From NCBI RefSeq assembly GCF_001592285.1, contig NZ_BCWQ01000005.1, positions 124,001 to 188,000 of the forward strand: a stretch of 64,000 bases of DNA, read 5' to 3'. This DNA comes from Hydrogenophaga pseudoflava NBRC 102511. Its GTDB lineage: Bacteria > Pseudomonadota > Gammaproteobacteria > Burkholderiales > Burkholderiaceae_C. Each line of letters begins with the position of its first letter. The stretch's first letter is position 1. Both the position numbers and the translations under genes were made by a program. This document shows positions 1 through 64,000 of the stretch, piece by piece. The notes below the pieces were generated by a model. It worked only from the letters and a program-made list of their open reading frames with translations. It was not told the DNA's origin and searched no databases.

Positions 1-464
1 TTGGGCAGGTACAGGGCCTTCTGCTCAGGCGTGCCGTGCTCGTGCAGCGCGGCGTAGGCGCCGTGGCTCAGGCCGGGGTACATGGTCCAGGCCTGGTTGG
101 CCGAGTTCATCATCTCGTACAGGCACTGGTTCACCACCAGGGGCAGGCCCTGGCCGCCGTACTCGGGGTCGCACGACAGCGCCGACCAGCCACCGTCGGT
201 GTAGGTCTTGTAGGCTTCCTTGAAGCCGGCGGGCGTCTTGACCTCGTGTGTGGCCTTGTCCAGCGTGCAGCCCTCGGTGTCGCCGCTGATGTTCAGCGGG
301 AAGATCACCTGCGAGGCGAACTTTCCGGCCTCTTCGAGCACGGCGTTGATGGTGTCGGCATCCATCTCGGCGTGCTGGGGCATGGACTGGAAGTCGGCGC
401 TGACGTTCAGCACCTCGTGCATCACAAACTGCATGTCGCGCAGGGGCGGGTTGTAGACGGGCAT
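1..464 (-). CDS. Acyl-CoA dehydrogenase, N-terminal part (cut by window edge)
   Basis: The first 154 residues read as the FadE-like group of about 600-residue acyl-CoA dehydrogenases that carry a short extra N-terminal domain (start MPVYNPPLRDMQFVMHEVL). This group performs FAD-dependent alpha,beta-dehydrogenation of acyl-CoA in beta-oxidation. The visible part holds that leader domain (about residues 1-35) and the start of the helical N-terminal domain, with a DPEYGGQGLP stretch near residue 115. The ATG at 462-464 follows a good Shine-Dalgarno (AGGAGT on the minus strand). The TetR gene 39 bp upstream on the same strand is probably co-transcribed. The catalytic half lies outside the window, so chain-length preference cannot be judged. 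Confidence 0.88.
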   Translation of the reverse strand, partial: MPVYNPPLRDMQFVMHEVLNVSADFQSMPQHAEMDADTINAVLEEAGKFASQVIFPLNISGDTEGCTLDKATHEVKTPAGFKEAYKTYTDGGWSALSCDPEYGGQGLPLVVNQCLYEMMNSANQAWTMYPGLSHGAYAALHEHGTPEQKALYLP

Positions 465-503
465 GTGTGAACTCCTGTGGAGGGTTTGTGAAGAAAGGGA
501 AGG

Positions 504-1205
504 TCAGGCGACGCGCGGTTTGCGAGCCGTCTTGCGAGCGGGGACGAGTTCGGTGGCATCGCCCGCGCTGTAGCGCTGCACGATGCCCTCGAAGGCCGTC
601 ACCGCGCGCTGCAGCGAGTCGGGCGCGCGCAGGAAGCGGGCCTCGTAATGCAGCGCGAGGATGAGTGAATGGATCTCGAAGCGCATCTGGTCGGCGTCGG
701 TGTCGGCGCGCAGGTGGCCCTCTTCGATGGAAAGCTCAATGGCGCGTTTCATGGCCGCCAGCCAGGTGCTGACCGAGCTGGCCAGCGCGTCGCGCACCGG
801 CCCTGGCCGGTCGTCGAACTCCACTGCGCCACTGATGTAGAGGCAGCCCGAGTCGATTTCCACCGAGGTGCGCTTCATCCAGTTGTCGAACAGCGCGCGC
901 AGGCGTGGAAGGCCGCGCGGCACCGACATGGCCGGGTAGAAGACCTCTTCCTCGAAACGGTGGTGGTACTCGCGCACCACCGAAATCTGCAGCTCCTCGC
1001 GCGAACCGAAGTGCGCAAACACGCCCGACTTGCTCATCTGCATGACCTCGGCCAGCGCGCCAATGGACAGGCCTTCCAGGCCGATCTGCGTCGCCAGACC
1101 GAGCGCCGCATCGACGATGGCGGCCTTGGTCTGCTGGCCTTTTTGCAGCGACCGCGTGAGGGCGGCGTCGCTGCGCGGGCGTTTGGAGGAAGTGGTGGCG
1201 CTCAT
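504..1205 (-). CDS. TetR/AcrR-family transcriptional regulator
   Basis: A 233-residue one-component repressor. The N-terminal HTH lies at about residues 45-66, with the typical SKSGVFAHFGSREEL recognition-helix region, followed by an all-helical ligand domain and a basic C-terminal tail. An in-frame ATG 93 bp further upstream would add a 31-residue hydrophobic extension that does not fit the family, and it lies upstream of the likely operator, so I start at 1205. The gene is followed at once by acyl-CoA dehydrogenase on the same strand. By analogy with other TetR regulators of fatty-acid genes, it may sense an acyl-CoA and control itself and that gene; this role is inferred from position only. 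Confidence 0.85.
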   Translation of the reverse strand: MSATTSSKRPRSDAALTRSLQKGQQTKAAIVDAALGLATQIGLEGLSIGALAEVMQMSKSGVFAHFGSREELQISVVREYHHRFEEEVFYPAMSVPRGLPRLRALFDNWMKRTSVEIDSGCLYISGAVEFDDRPGPVRDALASSVSTWLAAMKRAIELSIEEGHLRADTDADQMRFEIHSLILALHYEARFLRAPDSLQRAVTAFEGIVQRYSAGDATELVPARKTARKPRVA

Positions 1206-1237
1206 GCGGTGATAAAAAAAGAAGACCGCCCACAAAT

Positions 1238-1247
1238 CGAACGGTCG
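1238..1247. promoter_or_regulatory. Probable TetR operator (CGAACGGTCG dyad)
   Basis: The 10-bp element CGAACGGTCG is palindromic at 8 of 10 positions and sits 33 bp upstream of the tetR start, next to an A/T-rich stretch (1217-1258) that could carry the promoter. The form CGAnCGnTCG resembles TetR-family operators of the AnCGnnCGnT kind. Autoregulation of the tetR-acyl-CoA dehydrogenase pair is inferred. Confidence 0.45.
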
Positions 1248-1352
1248 TGCTATTTTTACCGCAAAAGAATGACCCCAGGCGCAACCTGCGGCGTGCAACG
1301 GGAATTTTGTCTAGGGGCTGCGCCCTAATGCGCGGCGCCCAGCGCCGGCATC

Positions 1353-1368
1353 TGCGGGTTTACCCGCA
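1353..1368 (-). terminator. Small hairpin after slmA
   Basis: TGCGGG and CCCGCA pair around a TTTA loop just 3' of the slmA stop codon. There is no T-run on the minus strand, so this is at best a weak terminator or an mRNA end-protecting hairpin. The rest of the 180-bp gap holds only the tetR promoter region. Confidence 0.3.
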
Positions 1369-1385
1369 CACTCGGACCCGGGAGG

Positions 1386-2105
1386 TCACAGGCGCCCGTC
1401 GGGCAGCAGCAGGCGCAGGCCGTGGTCAAGGTTCTCGCTGGGCGGGCGCTTGAAGCCGCTGCGGGCAAAACGCTGCAGCCGCCCCATGCAGAAGGCCGTG
1501 ATGACCGAGGCATCGGCCTGGGCATCGACGGTGGGGGTGGTCGCCGACGAGAGCACGGCGATCTCGCGCAGGTTCTGGCGCAGCGCCGACTCGATCTTGT
1601 CGAAGAACAGGTTCATGCGCTGCTGCAGGCGCTCGTTCTCGTACACCAGGGCATCGCCCACCATGACGCGCGCCATGCCGGGGTTCTTCTCGCCAAACTG
1701 CAGCAGCAGCGTGACCAGCTTGCGCGAACGCAGCACCGGATCGGGCTCGCGCTCGCCCAGCTGGTTGACCAGACCGAACACGGACTGTTCGATGAACTCG
1801 ATGAGGCCCTCGAACATCTGGGCCTTGCTGGCGAAATGGCGGTAGAGAGCAGCTTCACTCACATCCAGCCGGGCGGCCAGCGCGGCGGTGGTCACGCGCT
1901 CGGCGCCGGGCTGTTCCAGCATGGTCGCCAGCGCCTGCAGGATCTGCACCCGGCGCTCACCGGGCTTGGGCCGCTTGCGGCCACCGGACTCGGTGCTCTC
2001 AGCGCCTTCACTGGCGGCATCGGGAGAGGCGGCGGCCGTGGACGAGGAAGCGCTGGAGCTCATGGGTGGTCGGGTCCGTTGGTGTTCAGCAGTCGGGCTG
2101 GCCAT
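1386..2105 (-). CDS. slmA: Nucleoid occlusion factor SlmA
   Basis: A TetR-fold DNA-binding protein that blocks FtsZ assembly over unsegregated chromosome. After a Ser/Ala-rich, low-complexity N-terminal tail of about 45 residues, the core begins RRVQILQALATMLEQP. It carries the hallmark VSEAALYRHFASKAQMFEGL stretch (about residues 82-101), which I recognise from SlmA. Starts at 2105 and 2063 are both possible (the latter gives MSSSASS...); neither has a clear Shine-Dalgarno. The gene is the last of a minus-strand run argB, response regulator, kinase, slmA, 19 bp after the kinase stop. The long disordered tail is unusual compared with the enterobacterial protein. Confidence 0.86.
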   Translation of the reverse strand: MASPTAEHQRTRPPMSSSASSSTAAASPDAASEGAESTESGGRKRPKPGERRVQILQALATMLEQPGAERVTTAALAARLDVSEAALYRHFASKAQMFEGLIEFIEQSVFGLVNQLGEREPDPVLRSRKLVTLLLQFGEKNPGMARVMVGDALVYENERLQQRMNLFFDKIESALRQNLREIAVLSSATTPTVDAQADASVITAFCMGRLQRFARSGFKRPPSENLDHGLRLLLPDGRL

Positions 2106-2124
2106 GCGTCCGGCCCGTGGTGTG

Positions 2125-3618
2125 TCATCCCTCCGGTGATTCTCGCACAGGCCTCCCGCCGGCCCGGACCGCCTCGAACACCACGCGCACGCGCAATCCC
2201 CGCCCGTTTCCGCCGGTCAGCAGCTGCAGCTGGGTGTGGTGGGATCGGGCGATTTCGTCGGCAATGGCCAGCCCCAGCCCGTTGCCATCGGTCTGGGTGC
2301 CGGGCAGGCGGTAGAAGCGCTCCAGCACCCGCTGCCGCTCGTCCTCCGCAATGCCGGGCCCATCGTCCTCCACCTCGATCCACGCTTGTGGCGGTTCGGC
2401 CGCGAGGTCCTGCCCGCAGCGCAGCGTGATGCGCCCGCCCGGCGGGGTGTACTTGACCGCGTTGTCCACGATGTTGATCAGCAGCTCGCGCAGCAGCCAT
2501 GTGTGGCCGCGGGTCTGGGCCGGCGCGGCCTCCAGCCCAAGGTCCATCTGCTTGTCGGCCGCGGCATCCAGATGGAGTGCCAGGATGTTCTCGCACAGCT
2601 CCTGCAGGTCGACCTGCTCCATCGGGTGGGTGCTGGCGCTCACGCTGTCGGCGCGCGAGAGCGCCAGCAGCTGGTTGGCCAGCTGCGAGGTCCGGCGCGT
2701 CGCGTCGCGCAGGCGGTGCACCTGCTCCACCCGAAGGCTGAGCGTTTCTGCGCCCCCCATCGAGCGTGCCGCCTGCGACCAGGCCTCGACCTGCGCCTGC
2801 AGGCCGGCCAGCGGCGTGCGCAGCTGGTGCGCAGCGTCGGCCACGAAGCGGCGCTGCGCCTGCGTCTGGTCGTTCACCAGCGAGAACAGGCGGTTGAGCG
2901 AGGACACCAGCGGCCGCACCTCGGCCGGGGCGCTCTCGGCGTCGATGGGGCTGAGATCGCGGGGCGAGCGGCGTTCGACCGCTTCCTTTAGGTCGATCAG
3001 CGGGCGCAGGGCCCGCGCCACCGCCCAGGTCACCGCCACCGCGGCCACCACCATGAGCAGCAGGTTGGGCAGCAACACCCGCAGCAGCACCGTGTCCAGC
3101 CACTGCTGGCGCCCATCGGAACCGTCGGCCAGCATGATGATGAGCTCGCCCGCCGCGGTCGGGCTGCGCTGCGCCACCACCCGGTAGGTGATGCCGCCGT
3201 CGACCACGCTGAGGAACTCGGCGTCTTCGGTGGAAGGCAACACGGTCGGCAGCCAGTGGTCCCCGAGCAGCAGACGGCCGTTGGCATCCATCACCCCGTA
3301 GCCGGCATAGCCCTCGCGCTCCTTGAGGAACACGTCCACCGGCGGCGCCAGCAGCAGGGCCAGCCCAGGGTCGGCGTCGATGTCGATCGGTCGGGGGGCG
3401 TCGCGGGGCAAGGTCACCACCACCGAGTCGGCCAGCATCGGCACCAGCCGCAGCAGTTGCTGGTCCTGCTGCAAGGCCGCGGTGCCTGCGCTCTGGTAGT
3501 GGAAATAGACACTCACCAGCCCGACCAGCCCCAATGGGAGAAACAGCAGCACCAGCAGGCGCCGCTGCAGCCCCCAGATCAGGCCTTCGGCCGACCGGTG
3601 TTCAGGGCTCGCGCGCAT
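2125..3618 (-). CDS. Two-component sensor histidine kinase (TctE/QseC type)
   Basis: A 497-residue inner-membrane kinase. One TM segment lies at about 20-40, a periplasmic sensor region at about 41-175 and a second TM at about 178-200. The HisKA box FVADAAHQLRTPL has phospho-acceptor His264; the N box has Asn386, and the ATP-binding motifs are DDGPGI (about 418-423) and GNGLGL (445-450). The layout matches the TctE/QseC group whose sensor domain is the 2CSK type. Its start overlaps the upstream response-regulator gene by 17 bp, so the two are translationally coupled partners. The signal is unknown; TctE relatives respond to tricarboxylates, but no transporter lies nearby to support that here. 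Confidence 0.9.
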   Translation of the reverse strand: MRASPEHRSAEGLIWGLQRRLLVLLFLPLGLVGLVSVYFHYQSAGTAALQQDQQLLRLVPMLADSVVVTLPRDAPRPIDIDADPGLALLLAPPVDVFLKEREGYAGYGVMDANGRLLLGDHWLPTVLPSTEDAEFLSVVDGGITYRVVAQRSPTAAGELIIMLADGSDGRQQWLDTVLLRVLLPNLLLMVVAAVAVTWAVARALRPLIDLKEAVERRSPRDLSPIDAESAPAEVRPLVSSLNRLFSLVNDQTQAQRRFVADAAHQLRTPLAGLQAQVEAWSQAARSMGGAETLSLRVEQVHRLRDATRRTSQLANQLLALSRADSVSASTHPMEQVDLQELCENILALHLDAAADKQMDLGLEAAPAQTRGHTWLLRELLINIVDNAVKYTPPGGRITLRCGQDLAAEPPQAWIEVEDDGPGIAEDERQRVLERFYRLPGTQTDGNGLGLAIADEIARSHHTQLQLLTGGNGRGLRVRVVFEAVRAGGRPVRESPEG

Positions 3619-4294
3619 GGGCGGACGGCGGCAGCAGTTCGAGCCGGTAGCCGAAGCCGCGGATCGAGCGCAGCGCCACCCCGGCCGGCTCCAGCTTGGC
3701 GCGCAGGCGCGAGACGTAGACCTCGATGGCGTTGGGCGTGATTTCCTTGTCCCAGCCGGTCAGCGCCGCCAGCAGCTTGTCCTTGGCGGCCGGCTTCGGG
3801 GCCTGCAGCAGCAGGTACTCGAGCACGGTCCACTCGCGCGGCCCCAGCTCCATGGTCTGACCGGCCAGGTTGACGCGGCGCAGTGCGGTGTCCATCTCCA
3901 GCGGTCCCAGGCTGAGCACCGCGGTGGTCGCGGCCTGCGAGCGCCGCAGCAGCGCACGCAGGCGTGCCAGCAGCTCGGGCAGCTCGAAGGGCTTGAGCAT
4001 GTAGTCGTCGGCGCCGAGGTCCAGCCCCTGCACCCGGTCGTGCAGCGCGTCGCGCGCGGTCAGGATCAGCACCGGCATGGCCCAGCCCCGCGCGCGCAGC
4101 CGCTGGGTCAGCTCCAGACCGTTGATGCCGGGCAGTCCGATGTCGACGATGGCCAGGTCGAAGCTGTCGTTCTCCACCGCCTGCTCGGCCCGCTCGGCGC
4201 TGCCGACCCAGTCCACCGTGTAGCCGGCGTTGCTCAGCCCCAGCTTGATGCCGCTGGCGACCATCACGTCGTCTTCAACCAGCAGCAGCCTCAT
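3602..4294 (-). CDS. OmpR/PhoB-family response regulator
   Basis: A 230-residue DNA-binding regulator. The receiver domain (about 1-118) has the acidic pair at 8-9, phospho-acceptor Asp51, and Lys101 in the YMLKPFEL switch motif. The winged-helix effector domain spans about 130-225 and ends with a YVSRLRAKLE recognition helix and RGFGYRL wing. It is coupled to the kinase downstream (17-bp overlap) and begins only 2 bp after the argB stop. This is an unusual upstream partner, implying read-through from the arginine gene. Target genes cannot be read from the window. Confidence 0.93.
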   Translation of the reverse strand: MRLLLVEDDVMVASGIKLGLSNAGYTVDWVGSAERAEQAVENDSFDLAIVDIGLPGINGLELTQRLRARGWAMPVLILTARDALHDRVQGLDLGADDYMLKPFELPELLARLRALLRRSQAATTAVLSLGPLEMDTALRRVNLAGQTMELGPREWTVLEYLLLQAPKPAAKDKLLAALTGWDKEITPNAIEVYVSRLRAKLEPAGVALRSIRGFGYRLELLPPSAHAREP

Positions 4295-4296
4295 GG

Positions 4297-5208
4297 TCAG
4301 TGGCTTTTGATCATCGTGCCGAACGGCTGGTCACCCAGAACCTCCAGCAGCAGCGCATGCGGCACGCGGCCGTCGATGATGTGCACCGCGTTCACGCCGC
4401 TCTTGGACGCGTCCAGCGCGCCGGCGATCTTGGGGATCATGCCGCCGCTGATGGTGCCGTCCTCGCACAGTTCGTCGATGCGGCGCGGCGTCAGCTCGGT
4501 CATCAGGTTGCCGGCCTTGTCCAGCACGCCGCGGATGTTGGTGAGCATCAGCAGCTTCTCGGCCTGCAGCACGGTGGCGAGCTTGGCGGCCACCACGTCG
4601 GCGTTGATGTTGTAGCTCTCGTTCTTCTCGCCGAAGCCGATCGGGCTGACCACGGGAATGAACTGGTCATCCTGCAGTGCCTTCACCACCGAGGGATCAA
4701 TGGACACGATGTCGCCGACCTGGCCCACGTCGTGTTCGCGGCTCGGATCCTGCGTGTCGGCCAGGCGCAGCTTCTGGGCGCGGATCATGGCGCCGTCGCG
4801 GCCCGTCAGACCCACGGCCTTGCCGCCAGCGGCGTTGATCAGGCCCACGATGTCCTGCTGCACCTCGCCGCCCAGCACCCACTCGACCACCTCCATGGTC
4901 TCGGCGTCGGTCACGCGCATGCCCTGGATGAACTCGCCCTTCTTGCCCAGGCGCTGCAGCAGGGTCTCGATCTGCGGGCCGCCGCCGTGCACCACCACCG
5001 GGTTGATGCCGACCAGCTTGAGCAACACCACGTCTTCGGCAAAGTCCTGCTGCAGGGCCGGGTCGGTCATGGCGTTGCCGCCGTACTTGATGACCATGGT
5101 CTTGCCGTGGTACTTGCGGATGTACGGCAGGGCCTGCGCGAGCAGCTCGGCCTTCTCGCGCGGCTGGATGTGGGACAGATCGACGGGGGTGTGGTTGGGG
5201 CTGGTCAT
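4297..5208 (-). CDS. argB: Acetylglutamate kinase
   Basis: Catalyses ATP-dependent phosphorylation of N-acetyl-L-glutamate, the second step of arginine synthesis, in the cytosol. At 303 residues it has typical length for the amino-acid kinase fold. Visible motifs are the phosphate-binding IKYGGNAM (about 39-46), VHGGGPQI (about 73-80), and the C-terminal ITP/ATP region with ISGGMIPKI. It is the first gene of a run continuing into a two-component system 2 bp downstream. The start codon has no Shine-Dalgarno; it abuts a perfect inverted repeat, described separately. Confidence 0.96.
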
Positions 5209-5260
5209 GGCGGGTGGGTGGAGAGAACGGGAACCCCGAAATTCTAGGTCCCCACCCGCC
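5209..5260 (-). promoter_or_regulatory. Perfect 10-bp inverted repeat abutting the argB start
   Basis: GGCGGGTGGG at 5209-5218 and its exact complement CCCACCCGCC at 5251-5260 flank 32 nt. Transcribed toward argB, the 3' arm ends directly at the argB ATG. The leader is pyrimidine-rich and lacks a Shine-Dalgarno. The structure could terminate the fatty acyl-CoA reductase transcript, hide the argB initiation region, or both. The arms are seen directly; the function is inferred. Confidence 0.5.
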
Positions 5261-5272
5261 CGATCCCCAAGG

Positions 5273-7258
5273 TCAGAAATGAATGCCGCGCATCATCTGC
5301 TGCATCGCGATGGCTTCCGGCGACAGCTGGGGCTTCGCCCCCTTCTCTCCCTTGGCGGCCGAGGAGTCGGGGAACATGCGGAAGCTGGTGTTCATCACGA
5401 TCTGCGCGATGCGCGGCACGAAGGCGTGCAGCACCTGACCGGTCACCCCCAGGCGCGTGGCGATGCGCACCGGCTTGAAGATGCAGGCCTGCGCGATCAT
5501 GTCGGCCGCCTCTTCGGGCGAGAGCGTGGGCACGTTCTTGTAGATCTGCGTCGGTGCGATCATGGGCGTGCGCACCAGCGGCATGTTGATGGTCGTGAAC
5601 GAGATGCCCTGGTCGGCGAACTCGGACGATGCGCAGCGGGTCCACGCATCCAGCGCCGCCTTGCTGGCCACATAGGCCGAGAAGCGCGGCGCGTTGGTCA
5701 GCACGCCGATGGAGCTGATGTTCACGATGTGACCCTTGCGCTTGGCCACCATGCCCGGCAGCAGGCCCATGGTCACGCGCAGGCAACCGAAGTAATTGAG
5801 CTGCATCGTGCGCTCGAAATCGTGGAAGCGGTCGTAGCTGCTTTCGATGGCGCGGCGGATCGAACGGCCGGCGTTGTTGATCAGGAAGTCCACGCCCCCG
5901 TGGTTCTGGATCAGCAGCTGCACGAAACGGTCGCAGTCGGCCATGTCGGCGATGTCGGCCGGGTAGGCGATGAACTGGTAGCCCTTGGCCGTGGCTTCGG
6001 CGCAGGCCTCGTCGAGCTTGTCCTGGTCGCGGCCGCAGATGATGGTCACCGCCCCTGCCTCGGCGAACTTGTGCGCCGCCGCCAGGCCGATGCCGGAGCT
6101 GCCGCCAGTGACCAGCACCACCTTGCCCGCCACGGTGCCACGCAGGCTGCGGTCGATGTGCAGGTCGGGGTCTAGATGGCGTTCCCAGTAATCCCACAGG
6201 CGCCAGGCGTAGTCCTTGAGGTCCGGGCAGGCGATGCCGCTGCCCTTGAGCGCGGCCGTGGTCTCGCGGCAATCGAAGCGCGTGGGGTAGTTGACGAAGG
6301 TCATCATGTCCTCGGGCAGCCCGAGGTCCTGCATCACCGCACGGTAGACGCGGCGCACCGGTGCCAGCGCCATCAGCCCCTTCTTCACGCTCTTGGGAAT
6401 GAAGCCCAGCAGCGCCGCGTTGACGAACAGGTTCATCTTGGGTGCGTGCGCCGCCTTGCTCAGGATGTCGAGAACGTCACCGACGCGGTAGCCCATCGGG
6501 TCGACCAGGTGGAAGCAGCCACCGCTGCCGCGCTTCTGGTGGCTGATGTGGTCCAGCGCGTTGACCACGAAGTCCACCGGCACGATGTTGATGCGCCCGC
6601 CTTCGAGGCCGACGCTGGGCATCCAGGGCGGCAGGATCTGGCGCATGCGCTGGATCAGCTTGAAGAAGTAGTAGGGGCCGTCGATCTTGTCCATCTCGCC
6701 GGTGCGGCTGTCGCCCACCACAGCCGCCGGCCGGTACACCGTCCAGGGCACCTTGCATTCCTGGCGCACGATCTTCTCGCTCTCGTGCTTGGTCATGAAG
6801 TACGGGTGGTCCAGGCCCTCGGCCTCGTCGAACATGTCCTCGCGGAACACGCCTTCGTAGAGGCCCGCCGCGGCGATCGACGACACATGGTGGAAGTGCC
6901 CGGCACCGATCGCCTTGGCGAACTCGACGGTGTTGCGCGTGCCGTCCACATTGACGGCGATCTGGCTCTCGGCGTCGGCCTCCAGGTCGTACACCGCGGC
7001 CAGGTGGTGGAAGTGGTCGATCTGGCCCTTGAGCGCCTTGATGTCCTCGGCGCTCACGCCCAGCTTTTTCGCCGTCAGGTCACCGAACACCGGGATGGCC
7101 CGGGTCGCGCCCACGCCCCAGAACTCGCGCAACCCTGCCACCTTGCCCGCACTTTCCTTGCGCAGCAGGAAGTGCACCACCGCGCCCTTGCGCTCCAGCA
7201 GTTTCTTGACGAGCCGTTTGCCGATGAAGCCGGTGGCGCCGGTGACGAAATAGTGCAT
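5273..7258 (-). CDS. Alcohol-forming fatty acyl-CoA reductase (two fused SDR domains)
   Basis: 661 residues, the length and layout of the Marinobacter Maqu_2220-type reductase, which converts fatty acyl-CoA to fatty alcohol through a bound aldehyde using NADPH. The N-terminal extended-SDR domain has GATGFIG at 7-13 and a YFMTK active motif (Tyr153, Lys157). A middle linker contains [11 protein letters not shown] (about 356-366). The C-terminal classical SDR has TGGSSGIG (384-391), a serine pair at 515-516 and YVASK (Tyr529, Lys533). The stretch [11 protein letters not shown] is one I recall as shared with that enzyme. A Shine-Dalgarno (AGGAG) precedes the ATG. It is transcribed away from a phasin gene and is a natural partner for the wax ester synthase at 17.7 kb. 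Plain SDR oxidoreductase is the weaker alternative. Confidence 0.88.
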
Positions 7259-7287
7259 CGAGGTACTCCTGGATTTGTGGGTATCGG

Positions 7288-7306
7288 GAACAACCGTTCA
7301 TTGTTC
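7288..7306. promoter_or_regulatory. Dyad GAACAA-N7-TTGTTC upstream of the acyl-CoA reductase
   Basis: Perfect 6-bp arms separated by 7 bp lie 30-48 bp upstream of the reductase start, in the 208-bp gap shared with the divergent phasin gene. Size and symmetry suit a TetR-family dimer. The PhaD-like regulator encoded at 9360 is one candidate binder. I see no second copy before the phasin or the wax synthase. Confidence 0.4.
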
Positions 7307-7466
7307 ACCACTAGCCGATGGCGCCGGTTCAGCACAAACCCGTGGCGCGCACCCCAGTTTTTAGTCGCTGGCCCCTACACAGGCATGGCGCCACAGCCGT
7401 ACAGTTCCCATCACCCTGAGGCATTGCCACGCCTCCATCCCGATCCACCCCGTTCACGGAGCTTCC

Positions 7467-8027
7467 ATGGTCACCAAGACTCGCAAATCCGGCACCGCCA
7501 GCACCGGTGCATCCGCCGCCGCCTCGCCGCTGTCCGGCGCGATCAAGGATTCCGCCCAGCAGATCTGGCTGGCCGGCCTCGGCGCTTTCTCCAAGGCCCA
7601 GGCCGAAGGCGGCAAGGCCTTCGAGACCCTGGTCAAGGAAGGCCTGTCGATCCAGCGCAAGACCCAGGCTGTCGCCGAAGAACGCCTCAACGAGGCCACG
7701 CAGCGCATGACCAACATGGCCAGCGATATCGGCAGCAAGGCCGCGGGCCAGTGGGACAAGCTGGAGAACATCTTTGAAGACCGCGTGGCCAAGGCCCTGA
7801 ACAAGCTGGGCGTGCCCTCGGCGCGCGACATCGAGGCGCTGATCGAGCGCATCGACGCCCTCAGCGCCGCCGTGGCCGGCGAGGGCGGCAAGACCGTGAA
7901 GGCCGCCGCACCGCGCAAGGCCGCCGCACCGAAGGCCGCGGCCAAAGCTGCCACGAAGACCAGTCCGAAAACCGCCAGCGCCAAGCCCGCCCGCAAGGCA
8001 CCTGCGCGCGCCAAGAAGGCGGCCTGA
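7467..8027 (+). CDS. Phasin (PhaF/PhaI-type granule-associated protein)
   Basis: 186 residues. The phasin domain (about 20-135) is helical and amphipathic, with the family-like stretch QQIWLAGLGAFSKAQAEGG and a predicted coiled coil to about 120. It is followed by a Lys/Ala/Pro-rich tail (about 140-186) like the histone-H1-like tail of Pseudomonas PhaF, which can link granules to DNA. Phasins coat polyhydroxyalkanoate or neutral-lipid granules. The gene stands alone with its own strong terminator. Placement opposite a fatty acyl-CoA reductase and near PhaD-like and wax-synthase genes suggests a granule-coat role; whether the granule is PHA, wax ester or both cannot be told. Confidence 0.88.
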   Translation: MVTKTRKSGTASTGASAAASPLSGAIKDSAQQIWLAGLGAFSKAQAEGGKAFETLVKEGLSIQRKTQAVAEERLNEATQRMTNMASDIGSKAAGQWDKLENIFEDRVAKALNKLGVPSARDIEALIERIDALSAAVAGEGGKTVKAAAPRKAAAPKAAAKAATKTSPKTASAKPARKAPARAKKAA

Positions 8028-8063
8028 GCGGCCGGGGCCATGCGCCGCTCGGCTGAGCAGGAA

Positions 8064-8087
8064 GGGGCGCCCGGCGCCCCTTTTTTT
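8064..8087 (+). terminator. Rho-independent terminator after the phasin gene
   Basis: GGGGCGC and GCGCCCC form a perfect 7-bp stem around CCG, followed by seven T residues. It is the clearest intrinsic terminator in the window and isolates the phasin transcript from the patatin gene. Confidence 0.9.
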
Positions 8088-8149
8088 CGTCCGCGCGGAC
8101 TGCTGCAACGCAACACCTGCCGCCTTCGTGGCGGTCTACACTCGACCGC

Positions 8150-9358
8150 ATGACGCCTTCCCGCCCCCGTTCGACACGGCGTTCCCGCCCCACCCCCCGC
8201 ATCGCGCTGGCCTTTGCCGGCGGCGGGCCTCTGGGTGCGATCTACGAGATCGGTGCCCTGTGCGCCCTGGAAGACAGCCTGCACGGACTGGACTTCAACG
8301 GTTGCGACCACTACATCGGCGTGTCGGCCGGCGGCTTCATCGCCGCGGGACTGGTCAACGGCATCACACCGCGCCAGCTGTGCGATTCCTTCATCGAGGA
8401 CCGGCTGGGCGACGACCACTTCGATCCCGCCTGGCTGATGCGCCCGGCCTGGCGCGAGTTCATCGAACGGGCGCAGCGGGTTCCGGCGCTGATGGGCGGT
8501 GCGCTGTGGGCCTGGGCCGCCCAGGGCAAGCGCTTCACCAACGCCTTCGAGCGCATGGGCGCCGCGCTGCCCACCGGCGTGCTGGACAACGAAGGCATCC
8601 ACGAACAGATCCAGCGCCTGTTCAGCAAACCCGGCCGCAGCAACGACTTCCGCCAGCTGCGCGCCCGCCTGACCCTGGTGGCCACCGAGCTCGACACCGG
8701 CGAGGCCACACCCTTCGGACGCCCGGGCTGGGACCATGTGCCGATTTCGCGCGCCATCCAGGCCAGCGCCGCCCTGCCCGGCCTGTTCCCGCCGGTGGTC
8801 ATCGACGGCCGGCACTACGTGGACGGCGCGCTGAAAAAGACCGTGCACGCCACGGTGGCTCTGGACGAGGGAGTGGACCTGCTGCTGTGCCTGAACCCGC
8901 TGGTGCCGTTCCACGCCGGCGCCGCCAGCGAACACATTCCGTCCCTGGTCGAAGGCGGGCTGCCCGCGGTAATGAGTCAGACCTTCCGCTCAATGATCCA
9001 TTCCCGCCTGGCGCTGGGCTTCAGACACTACGAGCGCAGCTACCCGGGCACCGACATCGTGCTGATCGAACCCGACCAGCGCGACGCCGAGCTGTTCTTC
9101 GCCAACACCTTCAGCTACCGCCAGCGCCGCGAACTGGCCGAGCACGCCTTCCAGCAGACCCGGCAACTGCTGCGCGACCGGGCCGGTCACCTGGGCCCCG
9201 TGCTGGCGCGGCACGGCATCGCGCTGGACGAGGCCATCCTGCACGACCCGCAGCGGCGCCTGCTGCCCGCAGAACCGGTGCGGCGCGACACGGCCCTGGA
9301 GCGGCTGGGCAGCGCCCTCGACACCCTCGAACAACGGCTGCAGACGCAGCGCGCCTGA
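8150..9358 (+). CDS. Patatin-like phospholipase/lipase
   Basis: 402 residues; a cytosolic or membrane-associated acyl hydrolase with a Ser-Asp dyad. The oxyanion loop GGGPLGAIYE lies at about 24-33, the nucleophile elbow GVSAG at 57-61 (Ser59), and the catalytic Asp225 in the DGA triplet at 225-227. There is no signal peptide; the N-terminus is short and Arg-rich. It is followed after one base by a PhaD-like TetR gene, so the two form an operon. With phasin and wax-ester genes nearby, it may mobilise stored lipid or remodel phospholipid; the substrate is inferred. Confidence 0.88.
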   Translation: MTPSRPRSTRRSRPTPRIALAFAGGGPLGAIYEIGALCALEDSLHGLDFNGCDHYIGVSAGGFIAAGLVNGITPRQLCDSFIEDRLGDDHFDPAWLMRPAWREFIERAQRVPALMGGALWAWAAQGKRFTNAFERMGAALPTGVLDNEGIHEQIQRLFSKPGRSNDFRQLRARLTLVATELDTGEATPFGRPGWDHVPISRAIQASAALPGLFPPVVIDGRHYVDGALKKTVHATVALDEGVDLLLCLNPLVPFHAGAASEHIPSLVEGGLPAVMSQTFRSMIHSRLALGFRHYERSYPGTDIVLIEPDQRDAELFFANTFSYRQRRELAEHAFQQTRQLLRDRAGHLGPVLARHGIALDEAILHDPQRRLLPAEPVRRDTALERLGSALDTLEQRLQTQRA

Positions 9359-9359
9359 C

Positions 9360-10019
9360 ATGACCCGCAAAGCCCCCCGACGCACGGCCGAACGCATCCT
9401 GGAAGTCACCCTCGCGCTGTTCAACCGCTTCGGCGAGCCCAATGTCTCCACCACGCTGATCTCCTCCGAGCTGGGCATCAGCCCGGGCAACCTGTACTAC
9501 CACTACCCGGCCAAGGACGAGCTGATCAACTCGCTGTTCGAGCGCTACGAGAAGGCGCTCAACGAACTGCTGCAGGCCAGCGACGGCGTGCGCAATGTGG
9601 AGGACGCCTGGTTCTTCCTGCACTCGCTGTTCGAAATCGTCTGGGAATACCGCTTCCTCTACCGCGACCTCAACGACCTGCTGTCCAAGAACCGGCTGCT
9701 GGAGACGCGCTTCCAGGCCGTGCTCAAGAACAAGATCCGTTCGGTGCGCAGCCTGCTCAGCGGCATGTCGCGCGCCGGCGCCATCGACCTCGATGCGCGG
9801 GAACTCGAACCCACGGCGAACTGCATGGTGGTGCTGCTGACCTACTGGCTCAGCTTCGAATACGTGCGCGACCCGCGCCATGCGCTGGAACCGGACAACG
9901 CGCAGGCTGCGCTGCTGCGCGGTGCGCAGCACGTGCTCAATGTGCTGGCGCCGTACCTCGAATCCGGCCAGCGCCAGCACCTGCTGCAACTCACGGGCGC
10001 CTACCGCACGGCGCCCTGA
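9360..10019 (+). CDS. PhaD-like TetR-family regulator
   Basis: 219 residues. The N-terminal HTH (about 10-55) reads FNRFGEPNVSTTLISSELG and then ISPGNLYYHY. I recall close matches to these in Pseudomonas PhaD, the regulator of the pha cluster and phasin genes. The C-terminal helical domain has the WFFLHSLFEIVWEYRFLYRDL pattern of the same group. It begins one base after the patatin stop, so it is co-transcribed with the lipase. PhaD responds to a fatty-acid-derived ligand; control of the local phasin, reductase and lipase is the natural hypothesis but no binding is shown. Confidence 0.8.
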   Translation: MTRKAPRRTAERILEVTLALFNRFGEPNVSTTLISSELGISPGNLYYHYPAKDELINSLFERYEKALNELLQASDGVRNVEDAWFFLHSLFEIVWEYRFLYRDLNDLLSKNRLLETRFQAVLKNKIRSVRSLLSGMSRAGAIDLDARELEPTANCMVVLLTYWLSFEYVRDPRHALEPDNAQAALLRGAQHVLNVLAPYLESGQRQHLLQLTGAYRTAP

Positions 10020-10040
10020 GCCCGGGGCCGCCGCCTGGGC

Positions 10041-11150
10041 CTATTGGGGCGGGCTGCGGCGCAGCCCGTCCACCGCCTGGAACAGGGCCTGGCGGGCCTG
10101 GGACACCACCTGGGCGCGCCAGTCGTCGGTGTCGACATAGAACGCGTCCCGCGTCCGCTTCTGGATCACGGTCCGCAGGCCGGCCGGCGCGTCCGGGTGC
10201 AGGCGCATCCACTGGTCGCCGCGCAGGGCGTTGAGGACATCCAGCAGCGGCAGGGTGCCGTATTCCAGCGCGATCCCGGTGTATTGGGCCTGCGGGCACT
10301 CTTCGTAGACCGCGTTCCACATCAGGCCGGTCAGGCGGGCCGAGGCAGAGCTGCCGTCGTAGATCGAGGTCACGGGCGTCTGGCCGTCGCCACCCCACCA
10401 GGCGCGGGCGCGCTGCAGGGCCGCGTCGTCGTCGCGGCAGGCGAAGATGCGCTCGCCCAGGCCGCTCGGGCCCAGCCCGGTGTGCAGGTCGATCCAGGCG
10501 ATGTGGCGCGCGCTGCGCCCATGTTCGCGCAACACCTCGCGCAGCGTGCGGTGGCTCCAGGTCGGCGCCGTGCCGCCGAAGAACAGACCATCGGGGTGGC
10601 TGTGCTGGCCCTGGGAGACCGCGCTCTGGTACGCGCCCAGCCCCTTGCGCCCGATGAAGTGGGCGATGACCGCCTCGTTCTCGGCCACGGGCGGCCAGAC
10701 CGTCGGCAGCAGGAACGGGTGCAGTTCGTCATAGGCCGGGTTCGCCGGCAGGGGTTGAGAGAAGTCCTGGAAGTTGCGGTTGAGATCGACGTTGTCCTCG
10801 GTCACCCGGCGCAGGTGCGAGAACCCGTAGGGATTGAGCGCGTGGATGTACAGCACCGCCACACCGGCGGCGCGGGCGTGCGCGCGCCAGTCGGCGTCGT
10901 GGGTGGCAAACACCTGGATGCCCGAGCCACAGAACCCTTCCACGCCGTGGCAGGCGCTGCTGACGATCAGGAGTCGCTCGGCATCCGGCGGTCCGTCCAG
11001 GGCCACGTCCATGGCCAGGGTTTCCTGGTCGCGCCCGGGCAGCGGGTGGTTGTGGCTGCGAATGGCCATGCCGGCGGCGGCCGCCCCCTCCAGGAACTGC
11101 ACGCGCGCCCGGGCGTAGGACTGCGCGAAGGCAGACTGGGGATTGATCAT
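10041..11150 (-). CDS. DUF2817 family M14-like metallo-carboxypeptidase
   Basis: 369 residues. The family is a divergent zinc-carboxypeptidase fold. Likely zinc ligands are the His and Glu in SSACHGVEGFCGSG (about residues 66-79) and a later His in the IDLHTGLGPSG stretch. No signal peptide, so it is presumably cytosolic. The start ATG overlaps the M20 amidohydrolase stop by 4 bp (ATGA), a coupled pair. The two likely trim peptides or N-acyl amino acids, in line with a LivK-type binding protein upstream; substrate unknown. A perfect GC hairpin (10050-10068) lies in its last codons and may act as a terminator for convergent transcription. Confidence 0.84.
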   Translation of the reverse strand: MINPQSAFAQSYARARVQFLEGAAAAGMAIRSHNHPLPGRDQETLAMDVALDGPPDAERLLIVSSACHGVEGFCGSGIQVFATHDADWRAHARAAGVAVLYIHALNPYGFSHLRRVTEDNVDLNRNFQDFSQPLPANPAYDELHPFLLPTVWPPVAENEAVIAHFIGRKGLGAYQSAVSQGQHSHPDGLFFGGTAPTWSHRTLREVLREHGRSARHIAWIDLHTGLGPSGLGERIFACRDDDAALQRARAWWGGDGQTPVTSIYDGSSASARLTGLMWNAVYEECPQAQYTGIALEYGTLPLLDVLNALRGDQWMRLHPDAPAGLRTVIQKRTRDAFYVDTDDWRAQVVSQARQALFQAVDGLRRSPPQ

Positions 11151-12361
11151 GCGGCGTCCTTGCGCGGTTGCGACAGCCACTGCTCGGCCAACCGCACCCA
11201 GTAGGTCGCGCCCAGCGGGATCAGGTCGTCGTTGAAGTCGTAGCTCGGGTTGTGCAGTGTGCAGGGCCCGCCGCCGTGGCCGATCTCGCGGTGCGCGCCC
11301 TCGCCGTTGGCGATGAAGATGTAGCAGCCTGGCCGCGCCTGCAGCATGTAGGCGAAGTCTTCGGCCCCCATGGTCGGCTCCTGCACCAGCACCTGGTCGG
11401 CGCCGACGATGCCGGCCAGCACCTCGCGCACGAACGCGGTCTCGGCCGGGTGGTTGACGGTCGGCGGGTAGTTGCGGCGGAACTGGAACTCGCAGCTGGC
11501 GCCGAAGGCGGCGCAGGTGTGCTCGGCGATCTCCTGCATGCGCCGCTCGATCAGGTCCAGCACCTCGTAGGTGAAGGTGCGCACCGTGCCCTGGATCTCG
11601 CAGCTGTCGGGCACCACATTGGTCGCTTCGCCGGTGTGGATCATGGTCACGCTGATCACGCCGGCGTCCACCGGCTTCTTGTTGCGCGAGATGATGGTCT
11701 GGAAGGCCTGCACCATCTGGCAGGCCACGGGCACCGGGTCGATGCCGTTGTGCGGCAGCGCGGCGTGCGAGCCCTTGCCGCGGATGACGATGTGGAACTC
11801 GTTGCTCGACGCCATCACCGGGCCGGCGCTGGCGGCAAAACTGCCCACCGGCAGGCCCGGCCAGTTGTGCATGCCGAACACGGCCTCGACCGGAAACTGT
11901 TCGAACAGGCCGTCCTTGATCATCTCGCGGGCACCGCCGCCGCCCTCTTCGGCCGGCTGGAAGATCAGGTAGACCGTGCCGTCGAAGTTCCGGTGTTTCG
12001 AGAAGTGCTGCGCCGCCGCCAGCAGCATGGCGGTGTGGCCGTCGTGGCCGCAGGCGTGCATCTTGCCGGCGTGCTGGCTGGCGTGCGCGAAGTGGTTGTG
12101 CTCCTGCATGGGCAGCGCGTCCATGTCGGCGCGCAGGCCGATGGCCCGGCCGCTGGCGCCACCGTCGCGCCCGTGCACGATGCCCACCACGCCGGTCGTG
12201 CCCATGCCCCGGTGCACCGGGATGCCCCACTCGGTCAGTTTGGCGGCGACCACCTCGGCGGTGCGCACCTCTTCAAAACAGAGCTCGGGATGGGCGTGGA
12301 TGTCGCGGCGCACGGCGGCGATGGCCGCGGACTGGGTCAGGATGGAGTCGATCAGCTGCAT
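11147..12361 (-). CDS. M20D family amidohydrolase (hippurate hydrolase-like)
   Basis: 404 residues. A binuclear metallo-amidohydrolase cleaving N-acyl amino acids or related amides. Metal-site motifs visible are RADMDALPM (about 77-85), HACGHDGHTAM (102-112, with Cys104 and His106), and QPAEEGGGGA (135-144). The dimerisation domain follows at about 190-300 with GKGSHAALPHNGIDP. It is coupled by a 4-bp overlap to the DUF2817 peptidase and sits downstream of a branched-chain amino-acid type binding protein (102-bp gap), suggesting uptake and breakdown of acylated amino acids or peptides. Alternative names in the family are N-acetyl-L,L-diaminopimelate or IAA-conjugate hydrolase. Confidence 0.92.
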   Translation of the reverse strand: MQLIDSILTQSAAIAAVRRDIHAHPELCFEEVRTAEVVAAKLTEWGIPVHRGMGTTGVVGIVHGRDGGASGRAIGLRADMDALPMQEHNHFAHASQHAGKMHACGHDGHTAMLLAAAQHFSKHRNFDGTVYLIFQPAEEGGGGAREMIKDGLFEQFPVEAVFGMHNWPGLPVGSFAASAGPVMASSNEFHIVIRGKGSHAALPHNGIDPVPVACQMVQAFQTIISRNKKPVDAGVISVTMIHTGEATNVVPDSCEIQGTVRTFTYEVLDLIERRMQEIAEHTCAAFGASCEFQFRRNYPPTVNHPAETAFVREVLAGIVGADQVLVQEPTMGAEDFAYMLQARPGCYIFIANGEGAHREIGHGGGPCTLHNPSYDFNDDLIPLGATYWVRLAEQWLSQPRKDAA

Positions 12362-12463
12362 GGTGTCCTCATCTGCAAACGGCCATGGTAGCCATGCACG
12401 GCCCTGGAGACAGGTCCGTTCGCGACAACCCGGACCGGACCGGGGATGTCGGCCCTGACTGCG

Positions 12464-13609
12464 TCAGCGGCGCACCCGGCCGTCTTCGGTCAGCAGGGTC
12501 AGTTCGACGAAGCGGGAGCCGGCGTGCTTCTGCGGCCCGAAGTCCAGCGGAAATCCACCGATGCTCACATCCTTCATGCCCCCGATGGCATCGATGAAGG
12601 CCTCCCGGCCGGCGCCTCGGGCGCGCTTGAGCCCCTCCACCAGCACCTTCGCGGCCACAAAGCCTTCGATGCCGGAGTAGTTGGGCGCCACACCGCGCTG
12701 GTCCTTGAGCGCGGCCAGGTACTCACCCGAGATAGGCGTTGCAGGCGAATAGGGAAAAGGCATCACCTGGCTGACCGCCACACCCTTGGCCACCGCCCCC
12801 AGTTCGTCCAGCAGCGCCTGCGTGCCGACGAAGGAGACGTTGTAGAAGTTGCCAGGGTAGCCCTGCTGGCGCGCCAGCCGGATGAAGGTGGCACAGGCCT
12901 TGTACGAACCGATCTGCACGATGGCCTCGGGCTTGACGGCCATGATGTCCTTGAGCGCCGGCGCCACCTCGTTGCTGTTGCGCTCCACCGTTCCCACCGC
13001 CGCCGGCTCCATGTTGAGCGCCTTCAGGGCGCGCTCGACACCTTCGAGCCCGGCCTTTCCGTAGGCGTCGTTCTGGTAGAACACCGCCACCCGCTTGACG
13101 CCGATCGAGGTGACCTGCTTGACGATGGCGGCGGTTTCGTCAAAGTACGAGGCCCGCACATGAATGGCGTAGCGGTTGAACGGCTCGCGCAGGGCCTGCG
13201 CCCCGGTGAAGGGCGCAAAGAAGGGCAGCTTGGCTTCAGTGGCCAGCGGCAGGGCGGCGAGGCTGGTGGGGGTACCGACGTAGCCGAACAGGGCGAATAC
13301 GCCGTCGGCGATGAACTGCCTGGTGTTGGCCACGCAGCGCTCCGGATCGTAGCCATCGTCCAGCCGCTTGAGTTCGATGCGGCGCCCGTTGACGCCCCCG
13401 GAGGCATTGACCTGGTCAAAGTACAGCTGGGCCCCCAGGTTGAACTGCAGCCCCAGCTGCGCGGACGGCCCGGTGAACGGCGCCGACTGTCCCAGCACGA
13501 TGGCCCCCGATCCGCCAGCCGCCTGGGCCCACGCGGAACCGGCCACGCCGGCCAGGGTAGAAGCGCCCAGACAGGCACCCAAGGAAGAAAGAACCCGACG
13601 ACGTTGCAT
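12464..13609 (-). CDS. ABC transporter substrate-binding protein (LivK family)
   Basis: 381 residues, periplasmic type I binding protein. An N-terminal signal with twin arginines (MQRRRVLSSLG) and cleavage after AWA near residue 28 suggests export, possibly by Tat. The mature part has the family stretch IVLGQSAPFTGPSAQLG and two Rossmann-like lobes. No permease or ATPase genes are adjacent, so it works with a transporter encoded elsewhere, as is common for the many orphan LivK homologues in Burkholderiales. It is divergent from the molybdopterin oxidoreductase across a 125-bp gap in which I see no clear promoter or operator. Confidence 0.88.
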   Translation of the reverse strand: MQRRRVLSSLGACLGASTLAGVAGSAWAQAAGGSGAIVLGQSAPFTGPSAQLGLQFNLGAQLYFDQVNASGGVNGRRIELKRLDDGYDPERCVANTRQFIADGVFALFGYVGTPTSLAALPLATEAKLPFFAPFTGAQALREPFNRYAIHVRASYFDETAAIVKQVTSIGVKRVAVFYQNDAYGKAGLEGVERALKALNMEPAAVGTVERNSNEVAPALKDIMAVKPEAIVQIGSYKACATFIRLARQQGYPGNFYNVSFVGTQALLDELGAVAKGVAVSQVMPFPYSPATPISGEYLAALKDQRGVAPNYSGIEGFVAAKVLVEGLKRARGAGREAFIDAIGGMKDVSIGGFPLDFGPQKHAGSRFVELTLLTEDGRVRR

Positions 13610-13734
13610 CCAGTGACTCCTGATATGCTTTTTTGAGCTGGTCGGATGTCACCTCGTTCGTTACAGGGCGTCACCAGACTTGCGAAGCCTACTACATAGG
13701 CCCCGCCCCGCCTATACGCCATTCACCGCATTTC

Positions 13735-15780
13735 ATGGCCCACAACCCCAACGAATTCACGGTCCGGGGCGCTTGCCCCCACGACTGCCCCGACACCTGT
13801 GCCCTGGTCACCACCGTGGTGGACGGCAAAGCCGTGCGCGTGGCCGGCAACCCGGCACACCGCCACACCGACGGCGCGCTGTGCACCAAGGTATCGCGCT
13901 ACCCCGAACGCACCCACCACCCCGAACGCATCCTCGCGCCGCTGCGCCGCACCGGCCCCAAGGGCAGCGGGCGGTTCGAGCCCATCGGATGGGACGAGGC
14001 ACTGGATGACATCGCCGCGAGGCTGAAAGACATCGCCGCGCGCAACCCGCAGGCCATCGTGCCCTACAGCTACGCCGGCACCATGGGTCAGGTGCAGAGC
14101 GAGGGCATGGCGGCGCGCTTCTTCAACAGGCTCGGCGCCTCCTTCCTGGACCGCACGATCTGCGCGGCCGCCGGCGGCGAGGCCCTGGTGCACACCCTGG
14201 GCGGCAAGCTGGGCATGAAGGTCGAGCACTTCGCCGAGGCCAAGCTGATCCTGATCTGGGGCAGCAACTCCATTGCCAGCAATCTGCATTTCTGGCGCCT
14301 GGCGCAGCAGGCCAAGCGTGACGGCGCGCGCCTGGTATGCATCGACCCGCGCCGCAGCGAAACCGCCGACAAGTGCCACGAGCACATCGCGCTGCGCCCC
14401 GGCACCGACGCTGCACTGGCGCTGGCGCTGATGCACGAACTCATCAGGAACGACTGGCTGGATCACGACTACATCGCCCGCCACACCCTGGGGTGGGAGC
14501 AGCTGCGCGAACGCGCCCTGCAGTGGCCGCCCGAGCGTGCGGCCGAGGTTTGCGGCATCCCGGTCGAACAGATCGAACGGCTGGCGCGCGACTACGGCAC
14601 CACGAAGCCGGCCGCCATCCGCCTGAACTACGGCATGCAGCGCGTGCGCGGCGGCGGCAACGCGGTGCGCGCCATCGCCTGCCTGCCGGCGCTGACCGGC
14701 GCCTGGCGCCACCGCGCGGGCGGTCTGCTGCTCTCGGCCTCGGGCCACTTTCCTGTCGACCGCGCCGCGCTGCACCGCCCCGACCTGCTGGCCGGCCGCA
14801 CGCCACGCACCATCAACATGGTCACCATCGGCGACGATCTGCTGCGCGAATCCTCGCCCTCATTCGGTCCGAAGATCGAGGCCCTGATCGTCTACAACAG
14901 CAACCCGGTGGCGGTCGCGCCCGAGTCGCCCAAGGTGGTGGCGGGCTTCGCGCGCGAGGACCTGTTCACCGTGGTGCTCGAACACTTCATGACCGACACC
15001 GCGGACCACGCCGACATCGTGCTGCCCGCCACCACCCAGCTCGAGCACTGGGACATCCACACCAGCTACGGCCACACCGACGTGTTGCTCAACCGGCCCG
15101 CCATCGCGCCGCTCGGGCAGGCGCGACCCAACACCGAGGTGTTCCGCCAGCTGGCTCAGCGCATGGGCTTCGACGACCCCTGCTTCGCCGACGACGATGA
15201 AACCTTGTGCCGCCAGACCTTCGGCGACCGGGTGGACTTCCAGCAACTGCTCGACCAGGGCTTTGCCACGCTGCCGGTGCCCGAGGCCCCGTTCGCCGAG
15301 GGTGGCTTCCCGACGCCCTCCGGCAAATGCGAGTTCTTCAGCGCACGCCTGGCGGCGCAGGGGCTGGACGGCCTGCCCGACCACGTGCCCAACCACGAGC
15401 TGGCCGGCAGCGACCCGCGCCACCCGCTGGCCATGATCTCGCCGCCCGCGCGCAACTTCCTCAACTCCAGCTTCGTGAACGTGAAGAGCCTGCGCGACAT
15501 CGAAGGCGAACCACTGCTGGAGATCAGCGCGGCCGACGCCGCCCCGCGCGGCATCGCCGACGGTGACCTGGTGCGGGTGTTCAACCAGCGCGGCAGCTAC
15601 CGCTGCACCGCGCGCCTCTCGACCCGGGCACGCCAGGGCGTGGTCAATGGCCTGGGCATCTGGTGGCGCAAGCTCGGCCTGGACGGCAGCAACGTGAACG
15701 AGCTGACCAGCCAGAAGCTCACCGACCTGGGCCGCGCACCGGTGTTCTACGACTGCCTGGTAGAGGTGGAAAAGGGATGA
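13735..15780 (+). CDS. Molybdopterin-dependent oxidoreductase (bis-MGD, one 4Fe-4S)
   Basis: 681 residues from the ATG at 13735; a longer frame to 13633 has no support. The N-terminal Cys14-x3-Cys18-x3-Cys22-x27-Cys50 pattern binds a 4Fe-4S cluster. The molybdopterin domain and C-terminal molydop-binding domain (about 565-680) follow. This is the soluble, signal-less branch often annotated as formate dehydrogenase-like or BisC-like. The substrate cannot be assigned; no dedicated electron-transfer subunit is adjacent. The stop overlaps the next start by 4 bp (ATGA), coupling it to a putative aminopeptidase. Confidence 0.88.
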   Translation: MAHNPNEFTVRGACPHDCPDTCALVTTVVDGKAVRVAGNPAHRHTDGALCTKVSRYPERTHHPERILAPLRRTGPKGSGRFEPIGWDEALDDIAARLKDIAARNPQAIVPYSYAGTMGQVQSEGMAARFFNRLGASFLDRTICAAAGGEALVHTLGGKLGMKVEHFAEAKLILIWGSNSIASNLHFWRLAQQAKRDGARLVCIDPRRSETADKCHEHIALRPGTDAALALALMHELIRNDWLDHDYIARHTLGWEQLRERALQWPPERAAEVCGIPVEQIERLARDYGTTKPAAIRLNYGMQRVRGGGNAVRAIACLPALTGAWRHRAGGLLLSASGHFPVDRAALHRPDLLAGRTPRTINMVTIGDDLLRESSPSFGPKIEALIVYNSNPVAVAPESPKVVAGFAREDLFTVVLEHFMTDTADHADIVLPATTQLEHWDIHTSYGHTDVLLNRPAIAPLGQARPNTEVFRQLAQRMGFDDPCFADDDETLCRQTFGDRVDFQQLLDQGFATLPVPEAPFAEGGFPTPSGKCEFFSARLAAQGLDGLPDHVPNHELAGSDPRHPLAMISPPARNFLNSSFVNVKSLRDIEGEPLLEISAADAAPRGIADGDLVRVFNQRGSYRCTARLSTRARQGVVNGLGIWWRKLGLDGSNVNELTSQKLTDLGRAPVFYDCLVEVEKG

Positions 15781-16934
15781 CCCCCCCTGCGCCGCTTCGC
15801 GTCTTCCCCCCCGGAGGGAGGGACCGCGCCAGAGGCCCGGCGAAGCCGGTTCCTCGGCGCGTGCTGGTGGTGTGTTGCCTGGCGGGTTTGCTGTCCGGCT
15901 GCGCCTCGTCCGACGCCGGCCCCGGCTACTACTGGCAATCGGTCACCGGCCACCTGAAGCTGATGCACGCGGCGCGGCCGGTGCAGGACTGGCTGGACGA
16001 CCCGGCCACACCACCCGCGCTGCAGCACAAGCTGCAGCTCACGCAGCGCATCCGCACCTTTGCGGTCACCGAACTGGGTCTGCCCGACAACGCCAGCTAC
16101 CGGCGCTATGCCGACCTGCAGCGCAAGGCGGCGGTCTACAACGTGGTCGCCGCGCCCGCGCTGTCGCTGCGGCTGCAGCAGTGGTGCTTCCCGGTGGCCG
16201 GCTGCGTCGGCTACCGGGGCTACTACGACGAGGCCGAAGCCCGGGCGTTTGCGGCCGGGATCGGCAGCGACCTGGACGTGGCGGTCTATCCCGTGCCCGC
16301 CTACTCCACGCTGGGCTGGATGAACTGGGCCGGTGGCGACCCCCTGCTCAACACCTTCATCGGCTACCCCGAGGGTGAGCTGGCACGGCTGATCTTTCAC
16401 GAGCTGGCCCACCAGGTGGCCTACGCCTCCGGTGACACCGTGTTCAACGAGTCCTTCGCGACGGCGGTCGAGCGCATCGGCGGCGCGCGCTGGCTGGCCC
16501 AGGCCGACGAGACAGCGCGCCAGACCTACGCCGGCTTCGATGAGCGCCGCAAAACCTTTCGTGCGCTGACGCGCGAGACCAGGGAACGGCTGCAGGCACT
16601 CTACGACGACGCCACGCTCGACGACACCGCCAAACTGGCCCGCAAGGCCCAGGTGCTGCACGACTTCCGCCAGCGCTACGCCGGCCTGCGCCGAGGCTGG
16701 GGCGGCTACAAGGGCTACGACGCCTGGGTCGCCCGGGCCAACAACGCCAGCTTCGGTGCCCAGGCCGCCTACGACCAGTGGGTGCCGGCATTCGAGGCGC
16801 TGTTCGAGCGCGAGGGCCGCGACTTTGCGCGGTTCTATGATGCGGTGCGCGCGCTGGCCCGCCAGACCGCGGCCGAGCGCCAGGCCGCCCTCCAGGCCCT
16901 CGACCCCGCCGCCCGGCCACCGTCCACCCTCTGA
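15777..16934 (+). CDS. Putative lipoprotein aminopeptidase (DUF2265 family)
   Basis: 385 residues. A zinc metallopeptidase-like protein with HELAH at 208-212 and a downstream NESFA glutamate near 225, both in family positions. A lipobox (LLSGC, Cys42) follows a hydrophobic stretch at 29-41, so it is probably a lipoprotein facing the periplasm. The start overlaps the previous stop (ATGA). Residues 2-27, including PAPLRVFPPGGRD, are encoded by a copy of the dispersed intergenic repeat. A GTG start just before the hydrophobic stretch is possible but would remove the basic n-region. Substrate unknown. Confidence 0.8.
   Translation: MTPPAPLRVFPPGGRDRARGPAKPVPRRVLVVCCLAGLLSGCASSDAGPGYYWQSVTGHLKLMHAARPVQDWLDDPATPPALQHKLQLTQRIRTFAVTELGLPDNASYRRYADLQRKAAVYNVVAAPALSLRLQQWCFPVAGCVGYRGYYDEAEARAFAAGIGSDLDVAVYPVPAYSTLGWMNWAGGDPLLNTFIGYPEGELARLIFHELAHQVAYASGDTVFNESFATAVERIGGARWLAQADETARQTYAGFDERRKTFRALTRETRERLQALYDDATLDDTAKLARKAQVLHDFRQRYAGLRRGWGGYKGYDAWVARANNASFGAQAAYDQWVPAFEALFEREGRDFARFYDAVRALARQTAAERQAALQALDPAARPPSTL
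15778..15861 (+). repeat. Dispersed palindromic repeat, copy A
   Basis: GC-rich element beginning at the stop of the molybdopterin oxidoreductase. It contains the shared tail GGCCCGGCGAAGCCGGTTCC, whose CCGGC-GAA-GCCGG core is a hairpin, and the C/G-run block seen in the other copies. This copy lies inside the start of the next gene and supplies its N-terminal codons. Confidence 0.75.
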
Positions 16935-16948
16935 ACAACGCGAACACC

Positions 16949-17284
16949 ATGGCGAACATCCACATCCGGCGCAACCACCACCTGGGCATGTCCGGCGCAC
17001 GCAAGGTGGCCTGGCAATGGGCCGAACAGGCCGAGGCCGAGTTCGACATGCAGTGCGCCTACGAAGAGGGTGCGGATTGCGACGAGGTGCATTTCTCGCG
17101 CACCGGTGCCAAGGGCACGCTGCGGGTCACGGCGGATCACTTCGAGCTGGACGCCCAGCTTGGCTTCCTGCTCGGCGCCTTCAGGGACCGCATCGAGAGC
17201 GAGATCGTCAAAAACCTGGACGAGCTGCTGGCGGCCAAGAAAAAGCCGGCGGCCAAAACGGCCACCGGCTCGAAGAAAAAGTAA
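16949..17284 (+). CDS. Polyhydroxyalkanoic acid system family protein
   Basis: 111 residues. It matches the small PHA granule region family that starts with an IxRxHxLG-like motif: here ANIHIRRNHHLGMSGARKVA, then FDMQCAYEEG, and FELDAQLGFLLGAFRDRIE near 65-83. The C-terminus is Lys/Ala-rich. The molecular function is unknown; the gene is usually found near PHA genes. It starts 14 bp after the aminopeptidase stop and faces the acyl-CoA-binding protein gene, adding to the storage-lipid character of the region. Confidence 0.85.
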   Translation: MANIHIRRNHHLGMSGARKVAWQWAEQAEAEFDMQCAYEEGADCDEVHFSRTGAKGTLRVTADHFELDAQLGFLLGAFRDRIESEIVKNLDELLAAKKKPAAKTATGSKKK

Positions 17285-17317
17285 GACAGGCCCCGCGCAG
17301 CAGCGGAGCGTGGGAGC

Positions 17318-17572
17318 TCAGCTCAGCGACGCGATCAGGTCGATGTACTGCTGCTGCGCATCGTCCTGAGACGTGCCCTTCAGGCCGTTCCAGGCGTCCC
17401 ACTTGGCGCGGCCGACCATGTCACCGAAGCCGGGCTTCTTCTCGGTGTTGTCGCCCACCGTGCCCTGCTTGTACAGGCCGTAGATCTTGAGCAGCGTGGC
17501 GTTGTCGGGGCGCTCGCTGAGGTTCTTGGACTGGGCAACGGCGGCATCGAAGCGGGACTTGAGGTCGGACAT
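17318..17572 (-). CDS. Acyl-CoA-binding protein
   Basis: 84 residues, the standard ACBP length for the four-helix fold. The conserved ligand residues are visible: Tyr31 and the YKQ motif (Tyr34-Lys35-Gln36), then Lys57-Trp58 in RAKWDAWNGL. It binds long-chain acyl-CoA esters in the cytosol and can supply them to acyltransferases and reductases. It is divergent from the wax ester synthase gene (139-bp gap), a suggestive placement because that enzyme consumes acyl-CoA. Confidence 0.93.
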   Translation of the reverse strand: MSDLKSRFDAAVAQSKNLSERPDNATLLKIYGLYKQGTVGDNTEKKPGFGDMVGRAKWDAWNGLKGTSQDDAQQQYIDLIASLS

Positions 17573-17711
17573 GAAGGTCTCCGTGAGTGAGGGGGTGGCC
17601 CGGACCCGGGCTAGGGGAGGCCCGGTATCTTACGGTTGCGACTGCCCCCAGAATAGACGCCGCCACCCAATCACAACCAGCCCCCAACCCCGGGGCCTCG
17701 CAGGAGACACC

Positions 17712-19238
17712 ATGGTCACGCGCATCCGCAAAGGCACGCCGAAATCCCCACCCGAGGGCCGCAGCACCCTGCAGTCGGTGGCCGGCGTCCTGGGCCTGGA
17801 GGGCGAGCGCATGAGCAAGGTGGACACCGCCTGGCTGCGCATGGACTCGGACACCAACCTGATGATGATCGTGGGCGTCTGGATCCTGCGACCCGGCATC
17901 ACGCGCGAGGCGCTGGCTCAGCGGGTGCAGGACAAGCTGCTGGGCTACCGGCGCTTCCGGCAGACCGCCCAGCAGGACGCCGCCGGCGCCCACTGGCGCG
18001 ACGACCCCGACTTCTCGCTCGACCGCCATGTGGTCACGCACACGCTGACCCGCCGCCGCGGTCAGGAAGCCCAGGCGGCGCTGCAGGCGCGCGCCGGCGC
18101 GCTGGCCATGGTGCCGCTGGACCCGGCGCACCCGCTGTGGCAGTTCGAGCTGATCGAGGACTACGAGGGTGGTTCGGCGCTGATCGCGCGCATCCACCAC
18201 TGCATCGCCGACGGGATCGCGCTGATCAGCGTGATGATGAGCCTGGTCGATGGCGGCACCGAACCGCCCAAGCGAAAGCCCCGGTCGCACAAACAGGGGC
18301 TGGAGGCGGCCGAGGACTGGGTGGCCGACACGCTGATCCGCCCCTTCGGTGACATCGCCGCACGGGCGCTGGACGCCGCCGGTGGCGGGGCGGCGAAGTC
18401 GCTGTCGATGCTGGCGGCGCCGCAGCAAGGGCTCGGGGAAACACTGGACCAGGCCCTGGAGGTGGCGCGCCTCGGAGGCCAGCTCGCCAGCGATCTGGCG
18501 GCACTGGCCCTCATGCCCGACGACTCACCCACGCGGCTCAAGGGCGCACCCAAGGGTGAAAAGCGAGTGGCCTGGTGCCAGCCCATCCCGCTGACCGAGG
18601 TCAAGGCCATCGGCAAGGCGCTCAACTGCTCGGTCAACGACGTGCTGCTCAGCTGCGTGGCGGGCGCGATCGCCGGCTACCTGCGCCACCATGGCGACGA
18701 CCCGGCAGGCAAGGAGATCCGCGCCATGGTGCCGATCAACCTGCGGCCGATGGAGGACGCCTGGAAGCTGGGCAACCGCTTCGGCCTGATCCCGCTGGTG
18801 CTGCCCGTGGGCATCGCCAACCCGATCGAGCGCGTGTACGCGGTGCGCGCGCGCATGAACGCGCTCAAGGGCAGTCTGCAGCCGCTGCTGACCTTCGGCC
18901 TGCTGTCGGTAGCGGGCCTGCTGATCAAGCCGGCGCAGGACGCGATGCTCAGCCTGTTCGGCCGCAAGACCACCGCCGTGATGACCAATGTGCCCGGTCC
19001 CGGCGAGAAGCTGAAGTTCTGCGGCGCAACCCTGGAGCAGACCATGTTCTGGGTGCCGCAGACCGGCACGGTGGGCCTGGGCGTCTCCATCCTGAGCTAC
19101 GGCGGCGGCGTGCAGTTCGGCGTGATCGCCGACAGCGCGCTCTGCCCCGACCCGCAGCGCATCATCGACGCCTTCGAACCGGAATTTGCGCAACTGCTCG
19201 CCGTCACACTCATGCTCCCCTGGGGAGAGGTGGAGTGA
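17712..19238 (+). CDS. Wax ester synthase/diacylglycerol acyltransferase (WS/DGAT)
   Basis: 508 residues. Transfers acyl groups from acyl-CoA to fatty alcohols or diacylglycerol at the inner membrane. The catalytic HHxxxDG motif is intact as HHCIADG at 162-168, the PLW motif is at 141-143, and the C-terminal DUF1298-like domain (about 360-505) includes VMTNVPGPGEKL. An ATG after CAGGAG at 17712 is used; residues 1-33 are an extension before MSKVDTAWLRMDS, where a shorter start is possible. ACBP lies upstream on the other strand and an acyl-CoA reductase that makes the alcohol is at 5.3 kb. Confidence 0.94.
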   Translation: MVTRIRKGTPKSPPEGRSTLQSVAGVLGLEGERMSKVDTAWLRMDSDTNLMMIVGVWILRPGITREALAQRVQDKLLGYRRFRQTAQQDAAGAHWRDDPDFSLDRHVVTHTLTRRRGQEAQAALQARAGALAMVPLDPAHPLWQFELIEDYEGGSALIARIHHCIADGIALISVMMSLVDGGTEPPKRKPRSHKQGLEAAEDWVADTLIRPFGDIAARALDAAGGGAAKSLSMLAAPQQGLGETLDQALEVARLGGQLASDLAALALMPDDSPTRLKGAPKGEKRVAWCQPIPLTEVKAIGKALNCSVNDVLLSCVAGAIAGYLRHHGDDPAGKEIRAMVPINLRPMEDAWKLGNRFGLIPLVLPVGIANPIERVYAVRARMNALKGSLQPLLTFGLLSVAGLLIKPAQDAMLSLFGRKTTAVMTNVPGPGEKLKFCGATLEQTMFWVPQTGTVGLGVSILSYGGGVQFGVIADSALCPDPQRIIDAFEPEFAQLLAVTLMLPWGEVE

Positions 19239-19272
19239 CCCCCATTCCCTCTGCCGTGCATTCCGGAGAGCG

Positions 19273-19372
19273 TGCCCCTGTCCAGTGGCCCCGTGGAACG
19301 GGCTTTGCCCGGCCACAGGGGCCGTCCCCCCGCGCCGCAGGGGGAAAGCGCCGTCAGGCGCGCAGGGGGGAA
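19273..19372 (-). repeat. Dispersed palindromic repeat, copy D (diverged)
   Basis: Lies 34 bp after the WS/DGAT stop in the orientation opposite to copies A and B, and overlaps the last six codons of coaX. Its hairpin reads CGGGC-TTT-GCCCG where copy C reads CCGGC-TTC-GCCGG: paired bases have changed together, keeping the stem. Confidence 0.65.
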
Positions 19373-20130
19373 AATCGCCTGTCTGCGATTTCGAGCAGGC
19401 CGTCGAAAATGAGGCTGTCCACCAGCTCGCAGGGCGTGGACATGCTGGGCGCCATCTTCCAGCCCGCGCCGCCGGTCATGTAGCAGACCGGGTCTTCGCC
19501 GCAATGGCCGCGCAGGTTGTCCCACATGCGCTGCACCGCACCGGCAATGGCGAAGGTGCCGCCGCTGGTGAGGGCGTCGCTGGTGTTGGTCGGGAAGTCG
19601 CGCACCTCGCCGGTGGGCACGTGCAGCCCGGCGGTGCCGGACTCCAGCGCGCGCAGCATGATGCCGTGGCCGGGCAGGATGATGCCGCCCAGGAAGCGGC
19701 CGGCCGAATCGATCGCCTCGACCGTCACCGCGGTACCGACCATGACCACGATGCAAGGCCTGGCCGGCCCCTTCTGCAGCAGGCGCTGGCGCGCGCCGAT
19801 CATCGCAACCCAGCGGTCGGAACCGAGGCGGGCCGGGTGGTCGTAGCCGTTGCTCAGACCCGCCTCCGACGCGCTGGACACCACCCACTGGGGCGTCACG
19901 TCCCACTGTTCGAGCTGTTCCTCGACCCGCCGCTTCACAGCGTCGCCCGCCACGATGCAGCCCAGCACCCGGGTGGGTGCGGACAGGCTGCTCCAGTCGC
20001 CCTCGGCCAGTTTCTCGATGTTCTCCAGGAACTGTGCACCATGCGCCAGCAGGCGCCCTCCCACACGGGGGGCGTCGTACAGCGCCCATTTCAATCGCGT
20101 GTTGCCAACATCCAGCGCCAGTAAAGTCAT
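19354..20130 (-). CDS. coaX: Type III pantothenate kinase
   Basis: 258 residues. First step of coenzyme A synthesis; the CoaX type uses ATP and a monovalent cation and is not feedback-inhibited by CoA. The ASKHA-fold phosphate-1 motif DVGNTRLKW is at 6-14, the GSDRW substrate motif at about 103-107, and the [11 protein letters not shown] phosphate-2 region near 128-138. The ATG at 20130 (MTLLALD) is preferred over an upstream one that adds six residues. Its usual partner birA is not next to it. The extreme C-terminus is encoded within repeat copy D. Confidence 0.94.
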
Positions 20131-20202
20131 GCGGAAGATTATGAACAAGGCCTGGCAGGCACTTTGCGGCGATGCAGCATCCTCATCGCGACCTCACCGG
20201 CG

Positions 20203-20874
20203 TCAGATCAACCCGATCCAGCAGGCCCGTTGCACCGCAGAGAGCTTGTTGTCGGTCTTGAGTTTGGCCATGGCATTGGCCAGGTGGTAGTTGACGGTGC
20301 GCTCCGAGCAGTCCATGCGCTGCGCGGTTTCGCGCGCGGTCAGGCCTTCGAAGGCGTAGTTCAGGCTCTCCTGCTCGCGGGGGCTGAGCGTGACCCGCTG
20401 CTCGGCGATGGCGCGGCGCAGCATCGGCCAGATGTTGTAGGCCGACCAGGCCAGGGCCGCGGCCTCGGAGCGGTCCGCGAAGGCCCGGGGGCTGAACATG
20501 AAGCACTCGAACGCGCGCCCCGCCGGCAGGCTGAAGGCCACCCGCACCAGGGTCTGGTGCCCGTGGGCCAGCCAGAGCCTGCGCCAGCGGCTGGACGGCT
20601 CGGCATAGGCCGCCTTGGAAATGTCCTGCCAGGCCACCAGGGGTGCATCGCTGTCGCGCCAGCTGGCGCCAAAGTCGGTGCTGGCGGCCAGGGCCTCCGC
20701 GGCACCGAGCAGGCGCGGCGGATGCACGGCCAGCACCTCGCGCTCGTCCCGCCCCCCCATCGGATTGGGCCCCATCACCAGCACCGCCTCGACCCCGGAG
20801 TCGCGCAAGGCGCGAACCCAATCGGCCAAAATGGCGTCCACGCCCACGCTGTCAAAGTTGACAGGAAGGGTCAT
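20203..20874 (-). CDS. LuxR-family transcriptional regulator of the cqs-like cluster
   Basis: 223 residues. The C-terminal GerE/LuxR HTH (about 155-215) is clear: LSPREQESLNYAFEGLTARE, then QRMDCSERTVNYHLANAMAK. The N-terminal about 145 residues have the size of an autoinducer-binding domain, but I cannot find the usual Trp/Tyr/Asp signature for acyl-homoserine lactones. It may bind another ligand or none. No luxI is nearby, so it is a LuxR solo. It is divergent from the CqsS-like kinase with 87 bp between starts and is the likely DNA-binding output, or a parallel input, of that signalling cluster. Start chosen at MTLPVNFDSVG; a much longer open frame upstream is antisense to the kinase. Confidence 0.84.
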   Translation of the reverse strand: MTLPVNFDSVGVDAILADWVRALRDSGVEAVLVMGPNPMGGRDEREVLAVHPPRLLGAAEALAASTDFGASWRDSDAPLVAWQDISKAAYAEPSSRWRRLWLAHGHQTLVRVAFSLPAGRAFECFMFSPRAFADRSEAAALAWSAYNIWPMLRRAIAEQRVTLSPREQESLNYAFEGLTARETAQRMDCSERTVNYHLANAMAKLKTDNKLSAVQRACWIGLI

Positions 20875-20878
20875 GACG

Positions 20879-20938
20879 GGCAACGCCCCGTTGCCGGGAC
20901 AATGGACCCGCCCGCCACAAGACCACGGGCTGGCAACG
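20879..20938. promoter_or_regulatory. GGCAACG dyad and half-site in the luxR/cqsS divergent region
   Basis: GGCAACGCCCCGTTGCC at 20879-20895 is a perfect 7-3-7 inverted repeat; a further GGCAACG half-site lies at 20932-20938. The dyad begins four bases upstream of the luxR ATG, so it could be a LuxR-type operator or, as RNA, a hairpin over the luxR ribosome-binding region. Seen directly; role inferred. Confidence 0.45.
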
Positions 20939-20961
20939 TCGGTCGACGCTGGAAGGAATAC

Positions 20962-22296
20962 ATGTTGCAGTGGGACCGTCTCAGGGTTCACAACGCCAGG
21001 CTGAGGTTCTGGCGCTGGGTGGTGGACGAAATTGTCCATGCACCTCTGGAGCCTATTTTGCATCCTTCGACGGCCCGCCTCCAGTGGCTGGGCGTCTTCA
21101 CCTTCGGCGGCCACTTCATCTTCGGGTGGCTGTGGGGCCAGGCCCTGCCGCAGCCCTACGAGCTGTTTGCGGTGCGCGTGGTGCTGGCCCTGACGGGGCT
21201 GCTGCTGCTGCATCCGCGCGTGAACCGGGACCTGCAGTCCAAGACCAGCGTCTGGGTGTACGGGCTGATCTTCTGGCTGCAGCTGCCGCTGTTCTTCGGA
21301 TGGATGTTCCTGATGAACGAGGGCAACAAGGTCTGGCTGGCCAGTGTGTGCAGCATGATCCTGATCTATTTCCACATCACCGACTGGCGCCTGGCCTCGC
21401 TGGGCTGCATCACCGGGTTCGCAGTCGCCGCGGGCCTGTTCCTGCTCACCGGCACGCAGCAGACCTGGGTCGGCATCGAGCCCGAGAACCTCACCCTGAT
21501 CGGCTTTGCCCTGGGCATGAGCCTGATGCTGGGCATGTCGGGCGCCAACCTGCGCCGGGTCCGGCTGATCAACACGCTCAGCACCATGGGCGTGATGGCG
21601 CACGAACTGCGCACGCCACTGGCCACGGTGAACCTGGTCGGCGACGTGCTGCGTGGCCTGGCCCAGCACGACGTGCCCGAACCCAAGCGCAAGAAGCTGG
21701 AGGAGCTGGCGCAGCGGCTGCAGAACCTGGTGCGCAGCATGAACCGGCAGATCGACACCCAGATCTCCAACGCGCAGCTGCTGAGGCTGCCCCGGCCCAC
21801 CGCCCATCTCACCGCGTTCGAACTGGTGCAGGACGTGCTCGGCCAGTACCCGTTCCGCTCACCGCGCGAGCGCGAATGCGTGCAGCTGGCGCTGGAAGAG
21901 GACTTCGGCTTCCTGGGGTCTCGTGCCCAGTTTTCACAGGTTCTGGTCAACCTGATCAAAAATGCCATGCATGCGCTGGCCGCATCCGGAGACGCCCCCA
22001 AGCCGGGCGACCTGCGCGTGGAGGTGACGGTCAAGGACGGGCTGGGCAGGATCGTGGTGACCGACAAGGGCACCGGCATTCCGCTGCAGAAACAACACCG
22101 CATCTTCGAACCCTTTTTCTCACTGCAGAGCAGTGTCGGCAACGGACTGGGGCTGACGTTCTGCAAAAACGTGGTGGAGGCGTCGGACGGTCGGCTGCTC
22201 CTCCAGTCCCAACCCGGTCACGGTGCCTCGTTCACGATCGTGCTGCCCCTGCGGGACGAGCGTGCCCCCTTCATACCGCCCACGAGCACACACTGA
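20962..22296 (+). CDS. cqsS: CqsS/LqsS-like membrane sensor histidine kinase
   Basis: 444 residues. About six hydrophobic segments (roughly 41-57, 68-84, 97-118, 124-142, 146-164, 176-193) precede the kinase core. LPLFFGWMFLMNEGNKVW (108-125) resembles the matching region I recall in Vibrio CqsS, receptor for the alpha-hydroxyketone CAI-1. The H box is MAHELRTPL (His214), the N box has Asn334, and the ATP-site motifs are DKGTGI (368-373) and GNGLGL (393-398). Unlike Vibrio CqsS there is no C-terminal receiver; a separate response regulator follows after 3 bp, as in the Legionella LqsS/LqsR pattern. A strong Shine-Dalgarno (GGAAGG) supports the start. Confidence 0.86.
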   Translation: MLQWDRLRVHNARLRFWRWVVDEIVHAPLEPILHPSTARLQWLGVFTFGGHFIFGWLWGQALPQPYELFAVRVVLALTGLLLLHPRVNRDLQSKTSVWVYGLIFWLQLPLFFGWMFLMNEGNKVWLASVCSMILIYFHITDWRLASLGCITGFAVAAGLFLLTGTQQTWVGIEPENLTLIGFALGMSLMLGMSGANLRRVRLINTLSTMGVMAHELRTPLATVNLVGDVLRGLAQHDVPEPKRKKLEELAQRLQNLVRSMNRQIDTQISNAQLLRLPRPTAHLTAFELVQDVLGQYPFRSPRERECVQLALEEDFGFLGSRAQFSQVLVNLIKNAMHALAASGDAPKPGDLRVEVTVKDGLGRIVVTDKGTGIPLQKQHRIFEPFFSLQSSVGNGLGLTFCKNVVEASDGRLLLQSQPGHGASFTIVLPLRDERAPFIPPTSTH

Positions 22297-22299
22297 GCC

Positions 22300-23286
22300 A
22301 TGGCCTTCAACTTTCCGCTGTACCACCGTTCGGGAAGCCTGATCTTTCTGGACGACGACATCGACTATCTGGAGATGCTGGGCATGGTCGTGCCCAGCTT
22401 TCTGCAGGTCGAACTGTTTTCACGACCGGCGGCCTTCATCGCCCGGATGAACGACGAGCCGGCGCGCTGGGAGGCCGACGCGGGGCACCACCTGCAGATG
22501 ATCGACCGCTGGCGCCACGGCCACCATCTGCTTCCGCAGGTGCTGCGCTACTGGGGCTCCAACCCGGCGCGCTACCAGCTGGCACAAACCTGTGTGGTGG
22601 ACTTCGCCATGCCAGGCATCGATGGCCTGAAGGTGCTCGAAACCCTGGTGGACTGGCCGGGCTCGCGCATCCTGCTGACCGGGCAGGCCGATGAGCAGAT
22701 CGCGATCAAGGCCTTCAACAACGGCCTGATCGACCAGTTCATCCCCAAGCAGACGGCCGACATCGCCGGGCGCCTGATGACCACCCTTATCAAGCTGGCC
22801 CGGCGCGCCCATCCGCGGCTGAACACCGTCTGGCGCACGGCCATGCAGTCCCACCACCAGGCCCTGCTGGAAGTGCCATCCATCATGGAGGCGCTGCTGA
22901 CCCGGGCCCGCTCGCACTGGATCGAGTACGTCGTGCTCGATGAACCCTTTGGCATGCTGGGCCTGACGCCGGAAGGCCTTTGCGAATGGCTGCAGCTGGA
23001 GCCCGCCTCCGGCCTGAAGGACGTGGCCGATCTGGCCCGGTCGGCGGGACTGGGGTTCGACGTCGTGCAGGCCATCCAGAAGGGGCTGCTGCTTCCGGCG
23101 GTCGAGCTGCACCAGCAGCTGGGCCTGCGCGGGCCGATCCGGACCGAAAAGGCCTTTGCGGTGGGCGACGACGGACAGCTCATCGGCGCCCTGTTCCCGC
23201 TGGCGGAGACCGACCTGCCGCTGCCGATCTACCCGTACCGCAACTTCCTGGACATGCAGGGCGTGCGGACCATTCAGGACAGCTGA
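22300..23286 (+). CDS. LqsR-like response regulator with an enlarged receiver
   Basis: 328 residues. The receiver begins SLIFLDDDIDYLEML (acidic residues at 18-20), but the phospho-acceptor sits unusually late, at Asp101 in CVVDFAMPGIDGL, because about 45-50 extra residues lie between. Thr127 (ILLTGQADE) and Lys150 (FIPKQ) complete the site. I recall a comparably late Asp in Legionella LqsR. The C-terminal about 170 residues show no HTH I recognise and may be a non-DNA-binding output. It starts 3 bp after the CqsS-like kinase and ends overlapping the convergent cqsA gene by 13 bp. Partner of that kinase with good confidence; output mechanism unknown. Confidence 0.82.
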   Translation: MAFNFPLYHRSGSLIFLDDDIDYLEMLGMVVPSFLQVELFSRPAAFIARMNDEPARWEADAGHHLQMIDRWRHGHHLLPQVLRYWGSNPARYQLAQTCVVDFAMPGIDGLKVLETLVDWPGSRILLTGQADEQIAIKAFNNGLIDQFIPKQTADIAGRLMTTLIKLARRAHPRLNTVWRTAMQSHHQALLEVPSIMEALLTRARSHWIEYVVLDEPFGMLGLTPEGLCEWLQLEPASGLKDVADLARSAGLGFDVVQAIQKGLLLPAVELHQQLGLRGPIRTEKAFAVGDDGQLIGALFPLAETDLPLPIYPYRNFLDMQGVRTIQDS

Positions 23287-24518
23287 GCACCACCGCGCTG
23301 GCGGCGGGCGGCCGCCCATTCCCAGGGCCGGACCCGGTCGGCGACCAGGCGCGCAGCCGACTCGACGTGTTCGAGCTCCGCCTCGGTCAGCGCCGAGTGC
23401 AGGGTCATCCGTGCCAGGGACCGGTTGCGGCTGGTGGCCGGTGCACCAAAGAACGCGGTGTGCACCCCCAGCGCATCCAGCTCGTCGCGCACCTGGATGG
23501 TGGCGGGCTCCGGCCCCGCTTCGAGCGCGATGATCTGCTCGGTGCCCTGGTCGATCGGATACCCCATACCGGTCAGCGCGCTGCGGATGCGCCGGGTCAC
23601 CAGCCGCAGGTTCTCGCGCGCGGCGTCGGCCTGCTGCAGCACGTCCACCGTGGCCGCCAGGCCGGCCGCTTCGTGCGGCAACACGCAGGAGCTGAAGATG
23701 TTGGGGAAGCTGGAGGTGAGGATGTGGTAGCGCAGGCGGTCCGGCGCGGTGAAGAAGCCGGCCCGCCCCGCCATGGCCTTGGCCAGGCTCGCGGAGATGA
23801 AATGCACCCGGTCCGTCACCCCCAGCTGGGCGCACAGGCCGGCGCCCGATGGACCGTGGGTGCCCAGCGAGTGCGACTCGTCGACCAGGATCATCGAGCC
23901 GTGCCGCTCCACCACGTCGAGCATCTCCAGCAGCGGGCACACCGCGCCGGTGGTGCTGTAGACCGAGTCCACCGCCACCAGTCCCGGGCCGTGCCGGCTC
24001 ATGAGCTTGTCCAGGTGCTGGGGGTCGTTGTGCCGGAACACCTGCGAGGGTGCGCGGGCCGCGTGGGCACCTTCCCACAGCGAGGCGTGGGCCTGCCCGT
24101 CCAGGTACACCGGCGTCTCCGGATTGGCCACCGACTGGATCAGGCCGACATTGGCCGCGTAGCCGGACTGGCACACGAACCCGTCCTCCTTGCCCACCCA
24201 GCGCGCGAGCTTCAGTTCGAGGTTGCGGGTCGGGTGTTCGTCGTGCATGAACACCCCGGACTGCACGGCGAAACTGCCGCTGCGGGTCAGCGCCTCCACC
24301 TGGGCCCGCACGATGTCCGGATGGCCAGACACCGACAGGTAGTCGTTGCCGTCCAGGCGCACCGAGTTGGGGCCGGGGCGTGCGCCCTGCACCGCAAATC
24401 GACCCTGCCACAGGTCGTTCCAGCGGGGCACGAAATCCTTCTGGATCCGCGCCTCCAGCGCGGCCGTCAGGCGGGGAGAAGGACGTTGCGCTTCAAGGGT
24501 GTGGTCCAGCAGTTCCAT
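23274..24518 (-). CDS. cqsA: CqsA-type alpha-hydroxyketone autoinducer synthase
   Basis: 414 residues; PLP enzyme of the alpha-oxoamine synthase fold that condenses an acyl-CoA with an amino-acid-derived donor to make CAI-1-like signals. Segments such as QSGYAANVGLIQ, HASLWEGA, RHGPGLVAVDSVYST and VDESHSLGTHGPSGAGL look very close to Vibrio CqsA as I recall it, clearly closer than to BioF or Kbl. PLP-site residues are Asp213-Glu214-Ser-His216 and Lys247 in SASLAKA. The Shine-Dalgarno CAGGAG is four bases from the ATG. It converges on the response-regulator gene, closing a synthase-receptor-regulator cluster. Confidence 0.92.
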   Translation of the reverse strand: MELLDHTLEAQRPSPRLTAALEARIQKDFVPRWNDLWQGRFAVQGARPGPNSVRLDGNDYLSVSGHPDIVRAQVEALTRSGSFAVQSGVFMHDEHPTRNLELKLARWVGKEDGFVCQSGYAANVGLIQSVANPETPVYLDGQAHASLWEGAHAARAPSQVFRHNDPQHLDKLMSRHGPGLVAVDSVYSTTGAVCPLLEMLDVVERHGSMILVDESHSLGTHGPSGAGLCAQLGVTDRVHFISASLAKAMAGRAGFFTAPDRLRYHILTSSFPNIFSSCVLPHEAAGLAATVDVLQQADAARENLRLVTRRIRSALTGMGYPIDQGTEQIIALEAGPEPATIQVRDELDALGVHTAFFGAPATSRNRSLARMTLHSALTEAELEHVESAARLVADRVRPWEWAAARRQRGGAQLS

Positions 24519-24575
24519 GGGGTGCTCCTGTTAAAGAAGAACCCATTGAAAAAACTTGTAGGATGAAAATCGCCC

Positions 24576-24584
24576 CCTCCCTGT
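24576..24584 (-). promoter_or_regulatory. CsrA-like site in the cqsA leader
   Basis: Read on the minus strand this is ACAGGGAGG, matching the CsrA/RsmA consensus ACAnGGAnG, about 58 nt upstream of the cqsA start. A second GGA lies in the Shine-Dalgarno (ACAGGAG, ending at 24525). Post-transcriptional control of lqsA by CsrA-type systems is known in Legionella; here it is only a sequence match. Confidence 0.3.
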
Positions 24585-24631
24585 CAGCATTAGCAGGGGT
24601 GGTTACGCTTTCTTCTCAAGTCTGACGCTGT

Positions 24632-24642
24632 TTATCCGATAA
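24632..24642. promoter_or_regulatory. TTATC-C-GATAA palindrome upstream of cqsA
   Basis: A perfect 11-bp palindrome in the 160-bp gap between cqsA and the persulfide dioxygenase gene, about 115 bp upstream of the cqsA start. It could be an operator for the cqsA promoter. No binder is suggested by the sequence. Confidence 0.3.
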
Positions 24643-24678
24643 GCGGCGCGCCAGCGGATGGCAGCGGTCTCTCTGCTC

Positions 24679-25794
24679 TCAGTTCTGGCGCCAGGGCAGC
24701 CCGTGGTACCGCCAGCCGCCCTTGCGCCCGCGCTGGCCGTGGCCATCGGGATCACCCTCGAAGCCTTCGAGGATGTTGTAGGCCTCCAGGCCCAGTTCCG
24801 TGGCACGCCGCGCGGCCGCGACCGAGCGCACACCGCTGCGGCACAGCAGCACCAGCTTGCGTCCGCCGTCGGCGGCGGCGCGCACCGCCTCGTCGAACCC
24901 GGTGTTCATGGCCATGCCCGGCCACTGCTTCCAGGCCACCGGCAGCGCGCCGGGCACAAAGCCCACCCATTCGCGCTCGGCGTCGGTGCGCACATCCACC
25001 AGCACCGCCTCGCCCTGCTGCACCCACTGCCAGGCCAGCTGGGGCGACACATCGCCCGCGTAGCCGCCCTGCCCGGTGCGCGGCTGCATCAGCTGCACCC
25101 CGTCGGCGTCGTGGCGCAGCCCGGACGTGAGGTTGGCCGGCACGGCTTCGTCGATGCGGCGCGGCCGGGGCAGGTTCAGGCTGTCCATGATGGCCACGAA
25201 TTCGGCCTCGGTCTTGCCGGCCACGCGCGGGTTGCTGGTCTTCTCGTCGCCGATGGTGGACGAGGTGCGGCCCTGGTAGTCGTGCCCGGGCCATACGGTG
25301 GTGTCATCGGGCAGCGCAAACAGCACTTGTGTGAGGCTGCGGTAGAGGTCGACCGCGCTGCCCGACTGGAAATCGGTGCGGCCACAGCCGCCGATCAGCA
25401 GCGCGTCGCCGGTGAACACATGGTCGCGCCAGAGGTAGCTCATGCTGCCGGCCGTGTGGCCCGGCGTGTGCAGGGCGCGCAGGCGCTCGGCACCGAACTC
25501 AAGCTCGTCGCCATCCTGCAGCTGCCGGCCCGCCGTGCCGATGCCGCAGCCCGCCGGCGCCGCCGTCCTGGCGCCCGCCAGCTCGGCCAGCTTGCCGGCG
25601 CTGGTGATGTGGTCGGCATGGGCATGGGTCTCCAGGGTCCAGACCAGGCGCAACCCGTATTCGCGCAGCACCGCCAGGTCGCGCTCGATCTGCTCGTCCA
25701 CCGGGTCGATGATCACCGCCTCGCGCGTGGCCTGGTCGAACAGCAGGTAGGTGTAGGTGCTAGACGCCGGGTCGAACAGCTGGATGGGTTTCAT
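24679..25794 (-). CDS. Persulfide dioxygenase-rhodanese fusion (ETHE1-like)
   Basis: 371 residues. The N-terminal metallo-beta-lactamase domain (about 1-235) has HAHADH (57-62), His113, Asp130 and His171, the ETHE1-type mononuclear iron set for oxidising glutathione persulfide to sulfite. The C-terminal rhodanese domain (about 250-365) has active Cys318 in the loop CRSGVRS. Fusions of this order are known as PRF enzymes in Burkholderia and as CstB-like proteins; they handle sulfane sulfur from H2S oxidation. The ATG at 25794 is used; a longer open frame runs through the regulator gene and is not coding. A CsoR-family regulator lies 23 bp upstream on the same strand. Confidence 0.9.
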   Translation of the reverse strand: MKPIQLFDPASSTYTYLLFDQATREAVIIDPVDEQIERDLAVLREYGLRLVWTLETHAHADHITSAGKLAELAGARTAAPAGCGIGTAGRQLQDGDELEFGAERLRALHTPGHTAGSMSYLWRDHVFTGDALLIGGCGRTDFQSGSAVDLYRSLTQVLFALPDDTTVWPGHDYQGRTSSTIGDEKTSNPRVAGKTEAEFVAIMDSLNLPRPRRIDEAVPANLTSGLRHDADGVQLMQPRTGQGGYAGDVSPQLAWQWVQQGEAVLVDVRTDAEREWVGFVPGALPVAWKQWPGMAMNTGFDEAVRAAADGGRKLVLLCRSGVRSVAAARRATELGLEAYNILEGFEGDPDGHGQRGRKGGWRYHGLPWRQN

Positions 25795-25817
25795 GGCAGG
25801 ACCTGAAGGGCGGTGGG

Positions 25818-26063
25818 TCAGGAAAAACGGGCCAGCATGTCGGCCACGTCGTCGGGCGGCACGTCGCCCTGGGCGATCACGCAGCCGACCATGGCAAAGA
25901 AGCTCTTGTCCAGGGCCTTGCGGGCGGCGGACAGCTGCTGGGCCACCGTCTCGCAGTCGGCGTCGGACTCCAGCAGCTTCTGGATGCCGCGCAACTGCCC
26001 TTCGACGCGCTTGAGGCGCAGCACCAGGGCACGTTTGCGTTCGGGGTCGTGGACGGTGGGCAT
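25818..26063 (-). CDS. CsoR/FrmR-family regulator, candidate persulfide sensor
   Basis: 81 residues, the all-helical DUF156 repressor fold with RLKRVEGQLRGIQKLLE at about 16-32. Its only cysteines are Cys37 and Cys61. Cys37 is the usual first ligand. Cys61 falls one residue before the position normally held by the FrmR/CsoR histidine, and the downstream cysteine of CsoR and CstR is absent. It is co-directional with the persulfide dioxygenase-rhodanese gene (23 bp), the arrangement of CstR with CstB, so a sulfur-reactive sensor is more likely than a copper or formaldehyde sensor. The palindrome CCAGGCCTGG (26107-26116) upstream is a possible operator. Confidence 0.85.
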   Translation of the reverse strand: MPTVHDPERKRALVLRLKRVEGQLRGIQKLLESDADCETVAQQLSAARKALDKSFFAMVGCVIAQGDVPPDDVADMLARFS

Positions 26064-26164
26064 CGGTTTCTTTCTCTCTGGGCGACGGCCGAAAGATTCT
26101 AGGCTTCCAGGCCTGGGCGGGCTTCCCCCATGGTGCATCCGGGCGGCCTGCGTTAACATTCGAA

Positions 26165-26183
26165 TTTACGTTTACGTAAACGT
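26165..26183. promoter_or_regulatory. LiuR-like palindrome upstream of ppk2-icmF
   Basis: TTTACGTTTACGTAAACGT contains a perfect 16-bp palindrome (26168-26183) and the string TTTACGTTTACGTAAA. This is the form I associate with MerR-family LiuR regulators of branched-chain amino-acid and acyl-CoA catabolism. It ends 23 bp before the PPK2 start. Control of an isobutyryl-CoA mutase by such a regulator would be biologically consistent; no liuR gene is in the window. Confidence 0.55.
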
Positions 26184-26206
26184 CAATCAACCATACGGAC
26201 ACCTTC

Positions 26207-27079
26207 ATGAACACCCGGAACGGCAAAGACCAGGCGCTTTTTCAGGCGCTGCGCGCACCGGTGGACAGCCCCTGGGCCCGGTGGCAGGTCGGGCCGGGCC
26301 GGCGCCAGGTTCGGCTGAAGGACTTTGACCCTGGGGACAAGCCCTTCTCGAAGGGCAGCAAGGCCGAGGACCAGGCACGGGTGCTGGCCCTGGCGCGCGA
26401 GATCGACGAGCTGCAGAACCTGTTCTACGCCGATGGCCGGCACAAGCTGCTGGTGATCCTGCAGGGCACCGACACCTCGGGCAAGGACGGCACCATCCGC
26501 GGCGTGTTCGGCCAGACCAGCCCGCTGGGCGTGCACACCGTGGGCTGGAAAGCGCCCACCGAGCCCGAGCGCGCGCACGACTACCTCTGGCGCATCCACC
26601 AGCAGGTGCCGGCCGCGGGCCACATCACCGTGTTCAACCGCAGCCACTACGAGGACGTGCTGGTGCCGGTGGTCAACGGCTGGATCACGCCGGAGCAGAC
26701 CAAGCAGCGCTACCAGCACATCAACGACTTCGAGCGCCTGCTGGCCGAGACCGGCACCGTGGTGCTGAAGTTCATGCTGCACATCGGCTTCGACGAACAG
26801 CGCGAGCGCCTGCAGGAGCGGGTGGACGACGTCACCAAACACTGGAAATTCAGCCTGGGTGATCTGGAGGTCCGCAAGCAGTGGACCGACTACCAGAAGG
26901 CCTACGAGGACCTGCTCGAAGCCACCTCGACCGCTTGGGCGCCCTGGACCGTGGTGCCCGCCAACAGCAAGACGCACCGCAACCTGATGATCGCGACCAT
27001 CGTGCGCGACACGCTGCAGGCGCTGGACCTGCGCTTTCCTCCCGAAGACCCGGCCCTCAAGGGGCTGCGGGTCGAATGA
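26207..27079 (+). CDS. ppk2: Polyphosphate kinase 2 family protein
   Basis: 290 residues, one PPK2 domain. The Walker A loop GTDTSGKDG is at 87-95, and the lid region FNRSHYEDVLVP at about 143-154 carries the conserved Arg. PPK2 enzymes move phosphate between polyphosphate and nucleoside mono- or diphosphates; the single-domain form with this N-terminal region fits the class that can charge AMP and ADP, but the class is not certain. It is 39 bp upstream of icmF on the same strand, behind a LiuR-like palindrome, so the two are probably one transcript. The metabolic link may be nucleotide supply for the GTPase chaperone of IcmF; this is speculative. Confidence 0.9.
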   Translation: MNTRNGKDQALFQALRAPVDSPWARWQVGPGRRQVRLKDFDPGDKPFSKGSKAEDQARVLALAREIDELQNLFYADGRHKLLVILQGTDTSGKDGTIRGVFGQTSPLGVHTVGWKAPTEPERAHDYLWRIHQQVPAAGHITVFNRSHYEDVLVPVVNGWITPEQTKQRYQHINDFERLLAETGTVVLKFMLHIGFDEQRERLQERVDDVTKHWKFSLGDLEVRKQWTDYQKAYEDLLEATSTAWAPWTVVPANSKTHRNLMIATIVRDTLQALDLRFPPEDPALKGLRVE

Positions 27080-27118
27080 CCGCTCATCCCGACAAGACCA
27101 CCCGAGAGAGACCCCACC

Positions 27119-30100
27119 ATGACCGACCTGTCCGCCGACTTCAAGGCCCTGGCCAGCTACCGCCCCACGAACAAGGTGCGCTTTGTCACCGCCGCGAGCC
27201 TGTTCGATGGCCACGACGCCGCCATCAACATCATGCGGCGCATCCTGCAGGGCATGGGCGCCGAGGTGATCCACCTGGGCCACAACCGCTCGGTGGACGA
27301 CGTGGTCACGGCCGCGCTGCAGGAAGACGTGCAGGGCATCGCCATCAGTTCGTACCAGGGCGGCCACGTCGAGTACTTCAAGTACATGGTGGACCTGCTC
27401 AAGCAGCGCGGCGGTGAGCACATCCAGGTGTTCGGTGGCGGTGGCGGCGTGATCGTGCCGGCCGAGATCCGCGAGCTGCACGCCTACGGCGTGGGCCGGA
27501 TCTACAGCCCCGAAGACGGCCAGCGCATGGGCCTGCAGGGAATGATCGGCGAGATGGTGATGCGCTGCGACCGCGACATCAGCGCCTACGCACCCAAGGC
27601 CATCGACGCGATCCAGGGCCACGGCGAGATGAACTGGCGCGCCCTGGCGCAGCTGATCACGGCACTGGAGAACGGCCAGGCCGATGCGGCCATGGTTGAG
27701 GCGGTGCGCGCCGCAGCGGCCAGCAAAACCGTGCCCGTGCTCGGCATCACCGGCACCGGCGGCGCCGGCAAGTCATCGCTCACCGACGAGCTGATCCGCC
27801 GCATCCGCCTGGACCAGGACGACGCACTGCGCGTGGCCGTGATCTCCATCGACCCCAGCCGCCGCAAGAGCGGTGGCGCCCTGCTGGGCGACCGCATCCG
27901 CATGAACGCCATCACGCCCTGGCAGAAGGGCCCGCGCATCTACATGCGCAGCCTGGCCACGCGCGACACCAGCAGCGAGATCAGCGCCGCCCTGCCCGAC
28001 GTGGTGGCGGCCTGCAAGGTGGCAGGCTTCGACCTGATCGTGGTCGAGACCTCGGGTATCGGTCAGGGCGACGCAGCCATCGTGCCGCACGTAGACATTC
28101 CGATGTACGTGATGACGCCCGAGTTCGGTGCCGCCAGCCAGCTGGAAAAGATCGACATGCTGGACTTCGCCGAGTTCGTGGCGATCAACAAGTTCGACCG
28201 CAAGGGCGCGGCCGACGCGCTGCGCGATGTGGCCAAACAGGTGCAGCGCAACCGCGAAGCCTTCACCGTCATGCCCGACCAGATGCCGGTGTTCGGCACC
28301 ATGGCCGCGCGCTTCAACGACGACGGCGTGACCGCGCTCTACCAGGCGCTCAAGGCCCGGCTGATCGAGAAGGGGCTGCAGCTGTCCGACGGCAAGCTGC
28401 CGCTGGTGAACGTGCGCCACAGCACCAACCAGACGCCCATCGTGCCGCCCGCGCGCACCCGCTACCTGGCCGAGATTTCCGACACCGTGCGCGGATACAA
28501 GAAGAAGGCACGGGAACAGGCCAGGCTGGCGCGCGAGATCCAGCAACTGCGCGCCGCCGCCCGCATGCTGACCGAGACCAAACCCGACAAGCCGAAGGCC
28601 GCCGAAGCCGCCATCGACCTGGCCCAGACGCGTGAACTGACGCAGGACCCGGCTGCGCGCAAGCTGCTGGCCCAGTGGCCCGACATGCAGAAGGCCTACG
28701 CGGGCGACGAGTACGTGGTGAAGATCCGCGACAAGGAAATCCGCACCGCGCTGACCACCAAGTCGCTCAGTGGCACCACCATCCGCAAGGTCGCGCTGCC
28801 GCAGTACGAGGACCACGGCGAGATCCTCAAGTGGCTGATGCTGGACAACGTGCCCGGCAGCTTCCCCTACACCTCGGGCACCTTCGCCTTCAAGCGCGAG
28901 GGCGAGGACCCGACCCGCATGTTCGCCGGCGAAGGCGACCCCTTCCGCACCAACCGCCGCTTCAAGCTGGTGAGCGAGGGCATGCCGGCCAAACGCCTGT
29001 CCACCGCCTTCGACTCGGTCACGCTCTACGGCAACGACCCCGACCTGCGGCCCGACATCTACGGCAAGGTGGGCAACAGCGGTGTGAACGTGGCGACGCT
29101 GGACGACATGAAGGTGCTGTATTCGGGCTTTGACCTGTGCAACCCGACCACCAGCGTGTCGATGACCATCAACGGTCCGGCGCCGTCGATCCTGGCGATG
29201 TTCATGAACACCGCCATCGACCAGAACCTGGAGAAGTTCAAGGCCGAGAACGGCCGCGAGCCGACCGACACCGAGGCCGCCAAGATCCGCGAATGGGTGC
29301 TGGCCAATGTGCGCGGCACGGTGCAGGCCGACATCCTCAAGGAAGACCAGGGCCAGAACACCTGCATCTTCTCGACCGAGTTTTCATTGAAGGTGATGGG
29401 CGACATCGCCGAATACTTCGTGCACCACGACGTGCGCAACTTCTACTCGGTGTCGATCTCGGGATACCACATCGCCGAAGCGGGGGCCAACCCGATCAGC
29501 CAGCTGGCCTTCACGCTGTCCAACGGCTTCACCTTCGTGGAGGCGTACCTGGCGCGCGGCATGCACATCGACGACTTCGCGCCCAACCTTAGCTTCTTCT
29601 TCAGCAACGGCATGGACCCGGAGTACACGGTGCTGGGCCGCGTCGCCCGCCGCATCTGGGCAGTGGCGATGAAGGAGAAGTACGGCGCCAACGAGCGCAG
29701 TCAGAAGCTCAAGTACCACATCCAGACCTCCGGCCGCAGCCTGCACGCGCAGGAAATCCAGTTCAACGACATCCGCACCACGCTGCAGGCGCTGATCGCG
29801 ATCTACGACAACTGCAACTCGCTGCACACCAACGCCTTCGACGAAGCGATCACCACGCCGACCGAAGACTCGGTGCGCCGCGCGATGGCGATCCAGCTCA
29901 TCATCAACCGCGAGTGGGGACTGGCCAAGAACGAGAACCCGAACCAGGGCAGCTTCATCATCGACGAGCTGACCGAGCTGGTGGAAGAAGCCGTGCTGGC
30001 CGAGTTCGAGAAGATCGCCGAACGCGGCGGCGTGCTGGGCGCGATGGAGACCGGCTACCAGCGCAGCAAGATCCAGGAAGAGAGCATGCACTACGAGATG

Positions 30101-30412
30101 CTCAAGCACACCGGCGAGTACCCCATCATCGGCGTCAACACCTTCCGCAACCCCAAGGGCGATCCGGTGCCCGAGTCCATCGAGCTGGCGCGTTCGACCG
30201 AGGAAGAAAAGCAGAGCCAGCTGCAGCGCCTGGCCGACTTTCACGCGCGCCACGCCCACGAGGCCCCGGTCCAGCTGGCGCGGCTGAAGCAGGCGGTGAT
30301 CGAGAACCGCAACGTGTTCGAGGTGCTGATGGACGCGGTGCGCTGCTGCAGCCTGGGCCAGATCACCAGCGCGCTGTTCGAGGTGGGTGGACAGTACCGC
30401 CGGAACATGTGA
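27119..30412 (+). CDS. icmF: Fused isobutyryl-CoA mutase/G-protein chaperone IcmF
   Basis: 1097 residues. Adenosylcobalamin enzyme interconverting isobutyryl-CoA and n-butyryl-CoA, some forms also isovaleryl-/pivalyl-CoA. Order of domains: B12-binding domain (about 20-150) with DxHxxG-like FDGHDAAI and the cobalt ligand His32; MeaB-type GTPase (about 205-420) with P-loop GTGGAGKSS (212-220); linker; large TIM-barrel mutase domain (about 560-1090). This fusion order is diagnostic of IcmF, as opposed to the heterodimeric methylmalonyl-CoA mutases. The C-terminal CoA-binding barrel is complete. It follows ppk2, probably in one operon. Confidence 0.96.
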
Positions 30413-30484
30413 TCGCCCGCCCGGGTCCGGGTTGCTAGACTCCCTGTGACCCATCTGGGTCCACGCACAGCAACCCACCCTTTC

Positions 30485-33400
30485 ATGGCCTCACCCAGCG
30501 AGCCGACCACCCCCCCGTTCCGCAGCGATTCCCGACCCTGGGGGCTGGTGGCGCTGGTGCTCGTGTCCATTGGCCTGCTGGTCGCGCTGGTCACCGTCCT
30601 GCTGCTGGCCCAGCGGGACGCGGCCCTGGATCTCGCCCAGGCGCGGGCGCAGCGGGAGGTCCGGCGCCTGGCCGCAGAACTCGACCAGTCCCTCCGGATG
30701 GGTCGTGCCGCCATCGAGGTCAGCCGCCCCTCGTCTGGGCTGCAGCCGCGCAATCTGCTGGGAGGCCACCGCCCCCTGGTGGACTCTCTGAGCCTGCCGT
30801 TCGAACTGCACCGCCGCCCCCCCGGCGACCGGGCCGCCCCCGCCATTCCCGAACGGGCGTGGGTGCCGGAGCTGGCCCGCCAGGAAGGCGGGCGCTGGGT
30901 GCTGCCCTTCCTGTGGCGCCAGCCGGGGGCCGGTGCCCCCGAGACCTACGAGCTGTGGTTGCCACGAGACGCTCTTCTGGGGCGCTTCGAATCCGAAGGC
31001 CTGCCCAAGGGCGGCAGCATGAGCCTGTTCCGGCTGGAGCCCGACGGGGCCACCACGCTGCTGGTGCGCCATCCCATGGTGGCCGAGGAGCAGGGTCGCA
31101 GCTTCCGCGGCCATGTGGCCACCGCGCTCGACCACCAGCCCGGCGGTGTGTTCCGGGCCGCGGCCATGCTCGACGGCGTGGAACGCATCGTCGGCTACCA
31201 GCGCCTCGGCGGCGAGGCCGACCGCGTGGTCTTGGTGTACGCCCTGTCGGTCGACAGCGTGCTGACCGGCTGGCGGACCATCCTGCCGCTGGCCTGGGGC
31301 CTCACCCTGCTGGTGGCCGCAGCCATGGCCTACGGCGCGTGGCGCCTGCACCGCTCGATGCGCGCACTGGCCCGCAGCGAGCACCATCTGCAGACCCTGA
31401 CCGACCACATGCCCGATGTGGTCGTGCGCTACGACAGCGCCTGTCGCGTGCTGTATGCCAACCCGGCCATCGAAGTGGCGACCGGGCTGAACCCCGGTGC
31501 ACTGATCGGCCGCCCCATCAGCGCCCTGGGCGGCTCCCCCGACAACGAAGCGCTGTGGACCGCCTGCCTGCAAAGGGTGTTGGCCAGCGGGGAGGCCGAG
31601 ACACTCTACTTCAGCCACCCGGGACCCGGCGGCATGAGGCACTGGGAGTCCCAGGCCCGCCGGGAGCCTGCGCCGGCCGGCGAAGCCCCCACCGTCCTGG
31701 TCATCACGCGCGACATCACCGAGCGCCATGAAGCGGAAGCCTTGCGGCACTCCGCGCAACAGCTCTTCGAGACCGCCTTCCAGGCCGCCCCCGAGGCCAT
31801 GTCGCTCAGCGAGTGGCACAGCGGCCGACTGCTGCTGGTCAACGACACCTTCTGCGAACTGTTCGGGCGATCACGCGAACAGCTGATCGGTCAGCCCTCG
31901 GCCGGTCTGGGGCTCTGGAACTCCGCCATCCGCCACCAGAGCCTGATCGATGCCCTGGAGCATGGCGAGAAGGTGCGCGATGTCGAGGGCAGCAGCCACC
32001 GGGCCGACGGCCAGTTGATCCATGTGCGCTACAGCGCCGAACGGGTGCAGCGGGACGGCGGTGACTGCCTGTTGCTGATGTTCCGCGACGTCACCCAGCT
32101 GGAGCGGGACCAGCGGGCGCTCAAGCGCAACGAGCAGCGATTCCGGCTGGCCGCCTCACATGGGCAGGTCTGGGAACGCGACTTCCTGCGCGACCTCATC
32201 CTGCCCAGCGACGAGTTCTTCCTGAACCTGGGGTATCAGCCTCCTGCGCAAGAGCAGATGGAGAAGGTCGTCGTGGGGCTGATCCATCCGGAGGACCGCC
32301 GACGCGTGCGCGAGACCCTGCTCCGTTTCCTCCGGGGCGAGGCCGATTTCCGCATCGAGTTCCGTGCCGTCGACTCCCAGGGCCGGGTGCGCTGGCTCGA
32401 CACCCGGGGCAGCGGCCTGCGCAACGCCATGGGCCGGGTGACCTACATGGCGGGCACCACCTTCGAGATCACCGACCGCAAGGCACTGGAAGAAGCGCAG
32501 CGTCAAACCCTCAAACACCTGGACACGGTGGCCAATGCCTCGGCCGGTCTGGCCTGGACCGTGGACGACCAGAAACACCCGGACTGGCTCAACCAGGCTT
32601 GGCTCGACTTCACCGGCCGCGACCTGGCCACCGAATGCGAGACCTTCTGGCTGGAGGACCTGCATCCGCAGGACCGGGACCGCTGCGAGAAGATCTTCGA
32701 CGAGAGCTTTGATGCGCGCCGGCCCTACAGCATGGAATACCGCCTGCGCCGCCACGACGGCGTGTACCGCTGGGTGCACGAACAGGCCAGGCCCCGCTAC
32801 GACGCCGACCAGCGCTTCATCGGCTACGTCGGCTCCTGCCTGGACGTGACCGATCTGCGGGAGGCCGAGGCCACCGCACGCGAACGCGACGCCACCCTCA
32901 AGCAGGTCTTCGACGTGCTCCGGGACATGCTGTTTGTGGTGGACGCCCAGGAGCGCTTCGTGTTCTACCAGGCAGGCGCCGACCAGCTCTATCGCCGGCC
33001 CGAGGAGTTCCTGGGCCGCACCATCCGCGAGATCATGCCCGCGCCGCTCGCAGCCACCATGCATGCAGCCATGACCAGGGCGCGCACCGACGGGCTGCAG
33101 GAGCTGGACTACAGCATCGAGATGGCCGATGGCGCCCACTACTTCAACGCCCGCCTGGCCTGGCTGCCGGGTGGCAACCAGTGTATGTTCCTGGTCCGCG
33201 ACACCACCGAGCAGCAGCAGGTTCAACGCGAGCGGGAGCACCTGAACGACTTTGTGCTGCTGCTGTTCCGCCTGGCCAGCCGCTTCATCAACCTGCCGCT
33301 GCAGCAGATGGACCAGGCGATTCTGGAAGCGCTGGGCGATCTGGGCAGCTTCGTGGCCGCAGACCGCGCCTACCTGTTCGCCTACGACTTCCAGACCCGC

Positions 33401-34522
33401 ACCAGTTCCAACACGCACGAGTGGTGCGCCGAGGGCATTGCCTCCGGGCAGGCCTTTCTGCAGAACCTGCCGATGGGCCGGGCCCAGGACTGGGAGGCGG
33501 CCCACCAGCGGGGCGAGATGGTCTATGTGCCCGATGTGCAGGCCCTGCCCGAAAGCCCGCTCAAGGACCTCATCATGGCCCAGGGCATCCGAAGTCTCAT
33601 GACCTTGCCCCTGACAGGGCAGGACGGCTGCCTCGGCTACGTGGGCCTGGACTCGGTCCGCAGCACGCACGAGTACGACGAGGAAAAGATCACGCTGCTC
33701 AAGCTGTTCGCACAGATGCTGGTCAACCTGCAGGAACGCAGCCGCGCCCAGGCCCGGCTGCGCGAGCTGGCCGAGCAGCTCGAACAGAAGGTGCAGGAGC
33801 GCACCCAACAGTTGCACGACAGCGTGCAGCGGCTGCAGGTCGTCAACCGCGAGCTGGAATCCTTCACCTACTCGGCCTCGCACGACCTGCGCACGCCGCT
33901 GCGCGGCATCGAAGGGTTCAGCGCCCTGCTGCTGGAAGAGCACGCGCAGCAGCTGGACGAGCAGGGCCGCGACTACCTGCGCCGCATCCAGCGCGCGACG
34001 CTGCACATGTCGCGCCTGGTCAGCGACCTGCTGGCCTACTCCCGGCTGCAGCAGATGACGGAGCAGATCGGGCCGGTGGGTCTGGCCGCGTGCGTGCGGG
34101 ACGTGGTGACGCCGTTCCGCGACGAGCTCGAAACCCGCCAGGGCGTGCTGGAGACGCCGGTGCCCGACAACCTCCAGGTGCAGGCCGACCCCAAGGGCCT
34201 GGCCATCGTGCTGCGCAACCTGATCGACAACGCACTCAAATTCACGCCCGCGGGCCAGGCGCCGCACATCCGCATCGAGGCGCAAATCCGCGGCGACCGG
34301 GTGTTGCTGAGCGTGACCGACCAGGGCATCGGCTTCGACATGAAGCACCACGACCGCATCTTCGGCATGTTCCAGCGCCTGCACCGGCAGGACCAGATCC
34401 CGGGCACCGGCATCGGCCTGGCCCTGGTGCTCAAGGCCGTGGAGCGCATGGGCGGGACGATCCGCGCCGAGAGCGCCCCCGGCCAGGGTGCGCGCTTCGA
34501 AATCGAACTGCCCCTGGCCTGA
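30485..34522 (+). CDS. Large multi-PAS/GAF sensor histidine kinase
   Basis: 1345 residues. TM1 at about 22-42, a periplasmic sensing region to about 265, and TM2 at about 268-290 are followed in the cytosol by some five PAS/PAC units (from about 300 to 920), a GAF domain (about 935-1085), a coiled coil (about 1090-1115), the HisKA box SASHDLRTPLRGIEGF with His1133, and a HATPase domain ending in a GTGIGLAL motif. No receiver or output domain is present and no partner regulator is adjacent, so it is an orphan kinase. The combination resembles phytochrome-like light or redox kinases, but I do not see the conserved chromophore cysteine context. Start at MASPSEPTT; an ATG-like start 39 bp upstream is possible. 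Confidence 0.88.
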   Translation: MASPSEPTTPPFRSDSRPWGLVALVLVSIGLLVALVTVLLLAQRDAALDLAQARAQREVRRLAAELDQSLRMGRAAIEVSRPSSGLQPRNLLGGHRPLVDSLSLPFELHRRPPGDRAAPAIPERAWVPELARQEGGRWVLPFLWRQPGAGAPETYELWLPRDALLGRFESEGLPKGGSMSLFRLEPDGATTLLVRHPMVAEEQGRSFRGHVATALDHQPGGVFRAAAMLDGVERIVGYQRLGGEADRVVLVYALSVDSVLTGWRTILPLAWGLTLLVAAAMAYGAWRLHRSMRALARSEHHLQTLTDHMPDVVVRYDSACRVLYANPAIEVATGLNPGALIGRPISALGGSPDNEALWTACLQRVLASGEAETLYFSHPGPGGMRHWESQARREPAPAGEAPTVLVITRDITERHEAEALRHSAQQLFETAFQAAPEAMSLSEWHSGRLLLVNDTFCELFGRSREQLIGQPSAGLGLWNSAIRHQSLIDALEHGEKVRDVEGSSHRADGQLIHVRYSAERVQRDGGDCLLLMFRDVTQLERDQRALKRNEQRFRLAASHGQVWERDFLRDLILPSDEFFLNLGYQPPAQEQMEKVVVGLIHPEDRRRVRETLLRFLRGEADFRIEFRAVDSQGRVRWLDTRGSGLRNAMGRVTYMAGTTFEITDRKALEEAQRQTLKHLDTVANASAGLAWTVDDQKHPDWLNQAWLDFTGRDLATECETFWLEDLHPQDRDRCEKIFDESFDARRPYSMEYRLRRHDGVYRWVHEQARPRYDADQRFIGYVGSCLDVTDLREAEATARERDATLKQVFDVLRDMLFVVDAQERFVFYQAGADQLYRRPEEFLGRTIREIMPAPLAATMHAAMTRARTDGLQELDYSIEMADGAHYFNARLAWLPGGNQCMFLVRDTTEQQQVQREREHLNDFVLLLFRLASRFINLPLQQMDQAILEALGDLGSFVAADRAYLFAYDFQTRTSSNTHEWCAEGIASGQAFLQNLPMGRAQDWEAAHQRGEMVYVPDVQALPESPLKDLIMAQGIRSLMTLPLTGQDGCLGYVGLDSVRSTHEYDEEKITLLKLFAQMLVNLQERSRAQARLRELAEQLEQKVQERTQQLHDSVQRLQVVNRELESFTYSASHDLRTPLRGIEGFSALLLEEHAQQLDEQGRDYLRRIQRATLHMSRLVSDLLAYSRLQQMTEQIGPVGLAACVRDVVTPFRDELETRQGVLETPVPDNLQVQADPKGLAIVLRNLIDNALKFTPAGQAPHIRIEAQIRGDRVLLSVTDQGIGFDMKHHDRIFGMFQRLHRQDQIPGTGIGLALVLKAVERMGGTIRAESAPGQGARFEIELPLA

Positions 34523-34538
34523 GTGCGGGAAAGCCTGC

Positions 34539-34566
34539 TTGAACGTCCCGCCGCCGTTCCTACACT
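34539..34566 (+). promoter_or_regulatory. Candidate sigma-70 promoter for arginase
   Basis: TTGAAC (34539-34544), a 16-bp spacer and TACACT (34561-34566) lie 28 bp before the arginase ATG, in the 71-bp gap after the PAS kinase. The spacing and position are good; no operator is evident. Confidence 0.5.
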
Positions 34567-34593
34567 GACCCGTCTTCCACCAACGAACCGACC

Positions 34594-35511
34594 ATGAACC
34601 TACCCGTCAGCCTCATTGGCGTTCCCACCGACATCGGCGCCGGCGCGCGCGGCGCCTCCATGGGGCCCGAGGCCCTGCGCGTGGCCGGCCTGCAAGCGGT
34701 GCTGGAGAGCCACGGCCTGCAGGTGATCGACCGTGGCAACCTGGGCGGCCCGTCCAACCCCTGGCAACCGCCGGTCGACGGTTACCGCCACCTGCCCGAA
34801 GTGGTGGCATGGAACACCACACTGCACGACGCGGTGCACACCGAACTCGCCCAGGGCCGACTGCCCATCGTGCTGGGGGGCGACCACTGCCTGGGCATGG
34901 GGTCCATCAGCGCGGTGGCCCGCCACTGCCGCGAAACCGGCAAGCAGCTCCGCGTGCTGTGGCTGGACGCGCACGCCGACTTCAACACCGCCGAACTCAC
35001 CCCCAGCGGCAACGTCCACGGCATGCCGGTGGCCTGCCTGTGCGGCCACGGGCCGGCCGAGCTCACCGGCATCGGCGGCCACACGCCGGCCATCACGCCC
35101 GACGTGGTGCGCCAGATCGGCATCCGCAGTGTGGACCCGGGCGAAAAGCGCTTCGTGCACGAAGTGGGTCTGGAAGTGTTCGACATGCGCTACATCGACG
35201 AGATGGGCATGCGCCACACCATGGAGCAGGCGCTGATGGGGATGGACGAGAACACCCACCTGCACGTGAGCTTCGACGTGGACTTCCTCGACCCGGAGAT
35301 CGCGCCCGGCGTGGGCACCACGGTGCCCGGTGGCCCGACCTACCGCGAGGCCCAGCTGTGCATGGAGATGATCGCCGACACCGGGCGGCTCGCCTCGCTG
35401 GACGTGATGGAGCTCAACCCGGCGCTCGATGTGCGCAACCGCACCGCCGAGCTGGCGGTGGACCTGATCGAGAGCCTGTTCGGCAAGTCGACGCTGATGC
35501 GGAAGAAATAG
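34594..35511 (+). CDS. rocF: Arginase
   Basis: 305 residues. Hydrolyses L-arginine to ornithine and urea with a binuclear manganese centre. All ligand motifs are present: GGDHCLGMGS (His98), DAHADFN (Asp125, His127, Asp129) and SFDVDFLDP (Asp228, Asp230). The SGNVHGMP substrate loop at about 138-145 favours arginase over agmatinase or formiminoglutamase. It stands alone with its own probable promoter; a repeat copy begins at its stop codon. Confidence 0.94.
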   Translation: MNLPVSLIGVPTDIGAGARGASMGPEALRVAGLQAVLESHGLQVIDRGNLGGPSNPWQPPVDGYRHLPEVVAWNTTLHDAVHTELAQGRLPIVLGGDHCLGMGSISAVARHCRETGKQLRVLWLDAHADFNTAELTPSGNVHGMPVACLCGHGPAELTGIGGHTPAITPDVVRQIGIRSVDPGEKRFVHEVGLEVFDMRYIDEMGMRHTMEQALMGMDENTHLHVSFDVDFLDPEIAPGVGTTVPGGPTYREAQLCMEMIADTGRLASLDVMELNPALDVRNRTAELAVDLIESLFGKSTLMRKK

Positions 35512-35585
35512 GCTCCCCCCGCGCCGCCTTCGGCGTCACCCCCCCGGGGGGGCGATGCGAGCGGCCCGGCGAAGCCGGTTCCTCC
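35511..35585 (+). repeat. Dispersed palindromic repeat, copy B
   Basis: Starts at the arginase stop codon. Order: a GC block with the hairpin CGCCG-CCTT-CGGCG, a C7G7 palindrome, and the tail GGCCCGGCGAAGCCGGTTCC. Its left 33 bp and right 22 bp are identical to copy C in reverse orientation. The remaining gap to the next gene (about 40 bp) shows nothing else. Confidence 0.8.
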
Positions 35586-35625
35586 GCATCACTGGAGCAG
35601 GCACGCGCTCCGTATGCGTTGTCTT

Positions 35626-35925
35626 TCAGCTCTTGCCTACGAGTTCGAGGTGCTCGACCACAGGCGGCTGCAGGAAGAACGGGCCGACGATGCTGCGCCA
35701 CTCGGCGAAGGCCGGCGACTGGCGGAAACCCACCGTGTGGTCTTCCAGCGTGTCCCAGTAGATGTTCAGGATGTAGCGGCCCGGGCTTTCGATGCTGCGG
35801 TTGACCTTGAAGCCCTGAAAGCCTTTGGCCTGGGCAATCACGGTGCTGGCCCCGCGCAGGATCGCGGCTTCAAAGTCGGCCGCCTTGGCGGGGTCGATGC
35901 GGATGTCGGCGTGTTCAAGAATCAT
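35626..35925 (-). CDS. Antibiotic biosynthesis monooxygenase (ABM) domain protein
   Basis: 99 residues, one dimeric alpha/beta-barrel ABM domain: MILEHADIRIDPAKAADFE at the start, a central GFQGFKVNRSIE region and a WDTLEDHTVGFRQSPAFAEW stretch near 57-76. Members include small cofactor-free monooxygenases and quinol- or heme-related proteins, and many of unknown role. It starts 16 bp after... the GMC oxidoreductase stop codon on the same strand, so the two are probably co-transcribed and may act on the same metabolite. Confidence 0.85.
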   Translation of the reverse strand: MILEHADIRIDPAKAADFEAAILRGASTVIAQAKGFQGFKVNRSIESPGRYILNIYWDTLEDHTVGFRQSPAFAEWRSIVGPFFLQPPVVEHLELVGKS

Positions 35926-35941
35926 GTTCGCTCCTGCGGGT

Positions 35942-37579
35942 TCAGGCCACGGCGGCCCGGCGGTCGTCGCGAATCATATCCACGGCCTTCTCAGCCATCA
36001 TGATCACCGGCGCATTGGTGTTGCCGCCGACCACGCTGGGCATCGCCGACGCATCGACCACGCGCAGCCCGTCCACGCCGTGCACCTTCAGCCGAGCGTC
36101 GACCACGGCACCCGCCGCCGGGTCCGGCCCCATGCGGCAGGTGCCGACCGGGTGGTAGATGGTGTCGGCGTGGTGGCGAACGAACTGCTCGATCTGGGCA
36201 TCGCTCTGCGCGTCGCGCGAGGCGGCCGATTCGATGCCGCCATGGCGCGCCAGTGCCGGCTGCTGCAGCAATGCGCGCATGCGCTTGAAGCCCAGCACCA
36301 GCCGCGCGACGTCGTCCGGATCCTGCAGGAAGGCCGGGTCGATCAGCGGCGCCACCTGCGGGTCGGTGCTGGCGAGGCGCAGCGTGCCGCGGCTCCGGGG
36401 GCGCAACAGGCAGACGTGGCAGGAGTAGCCATGGCCGAGCACGGTCTTGCGACCATGGTCCACCAGCTTGCCGACCACGAAGTGCAGTTGCAGGTCGGGA
36501 ATTGCCTCCTCGGGTGAGCTCTTGATGAAGCCGCCGGCCTCGGCGAAGTTGGTGGTCAGCATGCCGCTGCGGCGGCTGCGCCACTCGAAGACGCCCTTGA
36601 CCATGTCGGCGATGCCGCTCGGGGAGATGCCGAACAGTGAAGTCAAACGAGGGGCGTTCACCACCATCACCACGTCCGGGTGGTCGTGCAGGTTGCCGCC
36701 CACGCCGGGCAGTTCGTGCACCGCGGCCACGCCATGTTCCGACAGGTGCGCGGTCGGCCCGATGCCCGAGAGCATCAGCAGCTGCGGCGAACCGAAGGCG
36801 CCGGCGCTCAGCAGCACCTCGCCACCCGGGTTCAGGGCCAGGGTCTGCGGCGCGCCGCGGCCGCCATCGGGCCGGTATTCGACGCCCACCGCCACGGGGC
36901 GCCCACCCCGCTGTTCCGTCACCACGCGCGTGGTGAGCGCGCTGGTGATCACCCGCAGGTTGCTGCGCCCCAGGTGCGGCGTGAGGTAGGCCTTGGCGGC
37001 GCTGAAGCGCTCGCCATTCTTGTGCGTGACCTGGTAGACGCCCACGCCCTCCTGCTCGGCGCCGTTGAAGTCCGCGTTGACTGGGTAGCCCGCCTGACGC
37101 CCCGCCTCGACGAAGTCCGGCAGCACCGGGTTGGGCGAGCGCAGGTCCATCACGTTCAGCGGGCCGCCGCTGCCGTGCCAGTCGTCGGCCCCGCGCTCGT
37201 TGTGCTCGGCGCGCTTGAAGTACGGCAGCACCTCGCTGAACGACCAGCCAGGGTTGCCTTCGGCGGCCCAGGCGTCGTAGTCTTGCGCGTGGCCGCGCGC
37301 ATAGATCATGGCGTTGATGGAGCTGGAGCCGCCCAGCACCTTGCCGCGCGGCTGGTAACCCCGGCGGCCGTGCAGGCCTGGCTGCGGCACGGTGGAATAG
37401 TCCCAGCCGTTGAGCTGGTACTTGGCCATCACCGCCAGCCCCCCGGGGCAGTGGATCAGCACGCTGCGGTCCTGCGGCCCGGCTTCGAGCAGCGCCACGC
37501 GCACGGCCGGGTCTTCGCTCAGGCGGCCGGCCAGCACGCTGCCGGCGGACCCACCGCCCACGACGATGTAATCGAACAT
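35942..37579 (-). CDS. GMC-family FAD alcohol dehydrogenase
   Basis: 545 residues. Flavoprotein of the choline dehydrogenase/AlkJ group. The FAD dinucleotide motif GGGSAGSVLAGRL begins near residue 8, the GMC signature region GKVLGGSSSINAM lies near 79-91, and the C-terminal active region has HHADTIYHPVGTCRMG and a GNTNAPVIM Asn. The ATG at 37579 follows AGGAGT; an upstream start adds 24 residues without support. Choline dehydrogenase proper is normally next to betaine aldehyde dehydrogenase, which is absent. A medium-chain alcohol substrate, as for AlkJ, is plausible given the lipid-rich surroundings, but this is inferred. Confidence 0.9.
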   Translation of the reverse strand: MFDYIVVGGGSAGSVLAGRLSEDPAVRVALLEAGPQDRSVLIHCPGGLAVMAKYQLNGWDYSTVPQPGLHGRRGYQPRGKVLGGSSSINAMIYARGHAQDYDAWAAEGNPGWSFSEVLPYFKRAEHNERGADDWHGSGGPLNVMDLRSPNPVLPDFVEAGRQAGYPVNADFNGAEQEGVGVYQVTHKNGERFSAAKAYLTPHLGRSNLRVITSALTTRVVTEQRGGRPVAVGVEYRPDGGRGAPQTLALNPGGEVLLSAGAFGSPQLLMLSGIGPTAHLSEHGVAAVHELPGVGGNLHDHPDVVMVVNAPRLTSLFGISPSGIADMVKGVFEWRSRRSGMLTTNFAEAGGFIKSSPEEAIPDLQLHFVVGKLVDHGRKTVLGHGYSCHVCLLRPRSRGTLRLASTDPQVAPLIDPAFLQDPDDVARLVLGFKRMRALLQQPALARHGGIESAASRDAQSDAQIEQFVRHHADTIYHPVGTCRMGPDPAAGAVVDARLKVHGVDGLRVVDASAMPSVVGGNTNAPVIMMAEKAVDMIRDDRRAAVA

Positions 37580-37728
37580 GTTGACTCCTGGCGTCGCGCG
37601 CCTGTCATGCCGTTGCAGGACGCTGCGCGACAATGCGGGGCAAGGTAGCACAGGGCCTTTCGCCGCAGTAGGCTGGCCCGCCTAGAGCGCCTCCGTCTTT
37701 ACCCTCATCTTCCAGGAGTGATTCCCAC

Positions 37729-38580
37729 ATGAGCAGCATCCAGACCGTCGGCATCATCGGCGCCGGCACCATGGGCAACGGCATCGCGCAGGCCTGCGCC
37801 GTCAGTGGCATCCGCGTGGTCATGGTCGACGTGGCCCAGGCCGCGGTGGACAAGGGCCTGGCCACGGTGGCCGGCAGCCTGGACCGCCTGATCAAGAAAG
37901 AGAAGCTGACCGCCGAGGGCAAGGCCACCGCGCTGGCGCTGATCAAAGGTTCGACCAGCTACGACGACCTCAAGGGCGCGCAACTGGTCATCGAGGCCGC
38001 GACCGAGAACGAGGGTCTGAAGGTCAAGATCCTGCAGCAGCTCGACGGCATCCTGGCGCCCGAGGTGATCGTCGCCACCAACACCAGTTCGATCAGCATC
38101 ACCAAGCTCGCCGCCGCGACCCAGCGCGCCGACAAGTTCATCGGCATGCACTTCTTCAACCCGGTGCCCATGATGGCGCTGGTGGAGATCATCCGCGGCC
38201 TGCAGACCAGCGACGCCACGCACGACGCCGTCAAGGCCCTGGCCGAAGCCCTGGGCAAGACGCCGATCACGGTGAAGAACGCGCCCGGTTTCGTGGTCAA
38301 CCGCATCCTGGTGCCCATGATCAACGAGGCCTTCTTCGTGCTGGCCGAGGGCATCGCCACGCCCGAGGACATCGACGCCGGCATGAAGCTGGGCACCAAC
38401 CAGCCCATCGGTCCGCTGGCCCTGGCCGACATGATCGGCCTGGACGTCTGCCTGGCGGTGATGAACGTCTACATGGCCGAGTTCAACGACAGCAAGTACC
38501 GCCCGGCCCCGCTGCTCAAGGAGATGGTGGCGGCCGGCTGGCTGGGCCGCAAGACGGGGCGCGGGGTGTATACGTACTGA
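37729..38580 (+). CDS. hbd: 3-hydroxybutyryl-CoA dehydrogenase
   Basis: 283 residues. NAD(P)-dependent oxidation of 3-hydroxyacyl-CoA, short-chain type. The N-terminal Rossmann motif GAGTMGNGIAQ is at 11-21; catalytic residues lie in IGMHFFNPVPMM (His about 140) and the APGFVVNRIL helix start. A single domain pair without a hydratase part rules out the FadB/FadJ fusion. It could serve beta-oxidation, or interconvert acetoacetyl- and hydroxybutyryl-CoA beside PHA metabolism. It is divergent from the GMC oxidoreductase over a 149-bp gap with no obvious operator. Confidence 0.94.
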   Translation: MSSIQTVGIIGAGTMGNGIAQACAVSGIRVVMVDVAQAAVDKGLATVAGSLDRLIKKEKLTAEGKATALALIKGSTSYDDLKGAQLVIEAATENEGLKVKILQQLDGILAPEVIVATNTSSISITKLAAATQRADKFIGMHFFNPVPMMALVEIIRGLQTSDATHDAVKALAEALGKTPITVKNAPGFVVNRILVPMINEAFFVLAEGIATPEDIDAGMKLGTNQPIGPLALADMIGLDVCLAVMNVYMAEFNDSKYRPAPLLKEMVAAGWLGRKTGRGVYTY

Positions 38581-38610
38581 GGCACCCACGACAGAAGGGT
38601 AGTTGATCCA

Positions 38611-38690
38611 GTGGCACCGCGGAACCGGCTTCGCCGGGCCGCCAGTGCCGCCCCCCGGGGGTGACGCCGAAGGCGGCGCGGGGGGAGCCA
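38611..38690 (-). repeat. Dispersed palindromic repeat, copy C
   Basis: Lies 30 bp after the hydroxybutyryl-CoA dehydrogenase stop and is the reverse complement of copy B, with identical ends and a slightly shorter C/G run in the middle. It occupies most of the 182-bp gap before the hemerythrin gene. Confidence 0.8.
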
Positions 38691-38762
38691 TTTCTTGAGG
38701 CAGATCAATGGGCGGCGGCGCCGCGTCTCCAGAATGGCCTGAACGCCATCAAGGAGTCCCCC

Positions 38763-39302
38763 ATGAGCGCAGCCCCCGTCTCCATTGCCATCTTCGAGTT
38801 TCTCGACAGCACCCACCAGGACATCCAGGACCATGTGCGGCAGCTGCACGGGCTGGTGGACGCCATCGAGTCCGACGGGCTGAACGCGGCCACCCGGGCG
38901 CTGGCCCGCCGCGTGTTGAACTACTTCAACACCGAGGCGCGCCAGCACCACCTGGACGAAGAAAAGCACATCTTCCCGGCGCTGCTGGCCAGCCAGGACG
39001 CCGAGGTCGCGCAGGCGGCCGAGCACCTGATCCAGGACCACGGCTGGCTGGAAGAGAACTGGATCCAGATCGCCCCTTCTCTGGAAGCGGCCACCAACGG
39101 CAACCTCTGGTTCGACCCAGCCGAGCTGCGGCATGCGCTGAAGGTGTTCGAGGCGCTGTACCTGGACCACATCCTGCTGGAAGAGTCGCTCGCCTACCCG
39201 GAGGCGAAGAAGCGCATGAAGGGCATCGACACCATCGGTATGGGCCGTGAGATGGCGCGGCGGCGCGTGATGGCCCAGGACGAGGTGCGCGCCCTCGCCT
39301 GA
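38763..39302 (+). CDS. Hemerythrin domain-containing protein
   Basis: 179 residues. A four-helix HHE cation-binding domain with metal-ligand candidates in STHQDIQDHVRQLH (about 16-29), HHLDEEKHIFP (about 60-70), DHGWLEENW (about 92-100) and LDHILLEE near 138-145. Such proteins bind a di-iron centre and are linked to oxygen, NO or iron handling. A glutathione reductase gene follows 71 bp later on the same strand, which suggests an oxidative-stress context. Start at MSAAPVS after AAGGAG; the longer frame upstream runs through repeat copy C and is not used. Confidence 0.9.
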   Translation: MSAAPVSIAIFEFLDSTHQDIQDHVRQLHGLVDAIESDGLNAATRALARRVLNYFNTEARQHHLDEEKHIFPALLASQDAEVAQAAEHLIQDHGWLEENWIQIAPSLEAATNGNLWFDPAELRHALKVFEALYLDHILLEESLAYPEAKKRMKGIDTIGMGREMARRRVMAQDEVRALA

Positions 39303-39373
39303 GAGCCCCTGCTCGGAAGGAGCCAAGAGGTGCCCTCGTACACTGACCGGCTTCCTGTCCTGCACCTGAAGCC

Positions 39374-40780
39374 ATGAGTTCTTTCGACTTCGACCTCTTT
39401 GTCATCGGCGGCGGCAGCGGCGGTGTGCGTGCCGCCCGCATGGCCGCCGGGCGCGGCGCCCGCGTGGCGCTGGCCGAAACCCTGGGCACCGACGGCCTGG
39501 GCGGCACCTGCGTCAACGTGGGCTGCATCCCCAAGAAGCTCTACAGCTACGCGGCGCACTACCACGACGCCTTCGAGGAGTCGCGCGGTTTTGGCTGGGA
39601 ACTGGACGCCGCCCCCACCTTCAACTGGTCCACCCTCAAGGCCAACCGGGCCAAGGAAATCTCGCGCCTGAACGGCGTCTACGCCAACCTGCTGCGCGGC
39701 TCGGGCGTCACCGTCATCAACGGCTTTGCGCGCATCGACGGACCGCACGCCATCACCGTGGCGACGCTCAACGCCGATGGCTCGCCGGGCCACCAGTCCT
39801 GCACCGCCGCGAACATCCTCATTGCCACCGGTGGCACGCCTTTCGTGCCGCACTTCACCGGGCGCGAGCACGTCATCACCTCCAACGAGGTGTTTGACCT
39901 CGACCCCTTCCCGCAGCGCCTGCTGGTGGTGGGTGGTGGCTACATCGCCTGCGAGTTCGCGTCCATCTTCAACGGCCTCGGCGCCAAGGTCACCCAGCTC
40001 TACCGGGGCGAACAGGTGCTGCGCGGCTTCGATGACGAGATCCGCCACTTCGTGGCCGGCGAGATGCAGAAGTCGGGTGTGGACCTGCGCCTGAACGCCG
40101 GCGTGGTGGACATCCGCAAAACCGCGGACGGTCTGCGCGCCGAGCTGGAAGACGGCAATGTCGTCATGGCCGACGCCGTGCTCTACGCCACCGGCCGAAA
40201 GCCCAATGTGCAGGGACTGGGCCTGGAGGCCTTGGGCGTGGCCCAGGGCGCGCAAGGTGAGGTCATCGTGAACGAACACTACCGCACCAACGTGCCCAGC
40301 ATCTGGGCCGTGGGTGACGTGACCAACCGGGTGCAGCTCACGCCGGTGGCGCTGGGCGAGGCCATGGTGGTGGTGGACCAGCTGTTCGGCCCGGCCCCCG
40401 GCAAGGCGCCGCGCAGCATGGGCTACGAGTTCATCCCCACCGCGGTGTTCACCCACCCCAGCATCGGGACCGTGGGCTACAGTGAGGCGCAGGCGCGCGA
40501 GAAGTTCGGCGCGGTCACCGTGTTCCGCAGCGAGTTCAAGGCGCTGCGGCACACGCTCTCGGGCAGCAGCGAACGCACGCTGATGAAGCTGATCGTGGAC
40601 ACCGCCAGCGACCGCGTGGTGGGCCTGCACATGGTGGGCGCCGAGGCCGGCGAGATCGTGCAGGGCTTCGCCGTGGCCATGAAGGCCGGCGCCACCAAGG
40701 CGGTGTTCGACAGCACCATCGGCATCCACCCGACGGCGGCCGAAGAGTTCGTGACCATGCGCGACCCCGTCAAGAGCTGA
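39374..40780 (+). CDS. gor: Glutathione-disulfide reductase
   Basis: 468 residues. Reduces GSSG with NADPH. FAD motif GGGSGGVRAA near 12-21; redox disulfide Cys46-Cys51 in GGTCVNVGCIPKK; NADPH-binding GGGYIACEFASI with an Arg in the following LYRGE segment, consistent with NADPH preference; C-terminal catalytic His in IGIHPTAAEEF. The plant/proteobacterial type without an N-terminal extension. It converges with the DUF4010 gene, overlapping by 11 bp at the 3' ends. Confidence 0.94.
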   Translation: MSSFDFDLFVIGGGSGGVRAARMAAGRGARVALAETLGTDGLGGTCVNVGCIPKKLYSYAAHYHDAFEESRGFGWELDAAPTFNWSTLKANRAKEISRLNGVYANLLRGSGVTVINGFARIDGPHAITVATLNADGSPGHQSCTAANILIATGGTPFVPHFTGREHVITSNEVFDLDPFPQRLLVVGGGYIACEFASIFNGLGAKVTQLYRGEQVLRGFDDEIRHFVAGEMQKSGVDLRLNAGVVDIRKTADGLRAELEDGNVVMADAVLYATGRKPNVQGLGLEALGVAQGAQGEVIVNEHYRTNVPSIWAVGDVTNRVQLTPVALGEAMVVVDQLFGPAPGKAPRSMGYEFIPTAVFTHPSIGTVGYSEAQAREKFGAVTVFRSEFKALRHTLSGSSERTLMKLIVDTASDRVVGLHMVGAEAGEIVQGFAVAMKAGATKAVFDSTIGIHPTAAEEFVTMRDPVKS

Positions 40781-42065
40781 ACCACACCAATCCGGCCGCC
40801 ACCAGCCCGGTGTGCAGCCAAAGGCCGGGCGCCAGCCAGCGCAGGTAGGCCATGCGCCCGGTGAGCCCGGCGGTGATGCTCTTGCTCGCCGCGTGCACCA
40901 GCAAGGCCAGCGCCACCGCCCACACGCCGGCCGGCCGCGACACCGGCGTGGTGGCCGAGAACACCGCCGCCAGCGCCGAATGCAGGTCGGCCAGCGCGGC
41001 CACCAGCGCACCCGCCACCAAGCCCGCATCGCCCAGCCAGCGCTGCAGGGCGTGCACCACCAGCTGCACGCTGCTGAGCAGCACGGCCACGGCCGCGGCG
41101 CCGCGCAGGCTGAACATGCGGTCGTCGCCGCGCACGGACAGTCCCTCGATGCGCGGCGACGACACCACCAGCCCGTCGCCATCGGTCGGCGCACCGCGCA
41201 TCAGCACCCAGCCCCACAGCGCCACCACCCCGGCCCCCACCAACGCCGGCAGCCACAGCCGCGCCAGCCAGGCCGGCTGCATGGCCGCGGCCACCAGCAG
41301 CAGCTGCACCTGGGTGGACACGCAGGACAGCAGGCCGCCGCCGGCCATCAGGCGGGGCTGGGCGCCCTGCTCGCGCACAGCCAGCCCCAGGGTGGCGATG
41401 GTGGCGGTGCTGGACACGAAGCCCGAGGCCAGCGCCGACACCGCCACCGCGTGGTGCGCCGCGAGCAGCCGCGCCGCCAGGTGTGCCACCGACTGCACGC
41501 CCAGCAGCAGCACCAGCAGTTGCACCACCTTGTGCGGGTTCAGCGGCGTGCCCCACAGCGGCTGGTCGGGCACCAGGGGCAGCGCCATCAGCACCAGCGC
41601 GGCCAGCACGATGCCATCGCGCACCTCGCCCGGGCGCAGCCAGTGCAGGGCGAACCGGTGCAGGCGCTCGCGCCCGGCCAGCAATGCGGTCAACCCGACA
41701 GCCAGGCCCGCCGCCAGCGGCGGGCTCCACACACAGAGCACACCGGTCAGGTAGGTCAGCAGCAGCGCGATCTCGGTCGTCGCGCCGGGGTCGTCGGAGC
41801 GGTCGCGCTGGTAGGCCAGCAAGGTGAGGCCGATCACCAGCAGGGCACCGGCCACCACCAGCCCACTGATCTGCGTCAGCGCCGCCGCGGCGCCGGCCAC
41901 GCTGGTCACCGCGAAGGTGCGCAGACCGGCGAACGCCCGGTTCGGGCCACTGCCCTTGCGCCGCTCGCGCTCGATGCCCACCAGCAGGCCGCAGCCGAGG
42001 GCGACCGCCAGCACGGCGGCGGCAGGTGTATCGGGCACAAAGCCCCAGGAATCGGTCATGGACAT
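40770..42065 (-). CDS. MgtC/SapB-DUF4010 family membrane protein
   Basis: 431 residues with about 12 hydrophobic segments. The N-terminal MgtC-like unit contains GCGLLVGIERERRKG (about 24-38) and FAGLRTFAVTSV, and the C-terminal DUF4010 unit has SGFVSSTATIATLGL and HAASKSITAG motifs. The function of this large form is unknown; MgtC relatives are connected with magnesium stress. It is encoded alone; the start may be the Met at 42065 or two codons later. The 3' end overlaps gor by 11 bp. Confidence 0.86.
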   Translation of the reverse strand: MSMTDSWGFVPDTPAAAVLAVALGCGLLVGIERERRKGSGPNRAFAGLRTFAVTSVAGAAAALTQISGLVVAGALLVIGLTLLAYQRDRSDDPGATTEIALLLTYLTGVLCVWSPPLAAGLAVGLTALLAGRERLHRFALHWLRPGEVRDGIVLAALVLMALPLVPDQPLWGTPLNPHKVVQLLVLLLGVQSVAHLAARLLAAHHAVAVSALASGFVSSTATIATLGLAVREQGAQPRLMAGGGLLSCVSTQVQLLLVAAAMQPAWLARLWLPALVGAGVVALWGWVLMRGAPTDGDGLVVSSPRIEGLSVRGDDRMFSLRGAAAVAVLLSSVQLVVHALQRWLGDAGLVAGALVAALADLHSALAAVFSATTPVSRPAGVWAVALALLVHAASKSITAGLTGRMAYLRWLAPGLWLHTGLVAAGLVWFSS

Positions 42066-42111
42066 GGCGCAGCGGAAGGACCCAGGCTGCCGCCACTGTA
42101 GCGTCAGCGTC

Positions 42112-43653
42112 TCAGGGCGTGACCAGCCCGTCCATGCGCACCACCTCGAAGTCCCGCCCCCGGACCTGGCGCAGCTCGCTGTTGAGCCGGTCGTTGTTCC
42201 ACCGCGGATCGGGTGCGCCGCTGACATACCAGTTGCTGCCGTTGTCGGCCACGAACATGCCGTGCGTCTTCATGGCCGTGAGCAACGCCCGGGTCTCGGT
42301 GCTGAAGGTCGGTGGAATGATGTAGCTGGCCTTCAGCCGCACGCGCATGCCCATGGGCGGCAGGTTCGCGCTGGTGTTCGACGACGCCCAGTGCGTGGCC
42401 GGTGGCACGTAAGCGCGCCGGCTGCGTTGCACCGTGAAGCGCAGCGCGTGGGCAATGCCGCCAGGGCCGAGCGCGGCTTCCTCGTAGCGCGCCAGACCGG
42501 GGAAGATCGGCAGCCCCGCCGCGTCGGCGCTGGTCCAGCCAGGCTGGCCGCCCGGCCGCACGTTGTTGCTGTCCAGGTGGAACAGCGCGCCAACGTCTGC
42601 AAACCACGCCCCACCGGTCTGCGGGAACGCCCGGCCGATCTCGTAGAGGCGCTGGTTGTCCCGGTCGATCACGATCACATGGCGGTCGCCGTTGCTGGCA
42701 CGCCCGCCCTCGACGGGGGCGTCCACCGGCACCGGGTACGGCCCCGGATCGCTCTCGTCCCCGTACGCGGTCCAGACCATGGGCACCCGGGCCTGCGCGC
42801 CCGAGACCACCACATAGGGAATGCCGATGGGCGCCCCCTCCCAGAAGCCGGACCCGAAGTCCGGGTGCAGGCCGGTGTCCAGTCCGATGCTGGCGATCAG
42901 CGCGTCCGAGTTCGGGTCCACCGGCAGGGCCGACACGTCCTGGTTCCAGGGGTTGTCGGCCGGGAAGGACAGCGCCCCGTACAGCGGCGCCCCGGGGCCC
43001 AGCGCCGCCCGTGCAAAGCTGCCGTAGCTGCGGATGGTGGCCGGCTCGGAGCCGAAGACGTGGTAGCCCGTGCCTTCGTAGGCGTACTGCGGCAGGTAGG
43101 CCACCTCGGTCGGGGTGACGGTATAGAAGTGGTAGCCCTTGCCCGCCAGGTAGAAGCGGCTGAGGGGCCGCAGCCCCGGCCCGGCCACCGTGCTCGCGTA
43201 GTAGGCGATACCCTCGTAGAGGAACTGCGGCAGGTTCGCCTGCACCTGCGCCCGTTCCGCTTCGCTGATGGTGTAGAAGTGCACGCCGGTCTGGCGGTTG
43301 TAGAAGCGGTGCACCGGGCTGAGTCCTGCGGCGGCCACGGGGCTGGCCTCGAACGCCGGCCCGTCGTAGGACATGACGGGCAGCGTGGCACGGATGCGGT
43401 CCCGCTCGCTGGCACTGGCCGTGTAGAAGTGCGCGCCCGTGGCCCGGTTGTAGAACCGGTAGACCGGCACCGTGCCCTGGGCCTTGGGCCCATCGGACGC
43501 GTCCAGCGCGGCCGACTTGCTGCGAGCCGGTGCCGGGCCGTCGGCACCGTCGGAAGCGCCGCCGCAGGCCGCCAGCAAGAACAGGAGCGCCCCGCAAACG
43601 CCCGCCAGGGACAGGCGCGAGATGGCAGAAAACGGTGTCCGGATCGGATTCAT
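42112..43653 (-). CDS. Secreted lipoprotein with DUF5648-like repeats and a conserved C-terminal domain
   Basis: 513 residues. Signal with lipobox LLAAC (Cys30). Three repeats of about 45 residues follow at about 60-200; two begin with RFYNRxTGxHFYT and the third is diverged (RFYLAGKGYHFYT). They match the DUF5648 repeat found in surface and enzyme-linked modules. The C-terminal about 290 residues hold PYVVVSGAQARVP, YGDESDPGPYPVP, a DRHVIVIDRDNQRLYEIG strand pair, GWTSADAAGLPIFPGLARYE and FVADNGSNWYVSGAP. I have seen this domain type in actinobacterial secreted proteins but cannot name its function. Probably surface-exposed; enzyme or binding role open. Possible horizontal origin of the C-terminal domain. 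Confidence 0.82.
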   Translation of the reverse strand: MNPIRTPFSAISRLSLAGVCGALLFLLAACGGASDGADGPAPARSKSAALDASDGPKAQGTVPVYRFYNRATGAHFYTASASERDRIRATLPVMSYDGPAFEASPVAAAGLSPVHRFYNRQTGVHFYTISEAERAQVQANLPQFLYEGIAYYASTVAGPGLRPLSRFYLAGKGYHFYTVTPTEVAYLPQYAYEGTGYHVFGSEPATIRSYGSFARAALGPGAPLYGALSFPADNPWNQDVSALPVDPNSDALIASIGLDTGLHPDFGSGFWEGAPIGIPYVVVSGAQARVPMVWTAYGDESDPGPYPVPVDAPVEGGRASNGDRHVIVIDRDNQRLYEIGRAFPQTGGAWFADVGALFHLDSNNVRPGGQPGWTSADAAGLPIFPGLARYEEAALGPGGIAHALRFTVQRSRRAYVPPATHWASSNTSANLPPMGMRVRLKASYIIPPTFSTETRALLTAMKTHGMFVADNGSNWYVSGAPDPRWNNDRLNSELRQVRGRDFEVVRMDGLVTP

Positions 43654-43734
43654 CGGGAGGCCCCACTAGAACGGCACAGTGTGCCACCGGCCCCTGAACG
43701 CGCCTGTAACAAGACCTGGCCACACAATAGCCCC

Positions 43735-45231
43735 ATGCACAAATCCCCCACCTTCATCGCCCCCCAGCTGTTCGACGACCCGGCCGCCGCGCTGGCCCAG
43801 GTGCAGCACATCTACGACAGCAGCGTCGCCTTCCTGCGCGAAGCCATGCACGACTTCGTGGCGGGTGCCGAGCCCGGTGGCGCCCGCATCCGCGCCTGCT
43901 ACCCCTTCGTGCGGCTGCACTCGCGCAGCGTCTCGCGCCAGGAGGCCGGGCTGCAGAGCCGGCTGAGCTACGGTTTCGTCGCCGGCCCGGGCCGCTTCGA
44001 AACCACGCTGACCCGCCCCGACCTGTACGCCGACTACTACCTGGAGCAGTTCCGCCTGCTGCTGTCCAACCACGACGGCAAGCTGGAGGTGGGCACCAGC
44101 ACGCAGCCGATCCCGATCCACTTCTCCTTCGCCGAACACGAGCATGTGGAAGGCGAGATGGGCCCCGAGCGCCGCGCCCTGATGCGCGATGTGTTCGACC
44201 TGCCCGACCTGACCGTGATGGACGACGGCATCGCCAACGGCACGCACGAGCCCCGGCCGGGCGAGCCGCACCCGCTGTCCCTGTTCACCGGCCCGCGGGT
44301 GGACTATTCGCTCCAGCGCCTGCGCCACTACAGCGGCACCTCGCCCGACTGGTTCCAGAACTTCGTGCTGTTCACCAACTACCAGTTCTACATCGACGAG
44401 TTCATCAAGCTCGGACATGCCGAGATGGCCGACCCGCGCAGCGACTACATCGCCTTCGTCGAACCGGGCAACCTGGTCACGCGCCGCGCCGGCCTGTCGG
44501 CCCAGGCCATCGACGCGCTGGGCAAGGCCCTGCCCCGCCTGCCGCAGATGCCGGCCTACCACCTGCTGCGCGAAGACCGCTCGGGCATCACCATGGTCAA
44601 CATTGGCGTGGGGCCCGCGAATGCCAAGACCATCACCGACCACATCGCCGTGCTGCGCCCGCACGCCTGGCTGATGCTGGGCCACTGCGCCGGCCTGCGC
44701 AACGGCCAGCAGCTGGGCGACTATGTGCTGGCCCACGCCTACGTGCGCGAAGACCACGTGCTCGACGAGGAACTGCCGCTGTGGGTGCCGATCCCCGCGC
44801 TGGCCGAGATCCAGGTCGCGCTGGAACAGGCCGTGGCCGACGTGACCGGCGTGCCGCCGCAGGAGCTCAAGCGCATCATGCGCACCGGCACCGTCGCCAG
44901 CACCGACAACCGCAACTGGGAACTGCTGCCCGACAACACGCCACAGCGCCGCTTCTCGCAATCGCGTGCCGTCGCACTGGACATGGAAAGCGCCACCATC
45001 GCCGCCAACGGATTCCGCTTCCGCGTGCCCTACGGCACCCTGCTGTGCGTGAGCGACAAGCCGCTGCACGGCGAGATCAAACTGCCCGGCATGGCCAACC
45101 ACTTCTACCGCGAGCGGGTCGACCAGCACCTGCGCATCGGCATCCGCGCGGTGGAACTGTTGCGCGCCGGCGGGGTCGACCAGCTGCACAGCCGCAAGCT
45201 GCGCAGTTTTGCGGAAGTGGCTTTTCAGTAA
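43735..45231 (+). CDS. amn: AMP nucleosidase
   Basis: 498 residues. Hydrolyses AMP to adenine and ribose-5-phosphate, adjusting adenylate pools. The N-terminal AMP-specific domain (about 1-180) is followed by the nucleoside phosphorylase-like catalytic domain (about 240-490) with HCAGLRNGQQLGDYVLA, GTVASTDNRNWEL and the DMESATIAANGFRFRVPYG motif containing the catalytic-site glutamate. Length and domain order match the proteobacterial enzyme. An MscS-type channel gene follows after 27 bp in the same direction. Confidence 0.95.
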   Translation: MHKSPTFIAPQLFDDPAAALAQVQHIYDSSVAFLREAMHDFVAGAEPGGARIRACYPFVRLHSRSVSRQEAGLQSRLSYGFVAGPGRFETTLTRPDLYADYYLEQFRLLLSNHDGKLEVGTSTQPIPIHFSFAEHEHVEGEMGPERRALMRDVFDLPDLTVMDDGIANGTHEPRPGEPHPLSLFTGPRVDYSLQRLRHYSGTSPDWFQNFVLFTNYQFYIDEFIKLGHAEMADPRSDYIAFVEPGNLVTRRAGLSAQAIDALGKALPRLPQMPAYHLLREDRSGITMVNIGVGPANAKTITDHIAVLRPHAWLMLGHCAGLRNGQQLGDYVLAHAYVREDHVLDEELPLWVPIPALAEIQVALEQAVADVTGVPPQELKRIMRTGTVASTDNRNWELLPDNTPQRRFSQSRAVALDMESATIAANGFRFRVPYGTLLCVSDKPLHGEIKLPGMANHFYRERVDQHLRIGIRAVELLRAGGVDQLHSRKLRSFAEVAFQ

Positions 45232-45258
45232 GGCGCAGTGCGCCACCCCATACCCCTC

Positions 45259-46365
45259 ATGCTCACGGAACAACTGCAAACCCTCATCGGCGTCGAACTC
45301 TGGCTGGCCTCGGCGCTGGTCATTCTTTTCATCACCCTGCTGGTGGACCAGGCCCTGCGCCTGGTGCTGCGCCGCATCGAGCGCTGGACCCACGCGTCCA
45401 GCACCCCCTGGGACGAATCGCTGCTGCGCGCCGCACGCCGGCCCTTGCAGGCCATGGTCTGGCTGGTGGGCCTCAGCCTGGTGGCGCGGGCGGTGCATGC
45501 GCGCTGGCCCGAACACGACTGGCTGGGCACCGTGCTGCTGTGGCGCGACATCGGCTTCATGGTCTGCGTGGCCTGGTTCCTCTGGAAGTTCATCGGCGAG
45601 GTGACGCAGACCAGCATCCGCCGCCGCACCGAAGCCGGAGAAGACTTCGACCTGACCACCGCGCTGGCGCTGAGCAAGCTGCTGCGCCTGGTGGTGGTGG
45701 TGGTCACCGTCATGACGGCCGCACACGGCCTTGGTTTCCAGATCGGCGGGCTGCTGGCGCTCGGCGGCGTGGGCGGTATCGCGGTCGGCCTGGCCGCCAG
45801 GGACCTGCTGGCCAACTTCTTCGGCGGCCTGACCATCTACCTGGACCGCCCCTTCAGCGTCGGCGACTGGATCCGCTCGCCCGACAAGAGCATCGAAGGC
45901 ACGGTGGAGTACATCAGCTGGCGCCACACCCGCATCCGCGCCTTCAACAAGAACCCGATCTACGTGCCCAACTCGGTGTTCACCAGCATCGTGGTGGAAA
46001 ACCCGTCGCGCATGAGCCACCGGCGCCTGAACGAAGTCATCGGCCTGCGCTACGACGACTTCGCGCAGGTGCAGGCGGTGTGCGACGACATCCGCGCCTA
46101 CCTGCAACAGCACCCGGCCATCGACCCCACGCAGACGCTGATCGTCAACTTCACCCGCTTCGGCGCCAGTTCGCTGGACATCATGGTCTACGCCTTCACG
46201 CTCACCCGCGCCTGGGTCGACTACCAGACGCTCAAGCAGGAGCTGCTGCTGGCGATGGGCCGCATCGTCCAGCGCCATGGCGCGCAGATCGCCCTTCCCA
46301 CGCAGACCCTGCACCTGGCCACGGGCGCTGGCGAGGCTGATCCGCCCCTCGCACACGGCTGTTGA
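45259..46365 (+). CDS. MscS-family mechanosensitive channel
   Basis: 368 residues. About four TM helices in the first 170 residues, then the pore helix GGLLALGGVGGIAVGLAARD (about 162-181) with the Gly/Ala packing pattern of MscS TM3, the LANFFGGLTIYLDRPF beta domain entry and a cytoplasmic vestibule to the end. It opens on membrane tension to release solutes. The start is taken at MLTEQLQ; a GTG 21 bp upstream is the alternative. It follows amn closely. Confidence 0.9.
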   Translation: MLTEQLQTLIGVELWLASALVILFITLLVDQALRLVLRRIERWTHASSTPWDESLLRAARRPLQAMVWLVGLSLVARAVHARWPEHDWLGTVLLWRDIGFMVCVAWFLWKFIGEVTQTSIRRRTEAGEDFDLTTALALSKLLRLVVVVVTVMTAAHGLGFQIGGLLALGGVGGIAVGLAARDLLANFFGGLTIYLDRPFSVGDWIRSPDKSIEGTVEYISWRHTRIRAFNKNPIYVPNSVFTSIVVENPSRMSHRRLNEVIGLRYDDFAQVQAVCDDIRAYLQQHPAIDPTQTLIVNFTRFGASSLDIMVYAFTLTRAWVDYQTLKQELLLAMGRIVQRHGAQIALPTQTLHLATGAGEADPPLAHGC

Positions 46366-46448
46366 GCCGCTGCACCGATGCCGGCTTTACCTCGGCTTGA
46401 CATTTCTGCGGTGCGGCAGAAGCACGGGCCGCACACAATGCCTCCGAC

Positions 46449-47912
46449 ATGAACAACAGAATTCCCTTCCCTGTTGCGGCCCGCCAGCCACCGCTGCGCC
46501 GTGTGAGTCTGGCGGCTGTGCTGGCGTTGAGCCTGTCGGCCTGCGCCCACCTGTCGTCCCCGCCAGATCAAGCCGGCAGCAACGGCATGCTGCCGGTGGC
46601 ACCGACCCAGTGGACCGCGGCGCCCGCCACCGAAGGGATGGCGGCCACCACGCTGACCCAGTGGTGGCAACGCTTCAACGACCCCTCGCTCACCACCCTG
46701 GTCACCCAGGCGCTGCAGGCCAACCCCGGCGTGCGCAGCGCACAGGCCGCGCTGCAGCAGGCGCGCGCCCAGCGCGACGTGCAGCAGGCGAACAACGGCC
46801 CCTCGCTCAGCGCCTCGGGCTCGGCCCAGCGCAGCCGCTCGGGCTCGGCCGACGCCAGCAGCCGCTTCCAGGCCGGCTTTGACGCCAGCTGGGAGCCCGA
46901 CATCTTCGGCGGCAACCGCGCCCGCCTGGACGCCAGCGAGGCCGAGGCCCGCGCCTCCGAAACCAGCCTGGCCGATGTGCAGGTGTCGCTCGCGGCCGAG
47001 GTCGCCGCCTCGCTGATCGAGCTGCGCGGCCTGCAGTCGCGGCTGGACATCGCGCAGCGCAACCTGGCCGCCCAGTCCGAAACGCTGCAGATCACGCGCT
47101 GGCGGGTGCAGGCCGGCCTCGCATCTTCGCTGGACCTGGAACAGGCCATTGCGGCGCAGGCGCAGACCCAGGCCCAGATTCCTGCGCTGCAGACCAGCCT
47201 GGCCCAGTCCCGGAACGCGCTGTCGGTGCTGACCGGACAGGCGCCCGGCGCGCTGGACGCCACGCTGGGCGCGGTCGCGCCGGTGCCGCAGCCGCCCGCC
47301 GACATCGCGCTCTCGCTGCCGGCCGAGACCCTGCGCCAGCGCCCCGACGTGCGCACCGCCGAGCACCGCATCAGCGCCGCGCTGGCGCGAGTGACCGCCG
47401 CCGACGCCGCGCGCTACCCGAGCTTCCGGCTCGGCGGCTCGCTCGGCCTGTCCGCGCTCACGCTGGGCACCCTGACCGACGGCGCCTCCGTGGTGCGGTC
47501 CCTGCTGGCCAGCGTGTCGGCGCCGCTGCTGGACGGAGGCGCCGCGAAGGCCCAGGTGCGCGCGCAGGAGGCGGCGCTGGAACAGGCGCGCGCCAGCTAC
47601 GCCAGCACCGTGCTGACCGCGCTGCAGGACGTGGAGGACGCGCTGGTCGCCATCCAGGGCGACCGCGAGCGCCTGGCCCGCCTGCAGACCGCCGCCGAGG
47701 CCGCCGTCAACGCCGAGCTGCTGGCGCGCCAGCGATACCAGAGCGGCCTGATCGATTTCCGCACCGTGCTCGACACCCAGCGCACCCTGCTGTCCGCGCA
47801 GGACAGCGTGGCCAGCGCCCAGGCCTCGCTCGCCACCGGCCATGTGCGCCTCTACAAGGCCCTGGGCGGTGGCTGGACCCCGGACACCGCCGCGCCGAGC
47901 GCCGCCCGCTGA
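46449..47912 (+). CDS. NodT-family outer-membrane efflux lipoprotein
   Basis: 487 residues. TolC/OprM-type channel of a tripartite exporter. Signal peptide with lipobox SLSAC (Cys32), then the two repeated coiled-coil/barrel halves, including the WWQRFNDPSLTTLV motif typical of NodT proteins and RPDVRTAEHRISAALARV. It is the first gene of an operon with macA (13-bp gap) and a split macB. Confidence 0.93.
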   Translation: MNNRIPFPVAARQPPLRRVSLAAVLALSLSACAHLSSPPDQAGSNGMLPVAPTQWTAAPATEGMAATTLTQWWQRFNDPSLTTLVTQALQANPGVRSAQAALQQARAQRDVQQANNGPSLSASGSAQRSRSGSADASSRFQAGFDASWEPDIFGGNRARLDASEAEARASETSLADVQVSLAAEVAASLIELRGLQSRLDIAQRNLAAQSETLQITRWRVQAGLASSLDLEQAIAAQAQTQAQIPALQTSLAQSRNALSVLTGQAPGALDATLGAVAPVPQPPADIALSLPAETLRQRPDVRTAEHRISAALARVTAADAARYPSFRLGGSLGLSALTLGTLTDGASVVRSLLASVSAPLLDGGAAKAQVRAQEAALEQARASYASTVLTALQDVEDALVAIQGDRERLARLQTAAEAAVNAELLARQRYQSGLIDFRTVLDTQRTLLSAQDSVASAQASLATGHVRLYKALGGGWTPDTAAPSAAR

Positions 47913-47925
47913 CCGATTTCTCCCG

Positions 47926-49233
47926 ATGACCATGAACGCCAAGAAGACCTCCACCCCCGCCGACGTCCAGAACCTGCTGGGCGATGACCGTCCGCCCCGC
48001 TGGTGGCAGCGCGCCTCGACCTGGATCGCGGTCGCGGCGCTGGCGCTGGCCGGCGGCGGCCTCTACGTCTGGCAGTCGCAGAAGAGCGCCAAGGCCGCCC
48101 CGGTCTACGTGACCGAGCCGCTCAAGGCCGGCGACATCACGCTCACGGTCTCGGCCAACGGGACGCTGCAGCCGACCCGCTCGGTCAACGTGGGCAGCGA
48201 GCTCTCGGGCACGGTCAAACGCGTGCTGGTCGACGTGAACGACCGCGTCAAGGCCGGCCAGGTGCTGGTGGAGCTGGACACCGCCAAGCTGCAGGACCAG
48301 GTGACGCAGGCGCGCGCCGGCCTGGCCTCGGCCCAGGCTCAGCTGGCCCAGGCGGTCGCCACGGCCCGCGAGGCCCGCGCCGCGCTCGCCCGCTACGAGG
48401 AGGTGGCACGCCTGTCGGGCGGCAAGGTGCCCTCGGCCACCGAGCTGGACGGTGCCAAGGCCGCCGTGGACCGTGCCGTGGCCGCCGAGGCCGCCGCCCA
48501 GGCTTCCGTCAACGAGGCCCGCGCCGCGCTGTCCACCAACGAGACCAACCTGTCCAAAGCTTCGATCCGCTCCCCCATCAGCGGCGTGGTGCTTTCGCGC
48601 TCGGTCGACCCGGGCAACGCGGTGGCCGCCTCGCTGCAGGCGGTCACCCTGTTCACCCTGGCCGAGGACCTGGCCCAGCTCAAACTGGATGTGGCGGTGG
48701 ACGAGGCCGACGTGGGCAATGTCAAGGTCGACCAGAAGGCCACGTTCACCGTCAGCGCCTTTCCTGCGCGGCGCTACCCGGCCACCATCCAGCGCGTGGC
48801 CTTCGGATCGACCAAGACCGACAACGTCGTCACCTACACCACCACGCTCAATGTCGACAACGCCGACCTGAGCCTGCGCCCCGGCATGACCGCGGCCGCG
48901 ACCATCGTGGCCAAGGAAGCCAAGGGCGTGCTGCTGGTGCCCAACACCGCGCTGCGCTTCTCGCCCGCGTCTTCCAACGGCGCCGCCCCGGCCAGCGGCG
49001 GCAGCATCCTCTCGAAGATGATGCCGCGCCCCCCGAACACGCGCCCCAAGACCGCCGGCATGGACCGCCGTGGTGGTGGCCCGCGCCAGATCTGGGTGCT
49101 GGAGAACGGCGAGCCCGTGGCCAAGCCGGTCAAAACCGGCATCAGCGACGGCCGCAACACCGAGGTCAGCGGCGAAGGCCTGACCGAAGGCATGGCGGTG
49201 ATCACGGAACAACGCAGTGGGGCTACGCCGTGA
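47926..49233 (+). CDS. macA: MacA-type periplasmic adaptor protein
   Basis: 435 residues. Membrane fusion protein: one TM at about 31-50, a lipoyl/barrel-sandwich domain split around a long coiled-coil hairpin (about 120-205), then beta-barrel and membrane-proximal domains. ITLTVSANGTLQPTRSVNVG near 70-89 and SIRSPISGVVLSRSVDPGN are MacA/HlyD-like. A Gly/Pro/Arg-rich insertion (about 345-385) is unusual. It links the MacB pump to the NodT channel. The stop overlaps the GTG start of the ATPase gene (GTGA). Confidence 0.92.
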   Translation: MTMNAKKTSTPADVQNLLGDDRPPRWWQRASTWIAVAALALAGGGLYVWQSQKSAKAAPVYVTEPLKAGDITLTVSANGTLQPTRSVNVGSELSGTVKRVLVDVNDRVKAGQVLVELDTAKLQDQVTQARAGLASAQAQLAQAVATAREARAALARYEEVARLSGGKVPSATELDGAKAAVDRAVAAEAAAQASVNEARAALSTNETNLSKASIRSPISGVVLSRSVDPGNAVAASLQAVTLFTLAEDLAQLKLDVAVDEADVGNVKVDQKATFTVSAFPARRYPATIQRVAFGSTKTDNVVTYTTTLNVDNADLSLRPGMTAAATIVAKEAKGVLLVPNTALRFSPASSNGAAPASGGSILSKMMPRPPNTRPKTAGMDRRGGGPRQIWVLENGEPVAKPVKTGISDGRNTEVSGEGLTEGMAVITEQRSGATP

Positions 49234-50063
49234 GCCCCCACGCTCCACCGCTGCGCGGGTCGCTGCCCCCCGGGGGGGCTGATCCGGCTTGGGGCGGCCC
49301 GGCGCCGGATCGCCCGGTCAACGACAACCCGCTGATCCGCCTGCGCGGCATCACCAAGACCTACGGCGAGGGCAACACCGCCTTCCAGGCGCTCAAGGGG
49401 GTCGACCTCGACATCCAGCAGGGCGACTTCGTGGCGATCATGGGCCCCAGCGGTTCGGGCAAGTCGACCGCGATGAACACCCTGGGCTGCCTGGACGTGC
49501 CCACCACGGGCGAGTACCTGTTCCGCGGCGTGCACGTGGAGTCGCTCTCGCGCGACCAGCGTGCGCGCCTGCGCCGGCGCTACTTCGGCTTCGTGTTCCA
49601 GGGCTTCCACCTGCTGGCGCGCACCTCGGCGCAGGAGAACGTCGAGCTGCCCCTGGTCTACCGCGGCGAACCCGCGGCCCTGCGGCACTCGGCGGCGCTC
49701 GCGGCGCTGGAGAAGGTCGGTCTCAAGGGCTGGGAGCACCACACGCCGGGCGAACTCTCCGGTGGCCAGCAGCAGCGCGTGGCGATCGCGCGCGCCATCG
49801 TCACCGAGCCGCAGGTGCTGCTGGCCGACGAGCCGACCGGCAACCTCGACACGCAACGCAGCCACGAAATCATGGAACTGCTCTGGCGCCTGAACACTGA
49901 GCAGGGCATCACCGTGCTGATGGTCACGCACGAGCCCGACATGGCCGAGTACGCGCGCCGCATGGTGCGCTTCGTCGACGGCGTGGTTGCCAGCGACGTG
50001 CGCAACCCGGTGCCGCACCTGCTGCGCGAACGCCAGCCGGAAGGGGACAGCCATGTGGCTTAA
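49230..50063 (+). CDS. macB: MacB-type ABC ATPase subunit (separate NBD)
   Basis: 277 residues from GTG at 49230. Walker A GPSGSGKST near 71-79, signature LSGGQQQRVAIARA near 174-187, Walker B LLADEPTGN. In E. coli MacB this domain is fused to the permease; here they are separate genes overlapping by 11 bp. No ATG exists before the Walker A in this frame, so the GTG overlapping the macA stop is the likely start. That makes the first about 29 residues (APPLRGSLPPGGADPAWGGP region) the product of a repeat copy, and native homology begins at NDNPLIRLRGITKTYG. Confidence 0.9.
   Translation: MSPHAPPLRGSLPPGGADPAWGGPAPDRPVNDNPLIRLRGITKTYGEGNTAFQALKGVDLDIQQGDFVAIMGPSGSGKSTAMNTLGCLDVPTTGEYLFRGVHVESLSRDQRARLRRRYFGFVFQGFHLLARTSAQENVELPLVYRGEPAALRHSAALAALEKVGLKGWEHHTPGELSGGQQQRVAIARAIVTEPQVLLADEPTGNLDTQRSHEIMELLWRLNTEQGITVLMVTHEPDMAEYARRMVRFVDGVVASDVRNPVPHLLRERQPEGDSHVA
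49234..49318 (+). repeat. Dispersed palindromic repeat, copy E (subtype)
   Basis: Begins at the macA stop. It has the C6G7 palindrome and an ATCCGGC...GCCGGAT stem in place of the tail hairpin of copies A-D. It shares a Pro-Leu-Arg...Pro-Pro-Gly-Gly reading with copy A and encodes the N-terminus of the MacB ATPase. Confidence 0.65.
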
Positions 50064-51261
50064 CACCCTGGTCCTGGCGCTGCGCTCGATCCGGCGCAAC
50101 CTGCTGCGCTCCTTCCTCACCATCCTGGGCATCGTGATCGGCGTCAGCGCCGTGATCACCATGGTCACCGTGGGCAACGGCGCCACCGCGGCGGTGCAGA
50201 ACCAGATCGCCGGCCTGGGCACCAACCTGCTGCAGGTGCGCCCCGGCCAGCGCATGGGGCCGGGCGGTGGCGGCGGCGGTGCGCCCGCATTCAAGGAAAG
50301 CGACGGCGAGGCCATCATGGGCCAGGTCAGCGGCATCCTGGCGGTGGCGCCCGAAGCCCGCACCGGCACCACCCTGGTGGCCAATGGCCGCAACTGGAAT
50401 TCCAGCGTGATCGGCAGCACCAACGACTGGCTGGTCACCGGCAACTGGAAGATCGCCGACGGCCGCAACTTCAGCGACGACGAGCTTCGCGCCGGCGGCG
50501 CGGTCTGCCTGATCGGCCAGACGGTGCAGCGCGAGCTGTTCGGCAACACCAGCGCCGTGGGCGGCCAGCTGCGGGTCAAGGCCATGAGCTGCGAGGTCGT
50601 CGGCACGCTCGAATCCAAGGGCCAGGGCGCCTTCGGCAACGACCAGGACGACATGGTGCTGATGCCGATCAAGACACTGCAGCGCCGCATCGTCGGCCAC
50701 ACCCGCGTCAACACCCTGCTGGTGTCGATGAGCGATGGCGCCGACGCCGCGCGCGTGACCGCCTCGATCACGCAGCTGCTGCGCGAGCGCCGCAAGCTGG
50801 CCGAGACCGACGAGGACAACTTCAACGTGCTCGACACCAAGCAGCTGGCCGAAACCCTCTCGGGCACGACCAGGATCATGACCATGCTGCTGGGCGCGGT
50901 GGCCGCCGTCAGCCTGCTGGTGGGCGGCATCGGCATCATGAACATCATGCTGGTGAGCGTGACCGAACGCACCCGCGAGATCGGCCTGCGCCTGGCCATC
51001 GGCGCGCTGGAGCGCGAGGTGCTGCTGCAGTTCCTGATCGAGGCCGTGGTGCTGGCCGCGCTCGGCGGCCTGGTGGGCATCGTGCTGGCCACCGGCGCCT
51101 CGGTGGCGCTGTCGGCGGTGATGGACGTGCCCTACCAGTTCAACCTGGGCGTGAACCTGCTGAGCTTCCTGTTCTCGGCCGCCATCGGCGTGCTGTTCGG
51201 CTACTTCCCGGCGCGGCGCGCGGCGCGGCTCAATCCGATTGACGCATTACGTCATGAGTGA
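50053..51261 (+). CDS. MacB-type ABC permease subunit
   Basis: 402 residues. TM1 at about 20-42, a periplasmic MacB core domain (about 45-265) and three further TM helices (about 278-300, 325-355, 362-385), the FtsX/MacB topology. A Gly run at about 74-80 lies in the periplasmic domain. It works with the ATPase encoded just upstream (11-bp overlap), the MacA adaptor and the NodT channel to export macrolide-like compounds, peptides or lipids; the substrate cannot be read from sequence. It converges on purT with a 2-bp gap. Confidence 0.93.
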   Translation: MWLNTLVLALRSIRRNLLRSFLTILGIVIGVSAVITMVTVGNGATAAVQNQIAGLGTNLLQVRPGQRMGPGGGGGGAPAFKESDGEAIMGQVSGILAVAPEARTGTTLVANGRNWNSSVIGSTNDWLVTGNWKIADGRNFSDDELRAGGAVCLIGQTVQRELFGNTSAVGGQLRVKAMSCEVVGTLESKGQGAFGNDQDDMVLMPIKTLQRRIVGHTRVNTLLVSMSDGADAARVTASITQLLRERRKLAETDEDNFNVLDTKQLAETLSGTTRIMTMLLGAVAAVSLLVGGIGIMNIMLVSVTERTREIGLRLAIGALEREVLLQFLIEAVVLAALGGLVGIVLATGASVALSAVMDVPYQFNLGVNLLSFLFSAAIGVLFGYFPARRAARLNPIDALRHE

Positions 51262-51263
51262 AG

Positions 51264-52466
51264 TCAGACCTCGCGGGGCCTGACCTTGCTCGCGGCCAGC
51301 TTGGCGTTGGCGCGCGCCGTGTCGGTGTCCGTCGCCCGGGCCAGCGCGACGCCCATGCGGCGCTTGGTGAAGCTCTCGGGTTTGCCGAACAGGCGCAGGT
51401 CGGTGCCGGGCACACGCAGCGCCTCATCGACGCCGTCGAACACGATGCCCTGGGCCTCGACACCGCCGTAGATCACGGCACTGGCGCCCGGGTTGCGCAG
51501 GGACGTGTCCACCGGCAGGCCGAGGATGGCGCGGGCGTGCAGTTCGAACTCGCTCTGGTGCTGCGTGCACAGGGTCACCAGGCCGGTGTCGTGCGGGCGC
51601 GGGCTGACTTCGCTGAACCAGACCTGCTCGCCCTTGACGAACAGCTCCACGCCGAACAGGCCAAGGCCGCCGAGGTTGTCGGTGACGGCCTTGGCGATCT
51701 GGCGCGACTTTTCAATGGCGGCCGGCGTCATCGCCATGGGCTGCCAGCTCTCAACGTAGTCGCCGCTCACCTGCACATGGCCAATGGGTTCGCAGAAATG
51801 CGTCTCGACCTCGCCACTGGCGCCCCTGGCGCGCACGGTCAGCTGGGTGATCTCGTAGTCGAAGTCGATGAAGCCTTCGACGATCACGCGGCCATGGCTC
51901 ACGCGGCCGCCGGCCATCGCGTAGTCCCAGGCTTTCTGCACATCGGCCGGGCCGTCGATCTTGCTCTGGCCCTTGCCGCTGGAACTCATCACCGGTTTGA
52001 CGATGCAGGGGTAACCGATGCCGGCGTCAATGGCCGCCTGCAGCTCGGCCAGCGAGTCGCAGAACTGGTAGGGGCTGGTCGGCAGGCCCAGGGTCTCGGC
52101 CGCCAGGCGACGGATGCCCTCGCGGTCCATGGTCAGGCGCGCGGCGCGCGCGGTCGGGATCACCGTTACCGTGCCGGCGGCTTCGAGCTGCTCCAGCATG
52201 GGCGTGGCAATGGCCTCGATCTCGGGCACCACCAGGTGCGGGCGCTCGGCCTCGATCAGCGCCTTCAGCTGGGCCGGGTCGCTCATGGTGATGGTGCGCG
52301 CGTGGTGCGCCACCTGCTGGCCCGGCGCGTTCTCATAGCGGTCGACCGCGATGGTCTCCACGCCCAGGCGCTGCAGCGCGATCAGCACTTCCTTGCCGAG
52401 TTCGCCGCTGCCCAGCAGCATGACGCGGGTGGCGGAGGGCGAGAGGGGTGTACCAAGCGTCGTCAT
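51264..52466 (-). CDS. purT: Formate-dependent GAR transformylase
   Basis: 400 residues. ATP-grasp enzyme converting 5'-phosphoribosylglycinamide, formate and ATP to formyl-GAR in purine synthesis. The N-terminal [17 protein letters not shown], the central [12 protein letters not shown] phosphate loop (about 157-168), and [13 protein letters not shown] match PurT rather than the related PurK. It is followed 18 bp upstream... on the same strand by psd, whose stop precedes the purT start, so the two may share a transcript. Confidence 0.96.
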
Positions 52467-52484
52467 GAGGGTCCTCGAAAAACG

Positions 52485-53405
52485 TCAGGGGGCGGCAAGG
52501 CCCATGGCCTCACCCATGCGCACCGGCCGGCCGGCCGCCCAGCGCGGGTTGAAATCGATGGTGTCCTTGGGCCAGAGCATCACGACCGTGGAACCCAGCA
52601 GGAAGCAGCCCATCTCCTCGCCACGCTGCAGCAGGCAGGGCTCGTTGTCGTAGGTCCATTCGCGCACGTTGCGGGTGCGCGGCGGATTGACCACACCGTG
52701 CCAGACCGTGGCCATGCTGCCGACGATGGTGGCGCCCACCAGCACCAGCGCAAACGGACGGGTCTCGCCGTTGACACCGTGCGGCACGTCGAACACGCAG
52801 ACCACGCGCTCGTTGCGTGCGAACAGGCCGGGCACGTGCGCCGCCGTCACCGGGTTCACCGAGAACAACTCGCCGGGCACGTAGATCATGCGCCGCAGCC
52901 GCGCGTTGCTGGGCATGTGGATGCGGTGGTAGTCCTTGGGGCTGAGGTAGATCGTGGCGAAGGAGCCGCCGCGGAACTGCGCGGCCAGGCCGGCGCTGCC
53001 CCCCACGAGCGCGCGGGTGCTGTAGCGGTGGCCCTTGGCCTGGTAGATCTGGTCGTCCTTGATGGCACCGAGCTGGCTGATCGCGCCATCGACCGGGCAG
53101 ACAAATCCGTCGCGCGCGAGCGGGCGCACGCCGGCGCGCAGCGGCCGGGTGAAGAACTCGTTGAAGGTGGCGTAGCTGCGCGGATCGGGGTTGACCGCCT
53201 CGTCCATGTTGACGCCGTAGCGCTTGATGAACCAGGGAATCACGTTGTGCGTCCACCAGGTGGCGCGCGAGTGGGCGCACCAGCCGGCAAACCGCGTGAT
53301 CGCGGTCTTGGGCAGCAGGTATTGCAGGGCGACGGCGGGGGGAAGGGACACTTTGGAGCGAGCCGGACGCGGCGTCAGACGACCGTTCGGCCGGGAAGCC
53401 GGCAT
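52485..53405 (-). CDS. psd: Phosphatidylserine decarboxylase proenzyme
   Basis: 306 residues. Makes phosphatidylethanolamine at the inner membrane. The proenzyme self-cleaves at the LGST motif (270-273), turning Ser272 into the pyruvoyl group; Asp106 and His163 (DYHRIHMP) fit the processing triad. Start at MPASRPNGR (53405) is preferred; a Met nine residues upstream is possible. It is divergent from nodI (70 bp) with no operator seen. Confidence 0.94.
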
Positions 53406-53475
53406 TGTAGGACGGCCGTTTTCACCCGCCATTTCCGCCCGCAGGGGCACGGCGGGCACGGCACAATCGGCCGCC

Positions 53476-54410
<935 letters not shown>

Positions 54411-54411
<1 letters not shown>

Positions 54412-55223
54412 TGAGCACCCCGTCCCATTGGTCCGCCCCACGTCTCTCGATGCGCTGGTGGCCCGTGTTCCAGCGCAACCTGCTGGTCTGGAAGAAGCTG
54501 GCGCTGCCCAGCCTGGTCGGCAACATCGCCGAGCCGCTGATGTGGCTGGTGGCCTTCGGCTACGGCATGGGTGCGCTGGTGGGCCAGGTGAGCCTGTCCA
54601 CGCCGCAGGGGCAGCAGGCCGTGCCCTACATCCTGTTCCTGGCCAGCGGCAGCATCTGCATGAGCGCGATGAACGCGGCCAGCTTCGAGGCGCTGTACTC
54701 CGCCTTCTCGCGCATGCATGTACAGAAGACCTGGGACGGCATCATGAATGCGCCCGTGCGGCTGGACGACGTGGTGCTGGCCGAGATGCTGTGGGCGGCC
54801 TTCAAGGCCCTGTTCACGGTGCTGGCCATCCTGGGCGTGATGCTCGCGCTGGGCATCAGCCACTCACCGAAACTGCTGCTGGTGCTGCCGGTCCTGCTGG
54901 TGGCGGGCATCACCTTCTCGTGCATCGCCCTGGTGTTCAACGCGCTGGCCCAGGGCTACGACTTCTTCACCTACTACTTCACGCTGTTCCTGACACCGAT
55001 GATGTTCCTCTCGGGTGTCTTCTTTCCCCGGGAACAGCTGCCGGGTCTGGTGCGCGCCATCTCCGAATGGCTGCCGCTGACCAATGCCGTCGCGCTGGTG
55101 CGCCCCCTGTTCATGGACCAGTGGCCCGATCGGCCCCTGGTGCACCTGGCGGTGCTGGCGGTCTACGCGGTCGGCGCGTTCTGGGTCGCGCTGGCGCTGA
55201 CCCGCAAACGCTTTGCGAAGTGA
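54411..55223 (+). CDS. nodJ: NodJ-family ABC-2 permease
   Basis: 270 residues with six TM helices in ABC-2 topology (roughly 38-60, 72-92, 120-145, 150-175, 180-200, 240-262). The segment LTPMMFLSGVFFPREQLP is the family loop. The start overlaps the nodI stop by one base. It ends directly against the convergent small gene at 55224, with no room for a terminator between them. Confidence 0.92.
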
Positions 55224-55496
55224 TCAGTGCACGGCAAGCTGCAGGGCCGGCTGGGCTGCGGCGTAGAACTCGACGCCCGAGTCCATGAAGGCCTCGTTGT
55301 CGATCGCTGCGTCGTAAGCACGGAGGGCCTTGCGCTGCGTGAGGGTGCGGTGGGTGATCGGGATCAGGGGCTTGTCCAGCGGGCGGCACACGCGGTGGCG
55401 CAGGCCGCGCAGGTCGCGGCTGCTTTCCATGGCCGTGATCACGGCTTCCGGATCGAGCATGAGGACGAAGGGGTTGAGGCTGTCGGTGGAGTTCAT
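55224..55496 (-). CDS. Small conserved-looking protein of unknown function
   Basis: 90 residues. No family recognised. It is rich in charged and aliphatic residues: LDPEAVITAMESSRDLRGLR is likely helical, CRPLDKPLIP is a proline turn, and HRTLTQRKALRAYDAAIDN is a second helix. No signal or TM. A start at 55496 is supported by AGGAC upstream, and a promoter-like pair with a dyad lies further up. I have an impression of similar proteins in Comamonadaceae annotated as hypothetical. It is convergent with nodJ with no gap. Confidence 0.65.
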   Translation of the reverse strand: MNSTDSLNPFVLMLDPEAVITAMESSRDLRGLRHRVCRPLDKPLIPITHRTLTQRKALRAYDAAIDNEAFMDSGVEFYAAAQPALQLAVH

Positions 55497-55532
55497 GGCG
55501 GTGTCCTGGAGAAAACGGGGTGAAAACAAGGC

Positions 55533-55578
55533 GTTTGTCGATGTCACAAACTGTATTCATCCTGTTTCAAGACGTTAA
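55533..55578 (-). promoter_or_regulatory. Candidate promoter and dyad for the small 90-residue gene
   Basis: On the minus strand TTAACG (55573-55578), a 17-bp spacer and TACAGT (55550-55555) form a plausible promoter. Just downstream GTTTGT and ACAAAC (55533-55538, 55546-55551) make a perfect 6-bp dyad with a 7-bp spacer, in a repressor-like position. The remaining gap to 55694 shows nothing clear. Confidence 0.35.
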
Positions 55579-55694
55579 GTCGGCGCCTTGCCATTCGCGT
55601 TGTAGGAAATTGCCTGACAAGCTGCGAGATAAGCGGTAATCACCTGTCAGTTTTCCGGCGAGCGGGGCCCGGCCCGCCCCACCTCGCGGCCCCA

Positions 55695-56813
55695 TCAGGC
55701 GCGCAGAGCGTCCACCGCCGCCGCCACCACCCCCTGCACGCTGCCGCTCTCGGCGTAACACTTGCGGAGCCAGGTGGCGTGGTTGCCGTCGCGCGCCGCG
55801 GTGCGTTCGACCTCGTCCAGCGCGGCCTGCGCCTCCAGCACATCGGCGTGGTGGCCGAGCTTGCGCAGCGTGGCCAGGATGTCCTCTCGGATGCTGATCT
55901 GCTCGCGCGTCTTGGGGTTGACCATCATGCCGTCGAGACCAAAACGGCAGGCCTGGAAGCGGTTGTAGGTGTAGACGAGGTAGTCGTCCTCGACCGGCGG
56001 CGGTTCGTCGCGCTGCAACAGGTGGCGGCACAGGCACTGCAGGTAACAGGCCAGCGCCGCGGCGCGTTCCACCGTCAGCGGCGTGTCGCAGACCCGCAGC
56101 TCGATGGTGCCGTACTCGGGCTTGGGCCGGATGTCCCAGTAGAAGTCCTTCATGGACTTGACCACGCCCGTGCTCTCCATCTTGGTGAAGTACACGTTGG
56201 CGAACTCGTCCCAGCTGAGCGTGAAGGGAGCGCGCCCCGAGAGCGGGAAGGCGAACACCGAGTTCAGGCGCGCCGAGTCGAACAGCGTGTCCACACCCTG
56301 GAAGAACGGCGAGGACGCCGACAGCGCGATGAAGTGCGGCACATAGCGGTTGAGCGAGTGCAGCAGGAACAGCGCCTCGTCGGGCGAGCTGCAGCCCACG
56401 TGCACGTGCTGCCCGAACACGGTGAACTGCTTGGCGAGATAGCCGTACAGCCCCGAGAGCTCCTGAAAGCGCGGCTTGGAAAAGATGCGCTGCTCGAACC
56501 AGCGCTGGAACGGGTGGGTGCCGCCCCCGGCGAGCGCGATGTTGAGGCGGTCACCCGCATTCACCAGGGTGTCGCGGATCTCGCGCAGCTGCGCCAGCAG
56601 CGGGCCGTGCAGGTGCTGCACGTCGGTGGCGATCTCGATCATGCTCTGCGTCATCTCAGGCGTGACCACGCCCGGGAAGGGCTTGCGCCGCAGCAACTCC
56701 AGCAGGTCGTTGGCGCTGCTGGAGAGGTCCATGTCGTAGGTGTTGACGAGCTGCAGTTCGAGCTCGACGCCCAGCGTGAGGGATTCGGAGGCCTTGAAAG
56801 TTTCCAGCGGCAT
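55695..56813 (-). CDS. YbdK-family carboxylate-amine ligase (GCS2)
   Basis: 372 residues. Glutamate-cysteine ligase type 2 fold. The N-terminal [10 protein letters not shown] (about 15-24) holds the metal-binding glutamates; [13 protein letters not shown] near 135-147 and [20 protein letters not shown] near 228-247 are family motifs. E. coli YbdK has weak gamma-glutamylcysteine synthesis activity; the true substrate in most members is unsettled. It is followed upstream by a cation/proton antiporter gene (7 bp), likely one transcript. Confidence 0.9.
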
Positions 56814-56820
56814 GTCTGCG

Positions 56821-58008
56821 TCACTCCCGGGTCACATGCGTTTCGCTCGCCGCCTGCAGGGCGCGCTGCGTCACCAGAGGACCGAACAGCTCCTGCAGCA
56901 CCATCATGAACGCCAGGACCATCAGCACCTGGCGGGCGGGTTCGAAGCCGTAGAGGCGGCTCTGTTCCAGCAGCAGGATGGCGAAGGCCGACATCGGCGT
57001 GAGCGCCAGGCCGGTCAGCAGACCCTTGCGCTCGGTGCTGCCCGACAGGCGCGCCGCGGCCACGTTGCACACCACCTTGGTGGCGATGCGCACGACGATC
57101 AGCACCAGCCCCAGCAGCACGCCGCCACCGATCTCGCTCCAGTCCAGCAGGGCCGCGATGTAGACGAACAGGAACAGCGTCAGCATGTCGCCCGCGGTGC
57201 CGAAGCCGCGCTGGGCGTTGGTGAGGTGCACGCGGCGTTCGCGCGCCACGATGCCGAAGGTCAGCGCGGCCAGCAGCGGCGAGAGCTTGAGGCCGTAGGC
57301 CATGGTGGTCAGCAGCACCACCGCGAGCGCGAACACCAGGGTCACGTCGCGCTCCTGGATGCGCTGCGAGCGCAGCAGTGCGGGCATGCCCACGCCCAGC
57401 AGCGCCCCCACGGCGACCGAGGTGACCAGCACGTGCACGCTGCCGAAAGCCGCCAGCACCAGGTCGCCCGAGGTCGAGAGGTGCCAGTAGCCGATGACCA
57501 GTTTGAGCGCCAGTACGGCCACCAGGCAGTTGATTGCGCACAGGTGCAGCACGCGCTCGGTCACCTGGCCGGCGCTGCGCATCTCGTTGGCCACCCGCAC
57601 GATGCCGGCGGGCGAGGCGGACACCGACAGCGCCGCGATGATCAGCCGGGTGTCTGTGGGCAGCGTGAACAGCCCCGACACCCAGTACACCGTGGCGAAG
57701 GTCAGCACCGACTCCACCAGCCCCAGCGCCAGCACCCAGGGGTTGTGGCGGAACCAGCGCAGGTGGATGCGGTAGCCCAGCTCGAACAGGATCAGCGACA
57801 GCGCCACGTTGGCCAGGAAGGGCAGGCCCGGCACGGCGTCGGTCAGCCCCGGCAGGTTGATCAGGCTGGCCACCAGGCCCACCGCCACATAGCTGGTCAC
57901 CCGCGGCAGGTTGGCCCATTCGTGCAGCCGCTCGCCCAGATACCAGGCCACCAGCAGCACCAGGGGCCAGGCCATGGACTGAAGAAGAAAGGGAAAGTCG
58001 GTCACCAT
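56821..58008 (-). CDS. CPA2-family cation:proton antiporter
   Basis: 395 residues with about 12 TM helices, covering the Na+/H+ exchanger domain of the KefB/CPA2 family but without a C-terminal TrkA-N domain. [18 protein letters not shown] lies in the position of the ion-binding helix break. The start is set at MVTDFPF; an upstream Met adds 23 residues of low-complexity sequence and a downstream one (57975) is also possible. No Shine-Dalgarno decides. Co-directional with the YbdK ligase 7 bp downstream; a glutathione-linked K+ efflux role is suggested only by analogy with Kef. Confidence 0.86.
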
Positions 58009-58095
58009 GCAGAAAAAGAATGGTTGGAGGGCGGCGCCCCGGCCCCCGGGTGTACCACCCCGGGAAGGTGCTGTCATGTAACAGGACGAAACCCC

Positions 58096-59577
58096 TCAGG
58101 GGGCGGCGGCCTCTTGACGCCAGTGAAAACGCTGTTCCAGCAGGCGCGGTTCGTCGAAATGGCGGCGGCCGACAAAGGCCGTCGGGTGCCGCCCCCACTG
58201 CCGCATCGCGCCGGGGCTCTCGATGCCCATGGGCCAGAACAGGACCCGTTCGCCGCGCTCGGTACCCGGCATGATGCCATGGGACCCGAATGCACTGCGA
58301 TGGCCGCCGTCCGCCGTGGGCAGGCTGCGCAGCGCGTCTTCGTGTTCCTGCGGGTAGACCACCCCCGTCGCCGCCCCCTCGTCGGCGGCCACACCGACCA
58401 GCTGGTGGTCCGATGCGCTCAGATGCACCCGCAGGCGCTGGCCCGGTGCGAGCTCGGGCAGCGTGGCCGGCACGAACGCCCATTCGATGCGCGCCGACGG
58501 CGGCGGGCGCAGGTCCATGCTGCGCGCCGGCACGAACACGTGGTAGCAGCCGCAGCCGTGGATGCTGTCGAGCATCAGCGGCCGACCGCGTTCGTCCAGG
58601 GTCAGGCGCAGCACCACCGCATCCACCCGACCGGCCAGCAGGTCCAGCCCGTGGCGCGCCGGCCGCTCGGGAAACCACAGGCTGTAGACCAGCTGCAGCA
58701 GCACCCGGTCGCCGTAGCGCGTGTGGGCGATGCGCTGGTAGAGCAGCGGCTGCGCGGTCTGGACCTCCGGCGCAGGGTCCTCGCCCCAGCGCAGCCGGCC
58801 CGGCTGGTCGGCGTCGGAACGGGTCTCGATGTGCACCACCGGCGCGTAGGCCTGCAGCAGGCGGCGGGCGGTGTCGGCGTCGGGCGCCGGAATACCGAGA
58901 GCGTCCACCGGCAGCGGCGTCCACGGCACCGTCGCTGCGGCCCCGGTCGCGGGCCGGTAGCGGGCCCAGCCCGGTGCGTCCGCGGGCGGCGAGGCCATCC
59001 AGCGGCTTTGCCATTGCCGCAGCTCGCGCTCCACGCCCGAGAAAAACGGCCACTGGCTCAGCGGGTAGAGACCCAGCGTGCGCAGCGCAACGCTGTAGTC
59101 GTCGGGCACCAACGCGGCGTCGCGCAGCCGGCGCCGGGCGGTCTCGTCGGCCGACAGCGCCTGCCAGAGCAGCGGGCCGCAGGCCTTTGCGCGCGCCTGG
59201 AGGTCCTCGCGGTCCACGACGCCCAGCGCGTCAACGGCGGCGCGCGGCAGGTTGCGGATCTCGGCCCAGCGCGCCGCCTGGTCCAGCGCCATCAGGCGGT
59301 CGCCCCAGGCCTGCCAGCGCGCAGCGTCCTGCAAGGCCTCGTCGCGGAAGGACGCCAGCAGGCGGTCGACGCGGACGAAGGGCACCCCGTCGATGCGGGC
59401 CGCGCCGCCGTCGCGCACCGCATGCGCATCGGTCTGTTCGTCGAGCTGCTGCAACCACCGCTGGCAGGCGGCCACCGGTTCGCCCTCGTCTGCACCGCGG
59501 GGCACCTGCGACGCACACCCCGCCAGCACCACCACGGCGGTGGCGAGCAGGCGCGAAATCACGGACTTGCAGACCAT
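58096..59577 (-). CDS. Lipoprotein of unknown function
   Basis: 493 residues. Signal with lipobox VLAGC (Cys21). No domain recognised. The mature protein contains a helical region (about 35-190) and a beta-rich C-terminal half with QLVYSLWFPERPARHGLDLL near 303-322, then the DSIHGCGCYHVFVP segment near 352, where the Cys-Gly-Cys-Tyr-His cluster is striking and could bind metal. A QLVYSLWF...HGCG combination recurs in some proteobacterial hypothetical proteins that I cannot name. Longer open frame upstream is not coding. A GC hairpin-like stretch (58044-58064) follows its stop. Confidence 0.75.
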   Translation of the reverse strand: MVCKSVISRLLATAVVVLAGCASQVPRGADEGEPVAACQRWLQQLDEQTDAHAVRDGGAARIDGVPFVRVDRLLASFRDEALQDAARWQAWGDRLMALDQAARWAEIRNLPRAAVDALGVVDREDLQARAKACGPLLWQALSADETARRRLRDAALVPDDYSVALRTLGLYPLSQWPFFSGVERELRQWQSRWMASPPADAPGWARYRPATGAAATVPWTPLPVDALGIPAPDADTARRLLQAYAPVVHIETRSDADQPGRLRWGEDPAPEVQTAQPLLYQRIAHTRYGDRVLLQLVYSLWFPERPARHGLDLLAGRVDAVVLRLTLDERGRPLMLDSIHGCGCYHVFVPARSMDLRPPPSARIEWAFVPATLPELAPGQRLRVHLSASDHQLVGVAADEGAATGVVYPQEHEDALRSLPTADGGHRSAFGSHGIMPGTERGERVLFWPMGIESPGAMRQWGRHPTAFVGRRHFDEPRLLEQRFHWRQEAAAP

Positions 59578-59656
59578 CGCACGATGGTAGCGGCCGGATT
59601 CGCCGGCGCCGAAGGTCTGGTTACACGCCCTCGAAAGCGCAGGGTTACCATGCCGC

Positions 59657-60301
59657 ATGACCCCAAACCAACGCCTTTCCCTCGCCCGTACCGTGGGCCT
59701 GCCGCTGCTGCTGTCGCTGACCGCCCTCGCGTCCCATGCCCAGTCCACCCCCTCCGCCGCCCCTGCGGCCGCCGCGGCGTCCAGCCCGGCCAAGAAGGAG
59801 CTGATCCAGCGCGTGCTCAAGCTGCAGCAAGGCGGCATCGAGCGGCTGGCCACGGCCATGACCGAAGAGCCCGCTGTGCTGCTCGCCGACCGGGCCTCCG
59901 AGATCATCGCCGCCAAGGTGCCCAAGGACCGGCAGGAGACGGTCGCCAAGGAGGTCCAGTCCGAGCTGCAGAAGTACCTCAAGGACACCGTACCCCTGGT
60001 GCGGCGCAGTGCCCAGCAACTGGCGCCGGCCACCATCGGCGCGGTGCTGGAGAGCAAGTTCAACGAGGACGAGCTGCGCGAGATCGTGGCGATGCTGGAG
60101 TCCCCGGCCTACGGCAAGTACCAGCAGCTCAGCGGTGAGATGCAGCAGTCGCTGCAGGCCAGGCTGGTGTCCGACACCCGGGCCACCGTCGAGCCCCGCG
60201 TGCAGGCGCTGGAGAAGACCCTGGGCGAGCGTCTGAAAGCAGCCACCTCCGCAGCCGCCGCTACACCCGCCAAGCCCGTGGCCAAGCCGGCCGCCAAGTA
60301 A
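59657..60301 (+). CDS. Exported DUF2059-like protein
   Basis: 214 residues. Signal peptide with cleavage near ALASHA-Q (about 28-29), an Ala/Ser/Pro-rich linker, then an all-helical domain (about 48-190). Its repeat-like ESPAYGKYQQL and NEDELREIVAML motifs resemble DUF2059, a periplasmic family of unknown role. The C-terminus is Ala/Lys/Pro-rich. It is divergent from the lipoprotein gene (79 bp) and convergent with a methyltransferase gene across a hairpin. Confidence 0.8.
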   Translation: MTPNQRLSLARTVGLPLLLSLTALASHAQSTPSAAPAAAAASSPAKKELIQRVLKLQQGGIERLATAMTEEPAVLLADRASEIIAAKVPKDRQETVAKEVQSELQKYLKDTVPLVRRSAQQLAPATIGAVLESKFNEDELREIVAMLESPAYGKYQQLSGEMQQSLQARLVSDTRATVEPRVQALEKTLGERLKAATSAAAATPAKPVAKPAAK

Positions 60302-60312
60302 GCCCTTGACCT

Positions 60313-60345
60313 GAGCCCGCACGCCGCACACGCGGCGCGGGCCTC
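60313..60345. terminator. Hairpin between convergent genes
   Basis: A long GC stem (GAGCCCGC...GCGGGCCTC, with CGCCGC/GCGGCG inside and an ACAC loop, one small bulge) lies between the DUF2059-like gene and the methyltransferase. No T-run on either strand, so it is a possible bidirectional or Rho-assisted terminator. Confidence 0.45.
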
Positions 60346-61216
60346 AGACCGCGAAGCGCTCGCGCAGCGGCTGCAGGCCGAGTTCGTCGACGATCTGCAG
60401 CAGGCGTTCGCGGGCGCGCTGCCGCTGGCCCTGCGGCCCGTCGTGGCGGCGCGCCAGGATCAGCTCGTTCTTCATCGAGTGCTCCCAGCCCACCAGTTCG
60501 GTCACCGTGACCTGGTAGCCGTGGGCTTCGAGCTGAAGGCAGCGCAGCACGTTGGTGATCTGGCTGCCGAACTCGCGCGTGTGCAGCGGGTGCCGCCAGA
60601 GCTCGGCCAGCGGTGTTCGGGCGAGTGACAGCGCCTTGTGCTGGCGCATCACCGAGGCCACCTCGGCCTGGCAGCAGGGCACCAGCACCATGAAGCGGGC
60701 CTGCTTCGCCAGGCCGAAGGCGATGGCGTCGTCGGTGGCCGTGTCGCAGGCGTGCAGCGCGGTCACCACGTCGATCTGCGCCGGCAGATCGGGGTGGTCC
60801 AGCGCCTGCTGCACCGTGGTCGCCAGGAAGCCCATGCGCGCGAAGCCCAGCCGCTGCGCCAGCGCGCGCGACTTCTCCACCAGCTCGGCGCGCGTCTCGA
60901 CCCCGTACACCCAGCCGACCGGCTTCGACTTGAAGAACAGGTCGTAGAGGATGAAGCCGAGGTAGGACTTGCCCGCGCCGTGGTCGGCCAGGGTCACGTC
61001 TCCGCGGTCCTTGAGCACCTCGGCCAGCAGCGGCTCGATGAACTGCACCAGGTGGTAGACCTGCTTGAGCTTGCGGCGGGTGTCCTGGTTGAGCTTGCCC
61101 TCTCGCGTGAGGATGTGCAGCTCCTTGAGCAGTTCGACGGACTGGCCCTCGCGCAGTTCGGGCAACTGGGCCTGCAGGCTGGGGGCTTCGGGGGTGCGGC
61201 GGGCGGCTTTGGGCAT
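60344..61216 (-). CDS. SAM-dependent methyltransferase-like protein
   Basis: 290 residues. The class I methyltransferase motif I region reads LADHGAGKSYLGFILYDLFF (about 77-96), the form seen in the Methyltransf_32 family, followed by GWVYGVETRAELVEKS (motif II) and VTALHACDTATDDAIAFGL. A Cys pair in LVPCCQAEV is a family feature. Substrate unknown, perhaps RNA. It starts at 61216 and is divergent from the SrkA-like kinase across 33 bp. Confidence 0.83.
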   Translation of the reverse strand: MPKAARRTPEAPSLQAQLPELREGQSVELLKELHILTREGKLNQDTRRKLKQVYHLVQFIEPLLAEVLKDRGDVTLADHGAGKSYLGFILYDLFFKSKPVGWVYGVETRAELVEKSRALAQRLGFARMGFLATTVQQALDHPDLPAQIDVVTALHACDTATDDAIAFGLAKQARFMVLVPCCQAEVASVMRQHKALSLARTPLAELWRHPLHTREFGSQITNVLRCLQLEAHGYQVTVTELVGWEHSMKNELILARRHDGPQGQRQRARERLLQIVDELGLQPLRERFAV

Positions 61217-61249
61217 GCCTGGATTGTCGCAGGCGGTCACAATCGGCGC

Positions 61250-62290
61250 ATGCACGCCACCGACCCGCGACACCCCTACGAAACGCTCACACCCGACGTG
61301 GTGCAGGACGCGCTGGCCAGCCTCGGCCTGTGGGGCGACGGGCGCCTGTCCGCGCTGAGCAGCTACGAGAACCGGGTCTACCAGGCGGCGCTGGAGACGC
61401 CTCTGGACGGGCACGCGCAGGTGGTCCTCAAGTTCTACCGGCCGGGCCGCTGGAGCGAGGCACAGATCCTCGAAGAGCACGCCTTCGCGGCCGAGCTGGC
61501 CGCCGCCGATGTGCCGGTGGTGGCACCGCTGTCCATCGACGGCCACACGCTGCACCGCCACGGCGGCTTCCTGTTCAGCGTGAGCCCGCGGCGCGGCGGA
61601 CGCCGGCCCGAGCTGGAGGACTTCGACGTGCTGGAGTGGACCGGCCGCTTCCTCGCGCGGCTGCACACCGTGGGCGCCGCCCGGCCCTTCGCGCACCGCC
61701 CGGCGCTGGACGCTGCCAGCTTCGGCCACGAGCCGCGCGACTGGCTGCTGACGCACGAGGCCGTGGCGCCCGAGGTGCGCACCGCCTGGCGCCAGGCGCT
61801 GGACGAAGCGCTGCAGATCATCGAATCGCACCCCGCCCTGCGCCCGGTCCGGGCTTCGGCCACCGAGGACCGCGTGGCCCTCATCCGCCTGCACGGCGAC
61901 TGCCACCCGGGCAACATCCTGTGGACGCCCGAGGGCGCGCCTGGCGCCGGCCCGCACTTCGTCGACCTGGACGACGCACGCACGGGACCTGCCGTGCAAG
62001 ACCTGTGGATGCTGCTCTCGGGCGAGCGGCGCCAGCAGACGCAGCAGCTGGGCGCCCTGCTCGATGGCTACGAACAGATGCGCGACTTCGACCGGCGGGA
62101 GCTGGCCCTGATCGAGCCACTGCGCACGCTGCGGCTGGTGCACTACAGCGCCTGGATCGCACGGCGCTGGCAAGACCCGGCCTTCCCTATCAACTTCCCC
62201 TGGTTCGGCAGCCGCGACTACTGGCAGGGCCAGGTGGACATGCTGGTCGAGCAGATCGAGGAAATGCAGAAGCCGCCGCTGGTGGTTTGA
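61250..62290 (+). CDS. srkA: Serine/threonine stress-response kinase SrkA (YihE/RdoA)
   Basis: 346 residues. Choline-kinase-like fold. Ligand motifs: ENRVYQAAL near the P-loop strand, VVLKFYRPGRWS (ATP Lys), catalytic IRLHGDCHPGNILW (about 215-228) and metal-binding FVDLDDARTGP (about 241-251). YihE/SrkA counteracts programmed cell death under stress in E. coli by phosphorylating unknown proteins. The start lies in a 33-bp divergent gap, so both genes must share or overlap promoter sequence. Confidence 0.92.
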   Translation: MHATDPRHPYETLTPDVVQDALASLGLWGDGRLSALSSYENRVYQAALETPLDGHAQVVLKFYRPGRWSEAQILEEHAFAAELAAADVPVVAPLSIDGHTLHRHGGFLFSVSPRRGGRRPELEDFDVLEWTGRFLARLHTVGAARPFAHRPALDAASFGHEPRDWLLTHEAVAPEVRTAWRQALDEALQIIESHPALRPVRASATEDRVALIRLHGDCHPGNILWTPEGAPGAGPHFVDLDDARTGPAVQDLWMLLSGERRQQTQQLGALLDGYEQMRDFDRRELALIEPLRTLRLVHYSAWIARRWQDPAFPINFPWFGSRDYWQGQVDMLVEQIEEMQKPPLVV

Positions 62291-62314
62291 CCCTTTCTTC
62301 ATAAAGGTTTCTGG

Positions 62315-62340
62315 CAATTAAATTGTGTGCAATTAAATTG
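62315..62340. promoter_or_regulatory. Tandem OhrR operator boxes
   Basis: CAATTAAATTG occurs twice (62315-62325 and 62330-62340), separated by TGTG, and the flanked whole is nearly palindromic with GG/CC ends. This AT-rich form is the usual OhrR box. It lies 19 bp before the ohrR start, fitting autorepression released by organic peroxides. Confidence 0.75.
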
Positions 62341-62358
62341 CCAGCTACAGTTCACGCC

Positions 62359-62808
62359 ATGCCATCCACAACACCCCTCGACGAACGCGCCCTGCTGCTG
62401 GACAACCAGCTGTGTTTCGCGCTCTATTCGGCCTCGCTGGCCATGACCAAGCTGTACAAGCCGCTGCTGGAGTCGATGGGCCTGACCTATCCCCAGTACC
62501 TGGTCATGCTGGCGCTGTGGGAGCGCGACGGCGAAACCGTCTCGGCACTGGGCGAACGACTGCACCTCGACTCGGGCACCCTGACCCCGCTGCTCAAGCG
62601 ACTGGAGGCGGCCGACCTGGTCTCGCGCCTGCGGGACACCACCGACGAACGCCGCGTGCTGATCCGCCTGACCGCGGCCGGTCGACGGCTCAAGGCCCGG
62701 GCGGCGCGCCTGCCCGCCTGCGTGATGCAGGCCGCGCAGTGCAACCTAGACGAGGTCACTGCCCTGACCCGACAGATCCAGACGCTGCGCGACCGGCTCA
62801 GCGCCTGA
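62359..62808 (+). CDS. ohrR: Organic hydroperoxide resistance regulator OhrR
   Basis: 149 residues. MarR-fold repressor. The reactive Cys19 in LLDNQLCFALYS is the sensor position of OhrR, and MGLTYPQYLVMLALWE plus LHLDSGTLTPLLKRLE (wHTH, about 48-92) are family motifs; two more Cys (about 117, 125) suit a 2-Cys sensor. It controls the ohr gene 50 bp downstream and itself through the tandem boxes upstream. Confidence 0.93.
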   Translation: MPSTTPLDERALLLDNQLCFALYSASLAMTKLYKPLLESMGLTYPQYLVMLALWERDGETVSALGERLHLDSGTLTPLLKRLEAADLVSRLRDTTDERRVLIRLTAAGRRLKARAARLPACVMQAAQCNLDEVTALTRQIQTLRDRLSA

Positions 62809-62858
62809 CCCCTCCACCCCCCCGCTTGCTGCGCAAGCTTTTCATGAAAGACCCGACC

Positions 62859-63275
62859 ATGGCCTCTCTCGACAAAGTTCTCTACACCGCCCGCACCCAC
62901 ACCACCGGCGGCCGCGACGGCGCCTCGCGTTCCGACGACGGCCGTCTGGACGTCAAGCACACGCCGCCCGGCGCACCTGGCAACGGCACCAACCCCGAGC
63001 AGCTGTTTGCGGCCGGCTATTCGGCCTGTTTCATCGGCGCCATCAAGGCCGTGGCCGGCAAGATGAAGCTGACGGTGCCGGCCGATGTGGCGGTGGACGC
63101 CGAGGTGGACCTGGGCCCCGTGGGCCAGGCCTATGGCATCGCGGCGCGCCTGACGGTGCACCTGCCAGGCATGGACCGCGCGCAGGCCCAGGCCCTGGTC
63201 GACGCCGCCCACCAGGTCTGCCCGTACTCGAACGCGACCCGCGGCAACATCGACGTGACCCTCACGCTGGCCTGA
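62859..63275 (+). CDS. ohr: Organic hydroperoxide resistance protein Ohr
   Basis: 138 residues. Thiol peroxidase that reduces organic and fatty-acid hydroperoxides using lipoylated proteins. The catalytic pair is Cys57 (AAGYSACFIGAI) and Cys121 (HQVCPYSNATRGN), with the conserved Arg20 and Glu47. MASLDKVLYTA is taken as the start; a Met five residues upstream is possible. It forms a pair with ohrR. Confidence 0.94.
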   Translation: MASLDKVLYTARTHTTGGRDGASRSDDGRLDVKHTPPGAPGNGTNPEQLFAAGYSACFIGAIKAVAGKMKLTVPADVAVDAEVDLGPVGQAYGIAARLTVHLPGMDRAQAQALVDAAHQVCPYSNATRGNIDVTLTLA

Positions 63276-64000
63276 TCAGCCGCGCTTCTGGATCGTTCCG
63301 GCCAGGTGCCGCTCGCGGAAGCGGCGCATGGCCCGGAACAGCACCGGCGGCATGTAGTCCTGCGACACGCGCCAGCGCAGGCCGCCGATGCGCTCGTTCG
63401 GGCGCTCGGCAAAGATGGTCGTGTGCGCACCGTTCTTCTCTTCGTCGGGCCGTCCGTTCGTGTAATAGAACAGCGCCAGCGACTTGCGCGAGTCGCCTTC
63501 CGGGCAGGTCAGCGGGTCCGGGTGGCCGTGGAAGGTGTTGCTGGTCGGCGAGAAGATGGCGAGGCGGTTGAACACCGGCAGGATCTTGGCGCCGCAGTAC
63601 GTCACCTCGCGGTCCCACAGCTCCAGGCTGCCGCCGTACTCTTCCTTCCAGTTCTTGTTCATGTAGAAGATGACGTTGATCCGGCGGTCCAGGAAGTTCT
63701 GGTCGTGCTTGTTGAAGTCGGCGTGCAGCTTGAGCAGGCCGCCGCGCGGCGTCTGGTGCAGACCGCCGCCCCGCATCGAAGGATCGGCAATCATGTTGTC
63801 GATGCCGGTGACCTTTTCAAGGAAGCGCAGGAACGGCGCCGAGTTGAACTGGTAGAGCATCTGGCGCGTCACCGGCCCGAACTTGGTCTCGTCCACACAC
63901 ACCAGCTTGCGCTCGGCCGGGCGGTTGTAGTTGTGCCACTCGATGTCCTGCGCCTTGGGGAACTCCTGCCACATCGCCTCGGCGATGTCCTCGGGCAGGA
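63276..64000 (-). CDS. 2OG-Fe(II) oxygenase (5' end outside window)
   Basis: The visible C-terminal 241 residues carry the Fe(II)-binding LHADFNKHD (His-x-Asp), a second His in TFHGHPDP and a 2-oxoglutarate-binding Arg in DSRKSLALFYYTNG. This is the prolyl-hydroxylase-like domain family (P4Hc type) common in bacteria with unknown or lipid, peptide or EF-Tu-like targets. The frame stays open past base 64000, so the start is missing. It abuts the ohr stop convergently. Confidence 0.85.
   Translation of the reverse strand, partial: LPEDIAEAMWQEFPKAQDIEWHNYNRPAERKLVCVDETKFGPVTRQMLYQFNSAPFLRFLEKVTGIDNMIADPSMRGGGLHQTPRGGLLKLHADFNKHDQNFLDRRINVIFYMNKNWKEEYGGSLELWDREVTYCGAKILPVFNRLAIFSPTSNTFHGHPDPLTCPEGDSRKSLALFYYTNGRPDEEKNGAHTTIFAERPNERIGGLRWRVSQDYMPPVLFRAMRRFRERHLAGTIQKRG

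Follow-up and report, generated by a model that had tools for sequence, protein, structure and literature searches.

A probable Lqs/Jqs-type cluster for alpha-hydroxyketone quorum sensing that includes a LuxR-type factor

The window analysed here (the whole stretch of DNA, 64 kb in length) encodes what is, judging from its sequence, probably an Lqs/Jqs-type alpha-hydroxyketone quorum-sensing cluster equipped with its own LuxR-type factor. In the proposed model CqsA would produce the alpha-hydroxyketone signal, and a membrane kinase would detect it and hand phosphate to an LqsR-type regulator, which most likely works jointly with the LuxR-type protein. The latter would bind CCTGTCA-N4-TGACAGG in the cqsA promoter, with activation or repression as its presumed effect, and at a box within the luxR reading frame would probably limit its own expression, whilst a hairpin in the cqsA leader may add translational control.

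All four open reading frames were confirmed in the window as the initial annotation had described them, that is within 4.3 kb (20203-24518, from the luxR stop to the cqsA start), with the regulator 3 bp downstream of the kinase, both on the plus strand, and a divergent luxR; cqsA, on the minus strand, overlaps the 3' end of the regulator gene by 13 bp. The features are as follows.

20203..20874, minus strand: luxR-type gene, 223 aa, AHL-receptor-like N-domain plus GerE helix-turn-helix
20848..20865, minus strand: lux box within the luxR frame (codons 4-9), 13/14 core bases, putative autoregulatory operator
20899..20903, minus strand: tentative luxR -10-like element, ACAAT on the plus and ATTGT on the minus strand, presumed function
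20962..22296, plus strand: CqsS/LqsS/JqsS-type sensor histidine kinase, 444 aa, by HATPase_c and sensor-domain profile
22300..23286, plus strand: LqsR-type response regulator, 328 aa, by profile and fold match to 6sy9
23274..24518, minus strand: CqsA/LqsA-type alpha-hydroxyketone synthase, 414 aa, by NF005526, PDB alignment and tree
24516..24550, minus strand: cqsA leader with TTCAAT and hairpin, by covariation tests
24580..24597, minus strand: lux box 5' of cqsA, CCTGCTAATGCTGACAGG, 12/14 core bases, 47 bp 5' of TTCAAT

Conservation in relatives, set beforehand as a possible refutation of the initial annotation, was wide: the order luxR (leftward), kinase and regulator (rightward), cqsA (leftward) was found at 31 of 35 fetched host-family loci, which argues that the cluster did not arise by chance, and at 70 of 80 named, LuxR-seeded loci (several genomes being common to the 35-locus set). 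A 36th genome-level case (G335) has the four genes split across two contigs. The nearest named luxR loci are those of Hydrogenophaga flava and H. pseudoflava, in keeping with the earlier assignment to a probable Comamonadaceae and with a Hydrogenophaga-like host. Since lqs clusters have already been reported in Betaproteobacteria (PMC10653808; PMC3376566), the three-gene core is not new. The betaproteobacterium Janthinobacterium has the same three genes (jqsA/jqsS/jqsR; PMC3566124; PMC5080296), and the Legionella pneumophila Lqs system (LqsA/LqsS/LqsR) likewise combines synthase, kinase and LqsR-type regulator. In Legionella hdeD lies between lqsS and lqsR (PMC3376566), whereas here kinase and regulator are in tandem, cqsA is convergent, and there are an extra LuxR and a lux box at cqsA.

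The synthase scored 505.7 bits against NCBIfam NF005526, 'alpha-hydroxyketone-type quorum-sensing autoinducer synthase' (equivalog cut-off 428), and its best PDB matches were to Vibrio cholerae CqsA (3hqt/2wk8, E 4e-88), in the alignment with which K247 of its ASLAK motif fell on the ASLAK lysine of the Vibrio protein. Placement within BioF/Kbl, a scenario that would have spoken against the annotation, failed: in a quick tree, without bootstrap, CqsA lay outside a group of eight BioF/Kbl-like paralogues (SH-aLRT 98 for the branch, 100 for the host-family CqsA clade), these paralogues having scored below the NF005526 cut-off without individual annotation. From its family membership we infer that CqsA makes an alpha-hydroxyketone signal; the original reading of the locus as alpha-hydroxyketone signalling is supported, with signal production and chemistry as presumed parts of it.

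The kinase contains HATPase_c, with HisKA just short of its cut-off (26.8 versus 26.9 bits), and no receiver domain was matched in it by the domain profile search. A profile of its sensor region (residues 1-203) matched kinases at 14 of the 16 CqsA loci examined outside the host family, with E values of 1e-17 to 1e-26, the comparison set consisting of kinases beside CqsA loci, none of them a named CqsS or LqsS sequence. At control loci the best match was 2.8e-4, except at L134, which turned out to contain a kinase of the family (1.8e-42). The membrane region earlier called CqsS-like is a sensor domain shared with CqsA-linked kinases outside the host family, and the other refuting scenario, a kinase lying outside the CqsS/LqsS group, gained no support. 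Family and gene order suggest that the kinase would sense the ketone and phosphorylate the LqsR-type regulator. Vibrio CqsA/CqsS has the synthase family in common with this locus and signals via LuxU and LuxO (PMC3376566), whereas here there is a separate LqsR-type regulator and a kinase with no receiver match.

The identification of that regulator as LqsR-like held by two routes, since 6sy9, the 'Legionella pneumophila response regulator LqsR', was the best PDB match by profile (E 2e-34, positions 3-283) and the top fold match of the predicted structure (pLDDT 91.6; E 6.6e-18, the next being 3.8e-7). D18, D19, D101, T127 and K150 were invariant in an alignment of 18 rows (A2), four of them from loci with LuxR and regulator only, and the domain profile search matched no DNA-binding domain. 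By profile and predicted fold the protein is a receiver with an LqsR-type output domain.

The LuxR-type protein has a GerE helix-turn-helix in the domain profile search and an AHL-receptor-like fold (compare QscR, RhlR, SdiA and TraR), and was unmatched by the autoinducer-binding domain PF03472 at E 0.001, nothing exceeding the cut-off genome-wide. It shares its fold with LuxR/LuxI systems and AHL receptors; it differs in that the boxed synthase gene is cqsA, not luxI, and in that its N-domain escapes PF03472. It was in place in 33 of 36 host-family genomes with CqsA, and it was not seen at the 16 CqsA loci from outside the family, four of which were too short to judge. This distribution, together with its fold, argues against a chance neighbour; in one host-family genome (G009) kinase, regulator and CqsA were present and LuxR was not detected.

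A lux box with the consensus CCTGTCA-N4-TGACAGG, which has CCTGT-N8-ACAGG in common with the lux box ACCTGTAGGATCGTACAGGT (PMC4444344), was found at 12/14 or more upstream of 88 of 91 distinct LuxR-linked cqsA genes, versus 1 of 18 LuxR-less ones. With duplicates included, 93 of 96 LuxR-linked cqsA genes had it, plus L073, where LuxR is on a separate contig; the three lacking it were L043, L046 and L060. Among distinct leaders with TTCAAT..ATG it was present in 78 of 80, in 73 of these 78 at a spacing of 47-48 bp, and so nearly constant a spacing points to class II (-42.5-like) activation of the kind found at luxI promoters. The cqsA box of the window is imperfect, its left half-site being altered, a feature shared by H. 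flava and H. pseudoflava. It is one of just two sites at 12/14 or more in the whole window. At least one exact site occurred in 13 of 16 four-gene genomes, in 0 of 8 LuxR-less and in 0 of 4 regulator-only genomes. Genome-wide, boxes also lay near NDH-2, rsmD, GH5, Usp and VanZ genes, each limited to one genus. Regulated promoters in the Jqs system of Janthinobacterium carry TTGA-N6/7-TCAA (PMC5080296), whereas cqsA here carries a lux box; a scan for this JAI-1 motif upstream of cqsA at 16 other-family and three in-family LuxR-less loci found it at L106 only, where it occurs twice (the cqsA gene start being missing at L107).

A second box lies inside luxR, in frame and at a constant offset of 9 nt from the ATG in 118 of 122 genes. 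The Pro4 codon was CCT in 90 of 91 non-redundant rows, and the box was under synonymous-codon constraint (Fisher p 1e-66 for Pro4 and 1e-23 for Phe7, the rows not being independent by descent). In 80 of 121 gene gaps, ACAAT occurred at an offset of 23 or 24 relative to the start of luxR. The palindrome GGCAACG-CCC-CGTTGCC in the luxR-kinase gap was rejected as an operator: H. flava and H. pseudoflava have it in broken form, and no dyad was present in more than 7 of 120 such regions. The best reading of both boxes is that LuxR is predicted to control cqsA as well as its own gene. That it is a bystander kept by linkage, a different LuxR-type protein binding the cqsA box, is very unlikely: the genomes may hold further LuxR-type proteins, but the box follows LuxR presence, is rare in LuxR-less genomes and recurs inside luxR itself, and outside the genus LuxR retains 49-70% identity as against 42-51% for the kinase and 38-48% for the regulator. 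The proposal of an added LuxR arm gains independent support from these boxes and from pairs of LuxR and regulator that outlive the synthase, with the correction that LuxR appears to be connected to the synthase gene in a feedback arrangement rather than serving as an output arm only.

Those pairs were seen in 8 of 399 host-family genomes, in which synthase and kinase were absent. Full-length LuxR was found in 41 host-family genomes, 33 of which carried CqsA and all 41 the regulator. LuxR may itself be a cytoplasmic receptor for the alpha-hydroxyketone or aminoketone that CqsA would make, and so provide direct positive feedback in the style of LuxI/LuxR parallel to the kinase; we regard this as possible, if somewhat doubtful. 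The AHL-receptor-like fold (despite the PF03472 result), the luxI-like geometry of the cqsA box and the 33/41 co-occurrence speak for it, but LuxR persists in the eight genomes without CqsA or kinase, where it would either use a foreign signal or not be a CqsA-product receptor.

The same survival suggests joint action of regulator and LuxR, and one form of this, a ligand-independent LuxR gated by contact with the phosphorylated regulator, is a serious candidate that we place short of an even chance. It agrees with the divergent pairs outlasting synthase and kinase, with the regulator's presence in 41/41 genomes, with its retained phosphoacceptor and unmatched DNA-binding domain, and with a second, distant pair in one genome (L116 in G070) in same-strand order regulator then LuxR, around which no CqsA or kinase was seen within 15 kb. 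Against it, shared regulation could also explain the pairing, and some genomes are regulator-only: six host-family genomes had the regulator without a cluster-type LuxR, and G112 had regulator and kinase without one, so the regulator does not depend on LuxR. After synthase and kinase loss the regulator stayed mostly at its old site. Ralstonia PhcX, of the LqsR family, likewise outlives synthase and kinase, lqs having been lost in Ralstonia/Cupriavidus (PMC10653808); PhcX adjoins phc genes, whereas here LuxR is kept in the eight genomes. A figure legend in the same paper places Hydrogenophaga phc genes near lqsR.

The cqsA leader has a conserved TTCAAT and a hairpin that pairs with the Shine-Dalgarno/start region. 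The hairpin call is based on an arm-swap test, in which 0 of 20000 swaps paired as well as the real leaders, the arms varying between genera with pairing kept, and on pair counts. Against it, shuffled leaders too paired the ribosome-site region in 1030 of 1740 cases, as compared with 80 of 87 real leaders. Rfam gave no match within 20000-25000. In RNA thermometers of the fourU kind, a hairpin melts with temperature and the ribosome site is freed. The inverted repeat can also be read as DNA dyad symmetry, and RNAalifold found no consensus hairpin in the leader alignment; a DNA operator is nevertheless unlikely, given pairing that persists whilst arm sequences differ and a 3' arm that is itself the ribosome-site/start region.

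In the part of the open-access literature that was covered, no paper was found that deals with an alpha-hydroxyketone synthase accompanied by a luxR gene or a lux box; 'LuxR' is absent from the main text of PMC3566124 and PMC10653808, and PMC5080296 mentions luxR solos, though not in its jqs-cluster passages. Elucidation of the PhcX and LqsR mechanisms awaits further work (PMC10653808), and a transcription factor, a candidate operator and a small predicted regulon that accompany this locus in environmental bacteria make the LqsR-output question directly testable. A broader proposal, which as a whole we consider on the unlikely side, is that LuxR supplies the DNA-binding output that the LqsR-type regulator lacks, being gated by contact with the phosphorylated regulator and also reading the CqsA product, with a ketone synthase in place of LuxI and the LuxR-regulator pair as a persisting, re-used core. 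In the preferred model, that of a ketone cluster with its own LuxR, one promoter would join two quorum-sensing logics, LuxR/lux box and ketone/kinase. Stepwise gene loss has left receivers without a synthase; the lqs core is already known, and the link from LuxR to an alpha-hydroxyketone synthase is the apparently new element.

The four genes of the cluster lie as follows:

20203-20874, minus strand: luxR, LuxR-type regulator
20962-22296, plus strand: kinase gene, sensor kinase
22300-23286, plus strand: regulator gene, LqsR-type response regulator
23274-24518, minus strand: cqsA, alpha-hydroxyketone synthase

CqsA scored 505.7 bits against a cut-off of 428 on the NCBIfam equivalog profile for alpha-hydroxyketone synthases, V. 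cholerae CqsA was its PDB match, and in a quick tree it fell inside the family (Burkholderiaceae_C) clade (SH-aLRT 100) with the paralogues set apart (SH-aLRT 98). This tree comprised 16 family CqsA, 13 other CqsA, including L071 and L072 which are aberrant genes from the same family, and 8 paralogues that we labelled BioF/Kbl-like, taken from sub-cut-off matches of the CqsA searches of family and order genomes. The regulator is LqsR-type both by profile (6sy9, 2e-34) and by fold, the structure search matching 6sy9, titled LqsR, whilst the membrane domain of the kinase is homologous to CqsA-adjacent kinases of other families at 14 of 16 loci, the remaining two contigs being short. In LuxR, Pfam found a GerE domain and did not find an autoinducer-binding domain; the predicted structure (pLDDT 82.9) matches AHL receptors along nearly its full length, with 207 residues aligned to QscR at an rmsd of 7.4 and the domains shifted. 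Hydrogenophaga is home to the nearest named relatives of this luxR. Upstream of the cluster (17318-19238) a wax ester synthase/DGAT-like gene adjoins an acyl-CoA-binding protein gene.

Across 399 sampled family genomes CqsA exceeded its cut-off in 36, the regulator (E 1e-20 or better) was found in 52, and 41 had a full-length LuxR at E below 1e-70. All four genes occur in 33 genomes including that of the window (at 31 of the 35 loci retrieved, and in G335 over two contigs). G009 has kinase, regulator and CqsA without LuxR, spread over two contigs, G093 has CqsA close to a contig end with no other cluster genes seen there, and the CqsA of G129 lies in another cluster type. LuxR and regulator only were found in eight genomes (five of one genus, G055, G162 and G272), the family kinase not being found in any of the eight by a genome-wide search, with generic kinase-core matches only (E 1e-31 to 1e-36) in three. 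Six genomes (five of genus g71, and G243) have the regulator only, kinase absence being judged at the locus alone except in G070, which also encodes a same-strand pair about 19 bp apart, of a regulator (29%) and a LuxR (31%) that are both distant forms (L116:7383-9146), with no CqsA or kinase match in the 15 kb fetched. G112 has kinase and regulator, G279 a broken luxR remnant, and G254, one of the six regulator-only genomes, two regulator copies, the second of which (L129) sits away from the window-type site beside genes resembling, by eye, those for aromatic-ring dioxygenases. In G132 and G035 a divergent regulator adjoins an AHL-synthase-like gene. At L135:6673-9690 and L136:7106-10139 an LqsR-like regulator (31-33% identity), whose receiver appears by eye to have lost its acidic pair, lies directly 3′ of such a gene (NCBIfam TraI-type match, under the curated cut-off) with a divergent LuxR present, and is by sequence an LqsR-family protein within a predicted AHL locus.

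A scan of 80 named loci, which overlap the fetched family loci (several are from the same genomes), was seeded with LuxR, so that LuxR-less clusters were not countable and absence applies to the locus only. All four genes were present at 70; CqsA was cut by a contig end in 3 and 2 more loci were cut. L186, L196 and L203 are without CqsA, L201 retains LuxR and regulator alone, and L210 is without the kinase, its contig being too short to judge CqsA. Outside the family, CqsA exceeded the cut-off in 16 genomes (399 genomes of the order searched), with the kinase at 14 of these loci, the regulator at 11 and LuxR of the window type at none, L100, L102, L103 and L107 being too short to tell; L105 gave a helix-turn-helix-only match to LuxR.

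Only two lux boxes (CCTGTCA-N4-TGACAGG) of 12/14 core bases or better occur in the 64-kb window, one upstream of cqsA (24580-24597, minus strand) and one inside luxR codons 4-9 (20848-20865, minus strand). Among distinct regions upstream of cqsA, a box of this quality was present in 88 of the 91 linked to LuxR versus 1 of the 18 without LuxR, a score of 12 being reached once in 1150 mononucleotide shuffles, and the dyad CCTGT-N8-ACAGG was present in 80/103 regions (maximum 3 in 20 shuffles). A leader running from the conserved motif TTCAAT, 5′ of a predicted hairpin, to the ATG was found in 87 of 105 cqsA; 78 of 80 distinct such leaders have a lux box. In 73 of the 78 it is 47-48 bp from TTCAAT, which puts the box centre ~42 bp away from the base at which the hairpin begins. 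Class II LuxR promoters have the box centred at -42.5, a geometry that the cqsA box would share if transcription starts at the first hairpin base.

The second box (11/14 or better) was found at the identical in-gene offset in 118 of 122 luxR. Residues 1-9 are of low confidence in the LuxR model, while codons 4-9 are strongly constrained at the DNA level: CCT encodes Pro4 in 90/91 non-redundant rows versus 11/91 at Pro36 and 6/91 at Pro52, and TTT encodes Phe7 in 85/85 rows versus 32/91 at Phe68. This constraint is likely due to the overlapping lux box, which luxR of L109, L110 and L114 keep despite a different encoded peptide.

Genome-wide, boxes were sought with up to one mismatch in 36 hand-picked genomes of the 399. 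Exact boxes were present in 13/16 four-gene and 2/8 LuxR-regulator genomes, and in 0/4 regulator-only and 0/8 LuxR-less genomes. With one mismatch allowed, the four-gene genomes held 60 sites versus 3 for a reversed control pattern, and the LuxR-less genomes 1 versus 2. In G272 and G162 an exact box remains immediately 3′ of the regulator, the place expected for a former cqsA promoter; intact boxes at this place were located at L115 (~9290) and L114 (~9210). Of the 76 sites, we fetched 40 that lie outside the cluster. Four genomes from three genera have a box close to a two-partner secretion transporter gene, and four genomes, also from three genera, have one close to a gene for a phosphonate-type binding protein. 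Genes were called with a simple codon-bias script; PF03865 scans covered two transporter cases and a PF12974 scan one binding-protein case, the others being assigned by BLAST similarity. These boxes (L250-L289) hint at a candidate LuxR regulon.

In the cqsA leader (24516-24550, minus strand, in the window) a predicted hairpin has the ribosome-site/start region as its 3′ arm; for the window leader the fold, which takes in 12 nt of coding sequence, is at -12.1 kcal/mol. Over 41 non-redundant rows, some of which fold poorly, the mean duplex energy of the 5′ arm was -11.64 kcal/mol with its own ribosome-site arm versus -7.6 when swapped, and 0/20000 permutations were as good. Covariation was assessed on 33 hand-picked rows (26 of the 41, the window and 6 others), an alignment that leans to structure since many of the 15 omitted rows are poor folders: paired cells were 72.9% versus 67.5% shuffled (0/500 as good) and cells changed on both sides 37 versus 24.9 (1/500), whilst pairs with two-sided change (8/11) were no better than shuffled (265/500). 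A one-column slide left the covariation score nearly unchanged, and RNAalifold found no structure in the leader alignment.

On a regulator tree of 65 rows, with several long branches and many weak forks, the changes required by parsimony numbered 11 (CqsA), 7 (kinase) and 5 (LuxR); if the tree holds, genes were lost repeatedly, the synthase most often. The reduced loci L108, L113, L127, L128 and L130-L133 share with the window cluster one or more neighbouring genes, namely those for a pantothenate kinase or an MBL-rhodanese protein (named by Pfam, matched by eye) or an amidase-like gene (our own reading), which speaks for loss in place.

In the arrangement we propose, CqsA would make a ketone signal and the kinase would signal to the regulator, whilst LuxR would bind both predicted boxes, activating cqsA and damping its own expression; the leader hairpin may tune translation, and LuxR and the regulator may act jointly. 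The core system is already known; as far as literature searches reach, its wiring to LuxR is the new part.
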